Below are positions 1 through 64,000 of a stretch of 64,000 bases of DNA, in pieces. Within the stretch, counting starts at the first letter, position 1. Each line of letters opens with the position of its first letter. Source of the DNA: Clostridiales bacterium SIT11 (GTDB lineage Bacteria > Bacillota > Clostridia > Tissierellales > Peptoniphilaceae); the NCBI GenBank assembly GCA_001299455.1, contig CYUK01000003.1:1240001-1304000 (forward strand), written 5' to 3'. Made by a program: the position numbers and the translations under genes. The notes under the pieces are model-generated. The model saw only the letters and a list, made by a program, of their open reading frames with translations. It was not told the DNA's origin and ran no database searches.

Positions 1-465
1 AAGTAAAATCATGAGAGCCTTTCGTCCTGCATAGGGTCTTAAAAAAACTAGGGTTCCCATAATAGCTGTCATTAAAGCAACCAGTAAAATCATCCACCAC
101 GAATTCACCCCAAGTTTTTTGGCATCCAGGGCGGTTTGGATTCGTAATAGAGCATCAAAAACCATCACAAGGCCTATGGCAATCATTAGAACATCCATAA
201 ATTGTCGGGTCCAAAAAACCATCATAAAACCAAAGAAACTGGATATAATTCCCATGGCAAGGTCAAATTGGAAGACCAGTCCCCATAGATCTCTTGAAAA
301 ATAGGCAAATAACTTTACAATGCCAAATAAAAGGAAGAGAAATCCACAGAGTCTGCATAAAGTTTGGGCACCGATATCCGGTTTCAAAAGAAAAACAGCC
401 CCTAAAAGAATTAAACAGATGGAAAAGAGGGTGTAGGCTCTTTTTATTTTCTTTAACTTTTCCAT
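1..465 (-). CDS. DUF308/HdeD-like membrane protein (C-terminus cut by window edge)
   Basis: The reverse strand reads from an ATG at 465 with no stop before position 1, so the C-terminus lies outside the window. A clear GGAGG site lies just upstream (470-478). The 155 visible residues are mostly hydrophobic, forming about five membrane segments of the short paired type seen in HdeD/DUF308 proteins, with only brief polar loops. The role of this family in Gram-positive bacteria is largely unknown; in E. coli HdeD is linked to acid resistance. The family call rests on helix pattern and loop character, not on a catalytic motif. Two plus-strand reading frames here are antisense shadows. Confidence 0.6.
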   Translation of the reverse strand, partial: MEKLKKIKRAYTLFSICLILLGAVFLLKPDIGAQTLCRLCGFLFLLFGIVKLFAYFSRDLWGLVFQFDLAMGIISSFFGFMMVFWTRQFMDVLMIAIGLVMVFDALLRIQTALDAKKLGVNSWWMILLVALMTAIMGTLVFLRPYAGRKALMILL

Positions 466-863
466 ACCTTCACCTCCCTCCGATTCCTTTTTTACTGGAT
501 ATAAAGACTAGGAAGTTCATACAATTTTTCTCCTAGCCTATAAAGCATTTAAGTGGTAGGAGTAAAAACCTTGAACCTGGACATGGATTTTAGTTCTTTT
601 ACTCCTTTACTTTAGTATATCCAAGTTCAGCAGTCAGGAGTATGGACAAAAGAGACAAAGTATTCGAATTTTGAACAAAAGGTCCTTCTTTGTCTAAATT
701 TGACCTTAATTTTTAGAGGAATAGAGAGGATTTACCTTCTCTTCAAATATGAGTTGGTTAAAAAAGGGTGGAAAGAGACGCAAAAGAAAAGATGGAAAGG
801 GTTCAATGGAAATAAAAAAAGTGCCCAGGATTGAAAGTCAATCCTAGACACTCTTAAATTGTT
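466..863. other. 398-base gap: inverted repeat plus tRNA terminator
   Basis: No open frame here has a ribosome-binding site or protein-like composition. It holds an inverted repeat (arms 558-567 and 597-606, AGGAGTAAAA and its complement, 29-base loop) and, at its right end, the terminator of the tRNA gene. The rest is AT-rich and presumably carries the promoter of the DUF308 gene, though no well-spaced -35/-10 pair was found. Confidence 0.5.
814..851 (-). terminator. Rho-independent terminator of tRNA-Thr
   Basis: On the minus strand a 14-bp stem (arms 838-851 and 821-834, two G-U pairs, 3-base loop) is followed directly by a run of seven U. It sits 12 bases past the tRNA 3' end, so the tRNA is a single-gene transcript. 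Confidence 0.9.
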
Positions 864-939
864 TGGAGCTGACGACGGGATTTGAACCCGTGACCTCTAC
901 ATTACCAATGTAGTGCTCTACCGACTGAGCTACGACAGC
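864..939 (-). tRNA. tRNA-Thr (anticodon GGT)
   Basis: A 76-nt cloverleaf on the minus strand with encoded CCA. The D arm is normal, the anticodon stem CTACA/TGTAG frames loop TTGGTAA (anticodon GGT, reading ACC/ACU), and the T arm is ACGGG-TTCAAAT-CCCGT. Discriminator base is T. The acceptor arms GCTGTCG and CGTCAGC pair except at 5-68, which is a U-U mismatch; an A at position 5 would give a perfect stem. It has its own consensus promoter and terminator. Confidence 0.95.
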
Positions 940-953
940 AAGAAACTCCTTTA

Positions 954-982
954 ATTATAGGAAAATTTCTTGAAACTGTCAA
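954..982 (-). promoter_or_regulatory. Promoter of tRNA-Thr
   Basis: On the minus strand TTGACA (977-982), a 17-base spacer and TATAAT (954-959), both perfect consensus hexamers. The -10 ends 14 bases before the mature tRNA 5' end. Confidence 0.9.
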
Positions 983-1013
983 GGGAATGTTAAGGCTTTT
1001 AAAAAACTTTTTC

Positions 1014-1517
1014 TTAAAGGCCTAGAAGTTGCCGGATTTTTTCCGAGGCCTTGGTGGAAAGGCAGCGCTTGGGAATAATATAGGCCAGGCTAGGGGACTT
1101 GTAAATATAAAAGTAGTCCTTGTTTTCCCGGCTCCGGTAGACATCCTTATAGGGGAGGACAAGGTTTCGGTCTCCTGTGGTTTCTACAAGCTGGTCCTTT
1201 TCAAAGGTCATAGACTTAGATCCTTCTTGGTCCTGGTCTTGCTTTTTCAAGAGACGGAGAACTCGTTTTTTCACCATACTCCGGAAGATGGCCCGGTAGA
1301 AAGCCAGGAAGAAAAACATAATGAGAAAGCTAATGGCCCAGGCGGTGACTTTTGAAATGTCCATTTTAGGAATGAGAAAAAAGCTGGCCAGGGCAATAAG
1401 AATACAGCCTAAAATCGCCTGGCTTCGCTGGGCTCTCTTGGCTTTTGAATCAAATTGCATGTGGAATAAATAAAATTGCAGGAGATCCTCCTGGGTTAGT
1501 TCATAGTTAATATGCAT
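1014..1517 (-). CDS. YcxB-like membrane protein
   Basis: A 167-residue protein with a short cytoplasmic N-terminus, two adjacent membrane helices (about residues 33-50 and 57-78), a basic stretch, and a soluble C-terminal domain of beta character ending in a short helix. This architecture matches YcxB-like C-terminal domain proteins, whose function is not established. The start is fixed by GGAGGTGGG about 6 bases upstream of the ATG. It is a single gene facing the tRNA; no terminator of its own was recognised before the tRNA promoter. Confidence 0.6.
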   Translation of the reverse strand: MHINYELTQEDLLQFYLFHMQFDSKAKRAQRSQAILGCILIALASFFLIPKMDISKVTAWAISFLIMFFFLAFYRAIFRSMVKKRVLRLLKKQDQDQEGSKSMTFEKDQLVETTGDRNLVLPYKDVYRSRENKDYFYIYKSPSLAYIIPKRCLSTKASEKIRQLLGL

Positions 1518-1741
1518 AATCCCACCTCCAGGTCGGGATAGGTTTTAATAGAGACTTGTTTTATCCATTATAGCATAGATTTTTCGGAAAAATATTGGAA
1601 AGGAGAAAAATATTTGGACTAGGGATGTCTTGAGAGAACTAGTTTCTAATGAGTGAAATCCGTTCTCTTAAAAAGATTTTGGATAGAGAATGCAGCGTTT
1701 GGGTATATTTTAAAAGTACAATAAAAATATCAAGGGGGTAA

Positions 1742-2272
1742 ATGGTGGATCAATCATATGAATATGTCGATCGCTTTGACAAATATCTTTTAAGTGACGT
1801 AGAGGATTATGATTCTCTAAAAATTTATCGATTTAAGGATTTTGATTTAGGCAGAATGAAAGAACTCATTCACTTTAGTGAAGAGGCTTTTGGAGAAAAA
1901 GCGGCGGATGTATTTGAAGTTGTCTTTCAAATTTATTATGGCAATGTCTTTTTACTGAAAGAAAGCCATAAAAATAATAAAATACTGGGGATGGCTGCGT
2001 TCAGCCGTGCCTGGGATAAAAATAAAATGGCTTATCTATCGGATTATGCTATTGCTGAAGAGGCTCGTGGAGAGTCTCTGGGAGAGAAGTTCTTAAAGAT
2101 TGTATTAGAGGATTTAAAGGACCAGGGTTTTGAACAAATCCGATTAACAGTAGATCCTGACAATGAACCAGCGGTCAGTCTCTATGAAAGTTTAGGTTTT
2201 GAAAAGATTGAATTTGTAGAGGACCTTTATGGAGAAGAGGAAGACCGGTATATTATGGAATTAGTACTTTAA
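1742..2272 (+). CDS. GNAT family N-acetyltransferase
   Basis: A 176-residue acyltransferase. The C-terminal half carries the GNAT core: a strand with LSDYAIAEEARGESLGEKFL (about residues 98-118), which is acetyl-CoA-binding motif A in a relaxed form (R-G-x-x-L-G instead of Q/R-x-x-G-x-G/A), then DPDNEPAVSLYESLGFEK, the hallmark motif B. The substrate cannot be read from sequence; proteins, polyamines and small amines are all possible. The start follows a strong AAGGGGG site with short spacing. It appears monocistronic, and its downstream gap contains a palindrome. Confidence 0.8.
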   Translation: MVDQSYEYVDRFDKYLLSDVEDYDSLKIYRFKDFDLGRMKELIHFSEEAFGEKAADVFEVVFQIYYGNVFLLKESHKNNKILGMAAFSRAWDKNKMAYLSDYAIAEEARGESLGEKFLKIVLEDLKDQGFEQIRLTVDPDNEPAVSLYESLGFEKIEFVEDLYGEEEDRYIMELVL

Positions 2273-2286
2273 AGTCTGGCTTTTGT

Positions 2287-2321
2287 GTTCCAAAGTTGGA
2301 CTAAAATCCATTTTTTGGAAC
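2287..2321. repeat. Inverted repeat downstream of the GNAT gene
   Basis: GTTCCAAA (2287-2294) and TTTGGAAC (2314-2321) are perfect complements, with an inner TGGA/TCCA pair extending the hairpin. It lies 15 bases after the acetyltransferase stop but lacks a U-run, so it may be a weak terminator or processing site. Confidence 0.4.
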
Positions 2322-2480
2322 AGTTCACGTTTAATGAGAAATTTTCTGGACTTTGAATAAATTTCATAGTCCTTGCTTGAATGGACGGGAAAAAGGGTAT
2401 ACTTATAGGAGAAGATTTGACCAAAAACTAGGCTGTGTTTTGGGCCTAGCTTGTGATAAAAACATGTAAAGGAGTGGCTT

Positions 2481-3713
2481 GTGGATAAAATTATAGATCA
2501 ATTAAAAAATTATGAAGAAGTCTGCTGGGAAAATCCGAAAAAGGAAAACTTTGAAGATTTTATCAAGAAGATGGATGTAAAACCAGAAGATATAGACAAG
2601 GCGGCTGCAGACTTGGACCGCTATGCTTCCTATATTGCCAAGGTTTTTGAAGAAACCAGGGCCAACAAGGGGATTGTGGAATCGCCCTTAAAGAAGATTA
2701 ACGGCATGAAGGAAGACTTAGACACAGAAGTCCTGGGAGACCTCTATTTAAAAATGGACTCTAACCTACCTGTAGCCGGGTCCGTTAAGGCCCGGGGAGG
2801 AATGTATGAAGTTCTAAAGCATACGGAAGATTTGGCTGTAAAGGAAGGTTTAATTCAAAGGGGAGACCCTCTAGACAGTTTAGTTTCAGATGAAGCGAAA
2901 AAAGTCCTCTCCAAGTATATTATCCAAGTGGGATCTACAGGGAACTTGGGGATTTCCATTGGAATTACTTCGGCGAAAATTGGCTACAAGGTCATTGTCC
3001 ATATGTCCAGCGATGCCAAGGAGTGGAAAAAAGAATTGCTGCGGTCCTATGGGGTGGAAGTCAAGGAATATGACTCCAACTACTCTCTGGCTGTAACAGA
3101 AGGCCGGAAGGAATCGGACCAAGATCCTTTGAGTTATTTTGTGGATGATGAAAATTCCAAGATTTTATTTTTAGGCTATGCAGTGGCTGGCCGGCGGCTG
3201 AGAAAGCAACTGGAAGAAGACGGAGCTGTTATTGACGAGGAAAATCCTCTCTATGTCTACATCCCCTGTGGCGTAGGTGGAGCACCAGGCGGTGTCAGCT
3301 TTGGCTTAAAGTGCGAATTTAAGGATAATGTCCACATTTACTTTGTAGAGCCCACCCATGCCCCCTGTATGCTCTTAGGCATGGCTACAGGCAAGCACGG
3401 GGATATTAGCGTGGAAGATATTGGCTTAGATGGAAAAACCGAGGCCGATGGCCTGGCTGTAGGTCGTCCCTCCAGCTTTGTAGGAGGAATGATGGATCCT
3501 ATCTTAGACGGGATTGTCACTTTGGACGATGGAAAGCTCAATCCCTATATGCAAGCCCTTTACAAGAGGGAAGGTATTTTTATTGAGCCTTCTGCAGCGG
3601 CATCCTTTGCAGGTCTGGAAATGACCAAGGGGAAAAAAGGCAGCCACGTTCTTTGGGCCACAGGTGGAGCCTTGGTTCCCAAAGAAATCCGAGATGACCT
3701 TTTAAAGGACTGA
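2481..3713 (+). CDS. dsdA: D-serine dehydratase (D-serine ammonia-lyase)
   Basis: A PLP enzyme converting D-serine to pyruvate and ammonia. The 410 residues show a fold-type II PLP protein: PLP lysine in GSVKARGG (K103), the phosphate-binding GSTGNLGISIG (about 151-161), and a C-terminal ATGGALVP. The long N-terminal segment before the PLP lysine and overall similarity match DsdA rather than serine racemase or threonine dehydratase; DsdA is usually about 440 residues. The start is GTG, preceded by AAAGGAG. A weak promoter may lie at 2377-2403 (TTGAAT, short spacer, TATACT). It probably detoxifies or ferments D-serine. No dsdC or dsdX neighbour is seen. Confidence 0.92.
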   Translation: MDKIIDQLKNYEEVCWENPKKENFEDFIKKMDVKPEDIDKAAADLDRYASYIAKVFEETRANKGIVESPLKKINGMKEDLDTEVLGDLYLKMDSNLPVAGSVKARGGMYEVLKHTEDLAVKEGLIQRGDPLDSLVSDEAKKVLSKYIIQVGSTGNLGISIGITSAKIGYKVIVHMSSDAKEWKKELLRSYGVEVKEYDSNYSLAVTEGRKESDQDPLSYFVDDENSKILFLGYAVAGRRLRKQLEEDGAVIDEENPLYVYIPCGVGGAPGGVSFGLKCEFKDNVHIYFVEPTHAPCMLLGMATGKHGDISVEDIGLDGKTEADGLAVGRPSSFVGGMMDPILDGIVTLDDGKLNPYMQALYKREGIFIEPSAAASFAGLEMTKGKKGSHVLWATGGALVPKEIRDDLLKD

Positions 3714-3732
3714 GAATTTGATAGTAATAAGG

Positions 3733-3756
3733 AGGCTCCCTAGGGAGTCTCTTCTT
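3733..3756 (+). terminator. Weak terminator after dsdA
   Basis: AGGCTCCC and GGGAGTCT pair across a 2- to 3-base loop (one G-U), followed by a pyrimidine stretch CTTCTT rather than a full U-run. Confidence 0.55.
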
Positions 3757-3782
3757 AAATAGGGACTAGAGGGGTGAAGAAG

Positions 3783-4481
3783 ATGGCATTTGTTGAAGCA
3801 AGAGATGTAACAAGAGAATATCGGATGGGGGAAACACGGGTCCTGGCCAACAACAAGGTCTCCTTTACCATTGAAGAAGGGGAATTTGTCATTATTCTAG
3901 GCCCTAGTGGGGCTGGAAAATCCACTCTTTTAAACCTCTTAGGGGGGATGGATAAGGCCACTAGCGGCCAGATTTTCGTGGGAGGCAAGGATATTTGTCA
4001 GTATAATGACCTGGACCTGACCAAGTATCGAAGGGAAGAAATTGGCTTTGTCTTTCAATTTTATAATTTAATCCCCAATCTGACGGCCCTGGAAAATGTA
4101 GAGCTGGCCATTCAAATTGTAAAAAATGCCAAGGACCCCAAAGAAATTTTAAGGCAAGTGGGCCTAGACCACAGAATGAATAACTTTCCCTCCCAATTAT
4201 CTGGCGGAGAACAACAAAGGGTAGCCATAGCCCGGGCCCTGGCTAAAAATCCCAAGCTCCTCTTGTGTGACGAGCCTACAGGGGCCCTGGACTACAAGAC
4301 GGGGAAAAATATTTTAAGCTTATTACAGGAAACCTGCCAAAAGGAAAAAACGACCGTCGTTGTGATTACCCACAATGCCGCCCTGGCCCCAATAGCAAAA
4401 CGGGTCATTGAAATTAATGATGCCCAGGTCAGGGAAATGTACACCCAGGAACCAAAAGATATTGAAAGTATAGAATGGTAG
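3783..4481 (+). CDS. ABC exporter ATP-binding subunit (MacB/LolD type)
   Basis: A 232-residue ATPase energising the adjacent FtsX-type permease. Walker [10 protein letters not shown] is at residues 40-48, the signature [16 protein letters not shown] in the middle, and Walker [13 protein letters not shown] follows: the standard set of the MacB/LolD/FtsE family. An in-frame GTG lies 9 bases upstream, but the AGGGG site is well spaced only for this ATG, so I chose 3783. The permease begins 6 bases after the stop, so the two are one operon. Such pairs in Gram-positive bacteria typically export or extract lipophilic compounds or peptides, or resist antimicrobial peptides; the substrate is unknown. 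Confidence 0.92.
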
Positions 4482-4487
4482 TTGGCT

Positions 4488-7400
4488 ATGAAGGCTTTAA
4501 GTAAAGATTTATTTCGAGAATTGAAAAAAAGCTTCCCTCGCTTTATTTCCATCCTCCTCCTAGTGGCCCTAGGGGTCTTAGTTCTGGTGGGTCTAGTGGT
4601 TTCAGGGCCCATGATGCGAAATAGCCTAGAAGCAAAATTAAACAAGGCCCAGATGTATGACCTCTATATTCACAATAATTTAGGCCTCAATGACCAGGAT
4701 ATTGACCTCCTGGCCCAGGTCAAGGGGTTAAAGGACCTGGAATTTCGCTACAGCGAGGACCGGATGACCAAGGACGGCAAGTACAGTGTCCGTCTTTTTT
4801 CCAATACAAAAAACTATGCAAGGCCAATTATAACCAAGGGCCAGGAACCCTTGGTAGATGGAGAATTGGCCCTAGATGAGGACCTGGCTAAGACCATGGG
4901 TCTAAGGCTGGGCGATTCCATTGAATTTAGCAAGAAAGAATCCAAGTACCAGCCGGAGGGCAAGGAAGAAAAAGAAAGTCTTACAAGAAAGTCTTTTATT
5001 GTTGTAGGCCTTGCCCAATCGGCCGAAGCCATTAAAAATGACCACAAGGGGACCAGCGATGCGGGGGCCCTCTTAGATGGTTTTGCCTATATTCCCCCCA
5101 ACTCCTTTAAGAAGGACCACCCCACCGATGCCCTGATTGGCTTGAAAAAACCAGAAAATCTGGCCAGCTCTTCCAAGGAATACAAGGCCCTGGCCCAGGC
5201 CGGGGAAAAATCTTTAAAGGACCTCTTTAAGGACCGGCCCAAGGACCGCCTGGACCTTTTAAAGGCAGATATCCAGGAAGAGATTGATGAGGGAAAAGAT
5301 GAAATAAAAACTGGAGAAGAAAAACTTCAAGATGCCCAAGACCAATTGGACCGGGCCCGGGCCAAGTTGGAAAAAGGGAAACGAGACTACCAGGGAGGAA
5401 AAAATAAACTCTCCAGGGAAGTGGCCAAGGGAGAAGGGGACCTGGCCTCTGGACGGCGTAAGTTAAGGTCCGGCCAGGCCCAGTTAAAGGACAAGGAAGG
5501 AGACTTAAACAAGGCGGCAGCGGATCTGGAAGAAGCGAAAACCACCTTAAAGGACAAGGAAGCCCTCTATCTTTCTGGTCGGAAGGATTATGTGGCCGGC
5601 ATGGAAGCCTACCAGGAAGGAAAGTCTCGGCTGGAAAGGGAAGAAGGTCGCTTAAAAGATGGCGAGGCAGAGCTGGAATCCAAGGCCCGGGACCTGGAAG
5701 ATGGCCGAAGAAAGTACCTAGATGGCCTGGCCCAATGGCAGGATGGAAAAAGGCAGTTGGATGCCCAAGAAGGAAAAATTGCAGAAGGAAGAAGGGCCCT
5801 GGAAGATGGCAGGGCGAAACTTCAAGCTTCCAAGGCCCAGCTGGACCAAGGCCAAGGAGCTATAGACAAGCAAAGGGGAGAAATCCAAGGAGCTGTCGAC
5901 CAAGCCAAAGTTGGCGTCCAAACAGCTCAGGCAGGCCTAGATAAAGCAAATGCCCAACTAAAAGTCTTGGAAAATTTGCCTGACGGAGACCCTAGAAAAA
6001 CACCAGAAAACCTGGCTCAAGCCCAAGCTGGCGTTCAAACAGCCCAGGCAGGCCTCGACAAGGCCCAAGCTGGCCTTCAACAAGCCCAGGCTGGCCTGCA
6101 AACTTTTAATGACAAAGTCAAGGATAAGGAAGCCCAACTGGCCGCCGGTCGGCAAGAATATGACCAAGGCCTCAAGACCTTCCAGGCCCAGGAAGCCCGC
6201 TTTCAAGAAGGGGCCCGGGCCTTTGAAGAGGGAAGGGCAGAATTAGAAGCCAACCGAAGGAAGCTTGACCAGGCCAAGGCACAATTAGATGAAGGGAGTC
6301 AACAGCTCGAAGAAGGAAGACGTAAAATTCAGGACGGCTACCAAGAACTGGCCAAGGGAAAAATTACCCTGAAAAACTCCTACCAGGAACTGGAAAAGGC
6401 CCGGATCCAATTGGAAGACGGGAAGAAAAAATTAGATGAAGGAAAAGATGCCCTGGCCCAGGGAGAAAAAGACCTGGCCCAAGGCAAGGATAAGTTTCTA
6501 GCAGGACAAAAAGCCCTGGAAGAAAGCCAGGAAAAATTAAACCAGGGAGCCCGTCGCCTGGCCAAGGAAAAGGCCAAGGGAGAAGCCAAGCTGGCCAAGG
6601 CCAAGGCCGACCTGGCCAAGGGAGAACGGGACCTGGCCCAGGGGGAAAAGGACTTTGCCGAAGAAAGCAAGGACGCCCGGGAAAAAATTGACCAGGCTAA
6701 GCTGGATATTGAAAATGCAGGAGAAATTTTAGAAGTCCTAAACCGTCCCCTCTATACTATCTACAGCCGGTTGACCAATCCCAATATAGAAGAATACCTG
6801 GGTTATGCCGACAGCATGGACAAGCTGGTCTATGTCTTTCCCCTCTTTTTCTTCTCCATTTCCATGTTGGTTTCCCTAACCACCATGACCCGGATGGTGG
6901 AAGAACACAGAAATTATATGGGGACCCTAAAAGCTTTGGGCTTTAGTAAAAAGGATATCGGCCGGAAGTTCATCCTCTATGGGGGTCTGGCTGCCCTTTT
7001 TGGAGGTATTCTCGGGTCCCTCCTGGGGAACTTCCTCATAGGCCCCATTATTGGAAATGCCTATTCCACAGGGATTATTGTAAAGCCTATTTTGGTAGAT
7101 TTTTATCCGAAAATATGCCTGGTCAGTATCCTTATAGGCATTGTCTGCACAAGTTTTGTGGCCTATATGATTAGCCGGAAGTCTTTAAAGGAGTCGGCGG
7201 CAAATTTAATGCGGCCCAAGGCTCCGGCCAAGGGCAACCGGATTTTCCTAGAAAGGTTTAGTCCTCTTTGGAAGAGGATGGACTTTTTGCAAAAGGTAAC
7301 TGCCCGAAATATTTTCCGCTACAAGTCTCGTATGCTCATGACCCTGGCCGGCGTCATTGGCTGTACAGGTCTTTTGGTCATGGGTTTTGGACTTTGGACA

Positions 7401-8420
7401 GCGGTCAACAACTTAGTGGAAAAACAATTTAATGAAATAGCTGTCTATGATGTGATTTTAATGCATGAGCGAGCCCTTTCCAAAGACTCTTTTAAGGAGA
7501 TGACCAAAGACTTAAACCAAGACCAGAGGGTGGAAAAGAAGACCCAAATTCTCTTTATGCCCCTGTCCATGGAAGAAAAAAAGGGAGGAGAACGGAGTCT
7601 TTCCCTAATCGTCCCTAAAAATAAAGATTTTGAAGGCTTAATCCAGTTAAAAAAACCTAGAAAAGAAGGAATCCCCCTCCCCCAAGAGGGAGCCTTGGTA
7701 ACAGAAAAACTGGCCAAGATGGAAGGCCTGAAAAGGGGATCCAACTTTAGCTTTAAGGATGATCAAGGAATCAAGAGGACCGTCAAGGTGGCAGGTCTTG
7801 TGGAAAATTACACAGGCCATTACATCTATATGTCCAGGGATTCCTATGAAAAAGTGATGGGAGAGGACTACAGGGACAACAGCTATTTAATCCAGCTAGA
7901 CCAAAAAACAAAGAAAAACCAAGAAGACTTTGTCAGCCACTATCAAAGCTACAAGTCCGTCCTGGCCGTTACAAGTTTTGACCAAATGAAGTCCATGGTC
8001 GATGACCTGGTTTGGTCCTTAAATGTAGTGGTGTCCATTATCTTAATCCTGTCTTCCACCCTGGCTGTGGTGGTTTTATACAACCTGAGCAACATCAATA
8101 TTGAAGAAAGAATCCGGGAACTTTCGACTATTAAGGTTTTAGGTTTTTATCCCAAGGAAGTCACCTCCTATATTTATCGGGAGACTTGGATTTTGACCTT
8201 TATTGGGATTGTCCTAGGCTTAGGGATGGGGAAAGTCCTCCACTACGGCGTCCTCCAAGTGGTGGTGCCAGATAGTGCCATGCTCTATCCAAAATTGGAA
8301 GTCTGGAACTTCCTCTTACCGGCTGCTATTACCTTCCTCATCTCCCTTCTGGTGATGGTCTTGGTCCACCGCTACTTGAAAAAAATCGACATGGTGGAAG
8401 CTCTCAAGGGAGTAGAATAA
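4488..8420 (+). CDS. FtsX-like ABC permease with giant extracellular coiled coil
   Basis: A 1310-residue permease. TM1 (about 18-40) is followed by an extracellular MacB-like domain, then about 490 residues (roughly 257-745) of Lys/Glu/Gln/Ala-rich helix with recurrent LxxGxxxL and DGRxxL units. Three TM helices around 775-895 form the first FtsX domain; a second begins with a TM near 945-970, has an extracellular insert, and ends with three TMs near 1175-1305. This is the large duplicated-FtsX permease type, with an exceptionally long rod. The start is ATG 6 bases after the ATPase stop (an in-frame TTG abuts the stop); translation is probably coupled. Repeats around 5890-6120 (VQTAQAGLDKA units) look tandemly duplicated. 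The rod may reach across the cell wall or contact a partner. Confidence 0.88.
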   Translation: MKALSKDLFRELKKSFPRFISILLLVALGVLVLVGLVVSGPMMRNSLEAKLNKAQMYDLYIHNNLGLNDQDIDLLAQVKGLKDLEFRYSEDRMTKDGKYSVRLFSNTKNYARPIITKGQEPLVDGELALDEDLAKTMGLRLGDSIEFSKKESKYQPEGKEEKESLTRKSFIVVGLAQSAEAIKNDHKGTSDAGALLDGFAYIPPNSFKKDHPTDALIGLKKPENLASSSKEYKALAQAGEKSLKDLFKDRPKDRLDLLKADIQEEIDEGKDEIKTGEEKLQDAQDQLDRARAKLEKGKRDYQGGKNKLSREVAKGEGDLASGRRKLRSGQAQLKDKEGDLNKAAADLEEAKTTLKDKEALYLSGRKDYVAGMEAYQEGKSRLEREEGRLKDGEAELESKARDLEDGRRKYLDGLAQWQDGKRQLDAQEGKIAEGRRALEDGRAKLQASKAQLDQGQGAIDKQRGEIQGAVDQAKVGVQTAQAGLDKANAQLKVLENLPDGDPRKTPENLAQAQAGVQTAQAGLDKAQAGLQQAQAGLQTFNDKVKDKEAQLAAGRQEYDQGLKTFQAQEARFQEGARAFEEGRAELEANRRKLDQAKAQLDEGSQQLEEGRRKIQDGYQELAKGKITLKNSYQELEKARIQLEDGKKKLDEGKDALAQGEKDLAQGKDKFLAGQKALEESQEKLNQGARRLAKEKAKGEAKLAKAKADLAKGERDLAQGEKDFAEESKDAREKIDQAKLDIENAGEILEVLNRPLYTIYSRLTNPNIEEYLGYADSMDKLVYVFPLFFFSISMLVSLTTMTRMVEEHRNYMGTLKALGFSKKDIGRKFILYGGLAALFGGILGSLLGNFLIGPIIGNAYSTGIIVKPILVDFYPKICLVSILIGIVCTSFVAYMISRKSLKESAANLMRPKAPAKGNRIFLERFSPLWKRMDFLQKVTARNIFRYKSRMLMTLAGVIGCTGLLVMGFGLWTAVNNLVEKQFNEIAVYDVILMHERALSKDSFKEMTKDLNQDQRVEKKTQILFMPLSMEEKKGGERSLSLIVPKNKDFEGLIQLKKPRKEGIPLPQEGALVTEKLAKMEGLKRGSNFSFKDDQGIKRTVKVAGLVENYTGHYIYMSRDSYEKVMGEDYRDNSYLIQLDQKTKKNQEDFVSHYQSYKSVLAVTSFDQMKSMVDDLVWSLNVVVSIILILSSTLAVVVLYNLSNINIEERIRELSTIKVLGFYPKEVTSYIYRETWILTFIGIVLGLGMGKVLHYGVLQVVVPDSAMLYPKLEVWNFLLPAAITFLISLLVMVLVHRYLKKIDMVEALKGVE

Positions 8421-8504
8421 CTGGACCCATAAAAATAAACTATTTTGATACTTTAATCCATACCAGATTTCCTATAGACTAAAAGAAAAGAAGGAGGTCT
8501 TGGA

Positions 8505-9362
8505 ATGAAAAAGTTTAACAAGGACTTAGCCGAAACCCTAAAGGGCGGCGTTATTATGGACGTTATTAATGTGGAACAAGCAAAGATTGCCGAAGAATCA
8601 GGGGCTGTAGCTGTCATGGCCCTAGAACGGGTTCCAGCAGATATTCGGGCTGCCGGAGGTGTTAGCCGGTCTTCCGACCCCCAAATGATTTGCGAAATTA
8701 TGGAAGCAGTGGATATTCCTGTTATGGCCAAGGTACGGATTGGTCACTTTGTGGAAGCCCAACTCCTGGAAGCTATTGGCGTGGACATGGCTGATGAAAG
8801 TGAAGTTCTTTCTCCAGCAGACGAAGTCAACCATATTAACAAGAATGAATTTGACATTCCCTTTGTATGTGGTTGCCGGAACCTGGGAGAAGCCCTTCGC
8901 CGAATCCAAGAAGGAGCTGCCATGATGCGGACCAAGGGAGAAGCAGGAACAGGGGACGTGGTTCATGCAGTCACTCACTTGAGAACTCTAAACCGGGAAA
9001 TTCAAGAAGTCAAGGCCCTTCGAGATGACGAAGTCTTTACCAAGTCCAAGGAACTAGGCGTTTCCTATGACCTCCTAGCCTATGTCAAAGAACATGGAAA
9101 ACTTCCTGTTGTCAACTTCTCTGCCGGTGGAGTGGCAACACCTGCTGATGCGGCCCTGATGATGCAACTAGGCGCCGAAGGTGTTTTTGTAGGGTCCGGA
9201 ATCTTTAAGTCTGGAAATCCAAAGCAAAGAGCCAGCGCCATTGTTAAGGCTGTGGCCAACTACAAGGATCCTAAGGTTATTGCTGAAGTATCCAAAAACC
9301 TAGGGGAAGCCATGGTAGGAATCAACGAAGACGAAATTGAAACCATTATGCGGAACCGGTAA
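8505..9362 (+). CDS. pdxS: Pyridoxal 5'-phosphate synthase, PdxS subunit
   Basis: The synthase subunit of DXP-independent PLP biosynthesis, combining ribose 5-phosphate, glyceraldehyde 3-phosphate and ammonia. The 285 residues form the conserved barrel, with D19 in VIMDV, the first Schiff-base lysine K76 in VMAKVRIGH, the second K144 in [12 protein letters not shown], and the phosphate loop GVFVGSGIF. The AAGGAGG site is well placed and a strong terminator follows. The glutaminase partner PdxT, normally the next gene, is absent here. PdxS can use free ammonia in vitro, but pdxT may lie elsewhere. A pyridoxamine-kinase-like gene at 56.6 kb would serve salvage. Confidence 0.96.
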
Positions 9363-9387
9363 AAAACCAATCCTTTCATAGGATAAG

Positions 9388-9420
9388 GCCCAGGAGGACT
9401 CCTCTTGGGCTTTATTTTTT
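9388..9420 (+). terminator. Terminator after pdxS
   Basis: GCCCAGGAGG pairs with CCTCTTGGGC (one G-U pair) around loop ACT, followed by TTTATTTTTT. Confidence 0.9.
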
Positions 9421-9514
9421 ATGGGGTTCCCTGTAAAATGAAAGGAAAAGAAAAGTTCTGGTAACTTTTTAGGTGATTGATTTTAGAAGGACAAGAAAAG
9501 ATTAGGGAGTATGT

Positions 9515-11122
9515 ATGAAAACTTTATGGACTTATGGAAAATTTTACCTAGAAAAAGGAAAATTTGCCCAAGCAATTTTAACAGAGGACGGTCGAATAAA
9601 AAAACTAGGAAAACTAGAAGACTTTGATCCAAAGGAGGCAGATCAGGTGGTGGACCTAGAAGGGAGAACTGTCCTTCCAGGCCTCAATGACTCCCACTGC
9701 CACATGTCGGCTGTAGGGAAAGCCATGATGGAAGTGGACCTAAACACCTGCCAGTCTGTGGAAGAATGTATTGAAAAAACCAAGGCCTTTATTGAAGACC
9801 ATCCCCAGTGGACCCAAGACTTTGTCCACACCATGAGCTGGAATGAAGACCACTTTACAGAAGGGGAGAAGCGTTCCTTAAACCGCTGGGACCTGGACCG
9901 AATGGCTACAGACCGGCCCATTATCCTGGAAAGGATTTGTGGTCATATTGGGGCTGCCAATTCCTATGTCATTGAAAAAATGGGAATTACCAAGGACACA
10001 CCGGATCCTAAGGGAGGAAAAATAGATCGGGACCAAGATGGAAATCCTACAGGAATTTTCCGGGAGCGGGCCCTGGAATGGGTCAAGAGTCTTTTAGGAA
10101 GGCCCTCTAAGGACTATGTCAAGACCTGTATGAAGCTGAGCCTGGACTATGCCTTAAGTGTAGGGATTACTTCAGTCCAAAGTAATGATATGAGCCCTTC
10201 CAATATTAAGGGCCACTATGAGAGCCTGCGAGATCTTTATGAAAAAGGGGAAGTCCAGACCCGCTACCGCCACCAGTTCTGTGTGGAATCTAAAAAAGAA
10301 TTGGAAGACTTGCTGGCAGGAGAGTTCCAAAATCCCATCTACCAGGGAAAAACCCTGACCATCGGCCCGGTGAAGATGTTTAAGGACGGGTCCTTGGGAG
10401 CTAGGACAGCTCTAATGAAGGAAGCCTATGCTGACGACCCTGGCAACCATGGAGTCCGGGTCCTGTCCTTGAAAGACCAAAAAAAGATGGTGGCCATGGC
10501 GGACCAAAGGGGCTTTCAAGTGGTGACCCATGTTATTGGGGACTTGGCCGCCCAGGAAACCATTGACGTCTACAAGGAATTTATTAAGGAAGGAAAAAAT
10601 CCCCTGGGCCATGGTCTCATTCATTTGCAAATTACAGACCAGGAAGTCCTAGATGATGTGGTTAAATTTGACCTTCCCGTCTATTTTCAACCAATTTTCC
10701 TGGACTACGATGTCCATATTGCAGAAGACCGGGTGGGCAAGGATTTGATGAAGACTTCCTACGCTTTTAAGACCCTGGCAGAGAGAGGAGTAAAAATCGG
10801 CTACGGAACCGACGCTCCTGTAGAAGACTTAAATCCCTTCCCCTGTATTTATGCCGCCGTTACTAGACAGGATAAAAATGGCTATCCAGAGGGAGGCTTT
10901 GTCCCGGAAGAAAGGGTGGCCTTAGAAACAGCCATTGACGCCTACAGCCTGGGATCGGCCCAGATGGAATTTATGGAAGGGGAAAAGGGCCGGATCAAGG
11001 AAGGCTATTTAGCGGACTTTATTGTCCTGGACCGGGACATCTTCTCCATTCCAGATGAGGAAATTAAGAACGTTCAAGTCCTAAAGACCATTGTTGGCGG
11101 CCAAGTGGTCTATGAAAAATAA
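9515..11122 (+). CDS. YtcJ-like metal-dependent amidohydrolase
   Basis: A 535-residue amidohydrolase-superfamily enzyme of the family-3/YtcJ branch. The N-terminal beta-sandwich leads to VLPGLNDSHCHM (about residues 53-64), whose HxH binds metal; IGPVKMFKDGSLGARTA is typical of YtcJ; THVIGDLA and GYGTDAPVEDL supply further metal and catalytic residues, and GRIKEGYLADFIVLDRD closes the sandwich. Family members hydrolyse N-acyl or cyclic amide substrates, but most, including YtcJ, have no known substrate. The start follows TAGGGAG. It is a single gene between the pdxS terminator and the panD promoter; a stop-proximal terminator of its own was not found. Confidence 0.88.
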   Translation: MKTLWTYGKFYLEKGKFAQAILTEDGRIKKLGKLEDFDPKEADQVVDLEGRTVLPGLNDSHCHMSAVGKAMMEVDLNTCQSVEECIEKTKAFIEDHPQWTQDFVHTMSWNEDHFTEGEKRSLNRWDLDRMATDRPIILERICGHIGAANSYVIEKMGITKDTPDPKGGKIDRDQDGNPTGIFRERALEWVKSLLGRPSKDYVKTCMKLSLDYALSVGITSVQSNDMSPSNIKGHYESLRDLYEKGEVQTRYRHQFCVESKKELEDLLAGEFQNPIYQGKTLTIGPVKMFKDGSLGARTALMKEAYADDPGNHGVRVLSLKDQKKMVAMADQRGFQVVTHVIGDLAAQETIDVYKEFIKEGKNPLGHGLIHLQITDQEVLDDVVKFDLPVYFQPIFLDYDVHIAEDRVGKDLMKTSYAFKTLAERGVKIGYGTDAPVEDLNPFPCIYAAVTRQDKNGYPEGGFVPEERVALETAIDAYSLGSAQMEFMEGEKGRIKEGYLADFIVLDRDIFSIPDEEIKNVQVLKTIVGGQVVYEK

Positions 11123-11179
11123 GGTTCTGAGAAAAATCTTATTTATTCTATAAAGTCCCAAGAAAATTTTTCAAAGACC

Positions 11180-11208
11180 TTTACAAGGGCCTCTTCCAAT
11201 GGTAAAGT
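11180..11208 (+). promoter_or_regulatory. Promoter of the panD leader
   Basis: TTTACA (11180-11185), a 17-base spacer and TAAAGT (11203-11208). Transcription would begin near 11215, right where the first stem of the structured leader begins. Confidence 0.6.
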
Positions 11209-11217
11209 AGGCCTAGT

Positions 11218-11336
11218 GGATGGTATTTGAAAGAAACTATACCCAAATTGCAAAAAACCAACCTTAGCCTAAAAAGGGCTAGGTGATTTTATTGTGTAAA
11301 TACCAACATCCATGGTCTCGGTCATGGATGTTTTTT
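11218..11336 (+). promoter_or_regulatory. Riboswitch-like leader of panD
   Basis: GGAT (11218-11221) and GGTATTT (11222-11228) pair with ATCC (11308-11311) and AAATACC (11298-11304), forming a closing stem with a 3-base bulge. It encloses a hairpin (11261-11269 with 11277-11284, loop near AAAAA). The closing stem shares 11308-11311 with the 5' arm of a terminator at 11305-11336, so the two cannot form together. That is the layout of a transcription-terminating riboswitch or attenuator. A structured 'pan' RNA motif has been described upstream of pantothenate genes in Firmicutes; I cannot confirm that this is a member. Confidence 0.55.
11305..11336 (+). terminator. Intrinsic terminator in the panD leader
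   Basis: AACATCCATG and CATGGATGTT pair around a loop of about six bases, followed by TTTTTT. It stands 80 bases before panD and would stop transcription from the promoter at 11180 unless its 5' arm is captured by the upstream stem. It also ends readthrough from the amidohydrolase gene. Confidence 0.85.
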
Positions 11337-11415
11337 CATGTGATGCGTATTGACAAGCCTTCTTTCAATGTGTTTGAATCCACAAATTTATCTTAACCAA
11401 AGAAGGGAAGTTTTT

Positions 11416-11811
11416 ATGGAAATTACAATGTTAAAAGGCAAGCTCCACCGGGCAAGAGTGACCCAGGCCGAGCTAGACTATGTGGGGTCCATTACCATTG
11501 ATGCCGACCTCATGGATGCAGCAGGAATTTATGAGTACGAAAAAGTCCAAATTGCCTGTCTAGAAAATGGCAACCGCTTTGAAACCTACACCATTAAAGG
11601 TCCTAGAGGGTCCGGCGTGATTTGCCTAAACGGAGCCGCCGCCCGGTGCGTTTCTGTAGGAGACAAGGTAATTATTATGGCCTATGCCTCCTGTAGCCCG
11701 GAAGAAGCCAAGACCCTAAAGCCCAAGGTAGTCTTTGTCACAGAAGAAAATGAAATTTTATCCGTCAAGGAATACGAAGAATATGGGGAACTCAGCCCCA
11801 AGGGGAAATAA
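11416..11811 (+). CDS. panD: Aspartate 1-decarboxylase
   Basis: Makes beta-alanine from L-aspartate for pantothenate and CoA synthesis. The 131 residues match the normal proenzyme length. Self-cleavage at Gly24-Ser25 (in DYVGSITID) generates the pyruvoyl cofactor; [20 protein letters not shown] is the conserved C-terminal core. The reading frame extends 22 codons upstream from a TTG, but the AAGAAGGGAAG site and homology fix the ATG at 11416. panB and panC are not in the window, so this gene is regulated alone through its leader. A strong terminator follows. Confidence 0.96.
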
Positions 11812-11813
11812 AG

Positions 11814-11853
11814 AAAAGAAGCTAGGTTTCGAGGAGAACCTAGCTTCTTTTCT
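11814..11853. terminator. Bidirectional terminator between panD and the GntR gene
   Basis: An AAGAAGCTAGGTT arm pairs with AACCTAGCTTCTT around TCGAGGAG, with T-rich sequence on the right and A-rich sequence on the left, so it can serve panD (+) and the convergent GntR gene (-). Confidence 0.85.
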
Positions 11854-12003
11854 TAAAAATCTATTAATCATATAAGCTATGAAAAATAACAGGGTGCATA
11901 TTTTTAGGAAAGCATTTATTTAGGTTAAAAAGTTAGATATTATTGAAGGCATGAATTTTTTATAAACGCAAGTATAAAGGTAGAAATTACATAGTTTCCC
12001 TTT

Positions 12004-12684
12004 TTAAAGATTTATGTCTGGAGTAAATTTTTTTACTAACCTTAATAAAATAAGCGAATTTAAGTTATTCATATGAGTTTCCATAGTTTGCACAGAGGTT
12101 AGTAAGTCTTTTCGAAGAAGAGCATTAAATATTTTTTGATGTTCAGAAACTGTATAAACAAATTGATTTTCATAGCTACAGAAGACATCATAACGATATA
12201 AGAGATCATAGTAATTTTGGATTAATTTTACCAACAATGAATTATCGGCGGACATGGCTATAAGAGAGTGGAATTCGCGATCTAATTTTAAAAATTCAGA
12301 GGGAGATTGATGGCCAGATATAAGCAATAGCTGGCTTTTTATATTTTGTTCGAGATGATGTGTATCATCATCATCCATATTTAAAGAGGCTAATTTAACA
12401 GATAAAACCTCAAGAGCCTCTCTTAATTGGAAAAGTTCTGTATAGTTTTTGATGCTTATAGGGGCAACTTTATTGCCAGCATCTTCATCATAAAAAACAA
12501 AGGATTCAATCTTAAGTTGTTTAATGGCCTCTCGGATAGGCGTTCTACTTAATTCATATTCTTCACTTAAGTCAACTTCTTTTAAGACTGTTCCTGGGGC
12601 TAAATTTAAAGTCATAATTCGATACTTAAGATCCTCATAAACTTCATAGGAAATGTTTTGTTTTAAATTGTTGAATTTTGTCAT
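12004..12684 (-). CDS. GntR-family regulator (FadR subfamily, FCD domain)
   Basis: A 226-residue repressor-like protein. The N-terminal winged helix (about 8-75) has the GntR signature (KEVDLSEEYELSRTPIREAI); the all-helical C-terminal part (about 85-210) is the FCD ligand-binding domain, with a conserved REFHSLIAM and the final helices carrying histidines (HQKIFNALL, METHMNNL) that bind metal or acid ligands in this family. It is divergent from the antiporter-amidohydrolase pair, and a palindromic operator sits between them, so it very likely controls that operon and itself. The gene is clearly AT-richer than flanking genes, like its two divergent partners. Confidence 0.9.
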   Translation of the reverse strand: MTKFNNLKQNISYEVYEDLKYRIMTLNLAPGTVLKEVDLSEEYELSRTPIREAIKQLKIESFVFYDEDAGNKVAPISIKNYTELFQLREALEVLSVKLASLNMDDDDTHHLEQNIKSQLLLISGHQSPSEFLKLDREFHSLIAMSADNSLLVKLIQNYYDLLYRYDVFCSYENQFVYTVSEHQKIFNALLRKDLLTSVQTMETHMNNLNSLILLRLVKKFTPDINL

Positions 12685-12706
12685 AGGTTCACCCCTTACT
12701 TGAATT

Positions 12707-12742
12707 CATGAATACATGTTTGTATACACGCATGTATTCATG
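12707..12742. promoter_or_regulatory. Palindromic operator for the GntR regulator
   Basis: CATGAATACATG (12707-12718) and CATGTATTCATG (12731-12742) form a perfect 12-bp inverted repeat with a 12-base spacer containing TTGTATACA, itself a half-symmetric GntR-like core. The right arm overlaps the -35 hexamer of the antiporter promoter, as expected for a repressor site. Confidence 0.75.
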
Positions 12743-12769
12743 GACATTAAATTCTCAAAATGATAGTAT
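12741..12769 (+). promoter_or_regulatory. Promoter of the NhaC-amidohydrolase operon
   Basis: TGGACA (12741-12746), 17-base spacer, TAGTAT (12764-12769). The -35 box overlaps the end of the operator palindrome by two bases. Confidence 0.6.
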
Positions 12770-12878
12770 GAAATTAAGAGAAAAGAAACGATTTCTTCTT
12801 AATTTTAACATAAAAGGGGGGATAAATACAGAGACATTAAAAATCTAGCTGATAGCCGATGTTTGAAGGGAGGATAAA

Positions 12879-14399
12879 ATGAATACAAATTTTGGAATTT
12901 GGGGTTTATTACCGCCATTTATAGCCATAGTTCTAGCGTTGAAAACAAAACAAACAATTATGTCTTTGTTTATAGCTGTTTGGGTAGGTGCTACTATGTT
13001 AGCAGGAGGAAATCCTTTTATAGGATTTGCCAACATAGTATCTGAATTTATGATTCCTGCCATTAGTGATAATGCATCAATGTTGATACTCATTACTCTT
13101 TCAGGTGGTCTCGTCGCTATGTTAAGAGAGACAGGTTCAGCACAAGCTTTTGCAAAAGCGATTACCCATAAGATTAATACCCCTGTTAAGGCCCAGGTCA
13201 CAACAGCCTTGAGTGCTTTTATATTTTCATATACAGAGCCTTGTTTAATCTTAGGAACAATTATGAGACCAGTTACAGATTTAGTCAGAGTTTCAAGGGC
13301 GAAACTGGCTTATATTTTAGATTCCATGGGTTGTAATTTAGCCTCTTTTTCACCAATTAGTAGTTATGGACCTTTTATAGCCGGGCTTATAGCAACTCAA
13401 CTAACAGCAGCAAAAATAAATACCAATGAATGGGGAATATGGTTAAAGATGCTACCCTTTAACTTATATAGTTTATTTGCAATGGTAACAGTGATTTTTG
13501 TTGCTATTTTGTCTTTGGATATTGAAAAAATGTATGTAGAAGAAAAAAGAGCAAGAGAAACAGGAAAGTTATTAGAAGATGGAGTGGAACCCTTAATTCC
13601 AGAAGTCAATACAGTTTTCCCAGAGGGATATGAACCTACAATTTTAAATTTTATTTTACCAATGTTGGGTTTATTTGTATCTATTTTTGCTACAATATTT
13701 TGGTCAGGAGATATTGTTGCAAATGGTGTTCGAGGTGCTTTTCTTAATGCAAATATTGTCTTGGCAATTTGCATGGGATTTCTAGGGGGCGGCATTGCGG
13801 CAGGCCTTGTAGGAGTTGTGAGTAAACTATACACTCCAGTAGAGGCGTTTGACCATTTCACAGGTGGAATGAGAGATTTATCTTTTGTTGCCTATATTTT
13901 AGTTTGTGCATGGTCAATTGGGGGAATAACGTCTAAAATGGAAGTAGGCTTATACTTATCTGGTGTTGTAGATCAATATCTAACTGCCGGCCTTGTACCA
14001 GCCATGATCTTTTTATTTGGTGCAATTATTGCGTTTTCAACAGGTTCATCTTGGGGGGTGTGGGCAATAATGATGCCAATTGCAATTCCAATGGCAATCA
14101 CTTTTAATATGTCTATTCCCTATGTTGTTGGCTCGGTAATCAGTGGAGGAATGTTTGGTGACCAATGTTCACCTATATCAGATACGACGATTATGTCATC
14201 AACAGGTGCATCCTGTAATCATGTAGTTCATGTTACAACTCAATTACCATATGGACTTTCTGTAGGTACTGGTGCCTTCTTAGGATTTTTATTTGGTGGA
14301 CTAACTGGTCAATACTATTTAAGTATACTCGTGGCAGGCGTAGTAAACCTAGGTATATTGAGTGTTCTTAAAGTTGTATCAAAAAGACGGTATGCTTAA
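12879..14399 (+). CDS. NhaC-family antiporter
   Basis: A 506-residue integral membrane protein with about 12 hydrophobic segments. MFGDQCSPISDTTIMSSTGA near residues 425-445 is the hallmark NhaC motif, and SYTEPCLILGTIMRPVTDL is also characteristic. NhaC proteins exchange Na+ for H+ or couple Na+/H+ to organic substrates such as malate-lactate. Since the gene is co-regulated with an amidohydrolase, uptake of that enzyme's substrate or export of its product is more likely than general pH homeostasis; this is inference. The start follows AAGGGAGG. Codon use favours A/T-ending codons, unlike the flanking genes. Confidence 0.88.
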   Translation: MNTNFGIWGLLPPFIAIVLALKTKQTIMSLFIAVWVGATMLAGGNPFIGFANIVSEFMIPAISDNASMLILITLSGGLVAMLRETGSAQAFAKAITHKINTPVKAQVTTALSAFIFSYTEPCLILGTIMRPVTDLVRVSRAKLAYILDSMGCNLASFSPISSYGPFIAGLIATQLTAAKINTNEWGIWLKMLPFNLYSLFAMVTVIFVAILSLDIEKMYVEEKRARETGKLLEDGVEPLIPEVNTVFPEGYEPTILNFILPMLGLFVSIFATIFWSGDIVANGVRGAFLNANIVLAICMGFLGGGIAAGLVGVVSKLYTPVEAFDHFTGGMRDLSFVAYILVCAWSIGGITSKMEVGLYLSGVVDQYLTAGLVPAMIFLFGAIIAFSTGSSWGVWAIMMPIAIPMAITFNMSIPYVVGSVISGGMFGDQCSPISDTTIMSSTGASCNHVVHVTTQLPYGLSVGTGAFLGFLFGGLTGQYYLSILVAGVVNLGILSVLKVVSKRRYA

Positions 14400-14425
14400 T
14401 ATTAGCTATATTAGGAGAGGAAATA

Positions 14426-15850
14426 ATGAAAAAAGTAGATATGTTAGTAACAGCTCCTTTCTTTTATACAATGGAAGGAGATGGGGTTGGTTTTAAAGAA
14501 AATGTAGTCATGGTAATAGATCGTGGACGTATTATTGACTTTGTAGATACAAAACAAGGTAAAAATTTATATTCCGCAGAAGAAGATATAGTTCTAGACC
14601 ACCACGCTGTTTTTCCAGGCTTTATTGACGCCCATATGCACACAGCTTGTAATGTGATGAGAGGACTAGCTCAAGATACAAATAATTGGATGATGCATGG
14701 ACTTCAGCCCTTTGAAAATGTGGCAACTTCAGAAGCAAGGGATGCAGGTAGCTATGTTGCAATTATTGAAGCGATAAAAGCTGGAACGACAACCGTAGGC
14801 GATTTTGAAAAAGACATGGAGAATGTATGTAAATTTATAGAGAAGGTTGGCGTAAGAGGAAACATAGCTCAAGTAGTCCGATCGGCTAAATACAAAGTAT
14901 ATAATCCAGGAGAATTGTATGAATTTGATAAGCAGGAAGGTGAAAAAAGCTTAAATAAAAATATTGATTTGTATAAAAGATGGAACAACAAAGATGGCGG
15001 TAGGATAAAGATTCTTTATGGTCCTCAAGGGGCGGACTTTGTAGAAGCAAGCATGTTAGAGAGGATTCAGAAATTAGCGAAAGACCATAAAACAAAAATT
15101 CATATGCATGTCCAACAGGGGGATAGGGAAACTTACCAAATTGAAAAAAGATATGGAAAAAGACCGACAGAGTATTTAAACGATTTAGGACTACTGGATG
15201 AGACCTTAATTGCTGTTCATTTAACGGACTGTAAGCCAGATGAGACAGAGATTATTGCAAAATCTGGCGCTTCAATGATTGTAAATCCAGGATCAATAGC
15301 TATTATTGATGGCATAGTTTGTCCTAGTGTAGAGTTCCAAAGGGCAGGTGGGTATGTAGCACTTGGGTCTGACCAAGCTCCAGGAAATAATTGTCATAAC
15401 ATCATTAATGAAATGAAAAATGTTGCTCTTTTTAACAAGATAAAATATAAAGACCCAGAAGTTATGCCTGCCTGGAAAGCATTAAGAATGGCAACTATTG
15501 AGGGGGCAAAGGCCATAGGATTAGGCCATGATATTGGATCATTAGAAATTGGAAAAAAGGCAGACTTTATTGCAATAGACTTAAAGCAACCATCTATGCA
15601 GCCAGTTTATACTTGGCCTATGAGAAACATTGTCCCCAATCTTGTATATAGTGCAAGGGGTCATGAGGTTGACCTATCTGTCGTAGATGGAAGGGTAATT
15701 ATGTCTAAGCAAAAAATCATAGGTATTGATGAAATGGACTACATTGACCAACTAGGCAACTATCCAGATGATTTAGGGCATAAGGCAGAAAAAGAATTTT
15801 TTGAGGTAAATGGAATAAATGCTCAGTTTATGAGAGAAGGAAAACTATAG
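14426..15850 (+). CDS. Amidohydrolase (AtzB/SAH-deaminase-like)
   Basis: A 474-residue enzyme of the chlorohydrolase/deaminase branch of the amidohydrolase superfamily. Metal ligands are visible: HMH in FIDAHMHTA (about 70-78), a histidine in IHMHVQQGD, a later histidine in AVHLTDC, and aspartate in ALGSDQAPGNN. The C-terminal ADFIAIDLKQPSMQPVY closes the sandwich domain. Related enzymes deaminate or dechlorinate N-heterocycles (SAH, thiomethyladenosine, guanine, triazines). The start follows TAGGAGAGG, 26 bases after the antiporter. The following transporter starts on its last base. The substrate is unknown; operon and regulator suggest a dedicated uptake and hydrolysis pathway. Confidence 0.82.
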   Translation: MKKVDMLVTAPFFYTMEGDGVGFKENVVMVIDRGRIIDFVDTKQGKNLYSAEEDIVLDHHAVFPGFIDAHMHTACNVMRGLAQDTNNWMMHGLQPFENVATSEARDAGSYVAIIEAIKAGTTTVGDFEKDMENVCKFIEKVGVRGNIAQVVRSAKYKVYNPGELYEFDKQEGEKSLNKNIDLYKRWNNKDGGRIKILYGPQGADFVEASMLERIQKLAKDHKTKIHMHVQQGDRETYQIEKRYGKRPTEYLNDLGLLDETLIAVHLTDCKPDETEIIAKSGASMIVNPGSIAIIDGIVCPSVEFQRAGGYVALGSDQAPGNNCHNIINEMKNVALFNKIKYKDPEVMPAWKALRMATIEGAKAIGLGHDIGSLEIGKKADFIAIDLKQPSMQPVYTWPMRNIVPNLVYSARGHEVDLSVVDGRVIMSKQKIIGIDEMDYIDQLGNYPDDLGHKAEKEFFEVNGINAQFMREGKL

Positions 15851-16689
15851 TGGGATTTTTATTAGGTGCTATTTTTTGTAATATTTTCATGACCTTTGTC
15901 CTAAAATATGCAGAGATGGACCCGGCCTACTCAAGAGGGGGCGCCTTAAGCTTTAACTACTTGCTGGCTACAGGTATTAGCTACTACCAGGTTGCCAGGG
16001 GGCCCATGCCCTTGACTTCAGGGTCCACAGGTGTCCTGGGTATGGGCCTTTGTAACGGAGTGCTTTTTATCCTGGCCCTCTATCTAATGCAAAAAAGTAT
16101 TGCCTTAAATGATGCGCCCCTGACCTCTACCTTTAACCGGATGGGGATTTTTATTCCCACGCTTGCCTCCATTCTTTTTTTCAAGGAAAGGCCCACTGGC
16201 ATCCAGGGCCTAGGTCTGGCCCTGGCCATGACTTGCATTGTCCTCTTAGTTTTCTTAAGGAAGAAAAAGTCTCCTGACTACAAGGCTTTGATTTACTTAC
16301 TGGTCACTAGTGGTTGCATTGATCTCCTCAATAAGATTTTTTCCGTCTATTGGGGAGAAGCCTATAAAAACCACTATGTTTTTTATACCTTTGCCGGAGC
16401 CCTCCTTGTGAGCCTAGCGGTCAATGGAAGAAAAAAGACCAAATACCGGATCAAGGATATGGTCTATGGATTTTTCATCGGCCTGCCCAACCAAATAAAC
16501 AACCTGATGTTGGTCAAGGCGACGATTCTCCTGCCAGGCTACCTGGTCTTTCCCGGTTACAGTGGGGGAATTATTATTTTGGTCAACCTAACCAATTACC
16601 TTTTATTTAAGAAAAAGCTTGGTCCCAAGGAGCTGGCCATTACCCTAACTCTTGTCTTTTCCCTGATTCTAATTGGGTCAAGCCTTTAG
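15850..16689 (+). CDS. DMT-superfamily (EamA-like) transporter
   Basis: A 279-residue protein with about ten membrane helices in two repeats, as in EamA/DMT transporters of metabolites. The first repeat ends near FLRKKKSPDYK (about residue 142), which joins the halves. The start is GTG, overlapping the previous stop by one base, with AGAAGGA at proper distance, so it is probably translated with the AT-rich operon upstream. Its own composition, except the first 50 bases or so, is like the rest of the chromosome, suggesting it is a resident gene now adjoining the AT-rich block. Substrate unknown. Confidence 0.78.
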   Translation: MGFLLGAIFCNIFMTFVLKYAEMDPAYSRGGALSFNYLLATGISYYQVARGPMPLTSGSTGVLGMGLCNGVLFILALYLMQKSIALNDAPLTSTFNRMGIFIPTLASILFFKERPTGIQGLGLALAMTCIVLLVFLRKKKSPDYKALIYLLVTSGCIDLLNKIFSVYWGEAYKNHYVFYTFAGALLVSLAVNGRKKTKYRIKDMVYGFFIGLPNQINNLMLVKATILLPGYLVFPGYSGGIIILVNLTNYLLFKKKLGPKELAITLTLVFSLILIGSSL

Positions 16690-16719
16690 AAAATTTTCAA
16701 AGGGCTTTAGCCTCCCCGG

Positions 16720-16748
16720 TTTACCTTTTCCCCCTTCTACGTTATAAT
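16720..16748 (+). promoter_or_regulatory. Promoter of the thiC leader
   Basis: TTTACC (16720-16725), 17-base spacer, perfect TATAAT (16743-16748). Transcription should start near 16755, just before the TPP aptamer. Confidence 0.8.
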
Positions 16749-16758
16749 AAAACAGAAA

Positions 16759-16882
16759 CCGAATATTTCTGTGGGAGCTTTGGCTGAGAGGAACCTCGAG
16801 TTCGACCATTTAAACCTGTAGGATAATGCCTGCGTAGGGAAGTAAATAAGACTCCTAAAGTATTCGGCAATACAAAGGAGGG
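16759..16882 (+). promoter_or_regulatory. TPP riboswitch (THI box) of thiC
   Basis: The conserved TPP aptamer elements are all present: GGCTGAGAGGAACC, then AACCTGTAGGATAATGCC and TGCGTAGGGAAGT. P1 is TATTT/AAATA. There is no terminator; instead CTCCT-AAA-GTATT-CGGC-AATAC-AAA-GGAG can fold so that the ribosome-binding site (16876-16882) is paired. CCGAATA (16759-16765) can alternatively pair with TATTCGG (16861-16867), which breaks both P1 and the sequestering hairpin. I therefore read it as translational: TPP bound, site hidden. The aptamer is certain; the switch mechanism is inference. Confidence 0.93.
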
Positions 16883-16886
16883 TTTT

Positions 16887-18194
16887 ATGAAGTATAGTAC
16901 ACAGATGGAAGCGGCAAAGCATGGCTTTGTTACGGAAGAAATGAAGATTGTGGCAAAAAAGGAAGGGGTCAGTGAAGACTACCTTCTAGAAAAAATCGCT
17001 GTGGGGGAAATTGTCATCCCAGCTAATAAAAACCACAAGTCCCTATCTCCAGAGGGAATTGGAACTGGTCTAAGGACTAAGATTAATGTCAACCTGGGGG
17101 TGTCCAAGGACTTAAAGGACATGGACCTGGAAATGAAAAAGGTGGATATGGCCCTGGATATGGGGGCGGAAGCCATTATGGACTTGTCCAATTACGGAAA
17201 GACTCAAGAGTTCCGGGAAAAATTAATTGAAAAGTCCACAGCCATGATTGGGACAGTCCCTATGTATGATGCTGTTGGCTACCTGGACAAGGGCTTAAGT
17301 TTTATTGAAAGCCGGGAATTTTTAGATGTAGTCCGTAACCATGCAGAAAACGGCGTAGACTTTGTCACCATCCATGCCGGAATCAACCAAGCCAATGCCG
17401 ATTTATTTCTTCGCAACCAAAGGGTGAACCAAATTGTCTCTCGGGGAGGGTCTCTCCTCTTCGGCTGGATGAAGATGAACAATAAGGAAAATCCCTTTTT
17501 TGAATACTATGACGAATTATTAGATATTTTACGGGAATATGATGTGACTATTTCTCTAGGAGATTCTTTACGGCCAGGCGGCATCCACGATGCCACAGAT
17601 CCAGGACAAATTGCAGAACTCATCACCCTGGGAGAGCTGACCCGGAGGGCTTGGGAAAAGGACGTTCAAGTTATGATTGAAGGACCGGGCCATGTGCCCA
17701 TTGGGGATATTGAATCCAATGTTCTCCTGGAAAAACGCCTTTGTAACAATGCTCCATTCTATGTTTTAGGGCCCCTGGTTACAGATATTGCTCCAGGCTA
17801 TGACCACATTACCTCTGCCATTGGGGGAGCTATTGCAGCGGCAGCTGGTGCCGACTTCCTCTGCTATGTAACACCGGCAGAACACTTGCGGTTACCGGAC
17901 CTCCAAGATGTTAAGGACGGGATTGTAGCGGCAAAAATTGCCGCCCATGCTGGAGATATCCACAAGATTAAAGGAGCCAGAGACTGGGATTTGGCCATTA
18001 GTAAAAAACGGCAAGAATTGGACTGGAAGGGAATTTTTGACCTGGCCCTAGATCCTGTCAAGGCCAAGGCCTACAGGGACAGCTCCTCTCCGGAAGAAGA
18101 GGATTCTTGCTCCATGTGTGGGTCCATGTGCTCTGTGCGGAATATGAATTTAATCTTAGCAGGAAAAGACGTCGTTATTGACCGGGAAGAATAA
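16887..18194 (+). CDS. thiC: Phosphomethylpyrimidine synthase ThiC
   Basis: A radical-SAM enzyme that rearranges aminoimidazole ribotide into HMP phosphate for thiamine synthesis. The 435 residues carry the conserved catalytic barrel ([40 protein letters not shown]) and end in the cluster motif with cysteines 408, 411 and 415 in [12 protein letters not shown]. The spacing C-x2-C-x3-C is one residue shorter than the C-x2-C-x4-C of plant and proteobacterial ThiC. The protein is also shorter than those, lacking their N-terminal extension. AAAGGAGGG precedes the ATG. No other thi gene is nearby; the riboswitch ties expression to TPP. Confidence 0.97.
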
Positions 18195-18209
18195 AAAGAT
18201 TAGGATAAG

Positions 18210-18238
18210 GCAGGACCAAACTCAGGCCCTGCTTTTTC
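18210..18238 (+). terminator. Terminator after thiC
   Basis: GCAGG (18210-18214) pairs with CCTGC (18228-18232), followed by TTTTTCTT. Confidence 0.75.
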
Positions 18239-18300
18239 TTTACTCCCATTTAAATCTTTGTGTTATACTATATTATTATAAGTAAACAAAGGAGTTGGAG

Positions 18301-19455
18301 ATGGAAGAAAAGATCATCCGATCAAGGGTCAACGGAAAAGAGATTATCCTTGTCCCCACTGCCCATGTGTCGACAGAAAGTGCCGACCTTGTTAAAAAGA
18401 CAATTGAAGAAGAAAGGCCAGATTCTGTTTGTATAGAACTGGATGAGGGCCGGTATGAAAATATACAAAATCCGGACCGGTGGAAGGATACCCATGTGGT
18501 CCAAGTTATTAAGGACAAGAAGGTGGCCCTCCTTCTGGCCAACCTGGTCTTGAGTTCCTACCAAAGAAATATTGCCAAAAAATTAGGAACCAAGCCTGGC
18601 GGAGAAATGCTCCAGGCCATGGAATCGGCAGAAGAAGTAGGAGCCCAGCTTGTCCTGGCAGACCGGGACATCCAAACCACCTTTAAACGGATTTGGCGAA
18701 GCCTGGGATTTTTTAAAAAGTGCCAATTGGCCTTTTCCCTCCTCTTGGCCAATGACGAGGATGAGGAAGTCAGTGAAGAGGACCTGGAAAAACTTATGGA
18801 AAGAGACAACCTGGAAGGGGTGGTCCAATCTCTGTCAGAGGATTTTCCGGAAATTGCCCAAACCCTCCTCCACGAGAGGGACCAATACCTGGCCTACCAT
18901 ATTAAGCATGCTCCAGGGGACAAGGTCCTGGCCGTTCTCGGGGCGGCTCATTCCCTAGGTGTGGAAAAGGAACTGTCTAAGGACCAGGACATTGCAGCTT
19001 TAGATGAAATTCCCAAGCCCTCCACCCTATCCAAGGTGCTTCCCTGGCTCATTCCCTTAGTCATTCTAGGCCTTCTGGCCTATGGGTTTTACCAATCTTT
19101 GGCCACAGGAACCAGCCAGGTCAAGTCCTGGTTTATCTATAATGCAGGCTTTGCGGCCTTATTCACCCTTATTGGATTTGGCCATCCCTTGTCTATTTTA
19201 ACGGCCTTTGTGGCAGCCCCCTTCACTTCTCTCAATCCCTTAATTGCCTGTGGTTGGCTTGTGGGCCTAGTGGAGGCCAGTGTAAGAAAACCGACGGTGG
19301 AAGATGTCAACCGGGTGCCGGAAGATATTACAAGTTTTAAAACAGTCCATAAAAATAGATTTTTAAAGGCTCTCTACCTAGTGATTTTAGCTAATATCGG
19401 GTCCTCTATTGGGACCTTGATTGCCGGAACAAGTATTGTAAAGAATTTATTTTAA
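18301..19455 (+). CDS. TraB/PrgY-family membrane protein
   Basis: A 384-residue protein. The N-terminal domain (1-235) matches the TraB/GumN fold: VPTAHVSTESADLV near residues 18-31 holds the conserved histidine, followed by CIELDEGRYEN and, later, VLGAAHSLGVEKEL with a second histidine. The C-terminal part has three or four membrane helices (about 245-385). PrgY of Enterococcus is implicated in shutting down peptide pheromone, and the family has been suggested to be a metalloprotease; the role here is unknown. AAAGGAG lies 6 bases before this ATG; an upstream in-frame TTG lies next to that site and was rejected. Confidence 0.85.
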   Translation: MEEKIIRSRVNGKEIILVPTAHVSTESADLVKKTIEEERPDSVCIELDEGRYENIQNPDRWKDTHVVQVIKDKKVALLLANLVLSSYQRNIAKKLGTKPGGEMLQAMESAEEVGAQLVLADRDIQTTFKRIWRSLGFFKKCQLAFSLLLANDEDEEVSEEDLEKLMERDNLEGVVQSLSEDFPEIAQTLLHERDQYLAYHIKHAPGDKVLAVLGAAHSLGVEKELSKDQDIAALDEIPKPSTLSKVLPWLIPLVILGLLAYGFYQSLATGTSQVKSWFIYNAGFAALFTLIGFGHPLSILTAFVAAPFTSLNPLIACGWLVGLVEASVRKPTVEDVNRVPEDITSFKTVHKNRFLKALYLVILANIGSSIGTLIAGTSIVKNLF

Positions 19456-19477
19456 GCTAGCAATCCTGCTAGCTTTT
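19455..19477 (+). terminator. Short terminator after the TraB-family gene
   Basis: AGCTAGCA and TGCTAGCT form a perfect 8-bp stem with loop ATCC, followed by only TTT, so termination may be partial. Confidence 0.6.
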
Positions 19478-19503
19478 ACCTTATTGCCAAAAGGAGGACC
19501 ATG

Positions 19504-20703
19504 ATGAAAGAAAAAATAAAAAAAATTGAAGCAGGCATCCAGGAAGACCTTCGGACCCTAAGTGATAGCATCTATGACCATCCGGAACTCGGCAACCAGG
19601 AATATTTTGCTGCCAAGGCCCACCAAGACCTCTTAAAAAAACATGGCTTTCAAGTGGAAGAAAAGTTCCTAGGCCTGGATACAGCTTTTAAGGCCAGCTT
19701 TTCTACAGGAAGGCCAGGCCCCCGTCTTTGCTATATGGCAGAATACGACGCCCTGCCAGGGATTGGCCATGGCTGTGGCCACAATATGCTGGGAGCAGCC
19801 TCCACAGGAGGGGCCATTGTCCTCCGCTACCTTATGGAAGAAGGATTGGGAGGGGACCTGGTCCTCCTGGGGACGCCGGCAGAAGAAAGTGATGGAGGCA
19901 AGGTGACCATGGTGGAAGAGGGGATTTTTAAAGACCTGGACCTGGCTATTATGGCCCACCCCGACTGCCACTACAGGCCCTCAGGAAATAGTCTGGCCTT
20001 AAAGGCCTTGGCCTATGAATTTTTTGGCAAGCCCGCCCATGCCGGAGCCAGCCCCCACGAAGGGATCAATGCCCTAGATGCCCTGGTCCTCTTTTATAAC
20101 GGAGTCAGTGTCCTCCGCCAGCAAATTCTTTCCACTGCCCGAATCCATGGCGTCATCCGGGATGGAGGAAAAGCGGCCAATGTTATTCCTGACTACAGCC
20201 GGGGGGACTTTTACATCCGAGCCCAGTCCAAGGCCTATGTCCAAGAATTAGAGCAAAAACTGGAAAATATTGCCAAGGGAGCTGCCCTGGCCACAGGCTG
20301 TAGCTTCAATATTTTCCCCTATGAATTTGCCAATGACAATATGGTGACCAATGAAACCTTGAACCAAATTTTTGTAGAAGGGGTGGGCGTTTTTTCTGAA
20401 GACCCCATCTGTCCTGCCAAGGATGCTATGGGGAGCATGGACTGTGGCAATGTCTCCCATGAAATCCCCGCCATCCACGGGTATTTTCCCATAGCCGACC
20501 ATGAAATCCCCGGTCATACAGAAGCCTTCCGGGATGCCACAAGGACAGACTACGCCTACAAGCACCTAGATGAAATTGTCTGTATCCTAGCCTATACTGG
20601 CTGGCGGGTCCTGGAAGATCCGGACCTCTTGAAGAAAATCCAAGAGGAATACCAGGAAAATCTGAAAAAGGGAAAAATTATCCCCTATAAAAAAGAAGAT
20701 TAA
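19504..20703 (+). CDS. M20-family amidohydrolase/peptidase
   Basis: A 399-residue metallohydrolase of the M20D/AbgB type. MAEYDALPGIGHGCGHNML (about 77-95) is the metal-binding core, TPAEESDGGK supplies the catalytic glutamates, and MAHPDC a further ligand; KPAHAGASPHEGINALDA marks the dimerisation domain; the last metal histidine is probably in the C-terminal GHTEAFRDAT. Such enzymes cleave N-acyl amino acids, p-aminobenzoyl-glutamate or dipeptides. Two adjacent ATG codons exist; the AAAGGAGG site favours the second. A transcript terminator follows, so it is a single gene or follows the weakly terminated TraB gene. Confidence 0.88.
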   Translation: MKEKIKKIEAGIQEDLRTLSDSIYDHPELGNQEYFAAKAHQDLLKKHGFQVEEKFLGLDTAFKASFSTGRPGPRLCYMAEYDALPGIGHGCGHNMLGAASTGGAIVLRYLMEEGLGGDLVLLGTPAEESDGGKVTMVEEGIFKDLDLAIMAHPDCHYRPSGNSLALKALAYEFFGKPAHAGASPHEGINALDALVLFYNGVSVLRQQILSTARIHGVIRDGGKAANVIPDYSRGDFYIRAQSKAYVQELEQKLENIAKGAALATGCSFNIFPYEFANDNMVTNETLNQIFVEGVGVFSEDPICPAKDAMGSMDCGNVSHEIPAIHGYFPIADHEIPGHTEAFRDATRTDYAYKHLDEIVCILAYTGWRVLEDPDLLKKIQEEYQENLKKGKIIPYKKED

Positions 20704-20710
20704 AGACAAA

Positions 20711-20746
20711 GCTCCTGGGACTGGAAAGGTCTTCAGGGGCTTTTTT
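20711..20746 (+). terminator. Terminator after the M20 gene
   Basis: GCTCCTG (20711-20717) pairs with CAGGGGC (20734-20740), extended by GGAC/GTCT, followed by TTTTTT. Confidence 0.85.
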
Positions 20747-20862
20747 GAAAAATAAGGGATCTTTAGTCTAGGTTAGGGGACTTTTTTCCCAGCTTTTAAC
20801 CTATCCAGGTTTCCGGTTATGTGCTACAATAAAGGGGAAATATGAAAAAAAGGAGTGACATT

Positions 20863-22185
20863 ATGGAAGAAAATTCGTTTTTTGAACGGAAATTTCGTCT
20901 GAAGGCCCACAATACCGATGTAAAGACAGAATTCATGGCTGGTTTAACTACCTTTATGACCATGTCCTACATCTTGATTGTCAACCCAGACCTACTTTCC
21001 AAAACCGGCATGGACCAAGGAGGCGTCTTTACAGCGACGATTATTGCCTCAGTAATTGCCATGCTTTTAATGGGCTTTTATGCCAACCTCCCCTTTGCCC
21101 TGTCAGCAGGTATGGGCTTAAATGCCTTTTTTACCTACACTGTCTGCCTGGGGATGGGCTATGACTGGTCCTTTGCCTTAACAGCTGTATTTTTAGAGGG
21201 AATTGTCTTTATTTTATTATCCTTATTTAATGTAAGAGAAGCTATTTTTACCTCAATTCCCTATTCCCTAAAGAAAGCTGTTTCTGTAGGGATTGGCCTC
21301 TTTATTGCCTTAATCGGCTTTACTTCATCTGGTTTGATTGTAGCCAATGACGCTACTTTTCTGGCTCTTGGAAACTTACTGACCAGGGAATCCGTAGTGG
21401 CTTTGATTGCCCTCTTCTCCATGGCGATTTTAACGGCCAGAGGAGTCAAGGGAGCCCTATTATACGGGATTGTTTTATCAACTGTGGTAGCCCTAGCTTT
21501 AGGCGTGACCCACTTCCCGGCAGCAGGATCTATTTTTTCCCTGCCGCCATCCCTGTCTGATGTAGCCTTTAAGCTGGAATGGCACAACATTTTCACCCTG
21601 GATATGTTCTCTGTCATGTTTACCTTCCTTTTTGTAGACATTTTTGACACAGTAGGAACCTTAACCGGTGTGGCTACCAAGGCAGACATGCTGGATGAAG
21701 ATGGAAACTTTCCCGGCGTCAGCAAGGCCCTTTTATCCGATGCCATTGGAACAGTTTTTGGTTCTCTTTTAGGAACCTCCACCATTACCACCTTTGTAGA
21801 ATCTGCATCTGGGGTTGCCGAAGGGGGAAGAACAGGCTTAACATCCTTATCTACAGCCTTTTTCTTCCTAATTTCTCTCTTCCTCTTCCCCTTGTTTTCC
21901 ATTGTGCCGGGCCAAGCTACAGCTGCAGCCCTAATCATGGTTGGGCTCTTTATGATGAGTCCTATTACAGAAATTGACTTTACAGATTACACAGAATCTA
22001 TTCCAGCCTTTTTAACCATTGCCATGATGCCCTTTGCCTACTCCATAGCTGAAGGGATCTCTGTTGGAATGATTTCTTATGTTCTCATGAAATTAGTTAC
22101 AGGACGGTCTAAGGAAATTTCTCCCGTCATGTATATTTTATCCCTGGTATTTTTACTCCGGTATTTAAGCCCCGTTATTTTTTAA
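20863..22185 (+). CDS. AzgA-type purine permease (NCS2 superfamily)
   Basis: A 440-residue transporter with about 13 membrane segments, matching the adenine/guanine/hypoxanthine permease branch (AzgA, PbuG). Diagnostic stretches are GLTTFMTMSYILIVNP near the N-terminus, ALSAGMGLNAFFTYTV, and TFLFVDIFDTVGTLTGVA mid-protein, followed by SDAIGTVFGSLLGTSTITTF. The frame opens 7 codons earlier, but AAAGGAG lies within those codons, placing the start at 20863. No purine riboswitch aptamer was found upstream; the -10 may be TACAAT near 20825. It would supply purine salvage together with apt at 44.7 kb. Confidence 0.9.
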   Translation: MEENSFFERKFRLKAHNTDVKTEFMAGLTTFMTMSYILIVNPDLLSKTGMDQGGVFTATIIASVIAMLLMGFYANLPFALSAGMGLNAFFTYTVCLGMGYDWSFALTAVFLEGIVFILLSLFNVREAIFTSIPYSLKKAVSVGIGLFIALIGFTSSGLIVANDATFLALGNLLTRESVVALIALFSMAILTARGVKGALLYGIVLSTVVALALGVTHFPAAGSIFSLPPSLSDVAFKLEWHNIFTLDMFSVMFTFLFVDIFDTVGTLTGVATKADMLDEDGNFPGVSKALLSDAIGTVFGSLLGTSTITTFVESASGVAEGGRTGLTSLSTAFFFLISLFLFPLFSIVPGQATAAALIMVGLFMMSPITEIDFTDYTESIPAFLTIAMMPFAYSIAEGISVGMISYVLMKLVTGRSKEISPVMYILSLVFLLRYLSPVIF

Positions 22186-22205
22186 AAACCAGGTAAGGAT
22201 TGATA

Positions 22206-22237
22206 AGACAGGCTTTTTACAAGGCCTGTCTCTTTTC
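22206..22237 (+). terminator. Terminator after the purine permease
   Basis: AGACAGGC pairs with GCCTGTCT across a loop of about ten bases, followed by CTTTTC. Confidence 0.8.
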
Positions 22238-22315
22238 TGCCCTTTAGGATGAAAACCACCGGCTCACCTGACCATGGACCTTAAATAAAAATTTTGGAGA
22301 AAAAATAAAAAAAGC

Positions 22316-22344
22316 TTGACTTTGCTTTATCCGTAGACTATAAT
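22316..22344 (+). promoter_or_regulatory. Promoter of the T-box leader
   Basis: TTGACT (22316-22321), 17-base spacer, perfect TATAAT (22339-22344); start of transcription near 22351. Confidence 0.88.
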
Positions 22345-22389
22345 ACAAGATAATTTAATAAAAGCGTTGAAAGAGAAAAAAAGAACTTT

Positions 22390-22612
22390 TGATGATTGAA
22401 GAGAGTTGCCGTCTGGTGCGAGGCAATACACGGAAGTTTAATATACACTCTTAAGCTTATTTGTTGAAAGTAGTAGGCAAGTACGGAAGCCCCCGTTAAC
22501 TCAGGCTAGAGGTTGTTGGACCTTGAAAAGAGGTAATTTTTTTAGATTATAAAATCGGGTGGTACCGCGAAGTCAGTCTTTCGTCCCAATGTGGATGAAG
22601 GGCTTTTTTTAT
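22390..22612 (+). promoter_or_regulatory. T-box riboswitch of the ABC importer operon, predicted Tyr (UAC)
   Basis: Stem I has base AAGAG/CTCTT (22399-22403 with 22448-22452) and an apical TTGCC/GGCAA stem with a loop containing TGGTGCGA. The antiterminator carries the T-box sequence GGGTGGTACCGCG (22557-22569), and the terminator is GTCTTTCGTCC paired with GGATGAAGGGC and then seven T (22574-22612). The specifier position, just before the conserved A and the closing CTCTT, reads TAC (22444-22446), tyrosine. The T-box bulge UGGU pairs with a discriminator A, as in tRNA-Tyr, and not with the G73 of bacterial tRNA-Trp. T-box identity is firm; the specifier is my alignment by eye. Confidence 0.92.
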
Positions 22613-22628
22613 TTTATGGAGGTTTTTT

Positions 22629-23618
22629 ATGAAACTTAGAAGAGCATTAATTTTAGTCGTCTTGTCCCTGTTTTTAGTTGCCTGTGCCGGCGGAAAAAAT
22701 AACCAGCCAGGGGAAGAAGGAGGAAAAGAGCCTGGATCCAGTGGAAAGACCGTGGGGGTGATTCAAATCGCCGACCACATTGCCCTGGAAAGGGCCAGGA
22801 AGGGTTTTGAAGAAGAACTGAAAAAGACAAACCCAGAAGTAGAGATTATTTCCAAAAATGCGAATGGGGACTTGACCGTTGTTCCCTCCATTATTAAGTC
22901 TTTTCAAGACAGAAAAGTGGACTTGATTTACGCCATTGCCACTCCAGCAGCCCAGGGGGCAAAAAATGGAGAAAAGAAAATTCCCATTGTCTTTAACGCC
23001 GTTACAGACCCGGCAAGTGCAGACCTGGTCAAAAACCTGGAAGAACCGGAGGGAAATATTACAGGAGTTAGCGACTACTTCTCCATGGAAGCCCAACTTA
23101 AAGAGATGGTCTGTGTTTTCCCAGACATAAAAAATGTTGGCGTCATGTTTTCCACCAACGAAGCCAATTCACAGTTCCAAATAGAAGAATTAAAGAAGGC
23201 GGCAGAAGGACTTGGACTTAATGTGGTTGAAGTGGGCGTCAATAATATTAACGACGTGTCAACAGCCATTAAGAGCCTTGAACCAAAGATAGATATTTTC
23301 CTATCCATTACAGATAATACCGTATCCTCTGCATCCACAATTATTGCAGAAAGCTTAAAGGAGGCAAAAATTCCTTCCTTTGCATCAGAAGAAGGACCTG
23401 TTGACAATGGAATCCTAATGAGTGCCGGTGTGGACTATGTAGACCTTGGAAAGAAGGCAGCCGACATGGCCAGTGAAATCCTTGGTGGGAAAAAAGTCAG
23501 TGAAATCCCCGTAGTCTTTTCCAAGGAGACAAGGAAAGTGGTCAATAAAAAAACAGCTGATGCCCTTGGCCTTAGCCAGGACAACAAGTTGATGAAGGAC
23601 GCCAAGGTCGTTGAATAA
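22629..23618 (+). CDS. ABC transporter substrate-binding lipoprotein (TrpX-like)
   Basis: A 329-residue lipoprotein: hydrophobic signal with lipobox LVAC (C19), a Gly/Glu-rich linker, then a periplasmic-binding-protein fold of the ABC_sub_bind family (VGVIQIADHIALERARKGFE, IPIVFNAVTDPASADLV, ITGVSDYFS). Relatives include TrpX, the binding protein of a tryptophan transporter in streptococci. It is first in a three-gene operon with a permease and an ATPase. The T-box leader makes it an amino-acid importer; the predicted UAC specifier suggests tyrosine, or aromatic amino acids. The start follows GGAGG 11 bases upstream. Confidence 0.9.
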   Translation: MKLRRALILVVLSLFLVACAGGKNNQPGEEGGKEPGSSGKTVGVIQIADHIALERARKGFEEELKKTNPEVEIISKNANGDLTVVPSIIKSFQDRKVDLIYAIATPAAQGAKNGEKKIPIVFNAVTDPASADLVKNLEEPEGNITGVSDYFSMEAQLKEMVCVFPDIKNVGVMFSTNEANSQFQIEELKKAAEGLGLNVVEVGVNNINDVSTAIKSLEPKIDIFLSITDNTVSSASTIIAESLKEAKIPSFASEEGPVDNGILMSAGVDYVDLGKKAADMASEILGGKKVSEIPVVFSKETRKVVNKKTADALGLSQDNKLMKDAKVVE

Positions 23619-23650
23619 ATAAAAGTTTGTAAATTTCAGGAGGAAGAAAG

Positions 23651-24535
23651 TTGAACGCAGTAATCATAGAATCCATTGGGATGGGATTGATCTTTTCCAT
23701 TCTGACCATTGGAGTGGTCATCACCTTTAAAATATTAGACTTCCCGGATATGTCCGTTGAAGGAACCTTTCCCCTTGGCGCCTTTGTCTTTGCAAAGATG
23801 CTCACCCTGGGAATCAACCCCCTACTTGCCATACTGGCTTCATTTCTTGCAGGGGGATTTGGCGGATACATTACCTATGTGCTATTTAGAAAATTTAAAA
23901 TTCAGGCAATCCTGGCAGGAATCCTCACCATGACCTTTTTATACTCAGTGAATTTAAGGATTACCAATACGCCAAATATTACCTTCTTTGATTATAAAAC
24001 GGTGTTTCAACTTTTTGAAAGCCTGCCAAAAATTTTCATCTTAGGCCTCATGACTCTGATGATTAAACTGGCCCTGGACTGGTTTTTAAAAACAGAAAAA
24101 GGCTACCTTTTACTTGCGACAGGGGATAATGAAGCCCTGGTCAAGTCTCTTGGGAAAAACCCGGACAAGTATATTGCCATGGGGCTCATTATTTCCAATG
24201 CCCTGGCAGGCCTGGCAGGGGCCTTAATGGCCCAATCCAATGGTTACGCAGATATTACCATGGGCCAAGCCATTATCGTATCGGCCCTGGCCTCGGTCAT
24301 TATTGGAGACGCCTTCTTAAAGAATGCAAACTTTTTAAACAGGACAAGTCGAGCCATTATCGGAGCCATCATCTATCGGATTATTTACGGAATCGCCATT
24401 TACATTGGACTGGCTCCAAGTGATTTAAAGGGGATTACGGCCATTATTGTGGTCTTCTTCATTGTCTATAACAATGTCTCCGCCAAGGGACTCTCCATAT
24501 TAAGAGAAAAGAGGGAAGCAAATGCTAACAATTAA
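23651..24535 (+). CDS. ABC importer permease (TrpY-like)
   Basis: A 294-residue permease with eight or nine membrane helices of the BPD_transp_2 (branched-chain/ribose-type) fold; SVEGTFPLGAF near the first loop and the repeated small-residue helices (ALAGLAGALMAQ, IIVSALASVIIGDAF) are typical of TrpY-type permeases. The start codon is TTG, with AGGAGGAAG ideally spaced. It overlaps the ATPase gene by 14 bases, which implies coupled translation. Substrate specificity follows the lipoprotein upstream. Confidence 0.88.
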   Translation: MNAVIIESIGMGLIFSILTIGVVITFKILDFPDMSVEGTFPLGAFVFAKMLTLGINPLLAILASFLAGGFGGYITYVLFRKFKIQAILAGILTMTFLYSVNLRITNTPNITFFDYKTVFQLFESLPKIFILGLMTLMIKLALDWFLKTEKGYLLLATGDNEALVKSLGKNPDKYIAMGLIISNALAGLAGALMAQSNGYADITMGQAIIVSALASVIIGDAFLKNANFLNRTSRAIIGAIIYRIIYGIAIYIGLAPSDLKGITAIIVVFFIVYNNVSAKGLSILREKREANANN

Positions 24536-25343
24536 AAACCTATCAAAAACTTTTTACAAGGGAATGGATGAGGAAAATCAAGTCTTTGACAATTTTTCCC
24601 TTGAAGTTGAAGAAAGTAAATGTGTGGCCATTTTAGGACCCAATGGCTGCGGCAAGTCCACCTTATTTAATATGATCAGTGGGTCCCTTGATCCGGACGG
24701 AGGAGAAATCCTCTTGGGAGATGTTGACCTTGTAAAACTATCTGAAGATGAGAGGGCTATTGACACTGGCAAGGTCAACCAAGACCCATCCAAGGGAGTT
24801 TGCCAAAATTTAAATATTTTAGAAAATATGTCCATGGCCCTGAAAAAAGGCCACAAGTTCACCTTTAAAAGGTTAATCGACAAAAAGAATAACCAAGAGA
24901 TTATTGAAAAATTAAAGAGCCTGGACCTAGGTCTTGAAAAAAAGTTAAAGACCCAGGTAAAATTTTTATCTGGCGGGCAAAGACAGTCCCTGTCCCTCTT
25001 AATGGCCACGGTGAAAAAGCCCAAGATTCTTTTACTGGACGAGCATACAGCCGCCCTAGACCCCAAGACCTCTAAGCTAATTATGGACAAGACCAACGAC
25101 TTGATTAAAAAAGAAAAAATCACAACCTTGATGATTACCCACAATTTGAAAAACGCCATTGAATACGCAGACCGGATCATCATGTTAAATAAGGGGAAAA
25201 TTGTCCTAGATATCCTTCCCAGTGAAGTGACAGAGGAAGAGCTGACTAGGATTTATAATGAAAAAATTGAAGAAGGAAATGGGATGGAGGCAGAAAAATC
25301 AGCAAGCCTAGGAAATCTAAGGAAAGTGGAAAAAATAGCCTAA
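24522..25343 (+). CDS. ABC importer ATP-binding subunit (TrpZ-like)
   Basis: A 273-residue ATPase. Walker A GPNGCGKST (about 40-48), signature LSGGQRQSLSLLMA (about 150-163) and Walker B ILLLDEHTAALDP are complete. The variant Walker B (DEHTAALD rather than DEPTSALD) is the form seen in TrpZ-like ATPases that pair with BPD_transp_2 permeases. It lacks a clear separate ribosome-binding site because it starts inside the permease gene. The tail after residue 240 is charged and probably disordered. Confidence 0.9.
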   Translation: MLTIKNLSKTFYKGMDEENQVFDNFSLEVEESKCVAILGPNGCGKSTLFNMISGSLDPDGGEILLGDVDLVKLSEDERAIDTGKVNQDPSKGVCQNLNILENMSMALKKGHKFTFKRLIDKKNNQEIIEKLKSLDLGLEKKLKTQVKFLSGGQRQSLSLLMATVKKPKILLLDEHTAALDPKTSKLIMDKTNDLIKKEKITTLMITHNLKNAIEYADRIIMLNKGKIVLDILPSEVTEEELTRIYNEKIEEGNGMEAEKSASLGNLRKVEKIA

Positions 25344-25409
25344 GGCCTAGGTAGGTCCGCTGAAATTAGGATAAAAGAAGAAAAAATCCGTAAAAAGTCC
25401 AAGTTTTAA

Positions 25410-25441
25410 GGGAAGTTCTATGAAAAGAAACTTCCTTTTTT
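25410..25441 (+). terminator. Terminator after the ABC importer operon
   Basis: GGAAGTT (25411-25417) pairs with AACTTCC (25429-25435), then TTTTTT. Its sequence closely resembles the terminator at 27738-27768. Confidence 0.88.
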
Positions 25442-25503
25442 GTGGTTTTCTTCCTTTTCTGGGTATCTATTGAAATAGAAAATAAAACAGAAAGGAGAAA
25501 GTC

Positions 25504-27102
25504 ATGAAGGATTTAAAAGCCTATGTAAAGGTAAATAGCTTGACCAATAGCCCAGGAGAAGTGGCGGCAGAAGATTTTATCTTGGAAAAGTTAAAAAACC
25601 TGCCTTATTTTCAAGACCACACAGACTATTTTGGTGGTTGGCCCTTGCCTGGAGACGGCCTAAATCGAAGGACCATTTGGGCCCTCTACAAGGGACGGGA
25701 GGACGGAAAAACCATTGTTTTAATCCACCACCATGATGTGGTTTCGGTAGAGGAATTTGGACCGGAAAACGACTTGGCCTTTTCTGTAGATGAACTTATG
25801 GAGGCCTTCCGGCAAAAGGACGACTTGGAAGCTGAAGTCCAAAAGGACTTGGACTCAGGAGACTGGTATTTTGGCCGGGGGATTTCTGATATGAAGGCAG
25901 GCGGCCTGGCTCATTTAGAAACCTTAAAGGAAGCCATTGACAGACAACTTCCTATCAACCTCTTGTACTTATCCCTGCCAGATGAAGAAAACTTGTCCTG
26001 GGGCATGCGGCAAGCTCGGGAAGACATGGACCAATTGGAAAAAGACCAGGACCTTCACTATATTCTTTGTATTGATAGTGAATCCCATACCAGAGCCTGT
26101 GAGGACAAGTTTTACTATTATACAGGGTCTGCCGGCAAGGTCATGATTAATTGCTATGTCCGGGGGAAAAAGACCCATATTGGGGAGGCGGTAGATGGCT
26201 TTAATCCCTTAAAAGTCCTGGGAAGTTTGGTGGCCAAGACAGATAGTGCCTTGGAATTTTGCGACAGGACAGATCAGGTCCAAGGACCGCCACCTAGCTG
26301 GTCTTATTTACGAGATTTTAAAGATCATTATGATGCTTCCACCCCCTTAAGTGGAGGCGGCCTCTACTGCCAGGTGACCGTTTCCAAGACGGCAGGGGAA
26401 GTCTTTAAAGACTTTAAGGCCCTGGCAGAAAAAGAAGCCCAGGACATGGTGAATCAGTACAGGAAAAACTATCAGGACTTTTACCACAGGGAAACGGCCT
26501 TTGACTTAGAGGTCTTGACCTACAAGGAGGTCTATGACCGCTTAAAGGAAAAAGATCCCCAAGGCTTAAAAACTTGCCTTGAAGACCTTTATGAAAAACA
26601 CAGGGAAGATTTAGATGAAGGAAACCTGGCCCTGCCTGTCTTTAATTTTATGCTTTTAGATGCCCTGGCAGACTTACTTGACCAAGACCGGGGCTACCTT
26701 ATCCTGGCTCTTTCTCCTCCCTACTATCCCTATGGGGAAAATAAGTTGGATGAAGGCCTTTTAAGAGTCTTGGAAGAAACAGGGGAAAAGATTTATGGAC
26801 AACCTGTGGAAGATGCCTATTTTTACATGGGAATTTCTGACCTTTCCTACCTGTCCAAGGAAGAAGATCTAGAGGACCGGGAAATTTTTGAAGGCAACTG
26901 TCCCTATTACGGAACCCTCTATAGCCTCCCCCTAAAGACCATGGAAAAATACACCATTCCCATCCTGGACCTGGGTCCCTGGGGAAAGGACATCCACAAA
27001 AAGACGGAGCGAGTCTATGGCCCCCATGTAAAGGGAGAACTAAAAGACCATTATCTGGCCTTTATTGAAGAGATTATCAAAGAACTAGAAAAAGGAAAAT
27101 AA
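25504..27102 (+). CDS. RocB-like M20-family peptidase
   Basis: A 532-residue M20/M25/M40-family metallohydrolase. IHHHDVVSVEEFG (about 78-90) gives the first metal ligand region, GRGISDMKAGGLAHLETL (about 122-139) the bridging aspartate, and LPDEENLSWGMRQ the catalytic glutamates. The length and long C-terminal part fit RocB, a protein tied to arginine utilisation in Bacillus but not biochemically defined. AAAGGAGAAAG precedes the ATG. The next gene starts about 40 bases later, so both may be cotranscribed up to the terminator at 27738. Confidence 0.85.
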   Translation: MKDLKAYVKVNSLTNSPGEVAAEDFILEKLKNLPYFQDHTDYFGGWPLPGDGLNRRTIWALYKGREDGKTIVLIHHHDVVSVEEFGPENDLAFSVDELMEAFRQKDDLEAEVQKDLDSGDWYFGRGISDMKAGGLAHLETLKEAIDRQLPINLLYLSLPDEENLSWGMRQAREDMDQLEKDQDLHYILCIDSESHTRACEDKFYYYTGSAGKVMINCYVRGKKTHIGEAVDGFNPLKVLGSLVAKTDSALEFCDRTDQVQGPPPSWSYLRDFKDHYDASTPLSGGGLYCQVTVSKTAGEVFKDFKALAEKEAQDMVNQYRKNYQDFYHRETAFDLEVLTYKEVYDRLKEKDPQGLKTCLEDLYEKHREDLDEGNLALPVFNFMLLDALADLLDQDRGYLILALSPPYYPYGENKLDEGLLRVLEETGEKIYGQPVEDAYFYMGISDLSYLSKEEDLEDREIFEGNCPYYGTLYSLPLKTMEKYTIPILDLGPWGKDIHKKTERVYGPHVKGELKDHYLAFIEEIIKELEKGK

Positions 27103-27143
27103 AAAGATTTTTGAGAAAAAGAAAAACCTTGGGGAGGGTATTG

Positions 27144-27728
27144 ATGACATTTGAAGAAAAAATTCGTAAAGAAATTTTAGAAGATGAAGAAAATAAGGAG
27201 TTAAAAGAATTAGGTTACCTTCCCTTATTTAAAGCAGATAAGAGGGCTAGGATTGCCCTGATTGGGCAAGCTCCTGGACGGAAGGCCCAGGAAGCTGGAG
27301 CCCTATGGCATGATCAAAGTGGCCTTCGGTTAATGGATTTCTTGGGCCTTGATGAGGAAACTTTTTTTACATCTCCCTATATTGCCCACCTGCCCATGGA
27401 TTTTTTCTATCTTGGCAAGGGAAAAAATGGGGATATCCTACCTAGAAAAGATTTTGCAGAAAAGTGGCATCCTAAAATTTTAGCCCATTTAGACCAGCTC
27501 AAATTGAAAGTTTTAATTGGAAGAACCGCCCAAGACTTTTATTTAAAGGGGCGAAAGGAGAAAAATTTGACAGAAACCGTCCGTCATTATAGGGGTTATT
27601 TGCCTGATTACTTTCCTCTAGTTCATCCTTCTCCCCGAAATGCTCTTTGGATGAAGAAAAATCCTTGGTTTGAAAAAGAGGTCCTACCAGACCTTAAAGA
27701 CTTGGTGAAAGACCTCTTAAGAGATTAA
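27144..27728 (+). CDS. Uracil-DNA glycosylase superfamily protein
   Basis: A 194-residue protein with the two hallmark motifs of the superfamily: IALIGQAPGRKAQEAG (about 44-59) and LVHPSPRN (about 164-171), the latter holding the catalytic-loop histidine. The absence of the four cysteines of family 4/5 enzymes suggests no iron-sulfur cluster; the exact subfamily and substrate are uncertain. An upstream extension of 11 codons lacks a ribosome-binding site, whereas GGGGAGGG sits 5 bases before this ATG. Its stop overlaps the stop of the convergent histidine kinase gene by a few bases. Confidence 0.8.
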   Translation: MTFEEKIRKEILEDEENKELKELGYLPLFKADKRARIALIGQAPGRKAQEAGALWHDQSGLRLMDFLGLDEETFFTSPYIAHLPMDFFYLGKGKNGDILPRKDFAEKWHPKILAHLDQLKLKVLIGRTAQDFYLKGRKEKNLTETVRHYRGYLPDYFPLVHPSPRNALWMKKNPWFEKEVLPDLKDLVKDLLRD

Positions 27729-29014
27729 GATTTTAAGGGAAGCTCTATGAAAAAGGAGCTTCCTTTTTGGTAGCTGGACTGGACGTCCACTTGTCCTCCG
27801 TGGAGGGCCACAATTTCTTTGACAATGGACAGACCAAGACCGGTCCCGGGGATGGGTTTGTCTCTTTCTCCCCTGTAGTAGCGGGTCCAAATATGGGGCA
27901 GGTCTTCTTCTCTTATGCCTTGGCCATGGTCTGTAACGGTGATGACGACAGTGTTTTTCTTTTTCTCTTGACTGACCTCAATGGGCGCTCCAGGTTCTGA
28001 ATAGGCCAGGGCATTGGAAAGGAGGTTGTAAAAGGCCTGGGTAATTTTTTCCTGGTCCCCTTGGAGAGAACAATCTTCATCCCATGAAAATGTAATAAGA
28101 TAGCCCTGGTCCTTAACCATGGTATTGACCCTATGAATGGTTTCTTTTAAGGTCCTGGTCAAGGGAAAAGTTTTTATATCCAGGCTGATTTGCCCTCGGT
28201 CTAGCTGGGCTTCATCAATCAAGGCATTGACTAGGAGGGAAAGACGCTGGGTTTCTTCTAAAATCGTGTGGATGCGGTCAGTTTTTCTTTCTTCTGGAAA
28301 GTCCTCCATAATTTCTGCCTGGGAATAAATTAGGGCCAGGGGAGTCCGGAGGTCATGGGAGACATTGGCCAAGAGGTCCCGTCTTTGGTCTTCCACCTTG
28401 GAAAGTTCCCTGGCAGCCTGGTTGAGGGTCTGGGAAAGCTCGTCAATTTCAACATAGCCCTGGGCCTTAAAATCGGCCTGGTAGTGGCCTAGAGCTAAAA
28501 GTTTGGCCTGGTCATTTACCTCTACAATGGGCCGGGCAATTCTTTTAGAAAGGTAGAGGGCAGCCAAGATGGACAGGAAGAGCATGAGAAAGGAAATTAA
28601 AACCAGCTGGAAGCGGAGGGTGGAAATCAAGGGGTCCGTAGGACTTAAGAGGGCGTAAAAAGTCAAGGAAACCCGAGACCCGTCCTTTAGGCTGTAGCTG
28701 TGGGTTTTGCTTAAGGTATGGGGAAAAAGGTCCAGGTCAAAAAGGTCATCTAAGATTTTGGGCAGCTGGAAGTCTTCTCCCACCCGGACCCGGATATTTT
28801 TCCTCTGGTCTAGGTCTTCCAGAACCTGGTTAAGGTCCGGAGAATTAATGTGCTTTCCAACTACTTTAATGGCCTGGTCCACTTCCTTTTCCCGGATAAT
28901 CCGGTAGGAATCATTTAAGAGGACCGTTTGGAAGACCCAGAGGAGGCCCAGTAAAAAGAGGCTAAAGGCCAGGAAAAAGAGGAAGAGCTGGCGGCCCAGG
29001 GTCTTATTTTTCAT
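27725..29014 (-). CDS. Two-component sensor histidine kinase
   Basis: A 429-residue membrane kinase: TM1 (about 10-30), a roughly 115-residue extracellular sensor domain, TM2 (about 145-168), HAMP, then HisKA with the phosphorylated histidine in LANVSHDLRTPLAL, and HATPase motifs NLLSNALAYS (N), DHGQGI (G1) and GTGLGLSIV (G2). The start was taken at MKNKTLGRQ, inside the regulator gene (11-base overlap); an in-frame ATG 15 bases upstream is also possible. It is cotranscribed with the response regulator. Its last codons contain the terminator hairpin of the convergent gene. Confidence 0.92.
   Translation of the reverse strand: MKNKTLGRQLFLFFLAFSLFLLGLLWVFQTVLLNDSYRIIREKEVDQAIKVVGKHINSPDLNQVLEDLDQRKNIRVRVGEDFQLPKILDDLFDLDLFPHTLSKTHSYSLKDGSRVSLTFYALLSPTDPLISTLRFQLVLISFLMLFLSILAALYLSKRIARPIVEVNDQAKLLALGHYQADFKAQGYVEIDELSQTLNQAARELSKVEDQRRDLLANVSHDLRTPLALIYSQAEIMEDFPEERKTDRIHTILEETQRLSLLVNALIDEAQLDRGQISLDIKTFPLTRTLKETIHRVNTMVKDQGYLITFSWDEDCSLQGDQEKITQAFYNLLSNALAYSEPGAPIEVSQEKKKNTVVITVTDHGQGIREEDLPHIWTRYYRGERDKPIPGTGLGLSIVKEIVALHGGQVDVQSSYQKGSSFFIELPLKS
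27738..27768 (+). terminator. Terminator of the RocB/UDG transcript, inside the kinase gene
   Basis: GGAAGCTC (27738-27745) and GAGCTTCC (27756-27763) pair perfectly and are followed by TTTTT. The hairpin lies within the last codons of the oppositely oriented histidine kinase gene. Confidence 0.85.
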
Positions 29015-29669
29015 CAAAGCGGTAACCATAACTCCTGAGGGTGACCAAATTTTTGGCATAGGGCCCCAGGGCCTTTCTCAGTAATTTAATATGGGTGTCC
29101 AGGGTTCGGTCCTCTCCTTCTTCATAACCCCAGAGGTCCCGCATAATTTCTTCCCGGGACCGGGCCTTGTTTTTATGGTGGATAAAGTAGGAAAGGAGGG
29201 TATATTCCATGGGGGCCATGGGGACTTCTTCCCCCTTGAGCCGGACTTCCTTCCGGTCAAAGTCCACTTCCAAGTCCCCTAGGGAATACTTGCCTTCTCC
29301 CTTCTTTTTTTGGGCCCTCCGTAAAATGGCCTCCACCCGGAGCATCATTTCCTTGGAAGAAAAGGGTTTGACCACATAGTCATCCACGCCCAGTTCAAAG
29401 GCAATAATCCGGTCATATTCCTCCCCCTTGGCAGACAGCATAATCACCGGGAGGTCGGAAAAGTCTCGGATTTTTTTCAAGGCAGAAAAGCCATCCATTT
29501 CCGGCATCATAATATCCAGAATTAAAAGATCTGGGTCCTTTTCCTTACAAACAGCAATGGCCTCCTGGCCATTTTCTGCTTCTAAGACCTGGTGGCCCTC
29601 CAAGAGAGCATACCGGGTCAAGGATTGCCGGAGTAATTTTTCATCATCACAAATCAATAATTTTGCCAT
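29004..29669 (-). CDS. OmpR/PhoB-family response regulator
   Basis: A 221-residue regulator: receiver domain (1-118) with acidic pocket DDE near residue 9, phosphoacceptor in LLILDIMMPEMDG (D53), conserved S/K (MLSAKGEEYD, VKPF), and a C-terminal winged helix (about 128-220) with RTLDTHIKLLRKALG and LRSYGYRF. It regulates with the overlapping kinase downstream. The start follows GGAGGAAGT. It is divergent from the NSS symporter; 130 bases separate the translation starts, so the symporter is a plausible target, though no direct-repeat binding site was evident. Confidence 0.95.
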   Translation of the reverse strand: MAKLLICDDEKLLRQSLTRYALLEGHQVLEAENGQEAIAVCKEKDPDLLILDIMMPEMDGFSALKKIRDFSDLPVIMLSAKGEEYDRIIAFELGVDDYVVKPFSSKEMMLRVEAILRRAQKKKGEGKYSLGDLEVDFDRKEVRLKGEEVPMAPMEYTLLSYFIHHKNKARSREEIMRDLWGYEEGEDRTLDTHIKLLRKALGPYAKNLVTLRSYGYRFDEK

Positions 29670-29747
29670 ACTTCCTCCTTTTCTCTATTGTACTCTAAAC
29701 AAGGGCCAGATAAAATAACTTTTTAGCTTATTATCCTGATAAATCAG

Positions 29748-29776
29748 TTGACAAAAAATGAGGAATAAACTATACT
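29748..29776 (+). promoter_or_regulatory. Promoter of the NSS symporter
   Basis: TTGACA (29748-29753), 17-base spacer, TATACT (29771-29776). Confidence 0.9.
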
Positions 29777-29815
29777 TAAAGGCATTCTATTAACACTATG
29801 AAAAGGAGGAAGCAC

Positions 29816-31138
29816 ATGTCAAAGCAAGATAAGTTTAGCTCTAAATGGGGCTTTATACTCACATCTGTTGGGTCAGCCGTAGGTATGGCCAATGTCTGGG
29901 GCTTTCCGTACAAGGTCTCCAGCAATGGCGGAGGGAGTTTTTTAATCTATTATCTGATTTTTATCGCATTATTTTCTTATGTAGGACTTTCTGCTGAATA
30001 CGCCATTGGTCGCCGGGCAGGAACAGGGACCCTAGGTGCCTATGAGTATAGCTTTCAAAGCCGCGGCATGAAAAAGCTTGGCCGAATTGTAGGCTTTCTG
30101 CCTCTTATAGGTTCTCTCTGTATTTCCATCGGTTATGCCGTCATCACCTCCTATATCCTAAAGGCCCTCTTAGACGCCTTTACAGGAACCCTCATGACGG
30201 TAGATACCCAAGACTGGTTTGCTTCTTTTGCCCTCCAGGACTTCCAAGTTCTGGGCTTTCACTTGGCCGTGATTTTAATCACCCTTCTCACCTGTATTAC
30301 AGGAGCCCAGTCCATTGAAAAGGCTAATAAGATTATGATGCCAATATTTTTTGTCATCTTTGTCTTCTTGGCCATCCGGGTAGCCACCCTGAATGGGGCT
30401 GGGGAAGGTTACAAATTTATGTTCCGGATTGATGAAGCAGCCTTAAAAGACCCCAATACCATTGTCAATGCCATGGGACAAGCCTTCTTCTCCCTGTCTA
30501 TTACAGGGTCGGGGATGATTGTCTGTGGAGCCTACCTCCACAAGAATGAAGATATTGTAAGCGGAGCCAAGAACACGGGAATTTTTGACACCATTGCAGC
30601 CAGTGTGGCCGCCCTTGTCATGATTCCAGCCCTCTTTGCCTTTGGTCAAGACCAAGTAGGCGGGCCGGACCTCTTATTTATTATCCTGCCAAAGATTTTA
30701 CAAGAGATGCCAGGAGGACAAATCTTTGCTGTGGTCCTCTTCCTAGCTGTCTTATTTGGAGGAATTTCTTCTCTACAAAATATGTATGAAGTAGTTTGTG
30801 AATCCATCCTCCACCGGTTTCCCAAACTTTCCAGGAAAACCGTCCTTCTTATGATTGGCCTGGCTGGATTTATTCCAGGAATTTTCATGGAAGGGATTGC
30901 CAAATGGGGACCTTGGATGGACCTAATTTCTATTTACATTATTCCTTTGGGAGCCACCCTAGGAGCCATTTCCTGGTTCTGGGTCCTTCCCAAGGAAGAA
31001 CTTTTGGATGAAATTAACACGGGAATTGGCAACAAGAAAGTCTATGGGGACTTTTGGTACAAGCTGGGGAAATACATCTACGTTCCCCTGGCTATGTTAC
31101 TTTGTGCCATTGCCCTCATCTTTAAAGTTTCATTTTAA
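29816..31138 (+). CDS. NSS-family Na+-dependent amino-acid symporter
   Basis: A 440-residue transporter of the neurotransmitter:sodium symporter (LeuT/TnaT/MhsT) family with 11 predicted helices, the bacterial short form. TSVGSAVGMANVWGFPY in TM1 holds the Na1/Na2 and substrate-binding unwound segment; GGGSFLIYY follows in TM2; FFSLSITGSGMIV in TM6 is the second unwound helix. Bacterial members carry Trp, Tyr, Leu or Ala. The frame opens six codons upstream, but AGGAGGAAG fixes the ATG at 29816. It is monocistronic, with a consensus promoter and terminator. Confidence 0.93.
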   Translation: MSKQDKFSSKWGFILTSVGSAVGMANVWGFPYKVSSNGGGSFLIYYLIFIALFSYVGLSAEYAIGRRAGTGTLGAYEYSFQSRGMKKLGRIVGFLPLIGSLCISIGYAVITSYILKALLDAFTGTLMTVDTQDWFASFALQDFQVLGFHLAVILITLLTCITGAQSIEKANKIMMPIFFVIFVFLAIRVATLNGAGEGYKFMFRIDEAALKDPNTIVNAMGQAFFSLSITGSGMIVCGAYLHKNEDIVSGAKNTGIFDTIAASVAALVMIPALFAFGQDQVGGPDLLFIILPKILQEMPGGQIFAVVLFLAVLFGGISSLQNMYEVVCESILHRFPKLSRKTVLLMIGLAGFIPGIFMEGIAKWGPWMDLISIYIIPLGATLGAISWFWVLPKEELLDEINTGIGNKKVYGDFWYKLGKYIYVPLAMLLCAIALIFKVSF

Positions 31139-31160
31139 ACAAGATCAAAAGAGCTTAAAA

Positions 31161-31195
31161 AATGCAGGTGACTCCTTGGGAGGCCTGCATTTTTC
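31161..31195 (+). terminator. Terminator after the NSS symporter
   Basis: AATGCAGG (31161-31168) pairs with CCTGCATT, followed by further T. It may also stop the convergent 862-residue gene. Confidence 0.85.
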
Positions 31196-31205
31196 TTGCT
31201 TAAAT

Positions 31206-33794
31206 TTATGAATCGGCTTCTAGGCTATAATGCCCCAAAACCTGAGGAAGGTTCTGGTCCTCGCCTTCTTCGATTTCACGGCTTACCTGGTCTAGGAAGG
31301 ATTCCAGGTCCACTTCCTTCTTGCCGTAGTAGAAGAGCATTTCTCCGCTAGAAGATTCACTGGTAAAATGTGCTGTATCTTCAGCAATGAGAGACTCAAA
31401 GAAGCTAGAGGGCAGGCCTAGGGAATACAATTTATGGTCATGGCCCAGGGCCCGTAAATAACTTAAAGTAAAGTGAGACCCCGGTTCCACAAAGTCTAAA
31501 ATAGATTGGCGGAAATCCAAAAGATCTTGGCGGTGAATGCCCTTGTCTTGCAAGTATTTATAGGTGATTAAGGTTTTTTTGTCATAGTTAAAGAGGCAAA
31601 GGTCTCTCTTTAAAGAATAAAAACAAGTGAGGACATTGGACAGGGCCCAGAAGCGTTTAGAAAATTTATCTACAGGATACATGGGCTCGGCCAAAAGAAT
31701 AGAGTGGAAGAAGTCTTGGGCAAATTGAAACTTTTCCGAGATACAGTAGGCTTGGTAGACCTTAAACTTCATCTGCCGGCAGGACCGGGAGTTGATTAGA
31801 GAAGGGTCTTCATTGGGATAAAATTTCTTAAAGAGGGCAATGAGGTCGTCGTTAAAGTAAAAATCCCTATCCAACCGACTCCTAAATTCCTGGGCCAGGT
31901 TTAGGGGCATGACCTTCCGGTTAATGTCATAGCTGCCCTTGTAGTGGTAGTCCTCTATACACTTTAAATAAGAGGAAATAACCGAAGTATGGTGGACGCC
32001 ATACTTTTTTTCATATAGAGAAGCCAGGCTATGGAGGTCAATAGGCGAGTTGGCCTTTAAAAGGTCCAGCATTTGGTCTTCCCGGTTTCCGTCTCCAATT
32101 TGAATATTGGGCATCCGTAAAAATTTTATCTGAGGATAGTCTTCAGGGAGGCAGATTTTACGGAGGAGGTTATGGAGTTCATATTCATCCCGAATGTCGT
32201 AGGCGGCCATAGTCTTGGGATGGCGGGTAAAGAAGTAACGGCTGGAAAACTCCACATCCCTGTACTGGTCTAGGTTTAGATTTTTTAAAAGCCGCTTACA
32301 ATCATAGTGGTCAAAGGGATAGTAGCGGAGGGTCCGGCCAAAGGACCAAAGGACAAAGTTGTCGTTGGACAGCTTGTTCATCAAATTGTGCTTGGACAGG
32401 TTGATGCTGGGGTCCTTACTCAGCTGGAAGTTTTCAATAAAATCTTGGTAGAGGACATAGTAGTCATCAAAGGGAATTTGGTCCTGGCCATACTTTTTCA
32501 AGAGGTAGTGGATAATCTCTTGCCGATTTTTTTCGATATAGCCATCCTTTAAAAAGAGAATTTTTTGGGAGAGGAGACCCTTTAAATTATTCCGGGCTAG
32601 GTTGGAAATTCCCTTTTCCTTGAGGAGGTCTCCCATGGGGAGGCCTTGGGCCTTAATGCCATACCGGGTTTCAATGTAACCATAGGCCAGTTTTTCTTCA
32701 AAAATTTTTTCAAAAAGTTCCCGGTCCAGGTCATACTTTTGAATATAGAGTCTGTAGTAGTCTTCGCTGGTATAAATCTGGTCTGCATTTAAGTTGGAAT
32801 TCATGGCCAGAAGAATTTGCCGGACCCTTTCCCTGGAAAGGTCAAACTTGTCCCCAATTTCCTGGAGGGTTGTACCATTCATCCGGAGTTGGTAGACACT
32901 AGCCTCTCTGGGAGGAAACCGGTCTCTTAAAACCTGCAAAATAGAGGGATAGACAGGGAAGTAAAGCTGGCCCATAGAATTTAAAAATTTGTGGTTTTCT
33001 AAAAGTTCCAGCCGGTCTTCCACCAGGTCTTCAATGTGGGCAAAATCAGGCATAAAGTGAACAAGGTCATCAAAAGAAAGACCATCCTTGTGTTTCTGGA
33101 GACTTCGTAAAATATGGTGGTCCAAGACATCGCAAAAAGAGTCTAGCCGGTAAAGGCGGCTTAAAAAGGCCTTGTTTTGAGTCAAGTCCTTGGGATAGGA
33201 CTTTTGAGGCTGGTTGTCAAAGAAATTCCGGCAGAGTTTTAAAAGGTCCTGGTAAAAGTCATAGGAAGTTTGCCCTAGGATATCATTCATGGAGTAGATG
33301 AGCTCATTGCAAACATGGGCCGGAGTCCAGGCCTCCCCCTTTTCCCGGTGGAGGATTAAAACTTCCAGGGAATTCTCTAACTTTTCAATTTCATCAATAC
33401 AGGACTTCCCTAAGTAGGGAATGGATTTTAAATCAAAAAGAGAGGTGTCCATTAAGGCCTTGACTGTAAAAATATCTGCCGACTTGAGCCGGTGGCAGCA
33501 ACGGGAGGATAGGCCGCTATCTTCCAACTTAATATCCGAATGGATGAGGCCATTTTTGTCCATAAAAGAAATGTGGTCATCAAAGATTAAATTATTTTCA
33601 CTTAAAAAATCCTCCAGGGCTCTGGAAATTTCCAAAATAGAAATAGAGCCGAGGTTAGGGATTTTTAATAACTCAAATTTAGGTAAGTTCAAAAGATCAT
33701 CAACTGTATGCACGCCGTAAGCCCCAAGGGCATTTTGGGACCGGACACTTAAATGTAAAGAGGAGAGATTATCTTTTTTCCATCGAGAATCCAT
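31206..33794 (-). CDS. Large protein with two RNAP alpha-CTD-like domains and a sigma-70 region-4 HTH
   Basis: An 862-residue protein of unknown function. Residues 10-63 and 90-143 each resemble the helix-hairpin-helix domain of the RNA polymerase alpha C-terminal domain: LHLSVRSQNALGAYGVHTVD followed by IPNLGSISILEI, and LSSRCCHRLKSADIFTVKAL followed by IPYLGKSCIDEI. Residues 289-332 match sigma-70 region 4.2: DRFPPREASVYQLRMNGTTL, then IGDKFDLSRERVRQI. The remaining 530 residues are mostly helical with no motif I recognise; no nuclease, helicase or ATPase motif is seen. It is monocistronic, and AAAGGAAAACC precedes the ATG. A role as a DNA-binding transcription factor contacting promoters is inferred. 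Confidence 0.75.
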   Translation of the reverse strand: MDSRWKKDNLSSLHLSVRSQNALGAYGVHTVDDLLNLPKFELLKIPNLGSISILEISRALEDFLSENNLIFDDHISFMDKNGLIHSDIKLEDSGLSSRCCHRLKSADIFTVKALMDTSLFDLKSIPYLGKSCIDEIEKLENSLEVLILHREKGEAWTPAHVCNELIYSMNDILGQTSYDFYQDLLKLCRNFFDNQPQKSYPKDLTQNKAFLSRLYRLDSFCDVLDHHILRSLQKHKDGLSFDDLVHFMPDFAHIEDLVEDRLELLENHKFLNSMGQLYFPVYPSILQVLRDRFPPREASVYQLRMNGTTLQEIGDKFDLSRERVRQILLAMNSNLNADQIYTSEDYYRLYIQKYDLDRELFEKIFEEKLAYGYIETRYGIKAQGLPMGDLLKEKGISNLARNNLKGLLSQKILFLKDGYIEKNRQEIIHYLLKKYGQDQIPFDDYYVLYQDFIENFQLSKDPSINLSKHNLMNKLSNDNFVLWSFGRTLRYYPFDHYDCKRLLKNLNLDQYRDVEFSSRYFFTRHPKTMAAYDIRDEYELHNLLRKICLPEDYPQIKFLRMPNIQIGDGNREDQMLDLLKANSPIDLHSLASLYEKKYGVHHTSVISSYLKCIEDYHYKGSYDINRKVMPLNLAQEFRSRLDRDFYFNDDLIALFKKFYPNEDPSLINSRSCRQMKFKVYQAYCISEKFQFAQDFFHSILLAEPMYPVDKFSKRFWALSNVLTCFYSLKRDLCLFNYDKKTLITYKYLQDKGIHRQDLLDFRQSILDFVEPGSHFTLSYLRALGHDHKLYSLGLPSSFFESLIAEDTAHFTSESSSGEMLFYYGKKEVDLESFLDQVSREIEEGEDQNLPQVLGHYSLEADS

Positions 33795-34149
33795 GGTTTT
33801 CCTTTCTAAGAACTAGGGTCTGGGACCCTTTTATAAAAAACCCTTATAGATTTGGCCGTCGACTTTTTTAAGGTCATAAACTAAGGAAAGGGATCTAGAA
33901 AATAAAAATAGAAGTCGAAGCCAAACTAGTAAAACATTTTCACAGTAACTTCAAAATGAGAAACTTATATATTTCTATTATAAAAGAATAAGGGATAGAA
34001 TGCAAGAAAATGACTGGTGAATTTCATAAAAATTAGAGGAAAGCCTTCTTTTTGAAAAAATGTCTAGTTAAATAGTGAATTTTTACAAAAAATGTTTTAT
34101 AATAGGACCTAAGAAAAGTTTTTTTAAAATGTAGAAAGAAGGGGAGAAA
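33795..34149. other. 355-base divergent intergenic region
   Basis: AT-rich spacer between two divergent genes of unknown function; it must hold both promoters. Toward the plus-strand gene TATAAT occurs around 34098 with a poor -35. Toward the minus-strand gene, near 33820-33835, lies a short GGGTC/GACCC palindrome. No frame with a ribosome-binding site, no RNA gene and no repeat array were found. Confidence 0.4.
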
Positions 34150-35109
34150 ATGGGCGTACTTAGTAATTTATTGGGGGGACTCTTTTCCAAGAAGGAAAAG
34201 AAGGAGACAGACCTCAAAAAAAACCCAGTAGAAAAAAATGGTTTTCATGAAGTGAAAGAGGAAGGGAGTCTGGAGAAAGAAACCCTGGCCGAGAAAAAAC
34301 CAAGGAGGGAAAAACGGGCCCATGAGCCGTCAAAGGCCAAGAAAAAAGACCGGGGAGCCCTCCGCCGGGAAAGAAAATCCCAAGAAAAGAAGAGTCAAGG
34401 AGAGGAAGAAAAGCCTCTAAAGAAGGAAAAACCCCTAAGGGCAAGGGAAGAAAAGAAGCCAGAGGAAAAACCGAAGGAGGAAAGCCAAGTCCTAGAAAAG
34501 GTTCAAGAGGAAAAAGAAGAAAAAATCCCTGAAGAAGAAAAGAAAATTCCTGAAAAAGACGAGAAGAAGCCACCGGTAACAGAGAGTCCAGGACAAGTCA
34601 AAGAAGATAAGAAGGAAAAATCAGTGGAAGTCCAAGAAGATCTTACGGAAAAAGAAAAACCGGCTCCAAGTAAAGCTGAAACTGAAGAAGAGCCCCTTCC
34701 AGCTGAGGCAGAAACTCTAGAAGGGAAAGAAGAAGCACCGGAAAACCTAAGTCCAAAGCAAGGAGAAGTTGAAAAAATTGTTCCGAAGGTCCAAGAAGAA
34801 CTTGTGGAAAAAGAAAAACTGGAAGAAGTTAAACCAGAAGAAGAAAAGAAGACTCCAGGGGAAGGCCTTGATTTTGCAGCCATAGAAGCCTTAAAACCAG
34901 GAGAAGTTATGGATCTTCCCTCCTATGGGGACATCCAAGACCTGAAAATCAAGAGAGAAGACCCAACCTTCTACGATCTTTCCTTCACTTGTAAGGGAAG
35001 AGATTATGATCGAAAGAGGATCCATAAGAGCATCTTAAGGGGCCATCTAGAAAATTACCAAAAGACAAGGGCCCTGCCCTTAAAGAGCTTTAAGGAAGCC
35101 AACCTATAA
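34150..35109 (+). CDS. Lys/Glu-rich low-complexity protein with conserved-looking C-terminal domain
   Basis: Not recognised. The 319 residues begin MGVLSNLLGGLFSKKEKK, an amphipathic start similar in style to membrane-targeting N-termini, then run about 220 residues of Lys/Glu/Pro repeats (KPEEKPKEES, EKIPEEEKKIPEKD) that should be disordered. The last 80 residues are compositionally normal (GLDFAAIEALKPGEVMDLPS, FTCKGRDYDRKRIH, LENYQKTRALPLKSF) and may fold. No signal peptide or TM. AAGAAGGGGAG precedes the ATG and a strong terminator follows, so it is an expressed single gene. Possible roles include a cytoplasmic scaffold or membrane-associated adaptor; no function is claimed. Confidence 0.7.
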   Translation: MGVLSNLLGGLFSKKEKKETDLKKNPVEKNGFHEVKEEGSLEKETLAEKKPRREKRAHEPSKAKKKDRGALRRERKSQEKKSQGEEEKPLKKEKPLRAREEKKPEEKPKEESQVLEKVQEEKEEKIPEEEKKIPEKDEKKPPVTESPGQVKEDKKEKSVEVQEDLTEKEKPAPSKAETEEEPLPAEAETLEGKEEAPENLSPKQGEVEKIVPKVQEELVEKEKLEEVKPEEEKKTPGEGLDFAAIEALKPGEVMDLPSYGDIQDLKIKREDPTFYDLSFTCKGRDYDRKRIHKSILRGHLENYQKTRALPLKSFKEANL

Positions 35110-35126
35110 AAGATAAAGACAGAGAA

Positions 35127-35161
35127 AACCCCGGCAGAAGGATTTTTATGCCGGGGCTTTT
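35127..35161 (+). terminator. Terminator after the Lys/Glu-rich gene
   Basis: ACCCCGGCA pairs with TGCCGGGG around a loop of about 12 bases, followed by CTTTT. Confidence 0.85.
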
Positions 35162-35193
35162 CATACCTTACCTGGTCAGGGAGTGAGAGAACA

Positions 35194-35221
35194 ATAAAAA
35201 GGCTATGGGAAATCCATAGCC
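35194..35221 (-). terminator. Terminator of the deacetylase transcript
   Basis: GGCTATGG (35201-35208) and CCATAGCC (35214-35221) form a stem, followed on the minus strand by TTTTTAT. Confidence 0.85.
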
Positions 35222-35273
35222 TTTCATCTTGCTCTTAAATTTTCTTCTTAATGGTAAAATTTATTGATTAATC

Positions 35274-36317
35274 TTACTTCAAAATCCCAAAGGAATAGCC
35301 ATTTTCTTCAAAATAATCAATGACCATATCCAGGGAATCGGCAGTTAATTGCTTGTTGTCGGCATCATGGGCCAGGACAACAGCCACCTTGGTTTGTTTG
35401 TTTTGGTGGAGGGATTTGTTGACATAGTCCACCTGGCCTTGGCTGGTGGTGGGCCGGTCAGACCGAGGTTGGGCATCTCCTACCAGGCAGTTCCAGTCAA
35501 TCCAAGTAGCTCCAAGTTTTTCCAGGGCTTGGTCGGGACCATTTTCCAGGCCCTTCCAGGATTGGTGGCCACCAGGATACCGCCAAACGCCACAGGAAAA
35601 GTCCGGGCCAAAGTATTCCTGAAGATATTCCTCTGCTTTTTTGGCCTCATAGGCAATTTGCTTGGCATTGCCCACCCGTCCGGGGTAGAGTTTTTTATAG
35701 TTGTGGGTTAAGCTGTGGGTGGCAATTCCATGGCCTTCCCGTAGAATCCGTCTTAAGACATCTTCATGCTTGTCTGTCAGGTGGTTGCCTACAAGGAAGA
35801 AGGTGGCATGGACACCACGTTCTTTCAAGCGGTCTAGGATTTGAGGGGTAATCTTATTGTTGGGGCCATCATCAAAGGTTAAAAAGACTAATTTTTTCCC
35901 TGTATAGTCTCGTTTTTCCCGGATAATTTCTTGGATTTTCTTGGTGTCATAGGCGTATTTTTCTGCAGACTTAATATGGTTGGACCCCTTGACCAGGTCG
36001 TATCCAAAGGTTGTGAGCTTGTCTCGGCCAATATTGGCAAGGTCTAGGGGGTTTAAGTAGCTGACATTGGACCGGTCGACTTGGCCCTTGTCTTCCCTAA
36101 GCATTTGTTGGTAGTACCAAAGGGCGACATTTGCCTCTAGGTTACTTTTATTGGCAAGCCGGGTCCTGATTCCTCGAAAGGCAGTAAAAACAAGGAAGAG
36201 GAGGAGTAGGCAAAGAATATAAAACAAGCGTCTTCTATTGCGTCGTTGTTTTTTCTTTCTTAAGTATCGTTGCCGCCTTCTCCGGTCTTCTGGACTTCTA
36301 TGGTAATCTTGTGACAT
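35274..36317 (-). CDS. Membrane-anchored polysaccharide deacetylase (NodB homology)
   Basis: A 347-residue type II membrane protein: a very basic cytoplasmic N-terminus, one TM (about 31-47), a stalk, then the NodB domain (about 140-345). Motif 1 is VFLTFDDGPN (catalytic Asp and metal Asp), motif 2 HSLTHNY (metal histidines), motif 3 WRYPGGH, with a late LAHD giving motif 5. It should act outside the membrane on peptidoglycan GlcNAc, as PgdA does for lysozyme resistance, or on another wall polysaccharide. A promoter lies just upstream and its own terminator downstream, so it is monocistronic. Confidence 0.92.
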   Translation of the reverse strand: MSQDYHRSPEDRRRRQRYLRKKKQRRNRRRLFYILCLLLLFLVFTAFRGIRTRLANKSNLEANVALWYYQQMLREDKGQVDRSNVSYLNPLDLANIGRDKLTTFGYDLVKGSNHIKSAEKYAYDTKKIQEIIREKRDYTGKKLVFLTFDDGPNNKITPQILDRLKERGVHATFFLVGNHLTDKHEDVLRRILREGHGIATHSLTHNYKKLYPGRVGNAKQIAYEAKKAEEYLQEYFGPDFSCGVWRYPGGHQSWKGLENGPDQALEKLGATWIDWNCLVGDAQPRSDRPTTSQGQVDYVNKSLHQNKQTKVAVVLAHDADNKQLTADSLDMVIDYFEENGYSFGILK

Positions 36318-36342
36318 CTTATCCCTACTTTCTATGACTACT

Positions 36343-36371
36343 ATTATATAGATAGGAGGAGAAAATTTCCA
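36343..36371 (-). promoter_or_regulatory. Promoter of the deacetylase gene
   Basis: On the minus strand TGGAAA (36366-36371), 17-base spacer, TATAAT (36343-36348). Confidence 0.55.
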
Positions 36372-36412
36372 TCCTATAATTAAGAAAGATTCTCAAAATA
36401 GAAATTTATTTT

Positions 36413-37510
36413 TTATTCTTGATAAAAATCCTGGTCAGAAATCCGGCAAAGCTTCTTTTTTTGGTCTCGAATTTTCAAGAGGCTTTGGATAATAATCTTT
36501 AAAGTAATGTAGAGGGGAGTGGCAATGAGGGCGCCAAGAACGCCAAAGAGGTTCATACAAATTAAGACCACGACAATGACTAGGAAGGGGTGGATATCCA
36601 TTTTACTTCCCATAATATTGGGGGTGATGACATTGGATTCCAATTGTTGGACAATAATCGTCACGACGACGACCTTGATGATCATAGAAAAGTTTACAGT
36701 CATGGCCACGAGGATGGCGGGAATACAACCAATAATGGGGCCGATAAAGGGAATAAAGTTGGTAAAAAGGGCAATAACGGCCATGAGGGCTGCATAGGGG
36801 AGTTTAATAATTAAAAAGCCAATAAACATGAGTCCCCCAAGGATGACAGCGACTAAAAGTTGGCCGGAAATGTAGGTCTTTAAGGATTCGTGGATGGAAA
36901 TTCCCATATGGTTTAGGATTTTTTGGTAGGGTCCTCGGAAGGCGGAGAGAATTTTCTCAGCTAAAAGTTTTTCATCTTTTAAAAGGTAGAAAAGACAGAG
37001 GAGGCCTGTAATAAACTGGGTGGCGAAGTTGCTGACACCAGAAAAAGCCCCTTGGATATAGCTGGGAAGATTGGAGGCGATCTTACGAATAGACTGCTCC
37101 AAGTTTTGGAGCTGGCCTTCCAGGTCCAGGTTTTTTTGCATCCAGTCCATGACCTCGCTGTTATTTTTCAAAAATTGATCCAGGTTTAAGTTATAAGTCA
37201 TAAGCTGTTGGACTTGGCTGATAATGACATTGCTCAAGAGGGCCACCAAAATAGCAATAAGGATGAGGAAGCATAAAAAGGTGAGGAAGGCCGCCAAGGA
37301 TTCATTCTGAATGTATTTATGTAAAAAGAGTTTTAGGGGTCTTAGGGCATAAAAAACATAAAGAGAGAGAATGGTCGGGCCGAGAATGAACAAGATGACA
37401 TTATAGACAGGTTGTAAAAAGCTTTTTGTTAGGCTAAGTAAAAGGATAATGATAAGGACCAGGGAAATATTCAGTAGAACCCTGGTTAGGGTGCGTTTTT
37501 CTTTGTTCAA
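36413..37510 (-). CDS. AI-2E family membrane transporter
   Basis: A 365-residue protein with about eight membrane helices and a long extracytoplasmic amphipathic loop (about 100-150), the layout of the AI-2E/PerM/YdiK family. The segment after TM4 (AALMAVIALFTNFIPFIGPI) with PFIGPIIG is the family signature. Members have been linked to autoinducer-2 export, Na+(Li+)/H+ antiport or are uncharacterised. The start is TTG with AAGGAG 9 bases upstream; it begins 3 bases after the stop of the TIM-barrel-like gene, so both form an operon. Confidence 0.88.
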   Translation of the reverse strand: MNKEKRTLTRVLLNISLVLIIILLLSLTKSFLQPVYNVILFILGPTILSLYVFYALRPLKLFLHKYIQNESLAAFLTFLCFLILIAILVALLSNVIISQVQQLMTYNLNLDQFLKNNSEVMDWMQKNLDLEGQLQNLEQSIRKIASNLPSYIQGAFSGVSNFATQFITGLLCLFYLLKDEKLLAEKILSAFRGPYQKILNHMGISIHESLKTYISGQLLVAVILGGLMFIGFLIIKLPYAALMAVIALFTNFIPFIGPIIGCIPAILVAMTVNFSMIIKVVVVTIIVQQLESNVITPNIMGSKMDIHPFLVIVVVLICMNLFGVLGALIATPLYITLKIIIQSLLKIRDQKKKLCRISDQDFYQE

Positions 37511-37513
37511 ATA

Positions 37514-38251
37514 TTAGTGCTCCTTCTTGTTATTTTGGAGGTTTTCTGCCTTTTGCCCTTCACGATAGCGGGTCATAATTTCGCGAAACAGGCTAGCGGA
37601 AGTAGGGGGTGTATAGGTAATAGAATTGGCTCCAGCGGCGATGGTTTCTAGAATTTGAGACTCTTCAGGGCCTCCTGTGGCAATAATGGGGAAATCAGGA
37701 CCGACAATTTCCCGGCAGTGGCGGACCAGGCTGGCGGTATTTTTTCCTCCGGAGACATTTAGAATCCGGGTTCCGGCCTTGACTTTTCCTTCCACATCAT
37801 CGTACTTGGAAACAATGGTGGCCACAATGGGAATATCCAGGGTTTCATAAAGGGTACGAATGGTTTCGTTGGGCATGGGGGCGTTAACGACAACACCGTG
37901 GGCCCCATGGAGTTCTGCATGGAGGGCGATGTTGACTGTCCGGGTTCCGCTTGTGACGCCTCCGCCGACACCGACAAAGACGGGAACTTGGCTCACATTT
38001 AAAATGGCATCAATAATGGAGAGTTGGGGGGTAAAGGGATAAACGGCCATGACAGCTTGGGCGTTGTGGTTTTCTAAAATAGCCACATCCGTTGAAAAAA
38101 TAAAGGATTTAATTCGTGTTCCCAGGACTTTGATTCCAGAGGCCCTGTAAATAGCTTCAGGGACGGTGACAATATGCCGTTTTAAGGTCCCTTTAATTTC
38201 TGGAACGGACTTTCGATCATCATGTTTTTTGGGAAGATTGTCTTGCGTCAT
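37514..38251 (-). CDS. TIM-barrel-like protein of unknown function
   Basis: Not firmly recognised. The 245 residues alternate beta strands and helices as in a TIM barrel: VMAVYPFTPQLSIIDAI, VPVFVGVGGGVTSGTRTVN, GAHGVVVNAPMPNETI, IPIVATIVS, GTRILNVSGGKNTASLV, FPIIATGGPEESQILETI, GANSITYTPPT. Glycine-rich turns VGGGVTSG and ATGGPEES are of the type that bind a phosphate group, but no diagnostic catalytic set is apparent. Similar proteins are sometimes labelled 'hydrolase' without evidence. The ATG at 38251 follows GAGGTG; a GTG four codons upstream is less likely. It is cotranscribed with the AI-2E-family gene. Confidence 0.6.
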   Translation of the reverse strand: MTQDNLPKKHDDRKSVPEIKGTLKRHIVTVPEAIYRASGIKVLGTRIKSFIFSTDVAILENHNAQAVMAVYPFTPQLSIIDAILNVSQVPVFVGVGGGVTSGTRTVNIALHAELHGAHGVVVNAPMPNETIRTLYETLDIPIVATIVSKYDDVEGKVKAGTRILNVSGGKNTASLVRHCREIVGPDFPIIATGGPEESQILETIAAGANSITYTPPTSASLFREIMTRYREGQKAENLQNNKKEH

Positions 38252-38393
38252 AGGACACCTCACTTTCTAAAAAGTATCATAACATAAAATAGGAAAATAA
38301 TATATTCCCAGGGGGATTTTTGAATCTGGATATTTTCCGGTAAGGTGGGGAAAGAGTCCGGAGAGAAGGGGAGTTGGATTCAGGGAGGGAACC

Positions 38394-38421
38394 TTGACAA
38401 AATGCCACCTTATGGTAGTAT
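38394..38421 (+). promoter_or_regulatory. Promoter of the glycolytic operon
   Basis: TTGACA (38394-38399), 16-base spacer, TAGTAT (38416-38421), about 60 bases before gap. Confidence 0.8.
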
Positions 38422-38481
38422 GAAAAGAGAAAATTTAAGCAATGGGAAATCCAACAATTTGGAGAAAATAAGGAGGAAATA

Positions 38482-39540
38482 ATGACAAAACGCGTGGCAA
38501 TAAATGGATTTGGACGTATTGGACGGGATGTGGTCCGAGGAATCTTCTTAAGAGATGAGCTGGATTTTGAATTGGTCTGTATTAACTGGCGGGGAAGAAA
38601 TACCAAGACACCAGCCAAGGATGGAGGCCACCATCATCCAGATGATTTAAAAACCATGGCCCACCTCTTTAAGTACGACTCTGTCTATCGGAAGTTTCCA
38701 GGAACTATTGAAACCTGGGAAGATGGCCTAGTCATCAATGGCAAAAAAATCCGGGTAACAGACCGGGGCAACCCATCAGAACTTCCCTGGAAGGACCTAG
38801 GCATTGACCTTGTTATTGACTCTACAGGAGCCTTTAACAACCGGGAAGGTGGAGAAAAGCACTTGGAAGCTGGGGCCAAAAAAGTCCTCTTTACAGCACC
38901 TGTTAAGGGAGAAGATGTTACCATTGTTATGGGAGTCAATGATGAAAAGTATGATCCTGAAAACCATGACATCATTTCCAATGCTTCTTGTACCACCAAC
39001 TGTCTAGCTCCTATTACTAAGATTATCTTGGATGAATTTGGAATTGAACGAGGCCTCATGACCACTGTCCATGCCTATACCAACGACCAAAACATCCATG
39101 ACAACCGCCATAAAAAAGACCTAAGACGGGCCCGGGCTGGGGCTGAAAATATTATCCCCACAAGCACAGGAGCCGCCAAGGCTGTAGGCAAGGTCATTCC
39201 TGAAGTGGATGGAAAATTAACTGGGATGGCCTTGAGAGTGCCTGTTCCTACAGGCTCCATTGTAGACGTGACCTTTGAGCTTTCCCGAGAAACGACAGCA
39301 GAAGAAATCAAGGAAGTCATGAAAAAAGCATCTGAAGAGGCCTACAAGGGCATTTTAGGCTACACCGATGAACCTATTGTATCTACAGATATTATTGGAG
39401 ACCCTCGGTCCTCTATTTTTGATGCAGAAGAAACCCTGGTTAAGGATAAAATGGTGAAGATTATTTCCTGGTATGACAACGAATGGGGTTATTCACAAAG
39501 AGTCATCGACCTTGCTGAAATGATTACAAAGAAACTTTAA
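38482..39540 (+). CDS. gap: Glyceraldehyde-3-phosphate dehydrogenase with unusual NAD(P)-loop insertion
   Basis: Oxidises glyceraldehyde 3-phosphate to 1,3-bisphosphoglycerate. The catalytic Cys170 (NASCTTNCLAP) and His in TTVHAYTNDQN are intact, as is the dinucleotide fold GFGRIGR. Instead of the usual ND-L-T/x that ends the second strand, residues 34-39 read INWRGR and are followed by an extra stretch with GGHHHPDD before AHLFKYDSV. That accounts for the length of 352 versus about 335. The aspartate that binds the adenosine ribose hydroxyls is missing, and arginines are in its place, which suggests changed coenzyme preference. First gene of a seven-gene operon; AAGGAGGAAAT precedes the ATG. 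Confidence 0.95.
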   Translation: MTKRVAINGFGRIGRDVVRGIFLRDELDFELVCINWRGRNTKTPAKDGGHHHPDDLKTMAHLFKYDSVYRKFPGTIETWEDGLVINGKKIRVTDRGNPSELPWKDLGIDLVIDSTGAFNNREGGEKHLEAGAKKVLFTAPVKGEDVTIVMGVNDEKYDPENHDIISNASCTTNCLAPITKIILDEFGIERGLMTTVHAYTNDQNIHDNRHKKDLRRARAGAENIIPTSTGAAKAVGKVIPEVDGKLTGMALRVPVPTGSIVDVTFELSRETTAEEIKEVMKKASEEAYKGILGYTDEPIVSTDIIGDPRSSIFDAEETLVKDKMVKIISWYDNEWGYSQRVIDLAEMITKKL

Positions 39541-39549
39541 GGAGGTTTT

Positions 39550-40731
39550 ATGAAGACCTTAGACCAGGCGCAAGTAAAGGGCAAGACTGTCCTTGTTCGG
39601 GTGGACTTTAATGTCCCCATGAAGGACGGGGTCATTACCGATGACCGGCGGATTGTCCAAAGTTTAGAGACCATTGAAGAATTATTAGATAAGGGAGGGA
39701 AAGTTGTCCTCCTAAGCCACCTGGGCCGTCCCAAGGGCGAAGCAAGGGAGGAATTTTCCTTAAAACCTGTAGCAGAAAAACTGGCAGAACTTTTAGGTCG
39801 GGAAGTCCAATTTTTAAAGGATGACAAGGTGGTTTCAGACCAAGTCAAGACCTGGGTCGGGGAATTAAAAGAGGGAGAAGTGGCTCTTTTAGAAAATACC
39901 CGGTTTAATCCTGGAGAGGAAAAAAATGAAGACGACTTTGGGAAAAATCTGGCCAGCCTAGGGGACATCTATGTCAACGATGCCTTTGGGACCTGCCACA
40001 GGGCTCATGCCTCTAATGTGGGCCTGGCAAGCCGTCTTCCTTCCTATTTAGGACGGTTAATTGAAAAAGAATTAAAGGCCTTTCAACCTATTTTAGAAGA
40101 CCCCCAAAGACCCTATTTGGCTATCCTAGGTGGGGCCAAGGTCAGTGATAAGATTGGTATCCTAAACCATTTAATTGACCAAGTAGATGGCCTAGTTGTT
40201 GTGGGGGCCATGGCCTTCACTTTCTTAAAGGCCATGGGACTGGAAACTGGGCACAGCCTGGTGGAAGAAGATAAGCTAGACCTGGCTCGGGACTTAATGG
40301 AAAAAATTGCCGACCGAGAAATTGAATTTATTCTTCCTGTGGATGTAGTTGTGGCCAAGGAATTAAAAGAAGGAATTGCCAGCAAGGTAGTTCCCATTGA
40401 AGAAATTGACAAGGACCTGGCTGGTTTTGATATTGGACCGGAAACGGTAAAACGGATTGCCCTAAGTGTGTCCAAGGCAGCGACAGTCGTCTGGAATGGG
40501 CCGGCAGGGGCCTTTGAAACCAAGCCCTTCGACAAGGGGACAGAAGGCATCGCCCAAGCCCTGGCAGAATCCAAGGCCTTTACAGTCATTGGCGGTGGCG
40601 ATTCCGCTGCAGCCATCCAAGAACTAGGTCTGGAAGACAAGATGGACCATATTTCCACTGGGGGCGGGGCTAGCTTGGAACTCTTAGAAGGAAAAGACCT
40701 GCCAGGCATTGTGGCAGTGGAAAGGAGTTAA
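39550..40731 (+). CDS. pgk: Phosphoglycerate kinase
   Basis: Transfers the acyl phosphate of 1,3-bisphosphoglycerate to ADP. 393 residues, normal length. The signature RVDFNVPMKDG (about 17-27), SHLGRPKG, the hinge VVNP-equivalent YVNDAFGTCHRAHAS, and the C-terminal nucleotide loop VIGGGDSAAAI with STGGGASLELLEG are all present. AAGGAGGTTTT gives a strong site 9 bases after gap. Second gene of the operon. Confidence 0.97.
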   Translation: MKTLDQAQVKGKTVLVRVDFNVPMKDGVITDDRRIVQSLETIEELLDKGGKVVLLSHLGRPKGEAREEFSLKPVAEKLAELLGREVQFLKDDKVVSDQVKTWVGELKEGEVALLENTRFNPGEEKNEDDFGKNLASLGDIYVNDAFGTCHRAHASNVGLASRLPSYLGRLIEKELKAFQPILEDPQRPYLAILGGAKVSDKIGILNHLIDQVDGLVVVGAMAFTFLKAMGLETGHSLVEEDKLDLARDLMEKIADREIEFILPVDVVVAKELKEGIASKVVPIEEIDKDLAGFDIGPETVKRIALSVSKAATVVWNGPAGAFETKPFDKGTEGIAQALAESKAFTVIGGGDSAAAIQELGLEDKMDHISTGGGASLELLEGKDLPGIVAVERS

Positions 40732-40732
40732 G

Positions 40733-41486
40733 ATGGCCAAGACAATTGTTGCTGGAAATTGGAAGATGAACCTCACCATTAGTGAGGCCCAAAAGATGGT
40801 AGCAGACCTTGTGAGCCTAGGGCCCTGTCCAGAGGATGTGACAGGAATTTTAATTCCCAACTTTGTGGCTTTAAAAACAGTGGCCGATGAAATTAAGGGG
40901 ACCAGCTATAAGCTGGGGGCCCAAAATATGAGCAGCGAAGACCAGGGAGCCTTTACTGGAGAAATTTCCTGGGACATGCTGACGGATGTAGGAGCTTCCT
41001 ACTGTATTATTGGCCATTCCGAAAGACGGACCATCTACCTGGAAAATAACAGCCAAATTGAAAAGAAATTGAAAAAAGCCCTGGCTTCCGGTATTACTCC
41101 CATTCTCTGTGTAGGGGAAAGCCAAGAAAAAAGAGAAGCCGGCGAGGCCAAGAAGCGGGTGGAAGGTCAAATCCACCGGGCCACTCTGGGTTTAAAAGAA
41201 GAAGATGTGAAAAAAATCATCATTGCCTATGAACCTCTTTGGGCCATAGGAACAGGGGCTGCAGCCAGTCCTGAAGATGCAGAAGATATGTGTAAAACCA
41301 TCCGGGAATGGATACGGAAGGGCTTTGGCGATGAAGTGGCGGACCAACTTTCCATCCTCTATGGAGGGTCCGTGAAGCCGGAAAATATCCAAAGCTTTTT
41401 GGAAAAAGAAGACATTAACGGGGCCTTGGTAGGAGGGGCCAGCCTCAAGGCCAAGGATTTCTACGCCCTTTGTCAGGAAGTGAGCC

Positions 41487-41497
<11 letters not shown>
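40733..41497 (+). CDS. tpiA: Triosephosphate isomerase
   Basis: Interconverts dihydroxyacetone phosphate and glyceraldehyde 3-phosphate. 254 residues. Active-site residues are visible: Lys in AGNWKMN, His in IIGHSERR, Glu in AYEPLWAIGTG, and phosphate loops YGGSVKPEN and LVGGASL. The frame opens 24 bases earlier inside pgk, but AAGGAGTTAAG and homology fix the ATG one base after the pgk stop. It overlaps gpmI by 11 bases. Confidence 0.97.
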
Positions 41498-44278
<2,781 letters not shown>

Positions 44279-44281
44279 TTC

Positions 44282-44692
44282 TTGAAAGTCTATTTAATCC
44301 GCCATGGAGTGACTGTCAACTATGATGAAAATGGCCCCTTGGCTGACCGGGACCGGTATGTTTCCAAGGAAGGCATGGAAGACCTCTACAAAAAATTTTC
44401 CCACCTCCGCCTGGAATTAGAGGGGCAAAATTTTCGGATTCTCTCCTCTCCTCTTTATAGGACCAGGCAGACAGCCAAGCTCCTCCAAGACTTGACAGGG
44501 ATGCCCTTGGTTGTGACAGACTTTCAAACAGTGACAAAGACGAAAAAGTTAAGAGCTGCCCTAGAAACCTATCCAGAAGATATCTACTGTGTGGTGAGTC
44601 ATGAACCCTTTATTTCCCGGATGATTTGGGACTTTACAGGAGAAAAAGTCCGGGTCAAAATGGGGACCATCCACCCAGTGGACCTAAAATAA
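44282..44692 (+). CDS. SixA-like histidine phosphatase
   Basis: A 136-residue protein of the histidine-phosphatase (phosphoglycerate mutase) superfamily. The catalytic RHG is in VYLIRHGVTVN, the second-arginine region in LSSPLYRTRQTAKLL, and the second histidine in VVSHEPFIS. Its small size and lack of a long insertion match SixA phosphohistidine phosphatases rather than GpmA. The start is TTG, 3 bases after the eno stop and without a strong ribosome-binding site, so it is probably translated by coupling. Given its place in a glycolytic operon, a sugar-phosphate substrate remains possible. Confidence 0.8.
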   Translation: MKVYLIRHGVTVNYDENGPLADRDRYVSKEGMEDLYKKFSHLRLELEGQNFRILSSPLYRTRQTAKLLQDLTGMPLVVTDFQTVTKTKKLRAALETYPEDIYCVVSHEPFISRMIWDFTGEKVRVKMGTIHPVDLK

Positions 44693-44701
44693 GGAGACAT
44701 T

Positions 44702-45226
44702 ATGGAACTAGAAAAGAAAATTCGCTCAATCCCCAACCACCCTATTCAAGGGGTCACTTTTCGAGATATTACCACCCTCTTAAAGGATGGAGACGCCCTA
44801 AGAGAAGCTGTAGACCAAATGTATGAAAAAACTAAGGACCTGGACTATGACTTAGTCCTTGGAATTGAAGCCCGGGGCTTTATTTTAGGGGCTGCCCTGG
44901 CCTATAAAAAAGCTTGTGGCTTTATCCCTGTCCGCAAACCTGGCAAGCTTCCCAGCGACAAACTGACTAAGGAGTACAGTCTGGAATATGGAAACGACGC
45001 CTTGGAAATGCATAAGGACGCTATAAAACCAGGCCAAAAAATTCTCATTGTAGATGATCTTTTGGCCACAGGAGGGACAGCTGGCGCTGTAAAAGAACTT
45101 GTGGAAGAAGCCGGAGGGAAACCCGTAGGTTTTTGTTTTTTAATTGAATTAGACGACCTGGGAGGACGGGAAGATTGCCATCCCTATCCTGTTGTCAGTT
45201 TAATCCACTTTCATGAAGATGAATAA
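44702..45226 (+). CDS. apt: Adenine phosphoribosyltransferase
   Basis: Makes AMP from adenine and PRPP. 174 residues, the usual length. The N-terminal PNHPIQGVTFRDITTLL and EARGFILGAALA hood segments and the PRPP loop ILIVDDLLATGGTAGA (about 115-130) are diagnostic of Apt rather than Hpt or Xpt. ATAAGGAGACATT provides a good site 10 bases after the phosphatase stop. It closes the glycolytic operon, as a terminator follows. Confidence 0.96.
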   Translation: MELEKKIRSIPNHPIQGVTFRDITTLLKDGDALREAVDQMYEKTKDLDYDLVLGIEARGFILGAALAYKKACGFIPVRKPGKLPSDKLTKEYSLEYGNDALEMHKDAIKPGQKILIVDDLLATGGTAGAVKELVEEAGGKPVGFCFLIELDDLGGREDCHPYPVVSLIHFHEDE

Positions 45227-45242
45227 ATAAAACTTGCAGGAG

Positions 45243-45267
45243 CCAGGCTTTGGAGAGCCTGGTTTTT
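45243..45267 (+). terminator. Terminator of the glycolytic operon
   Basis: CCAGGCT (45243-45249) pairs with AGCCTGG (45256-45262), followed by TTTTT. Confidence 0.88.
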
Positions 45268-45299
45268 CCTGGCATCTTTTTGTTTCCCTCCTTCTGTGC

Positions 45300-45445
45300 T
45301 ATAATAAAGGATAAATTCCTTGAGAAAAGAGGCCAGGATTGGGAGCCATCTGGCCTTAAAAAATTGGGGGCGAAATTGGCCCCAAAATCAATGAAAGCAA
45401 AGGAAGCCTTTGACGGGATAAAAACGTGGACATCTTCAAGGCTTG
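45300..45445 (+). promoter_or_regulatory. proS promoter -10 and structured leader
   Basis: TATAAT at 45300-45305 (the -35 is poor) is followed by three hairpins: AGGCCAG/CTGGCCT (45330-45336 with 45350-45356), TTGGGG/CCCCAA (45364-45369 with 45380-45385), and AAGCCTTTGA/TCAAGGCTT (45404-45413 with 45436-45444), the last ending just before the ribosome-binding site. None has a U-run and no T-box sequence is present, so this is not a classic T-box leader. Confidence 0.5.
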
Positions 45446-45458
45446 AGAAAGGAAGACT

Positions 45459-47165
45459 ATGAAACTATCAAATTATTATATTCCCACACTGAGAGAAGTA
45501 CCAGCTGATGCAGAAATTGCCAGCCACCAACTCCTACTCCGGGCTGGCATGATCCGTAAATCAGCCACAGGAATCTATACTTACCTTCCCCTGGGCTACC
45601 GGGTGATTCGGAAGATTGAACAAATTGTCCGGGAGGAAATGGACCGGGCAGGATCTCTGGAAATTTTAATGAGTGCCCTCCAACCTAAGGAAATCTGGGA
45701 AGATTCGGGACGCTGGTCTATTTTTGGGCCGGAAATGTTTAAATTAAAAGACCGAAATGACCGGGAATACTGCCTAGGACCTACAGCGGAAGAATACTTT
45801 ACTTCTCTGATTAAGGATGAAGTGAAAAGCTACAAGCAACTTCCCTTAAATATCTACCAAATCCAAACCAAGTACCGGGATGAAAAACGTCCCCGTTTTG
45901 GCCTAAACCGGGCCCGGGAATTTTCCATGAAGGATGCCTATAGTTTTGATACCAGTCCTGAAACCATGGAAGTGGCCTACCAAAAAATGTACGATGCCTA
46001 TGTAAAAATCTTTGACCGGATGGGCCTGGACTACCGGATTGTCCTAGGGGATTCAGGAGCCATGGGCGGGTCTACCTCCCATGAATTCATTGCTCTTTCA
46101 GAAACAGGAGAAGGAGTCATTTGCTATACAGAAAATGGAACCTATGGGGCCACAGATGAAAGTGCTCGAGTGTACTATGACCTGCCTGAAGCTCAGGAGG
46201 TTAAGGATTTGGAAAAGGTGGACACACCTAACGTTACTACCATTGAAGAAGTCTCTCAATTCCTAGGCCAGGAAGAAAAACGCTGTGCCAAGGCTGTGGA
46301 CTATATGTTGGATGGAAAGCCGGCCTTTATCTTTATTCCAGGAGACCGGGAACTCAATGAAACAAAATTGGCGGCCTTCACAGGAATTCCAGAACATGCC
46401 ATTGAAAAAATGGAAGACGACCAAATTAAGGCTTGTGGGTCCTATCCAGGCTTTACAGGGCCTGTGGGATTAAAAGATGTCCGGATTATTGTGGACAAAT
46501 CCTTGACCCAAATCCAAAACCTGGTAGCTGGGGGCAATGAAAAGGACAAGCACTATGTCAATGTCAACTATGGCCGGGACTTTGAAGGGGAAATTGCAGA
46601 AGACCTTCTTATGGTCCGAGAAGGAGATAAGACAGAAGATGGAGAAACCCTTCTCTTCCGCCGGGGAATTGAAGTGGGCAATATCTTCCAATTGGGTACC
46701 AAGTATTCAGAAAGTCTTCACGCCACCTATCTGGATGAAAATGGCAAGGAACAATTTTTCCATATGGGGTCCTACGGTGTTGGGGTGACTCGGTCTGTCA
46801 CCGCCGTCATAGAACAAAACCACGATGACAAGGGAATTGTCTGGCCCTTGAACCTGGCACCCTACCAAGCCATTGTCATCATTGTTCAGACGAAAAATGA
46901 AGATCAAGTTGAACTTGGAGAAAAAATTTATGACCGCCTGGAAAAAGCAGGCGTTGAAGTCCTCCTAGATGATCGGAAGGAACGGCCTGGCGTGAAATTC
47001 AATGACCGCGACCTCATTGGGATTCCCCTAAGAATTACTGTGGGGAAAAAGGCAGGAGAGGGCCTAGTGGAATATTCCGAAAGAAAAGACATGGAAAACA
47101 CAGACCTTCCTGTGGAAGAAGCCATCCAAAAAATCCTAGACCAAGTGGAAAATATGAATAAATAA
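45459..47165 (+). CDS. proS: Prolyl-tRNA synthetase, bacterial type
   Basis: Charges tRNA-Pro. 568 residues, the long bacterial form with the editing (INS) domain (about 220-400, YbaK-like; EKRCAKAVDYMLDGKPAF) inserted between motifs 2 and 3. Class II motifs are visible: SATGIYTYLPLGYRVIRKIE (motif 1 region), TKYRDEKRPRFGLNRAREF (motif 2) and HMGSYGVGVTRSV (motif 3). The C-terminal anticodon-binding domain ends at about 568. GAAAGGAAG precedes the ATG. It is monocistronic and convergent with the AGCS symporter gene. Confidence 0.97.
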   Translation: MKLSNYYIPTLREVPADAEIASHQLLLRAGMIRKSATGIYTYLPLGYRVIRKIEQIVREEMDRAGSLEILMSALQPKEIWEDSGRWSIFGPEMFKLKDRNDREYCLGPTAEEYFTSLIKDEVKSYKQLPLNIYQIQTKYRDEKRPRFGLNRAREFSMKDAYSFDTSPETMEVAYQKMYDAYVKIFDRMGLDYRIVLGDSGAMGGSTSHEFIALSETGEGVICYTENGTYGATDESARVYYDLPEAQEVKDLEKVDTPNVTTIEEVSQFLGQEEKRCAKAVDYMLDGKPAFIFIPGDRELNETKLAAFTGIPEHAIEKMEDDQIKACGSYPGFTGPVGLKDVRIIVDKSLTQIQNLVAGGNEKDKHYVNVNYGRDFEGEIAEDLLMVREGDKTEDGETLLFRRGIEVGNIFQLGTKYSESLHATYLDENGKEQFFHMGSYGVGVTRSVTAVIEQNHDDKGIVWPLNLAPYQAIVIIVQTKNEDQVELGEKIYDRLEKAGVEVLLDDRKERPGVKFNDRDLIGIPLRITVGKKAGEGLVEYSERKDMENTDLPVEEAIQKILDQVENMNK

Positions 47166-47195
47166 AAGGCCCTGGGAGATTTTCTCCAGGACCTT
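47166..47195 (-). terminator. Terminator between proS and the AGCS gene
   Basis: A hairpin with AAGG and CCTGG arms pairing to CCAGG and CCTT (one mismatch). On the minus strand it is followed by TTTTATTTATT, so it mainly serves the symporter transcript. Confidence 0.55.
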
Positions 47196-47220
47196 GATTA
47201 AGAGATAAAAGTGTTAGCCT

Positions 47221-48630
47221 TTAGCTGGCACTTTTTTCTTTTGCATATTTTTTAAGTAAGGGCATCCAATCTTCTTTTTCAAAGTGGTGTTCAGGCTCGT
47301 GAGTAAAGTAGTTTCTTTGCAAACGAATGAAAATAGAAGACAGGCCAATCAAACCGATTAAGTTGGGGATGGCCATAAGACCATTTAAGTTATCTGCAAC
47401 AGCCCAAACAGCATCCAAGGGAATGATACCGCCTACTAGGACCATGGGAACGAAGAAGAACTTATAGGCATTGCCTACCTTGTCGCCTAGAAGAAAGCGG
47501 GCACAAGATTCCCCATAGTATTCCCAGCCGAGAATGGTGGAAAGGGCAAAAAGAACCAGGCCGATAGTGACAATGTACTTTCCTCCGGCAAAGCCTTCTT
47601 CAAAGGAAAAGGCAACGAGAGAAGACGCATCGCCGTGGCCTTCCCAAACACCTGTTGTCAGAATAACCAGGGCTGTCATGGTACAGATACAGATGGTATC
47701 GATAAAGACTTCAAATACACCCCAAAGACCTTGACGGGCTGGGTGGTCTGTAGTGGCAGCGGCGTGGGCAATAGGAGAAGACCCGAGGCCTGCTTCGTTG
47801 GTAAATACGCCTCGGGCAACGCCATTTTGCATAGCCATCCGGAGAGTGTAACCACCAATCCCACCGGCAGCGGCTGTAGTGGAAAAAGCCCCTTTAAAAA
47901 TCATGCCAAAGGCAGCTGGAACGTAGGAAGCCCGGCTGATAATAATAATAAGAGCACCAATAATATAGAGGCTAGCCATCAAGGGGACTAACTTTTCTGT
48001 AAAGGCACCAATTCGTTTAATCCCACCAATAATAACAACAAAGGTAATGATTGTGATAACAATGGCTGTTGCGAATTTGGGTACATGGAAGTTTGCGTTT
48101 AGAATATTGGTAATGGCGTTGGATTGGACTGTATTTCCAATTCCCAAGCAGGCAAGCATGCCAAAGAAAGCGAAAATTTTCCCTAGCCAAGGTAATTGAA
48201 GGCCTCGAGAAATGTAGTACATGGGACCTCCCCGGACGTTTCCGTGGTTATAATCCCGGTAGGCTACAGCCAGAGTTGCTTCAGCCATTTTTGTTGTCAT
48301 ACCAAAAGTTGCTGCAAGCCACATCCAAAAGACGGCCCCAGGACCACCTAGGATAATGGCGCCGGCTACACCGACAATGTTTCCCGTACCAACAGTGGCT
48401 GCCAGGGCAGTGGACAGGGCTTGAAAAGAAGTAACCTCTCCCTCTCCCTTGTTTTCGCCCTTAGAAAAAATAGAACCGGCTGTTTGTTTTAAAATAAAGG
48501 GAAATTTACGAAAGGCTAAAAATTTTGTGCGAATGGTTAAGTAGAGGCCACAGCCCACAAGGAGAACCAACATGGGGACACCCCATATGATGTTATTGAT
48601 TGTCTGATTGATTTGGTAGAATAAATCCAT
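47221..48630 (-). CDS. AGCS-family Na+/alanine (glycine) symporter
   Basis: A 469-residue transporter with about ten membrane helices. FQALSTALAATVGTGNIVGVAGA (read in parts: ALSTALAATVGTGNIVGVA) is the family signature in the first third; GGPGAVFWMWLAATFGM and MQNGVARGVFTNEAGLGSS are also strongly conserved. It imports alanine, glycine or serine with Na+, consistent with amino-acid fermentation. AGGAGGAAGT precedes the ATG. Monocistronic. Confidence 0.95.
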   Translation of the reverse strand: MDLFYQINQTINNIIWGVPMLVLLVGCGLYLTIRTKFLAFRKFPFILKQTAGSIFSKGENKGEGEVTSFQALSTALAATVGTGNIVGVAGAIILGGPGAVFWMWLAATFGMTTKMAEATLAVAYRDYNHGNVRGGPMYYISRGLQLPWLGKIFAFFGMLACLGIGNTVQSNAITNILNANFHVPKFATAIVITIITFVVIIGGIKRIGAFTEKLVPLMASLYIIGALIIIISRASYVPAAFGMIFKGAFSTTAAAGGIGGYTLRMAMQNGVARGVFTNEAGLGSSPIAHAAATTDHPARQGLWGVFEVFIDTICICTMTALVILTTGVWEGHGDASSLVAFSFEEGFAGGKYIVTIGLVLFALSTILGWEYYGESCARFLLGDKVGNAYKFFFVPMVLVGGIIPLDAVWAVADNLNGLMAIPNLIGLIGLSSIFIRLQRNYFTHEPEHHFEKEDWMPLLKKYAKEKSAS

Positions 48631-49072
48631 ACTTCCTCCTTTTGTTGAATCATACGTAATTATATTTAGCTTCTTAAGTTTAGTTTACCACAAAGAAAAC
48701 CTTTTAAACGTTAAGATATTGACCAAAGGCCATCAATTAATTAAAAATGCCAAACAAACGTTGAAATATAAGGAAATTAAAAAATGTAAAACTAAGTTCA
48801 AAAAATAAAATAAATTTGTGCAAATGATACCAAAAATAATGTATATATTATAAAAAAGTTCAAAGGTAGTGAGAAGTCAATCAAATAGATTTATGAGAAA
48901 ATAAATTGAAATGGAATAAAGTGCATTTGTTTTATAAATAAATACTAGCCTCTGCAGAGTGAATTTTAAGGAGGTCTAGCTTCCATGAATTGAAAGATTA
49001 TTTATTTTTGAGTATAATAGAGGGAGTATAAAAACGTATATTGTGGGATAGACTACATTTTAGGGGGATAGA
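48631..49072. other. 442-base AT-rich intergenic region before metG
   Basis: A strongly AT-rich stretch between divergent genes. It contains the metG promoter at its right end and presumably that of the AGCS gene at its left (a TATAAT on the minus strand near 48660 lacks a spaced -35). No T-box or S-box leader precedes metG; only about 50 bases lie between its promoter and start. No coding frame with a ribosome-binding site was found. Confidence 0.5.
48990..49018 (+). promoter_or_regulatory. Promoter of metG operon
   Basis: TTGAAA (48990-48995), 17-base spacer, perfect TATAAT (49013-49018). Confidence 0.88.
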
Positions 49073-51037
49073 ATGGATCAAAAGAAAAAGCCATATTATA
49101 TTACAACACCAATTTATTATCCAAGTGATAACCTGCATATTGGTCACACATATTGTACAGTGGCCACAGATGCTGTGAAGAAATTTAAGGAACTCCAGGG
49201 CTATGATGTCTTTTTTACAACAGGCACCGATGAGCATGGGCAAAAAATTCAAGAAAAGGCTCGTGAGGAAGGCATGGAACCCAAGCCCTATGTGGATAAA
49301 ATCGTCAAGGAGATTAAGGAACTTTGGGAAAAGCTGGATATTGACTACGACTACTTTGTCCGGTCTACAGATGAAGACCATGAAAAAAATGTCCAAGACC
49401 TCTTTCAAAAACTCTATGACAAGGGGGAAATTTACAAGGGAGAATATGAAGGCTACTACTGCACTCCCTGTGAATCCTTCTGGACAGAAGCCCAATTAGG
49501 GGAGGGGCATACTTGCCCAGACTGTGGCCGGGAAACCCACAAGCAAAAGGAAGAAAGCTACTTCTTCCGCCTGTCCAAGTACCGGGACCGGCTCTTAAAA
49601 CTTTATGAAGACCATCCGGACTTTATTGAACCGGACTTCCGGAAAAAGGAAATGATCAATTCTTTCTTAAAGGATGGCCTGGAAGATTTGTCTGTCACCC
49701 GGTCAAGCTTTGACTGGGGGGTCCAAGTTCCCTTTGACCCGGACCATGTTATTTATGTATGGATTGACGCCCTTTCCTGCTATTTAACAGCTATTGGCTA
49801 TGGCAAAGATCCAGAGCAATTTGAAAAATACTGGCCAGCCCAAGTCCACTTTGTAGGCAAGGAAATTATGCGTTTTCACGTGATTATCTGGCCGGCTCTT
49901 TTAATGGCCCTAGACCTCCCCTTACCCAAGAAGGTTTTTGGCCATGGTTGGATTTTATTTAACAACGACAAAATGAGTAAATCCAAGGGAAACGTGGTTT
50001 ATCCAGAACCCTTAATTGACCGTTATGGGATTGATGCCTTAAAATACTTCCTCTTACGAGAATTTTCCTTTGGAAATGACGGAAGTTTTGAAACAGACAA
50101 GTTCCTCCAAAGGCTCAATTCAGACTTAGCCAATGACCTAGGAAACCTGGTATCCAGAACCGTCTCCATGATTGAAAAATATTTTGGCCAAATGCCAAAA
50201 CCAGGAGCACCTGGAAAATATTCCAAGGAATTAGAAGACTTGGCCCTGTCTATAGCTGATAAAAACGAAAAGGCTATGGACCACTTCCAATTTTCCACTG
50301 TTTTAAATGATATCTGGACCCTAGTCCGCCGAACCAACAAGTATATTGATGAAACGACACCTTGGATTTTGGCCAAGGAAGAAAAAATGGAAGACCTGGG
50401 AACGGTCCTCTACCACCTGGCCGAGTCCCTACGGATTATTTCCATTTTGATTTACCCTGTTATGGAAAACACCTCCAGGGAAATCCGGAGTCAACTGGGG
50501 ATTACAGGAGATGTTCACCTGGAAGATGCCAAAAAATGGGGGCTGACAGAAACTGGCGTCCCTGTGAAAAAGGGAAAAATCATCTTCCCCAGACTGGATG
50601 TGGAAGAAGAAATTGAAGCCTTGGCCAAGGCCCATGAAGACCTGATTGCCATGAGAAAGAGCGCCCACACCGGGAAGAAGGCTGAAGAAAAGGAAGAAAA
50701 ACTAGGGAAAGGGGAAATTACCCTGGACGACTTTGAAAAATTAGAAATAAAGTTGGCCAAGGTCCTCTCTGTAGAAGACCACCCCAATGCAGACCGTCTC
50801 TACCTCCTCCAGGTAAAAATAGGGGATGAAGAAAGAACCATTGTCTCTAACATCAAGAAAAACTACAAAAAAGAAGACCTGGAAGGGAAGAAGATTTTGG
50901 TTTTAACCAACTTAAAACCCCACAAGTTTAGGGGAATTGAATCGGCAGGTATGGTCCTGGCAGCAGAAGATGAGGATGGCAACCTGTCTCTTGCAACGAC
51001 TTTAGAAGAATTAAAAGATGGAGCAGTGATTTCCTAA
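49073..51037 (+). CDS. metG: Methionyl-tRNA synthetase
   Basis: Charges tRNA-Met. 654 residues. The class I signature HIGHTYCTVA is near residue 24, a zinc knuckle with CTPC and CPDC near 127-148, and KMSKSKGN near 301. The anticodon-binding helical domain follows, then a C-terminal OB-fold tRNA-binding domain (about 555-654, LAKVLSVEDHPNADRLYLLQ). The start follows AGGGGG. First of the conserved Firmicute metG-tatD-rnmV-rsmA run, all overlapping. Confidence 0.98.
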   Translation: MDQKKKPYYITTPIYYPSDNLHIGHTYCTVATDAVKKFKELQGYDVFFTTGTDEHGQKIQEKAREEGMEPKPYVDKIVKEIKELWEKLDIDYDYFVRSTDEDHEKNVQDLFQKLYDKGEIYKGEYEGYYCTPCESFWTEAQLGEGHTCPDCGRETHKQKEESYFFRLSKYRDRLLKLYEDHPDFIEPDFRKKEMINSFLKDGLEDLSVTRSSFDWGVQVPFDPDHVIYVWIDALSCYLTAIGYGKDPEQFEKYWPAQVHFVGKEIMRFHVIIWPALLMALDLPLPKKVFGHGWILFNNDKMSKSKGNVVYPEPLIDRYGIDALKYFLLREFSFGNDGSFETDKFLQRLNSDLANDLGNLVSRTVSMIEKYFGQMPKPGAPGKYSKELEDLALSIADKNEKAMDHFQFSTVLNDIWTLVRRTNKYIDETTPWILAKEEKMEDLGTVLYHLAESLRIISILIYPVMENTSREIRSQLGITGDVHLEDAKKWGLTETGVPVKKGKIIFPRLDVEEEIEALAKAHEDLIAMRKSAHTGKKAEEKEEKLGKGEITLDDFEKLEIKLAKVLSVEDHPNADRLYLLQVKIGDEERTIVSNIKKNYKKEDLEGKKILVLTNLKPHKFRGIESAGMVLAAEDEDGNLSLATTLEELKDGAVIS

Positions 51038-51810
51038 TGATTGATACCCATGTACACCTGGATGACCCGGCCTTTGATGAGGACCGGGAAGAGGTCATCC
51101 AAAGAATCCAAGATCAAAAGATGGACTTTGTGGTCAATATTGGGTCAGACCTTCCCTCCTCTATCCGGGGAGTGGACCTGGCCCGGGACTATGACTTTAT
51201 TTACGCGGCCATTGGAGTCCACCCTCATGAAGCCAAAACCTATGGACCGGAAGTAGAAGAAAAGTTAAGGGCCCTGGCCCAGGAGAAAAAAGTGGTGGCT
51301 CTTGGAGAAATTGGCCTGGATTATTTTTATGACTATTCTCCAAGAGAGGTCCAAAGGGAAGTTTTCCAAAAGCAGCTGGACCTGGCCCATGACTTGGGGC
51401 TTCCCATTGTCATCCACTCCCGGGAGGCCACCAAGGAAACCTTTGATATCATTGCCGCCCACCTGGACAAGTATCCAGAAGACAAGATCAATATCCATTG
51501 TTTTTCCGGGTCTGTGGAAGTGATGGAAGCCTATGTAAAAATGGGCTGTTTCATAGCTCTAGGAGGGACAGTGACCTTTAAAAATGCCAAGGTCCCCAAG
51601 GAAGTGGCTAAGAAAGTTCCCCTGGACCACCTTCTTTTGGAAACAGACTGTCCTTATTTAACGCCGGAACCCAAAAGAGGGAAGAGAAATGAGCCAGTGA
51701 ATGTCTTTTTAGTGGCCGACTATATTGCCAACTTACGGGGCATGAGCCTAGACGAGCTTTTAAAGGTGACAGACCAAAATGCCCGCCACTTTTACGGGAT
51801 TAAAGCATGA
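51037..51810 (+). CDS. tatD: TatD-family metal-dependent DNase
   Basis: 257 residues, normal length. Metal ligands DTHVHLDDPAFD (3-14), the glutamate in ALGEIGLDYFYDYSPREVQ, the histidines in LPIVIHSREATKE and INIHCFSG, and the aspartate in LLLETDCPYLTP are all present, followed by NVFLVADYIA. TatD proteins act as 3'-5' DNases and may aid DNA repair or turnover. Its start overlaps the metG stop by one base. Confidence 0.95.
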   Translation: MIDTHVHLDDPAFDEDREEVIQRIQDQKMDFVVNIGSDLPSSIRGVDLARDYDFIYAAIGVHPHEAKTYGPEVEEKLRALAQEKKVVALGEIGLDYFYDYSPREVQREVFQKQLDLAHDLGLPIVIHSREATKETFDIIAAHLDKYPEDKINIHCFSGSVEVMEAYVKMGCFIALGGTVTFKNAKVPKEVAKKVPLDHLLLETDCPYLTPEPKRGKRNEPVNVFLVADYIANLRGMSLDELLKVTDQNARHFYGIKA

Positions 51811-52352
51811 AGGCCATTAAGGAAATTATCGTTGTAGAAGGCAAGGATGATGTGGCGGCAGTCCAGGCCGCTGTAGATGCTCAGTGTATCCAAACAAGGG
51901 GCTATTCCTATGGGGACAAGCTGGTGAAAATCCTTAAGGAGGCCCAAAAGAGGCGGGGGGTCATTATCTTGACAGACCCAGACTATATGGGAGAAAAAAT
52001 CCGCAAGGACCTGGCTGCCCGGGTTCCAGGAGTCAAGCATGCTTTTATCGCTACAGACCTGGCCTTAAAAGAAAAAAATATTGGAGTAGAAAATGCCAAG
52101 CCCCAGGACATCCTAGACGCCTTAGAAAAGGCCCAGGCCACCCTGGACCAGGAAGAAGAGATTTTTTCCCAGGAAGACTTATTAAAGGCAGGCCTTGTGG
52201 CTGGAAAGATGGCGGCAGAACGGCGGCGACTTTTAGGAAAAAGGCTCCACCTAGGGCAATGTAACGGCAAACAGCTTTTAAAACGCTTAAATGCCTTTGG
52301 TATTTCCAGGGAAGAATTTGAAGAGCAGGTGAAAAAACTGGATGGAAAATAA
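51807..52352 (+). CDS. rnmV: Ribonuclease M5
   Basis: Matures 5S rRNA in low-GC Gram-positives. 181 residues, usual size. The Toprim domain occupies the N-terminal half with EIIVVEGKDDVAAV (catalytic Glu) and ILTDPDYMGEKIRK (the DxD-equivalent), then a C-terminal DUF4093-like region with LLGKRLHLGQCNGKQLLKRL. It overlaps tatD by 4 bases and rsmA by 11. Confidence 0.95.
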   Translation: MKAIKEIIVVEGKDDVAAVQAAVDAQCIQTRGYSYGDKLVKILKEAQKRRGVIILTDPDYMGEKIRKDLAARVPGVKHAFIATDLALKEKNIGVENAKPQDILDALEKAQATLDQEEEIFSQEDLLKAGLVAGKMAAERRRLLGKRLHLGQCNGKQLLKRLNAFGISREEFEEQVKKLDGK

Positions 52353-53208
52353 ACGACTCTATACCCCATCCCGGGTCAAGGAACTTTTAAATGCCCATGG
52401 CTTTTCCTTTACCAAGGCCCTGGGACAAAATTTTCTCATTGACGGCAATGTCGTCCGGTCCATCGTCCAGGGAGCTGGTATTACAAAAGAGGACCGGGTT
52501 TTAGAAATCGGCCCTGGCATTGGAACCCTCACAGAAGAGCTGGCCCTGACAGGAAAAAGTGTCCTGGCTGTGGAATTGGATGAAAAATTACGGCCTATTT
52601 TACAGGAGAGCCTGAGACCCTATGACAATGTGGATATTATCTATGGGGACGCCCTCAAGCTGGACCTAAAGGAAGAATGGGAAAAAAGATATGGAAAAGA
52701 CCCTGTCCATGTGGTGGCCAACCTTCCCTACTATGTGACAACTCCAATCCTAGGCGCCCTCTTTGACCTGGATTTACCCTTGGAAAGCTTGACTGTTATG
52801 GTTCAAAAGGAAGTGGCCAAGAGAATGGCCGCCTCTCCTGGAACCAAGGACTATGGAGCCCTTAGCCTTTTTATTGCCTTTCATTCAGAGGCGAGCCTAG
52901 TGGCCAAGGTCCCCAATACCGTATTTATTCCAAGACCCAAGGTGGACTCTGCCGTAGTCTACATGAAGGTCAAGGAAAGTCCCTTGAATATTTCCAAGGA
53001 AAAATTTTCTTTGATTGTAAAGGCGGCTTTTTCCAAGCGGCGGAAGACCCTCTTAAATGCCTTTTCTTCCTATGGATTTCCCTTAGATAAAAATGACGTC
53101 CGGGAAATTTTACGGAAAAGTGGGATTGAAGAGACCCGACGGGCAGAAACCCTGTCTTTAGAAGATTTTTTGGTCTTAACCATTAATTTTCCAGATGATT
53201 TAATTTGA
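52342..53208 (+). CDS. rsmA: 16S rRNA dimethyladenosine transferase
   Basis: Dimethylates two adjacent adenines of the 16S 3' hairpin (KsgA). 288 residues. GQNFLIDGNVVRSIV, the SAM-binding EIGPGIGTLTEELA, VELDEKL, and the catalytic NLPYYVTTPI are all present, and the C-terminal helical domain includes AAFSKRRKTLLNAF. It begins inside rnmV, so it is coupled. Last of the metG run; the ArsR gene follows closely. Confidence 0.97.
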   Translation: MENKRLYTPSRVKELLNAHGFSFTKALGQNFLIDGNVVRSIVQGAGITKEDRVLEIGPGIGTLTEELALTGKSVLAVELDEKLRPILQESLRPYDNVDIIYGDALKLDLKEEWEKRYGKDPVHVVANLPYYVTTPILGALFDLDLPLESLTVMVQKEVAKRMAASPGTKDYGALSLFIAFHSEASLVAKVPNTVFIPRPKVDSAVVYMKVKESPLNISKEKFSLIVKAAFSKRRKTLLNAFSSYGFPLDKNDVREILRKSGIEETRRAETLSLEDFLVLTINFPDDLI

Positions 53209-53218
53209 AAGGATGGCC

Positions 53219-53587
53219 ATGGACTATATATTTTTAAATGCAGAAGAAGAGGCCAAAATACGGGAAAAATATGCAGCCTTTGAGGAGGATCCCTGCCTTA
53301 TTGACCTTCTCAGTTCCATTTTTAAGGTCCTAGGAGACCCGACCCGGTTAAAAATCATTTATCTATTGTCCCTCAGTCCCCTGTGTGTCAATGATATTTC
53401 CGATTTACTGGGCATGAGTCAATCCAGCATTTCCCACCAGTTGAGCCTTTTGAAAAAGAAAAAACTCATTAAAAGTGAAAGAGATGGCCGGAGAAATATT
53501 TATTCCCTAGACGATGACCATGTTTTAAGCCTTTTCTACCAAGGCTATGACCATGCAAGGCACAGAAAAAATGAAAAAGATGATTAA
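53219..53587 (+). CDS. ArsR/SmtB-family metal sensor (CzrA-like alpha-5 site)
   Basis: A 122-residue winged-helix repressor. The DNA-reading helix is in DISDLLGMSQSSISHQLSLL; the start of the core has FKVLGDPTRLKIIYLLSL. The C-terminal helix carries DDHVLSLFYQGYDHARH, i.e. D-x-H-x10-H-x2-H, which matches the zinc site of CzrA-type sensors (D84, H86, H97, H100). It follows rsmA by about 10 bases and has only an AAAGG site. No metal efflux gene is adjacent, so its target lies elsewhere or is the operon itself. Confidence 0.9.
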   Translation: MDYIFLNAEEEAKIREKYAAFEEDPCLIDLLSSIFKVLGDPTRLKIIYLLSLSPLCVNDISDLLGMSQSSISHQLSLLKKKKLIKSERDGRRNIYSLDDDHVLSLFYQGYDHARHRKNEKDD

Positions 53588-53639
53588 AAGAATTTCTCTT
53601 GGGTAAAGATAAGATGAGAAATAAAAGGAGGAAGATAAA

Positions 53640-53870
53640 ATGGCAAAAGCAATTGTATATACGTCTAGCACCTGTCCTTATTGCACCATGGCAAAGGACT
53701 ATTTAAAGGAAAAGGGTGTAGACTTTGAAGAAAGAAACGTCCAAACTGATGCAGCTGCTCGTAGCGAACTTATGGAAAAAGGCTACACAGGAGTACCTGT
53801 CATTGTTGTAGGCGATGAAGAAATTGTAGGTTTTGACAAAGCCAAACTTGAAAAAGTTTTAGATAAGTAA
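53640..53870 (+). CDS. Glutaredoxin-like protein
   Basis: A 76-residue thioredoxin-fold protein. The redox motif CPYC (residues 12-15) sits after the first strand, and TGVPVIVVGDEEIVGFDK is the cis-proline loop plus the final strand and helix. Its length and form match the small clostridial glutaredoxin/NrdH-like group, whose electron donor may be thioredoxin reductase. AAAGGAGG precedes the ATG and a terminator follows. Confidence 0.9.
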   Translation: MAKAIVYTSSTCPYCTMAKDYLKEKGVDFEERNVQTDAAARSELMEKGYTGVPVIVVGDEEIVGFDKAKLEKVLDK

Positions 53871-53891
53871 ATCTTAAATCAGTAAAAGATA

Positions 53892-53916
53892 GGGGGCCCT
53901 AGAGGCCCCTTTTTTT
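53892..53916 (+). terminator. Terminator after the glutaredoxin gene
   Basis: GGGGCC and GGCCCC pair around a 5-base loop, followed by seven T. The murJ ribosome-binding site begins at once after the T-run. Confidence 0.9.
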
Positions 53917-53925
53917 GGAGGAATT

Positions 53926-55440
53926 ATGAAACAAACATCCCTTGTCCTCATGCTGGTGACCATTTTGACAAAAATTTTTGGCCTGGCAAGAGAAAAAGCC
54001 CTGGCCCATTTTTTTGGGACGTCTGCCATGGCGGACTTATTTATTGTGGCCCTGTCCATTCCCATGCTCTTAACCAACCTCTTGACAGGAGCCATTAGTA
54101 CCAGTTACATTCCTGTCTACAATGAAATTGAACAGAGAAAGGGCCGGGGGCGGGCAGACCTTTTTACGGCCAATGTGACCAATTCCATGGGGATTTTCTT
54201 CTTTCTCCTGTCTCTGGTAGCCATTGTCTTTGCCCGGCCTCTTCTGAGCCTGATTAGTCCCGGCTTTACGGGAGCCCAAATGGAAAGGGCAGTCTTAATG
54301 ACCCGGATTTTCCTCTTGTCCATGGGGACTACAGCTGTGGGATCCATCTACCGGGCCTATCTCCAAATCCATAACCATTTTGTCTTAAGCGTCATTCATC
54401 CCATTGTCATGAATGTCTTGATTATTTTTTCCGTGGCATTTTTAAGCAAGTTGGGCCTTGTCCCCATGAGCCTAGGCGTCCTCCTGGCCTTTATCCTCCA
54501 ATTTGCTATTTTTCTTCCCTTTTTAAATAAGGATATTTTCCGCTTTGTCCTTTCAAGCAAGGACCCCTACTTAAAAACCATGATTATCTCCATCCTTCCC
54601 ATAGTCTTGTCCACTTCTGTCATTGAGTTTAACTTTATTATCAACAAGGCCCTGGCATCTTTGGTGACTAGTGGAGGGATTTCTGCCTTAAATTATGCCT
54701 CCAAGCTCCAAGGCTTTGTCACAGGAATTGTCATTTCTTCCATTTTAACTGTGGCCTATCCTCAAATGGCCAGGGCCATTGCCAACAAGGATGAAGAGGG
54801 CCTGAAAAAGTCCTTTTCTGATGGCCTTTCTCTTATGGGGCTTTTAGTGATTCCGGCCACTCTGGGTCTCATGGCTTTTTCAGATGAAATTGTGGCCCTC
54901 CTCTTTCAAGGAGGAGCTTTTTCCGCAAAAGATGCCCAAATGACTGGGGGAGTCCTCTTTTATTTTGCTCTTTCCCTGCCGGCCCTGGGTTTTCGGGAAA
55001 TGGTGTCCAGGATTTTTTTTGCTTCAGGAGATGTCCGGGTTCCTGTTTTCAACTCTCTTTTGATTTTAGGCCTGAACCTAGGTTTTTCCATCTTCTTATC
55101 CAGGCTTTTAGGCCTTGCCGGCCTAGGCCTGGCCACCAGCCTGGCCATGATTCTTGGAGGAATTTTCCTGGCTTTTTCTCTGAAGAAAAAGATGAAGGGG
55201 CAGCTCGTCTTTTTTGACCTCCTGACCCTGGGGAAATTTCTCCTAGCTTCTATCATCATGGTGGTTTTAAGTAAAAATGCCTACCTCTTCTTACAAGGAA
55301 GTCTAGGGCTTAGGCTGGCCCTGCTTGTGGCCATTGCCCTAGGAGGCCTTATTTACCTGGCCCTTCTTTGGATTTTCCGGGTTCCGGAAGTCAAGGAAGT
55401 CCTGAAATTTATAGGGGAAAAAAGAAAGGGAAAAGAATAG
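53926..55440 (+). CDS. murJ: Lipid II flippase MurJ
   Basis: Moves lipid II across the membrane for peptidoglycan synthesis. 504 residues, with about 14 membrane helices of the MATE/MOP fold. The N-terminal LVTILTKIFGLAREKALAHF and ISTSYIPVYNEI, which include conserved arginines and aspartates of the cavity, are typical. GGAGGAATT sits 6 bases before the ATG. It follows a terminator so closely that its own promoter must lie inside the upstream gene, or the terminator is leaky. Confidence 0.92.
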   Translation: MKQTSLVLMLVTILTKIFGLAREKALAHFFGTSAMADLFIVALSIPMLLTNLLTGAISTSYIPVYNEIEQRKGRGRADLFTANVTNSMGIFFFLLSLVAIVFARPLLSLISPGFTGAQMERAVLMTRIFLLSMGTTAVGSIYRAYLQIHNHFVLSVIHPIVMNVLIIFSVAFLSKLGLVPMSLGVLLAFILQFAIFLPFLNKDIFRFVLSSKDPYLKTMIISILPIVLSTSVIEFNFIINKALASLVTSGGISALNYASKLQGFVTGIVISSILTVAYPQMARAIANKDEEGLKKSFSDGLSLMGLLVIPATLGLMAFSDEIVALLFQGGAFSAKDAQMTGGVLFYFALSLPALGFREMVSRIFFASGDVRVPVFNSLLILGLNLGFSIFLSRLLGLAGLGLATSLAMILGGIFLAFSLKKKMKGQLVFFDLLTLGKFLLASIIMVVLSKNAYLFLQGSLGLRLALLVAIALGGLIYLALLWIFRVPEVKEVLKFIGEKRKGKE

Positions 55441-55469
55441 GATAAGTTTTTTAGAATTTGGAAAAGCTC

Positions 55470-55498
55470 CTGACCATAGAGGGGATGCATGGTATAAT
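55470..55498 (+). promoter_or_regulatory. Promoter of the 339-residue gene
   Basis: CTGACC (55470-55475), 17-base spacer, TATAAT (55493-55498). Confidence 0.65.
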
Positions 55499-55579
55499 AG
55501 GACTGAGTCCAAAACCTAATAGGTTTGTTAAGGACAACATAGCTATAGTGGTATAAGAAAATAAAGATAGGAGTTAAGG

Positions 55580-56599
55580 ATGGCAAACAAGTTATTTTAT
55601 GAATTAAAGGAAACTTTTTTAAGAGAAGTTGAAGATTTAAGACCGGAAAATATTGAAAATAAGACGGCAATTTTTGAAAAATTTCTGGAACTTCTAGAAG
55701 TTGTATCCAATGAAAGCCCCCTTTCAGAGGAGGGGAGTAGTTCAGAAGAAGGTGGAAATTATACTGGAGAAGAGGATTACAGTGATTTCTACCAAGACTA
55801 CCCAGAAGACAAGGAAGAAGAGGAAGCCTTTGAAGGACCCCTATCCCGACAATTAAAGGGAGGCCTCATTACGGGCTATGACATTTATGTTCCAGAGCGG
55901 TCTATTCGGGAGTTTGGGTTTGAAGAAGGAGATATTATCCGGGCCATTCCCCAAGGAACCAAGCGAATTGGCAATAAGTTTCGGGAATTCTACTTCTTTG
56001 AATGTGTCCAAAAGGCCGGAGAAGTCCAAACAGACCGCCGGGTGGTCAGTTTTGCCCAAGTAAAAAGAGATGATATTTTGGGAGACTATTACATTGAAGC
56101 TCTCGACGGGGAAGGCCATCCAATCACAGTCCTTTTAGGCCAAGGAGACGTGGATGCCCTTCATATTGACGAAAACGAACGGGTGGACTATGCCTATTGG
56201 GAAGATAAAATTCTAGACGGTCGGGTGGCTTGGAAGTACACCTTAAACGGTCCCGTTGTAGATAAGCCGGAAAACCTGGACCAGGGAGAGGACGGTTCTC
56301 TAGCTGGAATTAACCTAGTGGTAGCTGTAGACGACAAGGAAAATGAGGCCTATGAAGAAGAAGTGGCCCGGCTGGGAGGGAACTTTATTTCCCTGGACCA
56401 AGTCTTTATGGCCTTTAAGGAAAATCTTCCCCTGGATGCAGACTATGCCCTAGTCCTCCACGATAAAGTCCCCATGACTTATTTTGAAACCCTAAGGAAA
56501 AAACTTCAATTTGATGATATCCCCACGGTTTATATTGACCAGCTAGAGCCCAAGGATATTTATGGCGTCTTAAAAGAGAATTTTCATATTGAAGACTAG
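55580..56599 (+). CDS. Acidic uncharacterised protein with possible DUF2325-like C-terminus
   Basis: Not firmly recognised. 339 residues: a helical N-terminus (1-45), an acidic, disordered Glu/Ser/Asp linker (46-95), a beta-rich middle domain (about 100-230; ITGYDIYVPERSIREFGFEE, FFECVQKAGE), and a C-terminal alpha/beta domain (about 245-335; INLVVAVDDKENEAYEEEVA, LGGNFISLDQ, IPTVYIDQL). The last part resembles the DUF2325 layout (a short Rossmann-like domain) though the key cysteine-rich or GG motifs are weak. No signal peptide or TM. It has its own promoter and lies 9 bases upstream of the pyridoxamine-kinase-like gene, so they are probably one transcript. Confidence 0.6.
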   Translation: MANKLFYELKETFLREVEDLRPENIENKTAIFEKFLELLEVVSNESPLSEEGSSSEEGGNYTGEEDYSDFYQDYPEDKEEEEAFEGPLSRQLKGGLITGYDIYVPERSIREFGFEEGDIIRAIPQGTKRIGNKFREFYFFECVQKAGEVQTDRRVVSFAQVKRDDILGDYYIEALDGEGHPITVLLGQGDVDALHIDENERVDYAYWEDKILDGRVAWKYTLNGPVVDKPENLDQGEDGSLAGINLVVAVDDKENEAYEEEVARLGGNFISLDQVFMAFKENLPLDADYALVLHDKVPMTYFETLRKKLQFDDIPTVYIDQLEPKDIYGVLKENFHIED

Positions 56600-56608
56600 G
56601 AGGTAGGT

Positions 56609-57442
56609 ATGGGAAAGAAAATTTTACTCATTTCCGACATTCCAGGCTATGGGAAAGTTGGCGCCATGGCCATGATTCCCACCCTGTCCTTTATGGGCTA
56701 TCGGTGCTATAATTTGCCCACACTTTTAGTCTCCAATACTCTGGACTACGGGGACTTTGCCATGATGGACACCACAGACTACATGGAAAAGACCATTGCC
56801 GTCTGGGACCGGCTGGACTTTGACTTTGACTGTATTTGTACAGGGCTCATGTCCAGTTCCCGGCAAGTGGACCTGGTGACAGACTATATTAAGACCTGGA
56901 AAAAAGACGGCCGGATTGTCCTGGTGGACCCTGTCATGGGGGACAACGGGTCTCTCTACCATGGAGTGGAAGAAGAAATGGTTGAAGCTATGGCAGGCCT
57001 GGCCCAGGTGGCGGACTATTTTATTCCCAATGGAACAGAAAGCAGGCTCATGGCCAAGAAAAAGGGCCTGGATAAAAAGGACTACCGCCATCCAGCCATT
57101 GACGCCATGCGGGACCTAGGGGCCAAGTCTGTCCTGGTAACCAGTGGAGTTTCCATGGAGGAAGATCCTGTTATTGAAGGCTACGACCACTTGAAAGAGG
57201 CCTATTTCAGCCAACCCTTTAACCGGGTTCCTGTGTCCTTTCCTGGAACAGGAGACCTCTTCTCGGCCATTTTAATTGGCATCCTCCTAGATGGAAAGAG
57301 CCTCCAAGAAGCGGCGGCCCTGGCTTCTAAGGCCATTTATGAAATGATGGCCTACTACAAGAACACATCAGACCCCTTCCATGGGATTCCCATTGAACAG
57401 TGTAGCCAAATGCTCCTAAAAAGTATTGGCCAAGGAAAATAA
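56609..57442 (+). CDS. Pyridoxamine/pyridoxal kinase-like protein
   Basis: A 277-residue ribokinase-fold enzyme. ISDIPGYGKVGAMAMIPTLS (about 8-27) is the PdxK/PdxY substrate loop, VDPVMGDNGSLY is the metal-phosphate loop, PNGTESRLMA follows, and the anion-hole motif VSFPGTGDLFSAILIG near 210-225 has the catalytic Asp. It should phosphorylate pyridoxal, pyridoxamine or pyridoxine for PLP salvage. AGGAGGTAGGT precedes the ATG. A clear terminator follows. It complements pdxS at 8.5 kb. Confidence 0.9.
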   Translation: MGKKILLISDIPGYGKVGAMAMIPTLSFMGYRCYNLPTLLVSNTLDYGDFAMMDTTDYMEKTIAVWDRLDFDFDCICTGLMSSSRQVDLVTDYIKTWKKDGRIVLVDPVMGDNGSLYHGVEEEMVEAMAGLAQVADYFIPNGTESRLMAKKKGLDKKDYRHPAIDAMRDLGAKSVLVTSGVSMEEDPVIEGYDHLKEAYFSQPFNRVPVSFPGTGDLFSAILIGILLDGKSLQEAAALASKAIYEMMAYYKNTSDPFHGIPIEQCSQMLLKSIGQGK

Positions 57443-57449
57443 AAGAAGG

Positions 57450-57477
57450 CCCCCTAGTGCGAAACTAGGGGGATTTT
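57450..57477 (+). terminator. Terminator after the kinase gene
   Basis: CCCCCTAGT and ACTAGGGGG form a perfect 9-bp stem with a 5-base loop, followed by ATTTTC. Confidence 0.85.
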
Positions 57478-57509
57478 CATGTGAAGGCCAGGAATTGGGG
57501 AGAGAAAGT

Positions 57510-57538
57510 TTGACAAAAATAAGAAAATAACATATAAT
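57510..57538 (+). promoter_or_regulatory. Promoter of rpsF-ssb-rpsR
   Basis: Perfect TTGACA (57510-57515), 17-base spacer, perfect TATAAT (57533-57538). Confidence 0.95.
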
Positions 57539-57555
57539 ACTAAGGATTCATCCTT

Positions 57556-57575
57556 GCTTTTTCCAAAGAAAAAGC
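57556..57575 (+). promoter_or_regulatory. Hairpin in the rpsF leader
   Basis: GCTTTTTC (57556-57563) and GAAAAAGC (57568-57575) form a perfect stem with loop CAAA, between the promoter and the rpsF ribosome-binding site. S6:S18 autoregulatory leaders are known here in other bacteria, but the CCG bulge of that motif is not seen. Confidence 0.4.
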
Positions 57576-57600
57576 CAAAAGTCCATAAGGAGGTGACAAA

Positions 57601-57885
57601 ATGAGAAAGTATGAAGCAATTGTCATGTTTTACCCAGATGTAGAAGAGGAAAAACGTGAAAAAGCCCTCAGCCGTTTAAAAGGAATTATTGAAGACGCTG
57701 GAAAAATTTCCAACGTTGATGAATGGGGAAGCCGTAAGTTAGCCTATAGTATTGAATACTACCAAGAAGCTTACTACGTTTTAATCGAATTTGAAGCAGA
57801 AACAGAAGCCATTACTGAATTTACTCGGGTTGCCAAAATCTTAGACCCAGTAATGCGCCACATGGTTGTTCGCTTAGAAGACTAA
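57601..57885 (+). CDS. rpsF: Ribosomal protein S6
   Basis: 94 residues, normal length. MRKYEAIVMFYPDVEEEKR, the middle DEWGSRKLAYSIEYYQEAYY and the terminal MRHMVVRLED match bS6. It binds S18 on the 30S platform, whose gene follows in the same operon. AAGGAGGTGAC is a strong site. Confidence 0.97.
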   Translation: MRKYEAIVMFYPDVEEEKREKALSRLKGIIEDAGKISNVDEWGSRKLAYSIEYYQEAYYVLIEFEAETEAITEFTRVAKILDPVMRHMVVRLED

Positions 57886-57904
57886 TTCCAAAGGAGTGTA
57901 AAGA

Positions 57905-58435
57905 ATGAATAATGTATCTTTGCTCGGACGTTTAACGAAAGATCCAGACCTACGCTATACCCAAAGTGGAAGCGCTGTTTGCCGCTTTACCCTAGCTGTA
58001 GACCGGGGCCTCAGTCGTGAAAAACGCCAAGAATTAGAAGCTAATAATCAACAAACTGCAGATTTTATATTCATTACAGCCTGGGGAAAAACAGCAGAAC
58101 TCGTAGCAAATTATTTAAGCAAGGGCCGGCAAGTTGCCGTGGAAGGAAGTATCCGGACAGGGTCTTACGAAAAAGACGGCCAACGTGTTTATACAACAGA
58201 AGTGTGGGCCAATCGGGTTCATTTTATTTCCGATGGAAGTCGGTCCGGTGGCTCTAGTTACGATCAATCCAGACCGGGAGCTTTTCAAGCAGACCAACAA
58301 CGGCCTGGCCCTGGTCCACAAGGTGGAAGCCAACCCATCAATCCCTATGGAGGAAATCCAGGGAGCAGTCAAGGGGCATCCACAGAGGATTCCAGCGGTT
58401 TTTACCCCATAGACAATGATGATATTCCATTTTAA
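57905..58435 (+). CDS. ssb: Single-stranded DNA-binding protein
   Basis: 176 residues: OB fold (1-110) with LLGRLTKDPDLRYTQSGSAV at the start and QVAVEGSIRTGSYEKDGQ in the middle, a Gly/Gln/Pro/Ser-rich linker (about 115-165) and the acidic tip DNDDIPF that recruits partner proteins. Flanked by rpsF and rpsR in the standard order, it is translated from its own AAGGAGTG site. Confidence 0.97.
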   Translation: MNNVSLLGRLTKDPDLRYTQSGSAVCRFTLAVDRGLSREKRQELEANNQQTADFIFITAWGKTAELVANYLSKGRQVAVEGSIRTGSYEKDGQRVYTTEVWANRVHFISDGSRSGGSSYDQSRPGAFQADQQRPGPGPQGGSQPINPYGGNPGSSQGASTEDSSGFYPIDNDDIPF

Positions 58436-58450
58436 AAAGGAGGGGTGACG

Positions 58451-58675
58451 ATGCAAAGAAGATTTCGTTCTCGGAGAAAAGTATGTGCTTTTTGTGCCGA
58501 CGAAAAAAAGGTCATCGATTATAAAGATACACAAACGCTGCGCAAATATATCTCTGACCGGGGGAAAATTCTTCCTCGCCGGGTAAGCGGATGTTGTGCA
58601 AAACATCAAAGAGAAATGCAAGGAGCTATTAAGAGAGCTCGCCAAGTTGCATTACTTCCATATAGTGCAGATTAA
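58451..58675 (+). CDS. rpsR: Ribosomal protein S18 (zinc-binding type)
   Basis: 74 residues. The core [20 protein letters not shown] and the basic C-terminal helix are typical. CAFC near residue 13 and CCAKH near 47 supply the cysteines and histidine of the C+ (zinc-knuckle) version of S18. AAGGAGGGG fits this ATG; a GTG two codons earlier is less likely. A strong terminator ends the operon. Confidence 0.97.
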
Positions 58676-58676
58676 G

Positions 58677-58703
58677 AAAAGGTGGACATGGTCCACCTTT
58701 TTT
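58677..58703 (+). terminator. Terminator of the rpsF operon
   Basis: AAAAGGTGGAC pairs with GTCCACCTTTT around loop ATG, with the T-run extending beyond. Confidence 0.92.
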
Positions 58704-58775
58704 CATTAGGCTTGGAGAGGATGACTAGTAGAAATAGAGGATTTATGGTATATTAGAAGGATAAGAGGTGATAAA

Positions 58776-59684
58776 TTGAAAGAGAAACAACATGCAAGTT
58801 TATTGCCCGTAATCCTACAATCCATAGGGATTGGCTTTATTGGCCTTTTATTTCCTATTGCCTACCTCTTCCTACCCATGCTCTTTTTAACAGAGGCTGT
58901 GGACAAGGGACTGACCAAGACCATAGGAATATTTGCCCTTTTATGTGGACTTATGGGCTTTCTTTCACCAAAACTGGGCTTGAGCATTTTTAGTTTATTT
59001 TTACCCTTAATCTTAATTATGCACTACTGCCTGGTTTCTAAAAAAGATTTACTCAAGACCCTCCTGCTATCGACAGTGGTCTTTATGCTTTCCATCCTAG
59101 TGGTGGCCTATACGTCTGGAAGTTTAGACCTTGTCAATGATCCAAACCTAGTGGATAAGATTATAAAAAATCAAGAAGATTTAGGTCTTTGGCAGGAAAA
59201 TATGCATACTTTTCTGCCCCAAATTCGGGAGGCCATTGGGCAGTTTTTACTGGTCCTACCAGCGGTTTGTCTGATTATTTCCTTGGTGACTTCCTATGTC
59301 ACCCTGACTCTGACAGGTCGACGGCTCCTGGCCCGGGGAAAGCTTGTGGTCCAACCGCCTGCTTTTTACTATTTCAGACTTCCCAAGGGACTTTTTTATG
59401 CCTTGGCAGGAATTATGCTTGTCTTTCTCCTATTTTCAGGAGAAATTCAAGACTTTGCCCCAGGAATTGTAGAAAATTTGACCCTCCTGGCTGGATTTTT
59501 ATTTTTTGTCCAAGGCCTATCAGTCCTAGACTTTTTTAGCCTGAGACTGGGTCTACCCAATTTTTTAAAGCTGTTTTTAACGGTGGTCTTTATCCTTTCC
59601 CCGGTCTTCCAAGTGCCCCTTGCCTTTTTGGGCCTGGTAGATGCTGGAGTTGACCTGAGAAGAATACAGAGAAATGAAAGGTAA
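58776..59684 (+). CDS. YybS-family membrane protein (DUF2232)
   Basis: A 302-residue integral membrane protein with about eight helices, immediately upstream of gdpP as in many Bacillota. The N-terminal GFIGLLFPIAYLFLPMLFLT and C-terminal FFSLRLGLPNFLKLFLTVVF resemble YybS, whose biochemical role is unknown. The start is TTG with AGAGGTG 6 bases upstream. Its promoter is probably TATATT near 58750 with a weak -35. It begins the yybS-gdpP-rplI-dnaB transcript. Confidence 0.85.
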   Translation: MKEKQHASLLPVILQSIGIGFIGLLFPIAYLFLPMLFLTEAVDKGLTKTIGIFALLCGLMGFLSPKLGLSIFSLFLPLILIMHYCLVSKKDLLKTLLLSTVVFMLSILVVAYTSGSLDLVNDPNLVDKIIKNQEDLGLWQENMHTFLPQIREAIGQFLLVLPAVCLIISLVTSYVTLTLTGRRLLARGKLVVQPPAFYYFRLPKGLFYALAGIMLVFLLFSGEIQDFAPGIVENLTLLAGFLFFVQGLSVLDFFSLRLGLPNFLKLFLTVVFILSPVFQVPLAFLGLVDAGVDLRRIQRNER

Positions 59685-59687
59685 ATC

Positions 59688-61667
59688 ATGGAGAATAAAA
59701 AATTTATTCAAACTAGAGATTTTTCCCTCTATCTCGTGGTAATTGGTCTTTTGAGTCTAGGACTCTTGACAAAGAGCTACCTCCTAGGAGGCCTGGGTCT
59801 TGTGGCCCTAGGCTACTGTGCCTACTTAAGCTATAACAAGGCCGAGAAGAAAAACCAAGAAATCCTAGACTATATAGAAGATATCAATAAGGACTTTGAC
59901 CAGGTGACCAAGCATGCTATTTTTTCCATGCCCTTTCCCCTGGTCGTAGCCGATGACGACCAAAAAATTGTTTGGTACAATACGCCCTTTATTAACCTAT
60001 TTGAAGAGGAAGACAACCTCCTGGGCCAGGCCCTGGATAAACTCCTGGTTCTGCCGGAAAAAATGGAAGAAGATCCCACAATGGATCATGATGGAAAGAC
60101 TTACCGGGTTTTTCCTAACAAGATTACAACCAAGACCTCCTCTTCCAGGGATTGTCTTTACCTCTACTATTGGATTGATGTGACACGTTATGAAGAGTTA
60201 AAGACCCAGGCAGAGGCCCAGGAACCTGTTGTGGCCATTGTTGAAGTGGACAACTACGATGAAATTATTGACAACATGGATTCCGCCCTTCGGCCCATGG
60301 TCCAGGCCAAACTGGATTCTACGATTACCCAATACTTCCAGGAGGAAAATGCCCTTTTGCGGAAGTTTGACCAGGACACCTACCTGGCTGTTATGAACCA
60401 GGAAGCCTATAGGGACTTAAGGGCGAGAAAATTTGATTTGCTAGATAAAATTCGGGGGATGGAAATCGAAAATAGCCTGCCCCTAACCCTGTCTATTGGA
60501 GTTTCCAATCCAGGTCTTTCCTATATTGAAGCCTACCGGGCGGCAGACACATCCCTAGATGTGGCCCTAGGCCGGGGAGGAGACCAGGCTGTAGTCCGGG
60601 TGGCGGACTCCTATGAATTTTTCGGCGGAAAGTCCAAGGCCGTAGAAAAGAGAAACAAGGTCAAGGCCCGGGTTCTAGGAATTGCCTTGAGGCAATTAAT
60701 TGACCGGTCAGGAAAAGTCTTTGTCATGGGCCATGCCAATCCAGACATGGACGCCATTGGAGCCGGGATTGGTGTCTTAAGGGCCATAGCCAATAGGGGC
60801 AAGGAAGGTTACCTTGTCTTGAAAAATTCCAATCCCAGTATTGACAACCTGATGAACCGGATGGATGAAGAACAACCTTCCCTGAGAGACCGGTTTGTCA
60901 CGGGAGAAGAAGCCCTCCGCCTTTTGGAGTCGGACTCCCTCCTGATTATGGTGGATAACCACAAGCCATCTTTTACAGAATATCCACCTCTAGTGGAAGA
61001 AATTGCCAATGTTGTGGTCATTGACCACCACAGACGGGGAAAAGAATTTGTGAAAAACCCTGTTCTTTCCTATGTCGAGCCCTATGCTTCTTCCACTTGT
61101 GAATTGGTGACAGAAATGCTCACCTATATGAGCGATGATTTTCACCTAACGAATTTTGAAGCCGATGCCCTTATGAGTGGGATTGTTGTAGATACGAAAA
61201 ACTTTACCTTCCACACAGGAGTCAGGACCTTTGAAGCTGCCAGTAGCCTAAGACGGGCTGGGGCCGATATGTCCAAGGTCCGGGTCTTCTTTGAAGATGA
61301 CTACAAGACAATTTTGGCCAGGGCAGAGGTGGTCCACCAAGCCAAGGTCTACTTTGATTATATTGCCATTTCCCACCTAGACCAGGATACAGATAACTCC
61401 GTTCTTGTTGCTGCCCAGGCAGCCAATGAACTCTTGGAAATTCATGGAATTAAGGCGTCCTTTGTCCTAGCGAAAAAAGAAGGAGCCGTCCATATTTCCG
61501 GCCGGAGTCTAGGAGAACTTTCTGTCCAATTAATTCTTGAAAAGGTAGGGGGCGGTGGCCACTTAAATATGGCTGGAGCCCAAATTGAAACAGACTCCCT
61601 AGAAGAAGCTAGAGATAAATTACTTGAAGCCATTGAAGAGTATTTAGATGAAGGAGCCGAAGTATGA
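59688..61667 (+). CDS. gdpP: Cyclic-di-AMP phosphodiesterase GdpP
   Basis: Hydrolyses the second messenger c-di-AMP, which controls potassium and wall homeostasis. 659 residues: two TM helices (about 12-50), a PAS-like domain (about 65-170), a degenerate GGDEF domain (about 175-300) lacking the GGDEF signature, then DHH/DHHA1 with GHANPDMDAIGAGIG (about 345-359), VDNHKPS, VVIDHHRRGKEF and GGGGHLNMAGAQ. It begins 3 bases after yybS and overlaps rplI by 4. Confidence 0.96.
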   Translation: MENKKFIQTRDFSLYLVVIGLLSLGLLTKSYLLGGLGLVALGYCAYLSYNKAEKKNQEILDYIEDINKDFDQVTKHAIFSMPFPLVVADDDQKIVWYNTPFINLFEEEDNLLGQALDKLLVLPEKMEEDPTMDHDGKTYRVFPNKITTKTSSSRDCLYLYYWIDVTRYEELKTQAEAQEPVVAIVEVDNYDEIIDNMDSALRPMVQAKLDSTITQYFQEENALLRKFDQDTYLAVMNQEAYRDLRARKFDLLDKIRGMEIENSLPLTLSIGVSNPGLSYIEAYRAADTSLDVALGRGGDQAVVRVADSYEFFGGKSKAVEKRNKVKARVLGIALRQLIDRSGKVFVMGHANPDMDAIGAGIGVLRAIANRGKEGYLVLKNSNPSIDNLMNRMDEEQPSLRDRFVTGEEALRLLESDSLLIMVDNHKPSFTEYPPLVEEIANVVVIDHHRRGKEFVKNPVLSYVEPYASSTCELVTEMLTYMSDDFHLTNFEADALMSGIVVDTKNFTFHTGVRTFEAASSLRRAGADMSKVRVFFEDDYKTILARAEVVHQAKVYFDYIAISHLDQDTDNSVLVAAQAANELLEIHGIKASFVLAKKEGAVHISGRSLGELSVQLILEKVGGGGHLNMAGAQIETDSLEEARDKLLEAIEEYLDEGAEV

Positions 61668-62113
61668 AGATTATATTATTAGATAAGGTAAAAAATTTAG
61701 GCAATGCCGGAGATTTAACAGAAGCCAGCGATGGCTATGCTCGGAACTTCCTATTTCCCAGGAAACTTGCCATTGAAGCTACGGAAGAAAACCTAGCCCA
61801 ATGGAAGGAAGACCAAAAGGAAAAGAAAAAGAAGGAAGCAGAAGACCGGGCCCAGGCAGAAGAATTAAAAAAGATCCTGGAAAAAGAACCTGTCATTTTA
61901 AAGGCCAAGGGGGGCACTACAGGCAAGCTCTTTGGAGCCGTGACTAGCAAAGACCTGGAAAAAGCGGTCCAAAACCAACTCAAGGTAAAACTGGACCGGA
62001 AGAAAATTGAACTCAAGGAAAATATTAAGGAAGTCGGAGTCCACACAGTAGAAGTCCGGGTTTATCCAGAAATGACGGCCAAACTTCGGGTGGATGTCCA
62101 AGTAGAAAACTAA
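61664..62113 (+). CDS. rplI: Ribosomal protein L9
   Basis: 149 residues, normal length. The N-terminal MKIILLDKVKNLGNAGDLTE and DGYARNFLFPRKLAIEAT, the long connecting helix rich in Lys/Glu, and the C-terminal GKLFGAVTSKDLEKAV match bL9. Its ATG overlaps the gdpP stop by 4 bases, and its stop overlaps dnaB by one base. Confidence 0.97.
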   Translation: MKIILLDKVKNLGNAGDLTEASDGYARNFLFPRKLAIEATEENLAQWKEDQKEKKKKEAEDRAQAEELKKILEKEPVILKAKGGTTGKLFGAVTSKDLEKAVQNQLKVKLDRKKIELKENIKEVGVHTVEVRVYPEMTAKLRVDVQVEN

Positions 62114-63447
62114 TGGCCATGGATGGCAGGATTCCTCCCTATGATGAGGATGCAGAAGTCAACGTCCTGGGGTCTATGCTCCTGGAAAAGGACAGCATTA
62201 CAAGGGCTGTTGAACTCTTGCAATTTGATGATTTTTACCGGAAGGCCCATGGGCAAATTTTTCTGGCCATTACAGACCTCTATACCTTAAATGAGCCGGC
62301 AGACCTGGTGACTGTAGCCAACCAATTAAAGGAAAAAGGCCAGCTGACAGATGTAGGCGGGACCGCCTACTTAGCTGCCCTCACGGCTTCTGTAGTCACC
62401 ACCTCCAATGTGAAATACTATTGTGAAATTGTCAAGGACAAGGCCCTCCTCCGCCAGCTCATCCACCAGTCCGATGAAATTTTAAATGACGCCTACCTCC
62501 AAAAGGGGGAAGTTCAAGCTCTTTTAGAAAAGGCGGAAAAGGGAATTTTTGAAATTGCCGAAGGGACCCACCGCGGGGGCCTCATTCCCCTATCTGGTGT
62601 GGTCCAAGAAACCTTTGAAACCATGCAAAAAAGAGCCCAGGATCCCAAGGGGCTGACAGGTTTGACCACAGGCTTTGCAGACTTAAACCGGAAGTTATCA
62701 GGTCTGCAAAAGTCGGACCTGGTCCTTTTAGCTGCCCGTCCCTCCATGGGAAAGACGGCCCTCATGGTCAATATTGCCACCAATGCCGCCTTGGAAGGCG
62801 GAGCCAAGGTGGCCATGTTCAGCCTGGAAATGAGCTCCAACCAATTGGTCCAAAGGATTTTATCCTCTACAGCCCATGTGGACCTGTCTAAGATTATTTC
62901 TGCCGACTTAAATGATGAAGAATGGCGGAAAATTTTAACCGCCATCCGCCACCTCCAAAGCATTGACATAGAAATTGACGATACACCGGGGCTGACTCCC
63001 TTGGAGGTCAAGGCCAAGTGCCGGCGGCTCAAGGCGGAAAAGGGCCTGGACCTCATTGTAATTGACTACCTTCAACTTATGGAAGCCGGAGGTCGGGGAG
63101 AGTCTCGGCAGCAAGAGATTTCTTCCATATCCCGAGCCCTCAAGGGGATTGCCAAGGAACTGGACGTTCCCTTAATTGCCCTGTCCCAGCTGTCCCGGGC
63201 ACCGGAACTACGGCAAGACCACAGGCCCATCCTGTCTGACTTAAGAGAAAGTGGCGCCATTGAACAAGATGCCGACGTGGTCATGTTCCTCTACAGGGAC
63301 GACTACTACAACGAGGAGTCAGAAAAGAAAAACACCGGGGAACTGATTATTGCCAAGCATCGAAACGGGCCCACGGGGACTGTAGACCTGGTCTTTAAGA
63401 AAGAATACACAAAATTTGTCAGCATGGAATTTCAAAGAGACCACTAA
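62113..63447 (+). CDS. dnaB: Replicative DNA helicase
   Basis: The hexameric replication-fork helicase. 444 residues: N-terminal collar domain (1-150; IPPYDEDAEVNVLGSMLLE), linker helix, and RecA-like motor with Walker A AARPSMGKTALM (about 205-216), FSLEMSSNQLVQRIL, Walker B LIVIDYLQLM and LSQLSRAPELRQDHRPILSD. There is no separate ribosome-binding site: the TAATG overlap with rplI implies coupling. A second ATG two codons later is an alternative start. Confidence 0.97.
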   Translation: MAMDGRIPPYDEDAEVNVLGSMLLEKDSITRAVELLQFDDFYRKAHGQIFLAITDLYTLNEPADLVTVANQLKEKGQLTDVGGTAYLAALTASVVTTSNVKYYCEIVKDKALLRQLIHQSDEILNDAYLQKGEVQALLEKAEKGIFEIAEGTHRGGLIPLSGVVQETFETMQKRAQDPKGLTGLTTGFADLNRKLSGLQKSDLVLLAARPSMGKTALMVNIATNAALEGGAKVAMFSLEMSSNQLVQRILSSTAHVDLSKIISADLNDEEWRKILTAIRHLQSIDIEIDDTPGLTPLEVKAKCRRLKAEKGLDLIVIDYLQLMEAGGRGESRQQEISSISRALKGIAKELDVPLIALSQLSRAPELRQDHRPILSDLRESGAIEQDADVVMFLYRDDYYNEESEKKNTGELIIAKHRNGPTGTVDLVFKKEYTKFVSMEFQRDH

Positions 63448-63476
63448 AAAAGATTGGATAGAAAAGAGAGTGCACA

Positions 63477-64000
63477 ATGGATTCAACCAGTATCCTTCAG
63501 ATTCTTTCATTAGTTATTTTAATTGCCTGTTCTGCTTTTTTTTCATCTTCAGAAACAGCCTTAACTAGCATCACCCCTATTAAGGTCCGGCAGCTGAAAG
63601 AAAAGAAGGTTAAAAATTCCCATGTCCTGGATGAGCTTTTACAAGACCCTTCAGGGATGATTTCCACCATCTTAGTGGGAAATAATATTGTCAATATTGG
63701 GGCGTCTTCCCTGGCCACTATTTTTTTTACAAGCTTTTATGGATCGGCCCGGGGCCCTTTATTTTCTACAATTATTATGACCTTCTTGGTCCTTATTTTT
63801 GGGGAAATTACGCCTAAATCCATTGCCCAAAGTAAGTCGGAGAAGGTGGCCCTAAGGACGTCTCCAGCTATTTATGGCCTAAAACAAGTCTTGCGGCCCC
63901 TGGTCTACCTTCTGACTCTGATTACCTCCGGCTTAATTAAAGTCTTTGTCTATGGAGACCCGGAAGAAGATCGGATTACCAAGGAAGAGCTCAGGACCAT
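63477..64000 (+). CDS. CNNM-domain (HlyC/CorC-type) membrane protein, 5' part
   Basis: Runs off the right edge; 174 residues are visible. MDSTSILQILSLVILIACSA opens a first TM followed by FFSSSETALTSIT, the conserved polar motif of the CNNM/DUF21 transmembrane domain. VGNNIVNIGASSLAT and LVLIFGEITPKSIAQSKSEK are the second and third family motifs. CNNM proteins export or sense Mg2+ or Co2+; CBS and CorC_HlyC domains should follow outside the window. GAAAAGAGAG precedes the ATG, about 30 bases after dnaB. Confidence 0.88.
   Translation, partial: MDSTSILQILSLVILIACSAFFSSSETALTSITPIKVRQLKEKKVKNSHVLDELLQDPSGMISTILVGNNIVNIGASSLATIFFTSFYGSARGPLFSTIIMTFLVLIFGEITPKSIAQSKSEKVALRTSPAIYGLKQVLRPLVYLLTLITSGLIKVFVYGDPEEDRITKEELRT

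What the first reader, a model, noticed from the sequence alone, without database searches (positions are those of the whole stretch)
31206..33794. 862-residue protein joining two RNAP alpha-CTD-like domains to a sigma-70 region-4 helix-turn-helix
Residues 10-63 and 90-143 look like alpha-CTD HhH domains (each ending with a LG-x-x-x-x-x-E-I helix), and 289-332 closely matches sigma region 4.2, including DLSRERVRQI. The rest, about 530 residues, has no recognised catalytic motif. Alpha-CTD binds UP-element DNA and activators, region 4 reads -35 boxes; a single polypeptide carrying both could act as a detached promoter-recognition factor, a competitor of the sigma-alpha contact, or a DNA-binding defence or regulatory protein. 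It is a lone gene, divergent from another uncharacterised gene.
Basis: partly seen in the sequence, partly recalled or inferred. Interest (0 to 1): 0.8.

Follow-up and report, generated by a model that had tools for sequence, protein, structure and literature searches.

The report
Orphan fusion of transcription DNA-binding domains
A bacterial gene fuses two DNA-binding pieces of RNA polymerase and one of a sigma factor to a large undescribed domain, and its relatives sit inside restriction-type and BREX-type anti-invader gene clusters, so it is probably a target-recognition protein that this genome keeps on its own.

Summary
The gene (31206-33794, minus strand, 862 aa) does carry two RNA polymerase alpha-CTD domains (5.7e-23) and a sigma region 4 (3.3e-07). 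The other ~520 residues match no family searched but are a conserved domain of a rare Bacillota family. At 12 distinct full-core loci, 5 members are followed within 2-4 bases by a ParB-like and an SNF2 helicase gene (two of these also hold Sau3AI/MutH, Dcm and Vsr genes); one locus has three members beside Dcm, Vsr and a ParB-SNF2 pair; one member leads a BrxP-BrxC-PglZ (type-4 BREX) operon on a phage contig. Half the core is fused to a MutH nuclease in Priestia, and R-M genes sit beside ParB-SNF2 pairs that lack a member. The family thus looks like the DNA-recognition part of anti-invader systems. The window gene is a solo: same place in the one other species of its genus searched, native composition, constrained but fast-evolving, no such partner within the window and no ParB-like gene in the genome. 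Its present role is unknown; the structure prediction failed; no paper found describes the family.

The parts
31206..33794 (-). 862-aa protein: 2x alpha-CTD + sigma region 4 + conserved core
   Evidence: Intact ORF; syntenic orthologue of 839 aa in the other species of the genus that was searched (L027)
33606..33767 (-). alpha-CTD 1 (residues 10-63)
   Evidence: Pfam RNA_pol_A_CTD; 69 bits with an alpha-CTD profile made here, which includes this copy; keeps the R, N, G, S, E positions of the E. coli DNA-contact set but not the two lysines (alignment; residue roles recalled)
33366..33536 (-). alpha-CTD 2 (residues 87-143)
   Evidence: phmmer to 1doq 6.9e-07; 71 bits with the profile (which includes it); keeps the R, G and E positions, N replaced by H, S by C
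32940..33365 (-). variable linker region (residues 144-285)
   Evidence: 28% identical between the two species; no family match
32790..32939 (-). sigma-70 region 4 helix-turn-helix (residues 286-335), recognition motif SRERVRQI at 320-327
   Evidence: Sigma70_r4 3.3e-07; motif in relatives listed
31209..32765 (-). conserved core without Pfam family (residues 344-862)
   Evidence: Core profile A8: 646 bits in the window protein, 150-719 bits in the other members (the model was built from 11 of them, this one included); in the core segments Pfam matches only sigma region 4 above its cut-off in the table shown
32094..32198 (-). signature block, residues 533-567 (DIRDEYELHNLL...RMPNIQIG)
   Evidence: E539 L540 H541 N542 R560 M561 P562 invariant in the 10-11 aligned members; residues 501-600 72% identical between the two species
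33795..34149 (.). intergenic region shared with the divergent gene 34150-35109(+)
   Evidence: Little conserved against G001; in 30900-34500 promoter-like matches 7 against 4.8 (SD 2.4) in shuffles, terminator-like 11 against 5.3 (SD 2.6); no element could be singled out

Best explanation
The protein is a stand-alone member of a family of large multi-domain DNA-recognition proteins that elsewhere serve anti-invader systems. In those systems I infer that the alpha-CTD pair (where present), the sigma region 4 helix and the C-terminal core bind DNA and position an effector: a ParB-like protein plus an SNF2 helicase that in the longer versions carries an N-terminal PLD-like nuclease domain; or the BrxP/BrxC/PglZ machine of type-4 BREX; or, in one fusion, a MutH nuclease. 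Shown here: the domains, the core family, the gene context and the fusions. Inferred: DNA binding, recognition role, recruitment. In the window genome the gene was probably acquired before the two sampled species of its genus split and has been kept without recognised partners. It most likely still binds DNA there, as an orphan recognition subunit turned regulator or as a partner of a system not identified.
For: (1) 2x alpha-CTD and sigma region 4. (2) Of 12 distinct full-core loci, 5 have ParB-like + SNF2 genes directly downstream, gap of 2-4 bases to the ParB-like gene (G586, G867, E. faecalis, E. lactis, E. casseliflavus); 1 has three members beside Dcm and Vsr with a ParB-SNF2 pair upstream (Exiguobacterium); 1 leads BrxP-BrxC-PglZ (786.9, 997 and 122 bits in PADLOC, PglZ cut by the end of the stretch). 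(3) G586 and G867 loci also carry Sau3AI/MutH, Dcm and Vsr. (4) Priestia: core profile positions 318-609 of 610 fused to a MutH domain, next to SNF2 + ParB-like. (5) Slot replacement: three loci with a ParB-SNF2 pair and no core match hold type III Mod+Res (Lactococcus, E. faecium) or Dcm, a Sau3AI-related ORF and Vsr (L. plantarum). (6) The phage protein fuses the family core to a module (992-1429, 7e-23) shared with proteins that stand near BREX-like genes. (7) Maintenance: codon-position differences 0.456/0.345/0.593 and a 72% identical signature block.
Against: The window gene has no such partner: ParB-like absent from G000, G001 and G018; none of eight partner proteins found in the 64-kb window; SNF2 only below cut-off in G000; PF08665 PglZ absent (an insensitive test: it also missed G259 and G777, whose loci hold PglZ-like genes). 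Three of 12 loci are solos and two lie at contig ends. The Enterococcus, Exiguobacterium, G586 and G820 members lack a clear alpha-CTD pair, and region 4 is altered or not found in Exiguobacterium 1 and 3, G586 and G820. The structure prediction failed (pLDDT 40.6). No DNA binding or phage protection has been measured.
Confidence: 0.55

Rival explanations
1. A transcription factor of the host: the alpha-CTDs and region 4 bind UP-element-like and -35-like DNA or RNA polymerase itself and switch a regulon, with no defence role.
For: The recognition motif SRERVRQI is intact; alpha-CTD 1 keeps most of the DNA-contact positions (alignment, roles recalled); in two species the gene is alone, chromosomal, in native composition (GC3 0.52 against a mean of 0.47, SD 0.07).
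Against: Relatives lie in restriction-type and BREX-type gene clusters; rare and patchy (3 of 249 genomes of the order with the full core); 44% identical to its orthologue, lower than each of 13 other shared genes (51-85%, median 70%; the lowest of these aligns over only 74 residues).
Confidence: 0.25
2. A regulator of the defence operon in which it sits (autoregulatory first gene), later left behind as a solo.
For: It comes first, directly before the ParB-like gene or BrxP, in the 5 ParB-SNF2 loci and the BREX locus; region 4 and alpha-CTD are classic transcription parts.
Against: 815-1449 aa with a ~520-aa conserved core is large for a simple regulator; part of the core is fused to a nuclease; R-M genes take its place in three other loci; the solo keeps the core under constraint without the operon.
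Confidence: 0.15
3. A decaying relic of a lost defence island without function.
For: No partners found; among the most diverged of the shared genes compared; the G018 copy holds an in-frame stop.
Against: Reading frame intact in both species over 838 aligned codons, second codon positions differ less than third (0.345 against 0.593), signature block 72% identical.
Confidence: 0.05

Closest known systems
Type-4 BREX (BrxP, BrxC, PglZ, BrxL)
   Same: A 1449-aa relative is the gene directly before BrxP-BrxC-PglZ on a phage contig; other region-4 proteins, some with alpha-CTD, stand near BrxP-, BrxC- or PglZ-like genes in 4 of 5 further loci examined with wide flanks.
   Different: The 2026 BREX survey (PMC12839542; abstract, section list, sections 23 and 34 and search passages seen) names PAPS reductase/DUF4007, BrxC, PglZ, BrxL and cysteine desulfurase; the parts I saw name no alpha-CTD/region-4 component of type 4. 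The window gene has no BREX neighbours.
PglW of type-2 BREX
   Same: A helical domain like the alpha-CTD followed by winged helices (section 23 of PMC12839542); PADLOC PglW hit 6.7e-06, best stretch 9-61, the alpha-CTD part.
   Different: No kinase or NERD nuclease match, and 15.8 bits against a cut-off of 990.
MzaA (MZA system sigma-like protein)
   Same: Region-4-like helix-turn-helix in a defence-associated protein.
   Different: 22.6 bits against a cut-off of 800; best stretch residues 285-327 only.
Sau3AI/MutH-type R-M systems with Dcm and Vsr
   Same: Share loci with family members, and one MutH nuclease is fused to the C-terminal half of the core.
   Different: The window protein has no MutH match and no such gene in the window.
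PbeA / PLD-helicase defence proteins
   Same: The long SNF2 partner (G586) matches PbeA models over its N-terminal PLD-like part (up to 3.4e-62) and NCBIfam phospholipD_antiphage (87.8 bits).
   Different: Below the NCBIfam cut-off of 1100 and the Pfam PLDc_2 cut-off; it is a partner of relatives, not of the window gene.
HARE-HTH proteins
   Same: One of the BREX-side region-4 proteins matches HARE-HTH (2.6e-07).
   Different: No HARE-HTH hit in the window protein; the founding paper (PMC3272235) is not held and was not read.

Membership tests
Sigma-70 factor | Region 2 (core binding, -10 recognition) together with region 4 | tested here: not met
   Pfam up to E=1 lists region 4 only
RNA polymerase alpha subunit | N-terminal dimerisation/assembly domain before the CTD | tested here: not met
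   Pfam lists only the CTD; rpoA models reach 63.5 bits at most against cut-offs of 228-523
Type-4 BREX component | Encoded with BrxP, BrxC and PglZ | tested here: not met
   No match to the phage BrxP, BrxC or PglZ in the 64-kb window at 1e-5; PF08665 absent from G000, an insensitive test; BrxP was not searched genome-wide. Met for the phage relative L041
ParB-SNF2 restriction-type locus | ParB-like and SNF2 genes adjacent | tested here: not met
   Neither in the window; ParB-like absent from the genome. Met directly downstream in 5 of 12 full-core loci, nearby in one more
MzaA | Curated model NF041931 over cut-off | tested here: not met
   22.6 bits against 800
BREX PglW | Curated model NF033442 over cut-off; kinase domains | tested here: not met
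   15.8 bits against 990; no kinase hit
The core family described here | Core domain with ELHN...RMP block | tested here: met
   645.7 bits with A8, a model that includes it; found independently from P0001 alone by tblastn: E. faecalis plasmids 1e-45
The core family described here | Core is a winged-helix DNA-binding array | tested here: inconclusive
   AlphaFold model unusable; no internal repeats by profile comparison, the only strong scores being pairs of segments that I had cut with overlap

The most novel reading that the evidence does not exclude
Promoter grammar as the target: these proteins read a composite UP-element/-35-like signal on incoming DNA with the alpha-CTDs and region 4, and the core hands the site to a helicase-nuclease or BREX machine, so that invaders are recognised by what they must keep to be transcribed rather than by a restriction site.
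Probability: 0.13. Interest if true: 0.92.

Novelty: new variant of a known kind. Interest (0 to 1): 0.62.

Why it matters
If right, parts of the transcription machinery have been reused as a recognition module that plugs into at least two different kinds of defence effector, and an undescribed ~520-aa domain marks a protein family present on 48 enterococcal plasmid records of one collection. It also gives a testable idea of how such systems might pick targets.

Tried and rejected
Internal winged-helix repeats: not found. Homology of the core to the BREX-side proteins without region 4: not shown (probability 2.5); the earlier 97% therefore rested mainly on region 4. Empty-site comparison: of the window genes tested only the deacetylase (the anchor used) and scattered weaker or single matches were found around it in 6 genomes outside the genus, so no empty site could be read; G018 has its copy of the family gene on another contig. 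Upstream regulatory element: nothing convincing. Phages collection: none with P0001 at 1e-3; 14 records with the G251 relative, all over its alpha-CTD only. Hit L022 lies in an RpoD-like 405-aa ORF. Viral scans gave no new contig.

Full report
What is there. The ORF at 31206-33794 is on the minus strand, 862 aa, intact. Pfam gives RNA_pol_A_CTD twice (5.7e-23) and Sigma70_r4 once (3.3e-07) and nothing else above a cut-off. PDB sequence matches agree for both alpha-CTDs. In the alignment, alpha-CTD 1 keeps the positions that in E. coli are R265, N268, G296, S299 and E302 (numbers and roles recalled) but has S-I in place of K297-K298; copy 2 keeps R, G and E, with H for N268 and C for S299 (alignment). 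Region 4 keeps the recognition motif SRERVRQI. No region 2 and no alpha-NTD is found, so it is neither a sigma factor nor an alpha subunit.

The rest is a family domain. Residues ~344-862 match no Pfam family above cut-off, and NCBIfam, as far as its capped lists show, gives only rpoA, sigma, PglW and similar partial matches below cut-off. Yet they define a family with invariant E539 L540 H541 N542 ... R560 M561 P562. Between the two species of the genus the block 501-600 is 72% identical, alpha-CTD 1 59%, region 4 54%, alpha-CTD 2 42%, the end 701-862 29% and the linker 144-285 28%.

Distribution. Full-core members in genome samples: 3 of 249 in the order (own, G001, G018; a fourth hit, G195, matches region 4 only), 3 of 398 in the phylum sample (own, G251, G586; G259 region 4 only), 1 of 391 in the class sample (own; three further short hits near region 4), 1 of 73 in the order of G251 (two further short hits), 3 of 189 in the order of G586 (G586, G867, G820; six further short hits). 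Plasmids: 52 records at E 1e-3 with P0001, namely Enterococcus 48, Exiguobacterium 2, Priestia 2. IMG/VR: one contig. The set is rare and patchy. A tree of 14 cores needs at least two changes of the 'alpha-CTD pair' label; the window and G001 group together (100/100); four of its 11 inner branches are unresolved.

Neighbourhoods. I count 12 distinct full-core loci (window, L027, L028, L037, L038, L054, L055, L041, L023, L026, L067, L025). Left out as duplicates are other records of the same places and L068, which shows the same E. faecalis arrangement with the ParB-like gene annotated in two pieces; L024 (half core) is counted apart. Five have ParB-like + SNF2 genes directly downstream (L038, L054, L023, L026, L067; gap of 2-4 bases to the ParB-like gene). 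L038 and L054 also hold Sau3AI/MutH, Dcm and Vsr genes. The long SNF2 partners have an N-terminal PLD-like part (L038: PbeA models up to 3.4e-62; Pfam PLDc_2 8e-05 but below its cut-off); the 620-aa Enterococcus versions lack it (alignment). One locus (L025) has three tandem members next to Dcm and Vsr, with an SNF2 gene and a ParB-like gene (41% over 385 residues) upstream. One (L041) is the phage-contig BREX case: BrxP 786.9 bits, BrxC 997, PglZ 122 in PADLOC. Two lie at contig ends (L037, L055); G251 holds the ParB-like + PLD-SNF2 pair near the start of another contig (L059), which may be the other half of a split operon, not proven; G820 has no ParB-like gene. Three are solos (window, L027, L028). 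In Priestia the core's C-terminal half is fused to MutH beside SNF2 + ParB-like.

Slot replacement and fusion. The ParB-like protein of G586 matches 66 plasmid records. I opened five of them for diversity, besides three opened before. Of the five, two hold a family member (E. casseliflavus L067, E. faecalis L068). In three the core profiles find nothing: type III Mod+Res stand beside the pair in L065 and L066, and Dcm, a 247-aa ORF related to Sau3AI (31% over 240 residues, 4e-33) and Vsr in L064. The 1449-aa phage protein holds 2 alpha-CTDs, region 4, the family core (367-917) and then a module (992-1429, 7e-23) shared with the proteins that stand near BREX-like genes in L039, L040, L057 and L058 (L056 carries the module but no BREX neighbour in the 19.9 kb seen; five further loci of this kind were fetched with short flanks and not judged). 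Those five proteins share region 4, and three of them have an alpha-CTD match (L056, L057, L058), but their own module is not demonstrably related to this family's core.

The window gene. It is syntenic with G001 and 44% identical there, lower than 13 other shared genes (51-85%, median 70%; the lowest, its divergent neighbour, aligns over only 74 residues, so that gene may be as diverged). Codon-position differences 0.456/0.345/0.593 over 838 codons show protein-level constraint, and GC3 0.52 lies within the window's range (mean 0.47, SD 0.07, 29 long ORFs including it). Partners: none of ParB-like, SNF2, Sau3AI, Dcm, Vsr, BrxP, BrxC, PglZ in the 64-kb window at 1e-5; ParB-like absent in G000, G001 and G018; SNF2 in G000 only below cut-off, but G001 has SNF2 genes elsewhere; PF08665 absent, a weak test because it also missed G777, whose locus has a PADLOC PglZ. 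BrxP and R-M genes were not searched genome-wide.

Reading. The repeated pairing with DNA helicase, nuclease and modification genes, the MutH fusion and the slot replacement make target recognition for anti-invader systems the best reading of the family (0.55). Transcription regulation remains the main rival for the solo. Literature: full-text searches showed no description of this architecture; the lists were capped (15 of 549, 10 of 28, 8 of 1026, 8 of 13 shown). PMC12839542 (abstract, section list, sections 23 and 34, passages) and PMC10853773 (passages) were looked at, other papers only in search listings. Most subscription papers are not in that library, so absence there is weak evidence.

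Noticed in passing
L041 8001-20345 (IMG/VR contig IMGVR_UViG_3300012156_000101): BrxP-BrxC-PglZ (type-4 BREX) genes downstream of tail- and lysin-like genes of a phage contig, directly after a 1449-aa fusion protein.
   Followed up: partly
L039, L040, L057, L058: Proteins of 820-990 aa with region 4 (some with alpha-CTD, one with HARE-HTH) stand near BREX-like genes; they share a second undescribed module (A9).
   Followed up: partly
L025 9227-18138: Three tandem, diverged family members after Vsr on an Exiguobacterium plasmid; two have altered recognition motifs.
   Followed up: no
L028 8517-11279 (G018): The family member of another genus carries one in-frame stop after region 4.
   Followed up: no
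L064, L065, L066: ParB-like + SNF2 pair occurs with different R-M partners (Dcm/Sau3AI-like/Vsr, type III), suggesting an interchangeable accessory module.
   Followed up: partly
window 12879-15850(+): Two ORFs (506 and 474 aa) with the lowest GC3 of the 29 long window ORFs (0.24 and 0.28 against a mean of 0.47), possibly foreign.
   Followed up: no
window 34150-35109(+): Divergent neighbour is a 319-aa, lysine/glutamate-rich protein; only a 74-residue stretch aligns with its counterpart in G001.
   Followed up: no
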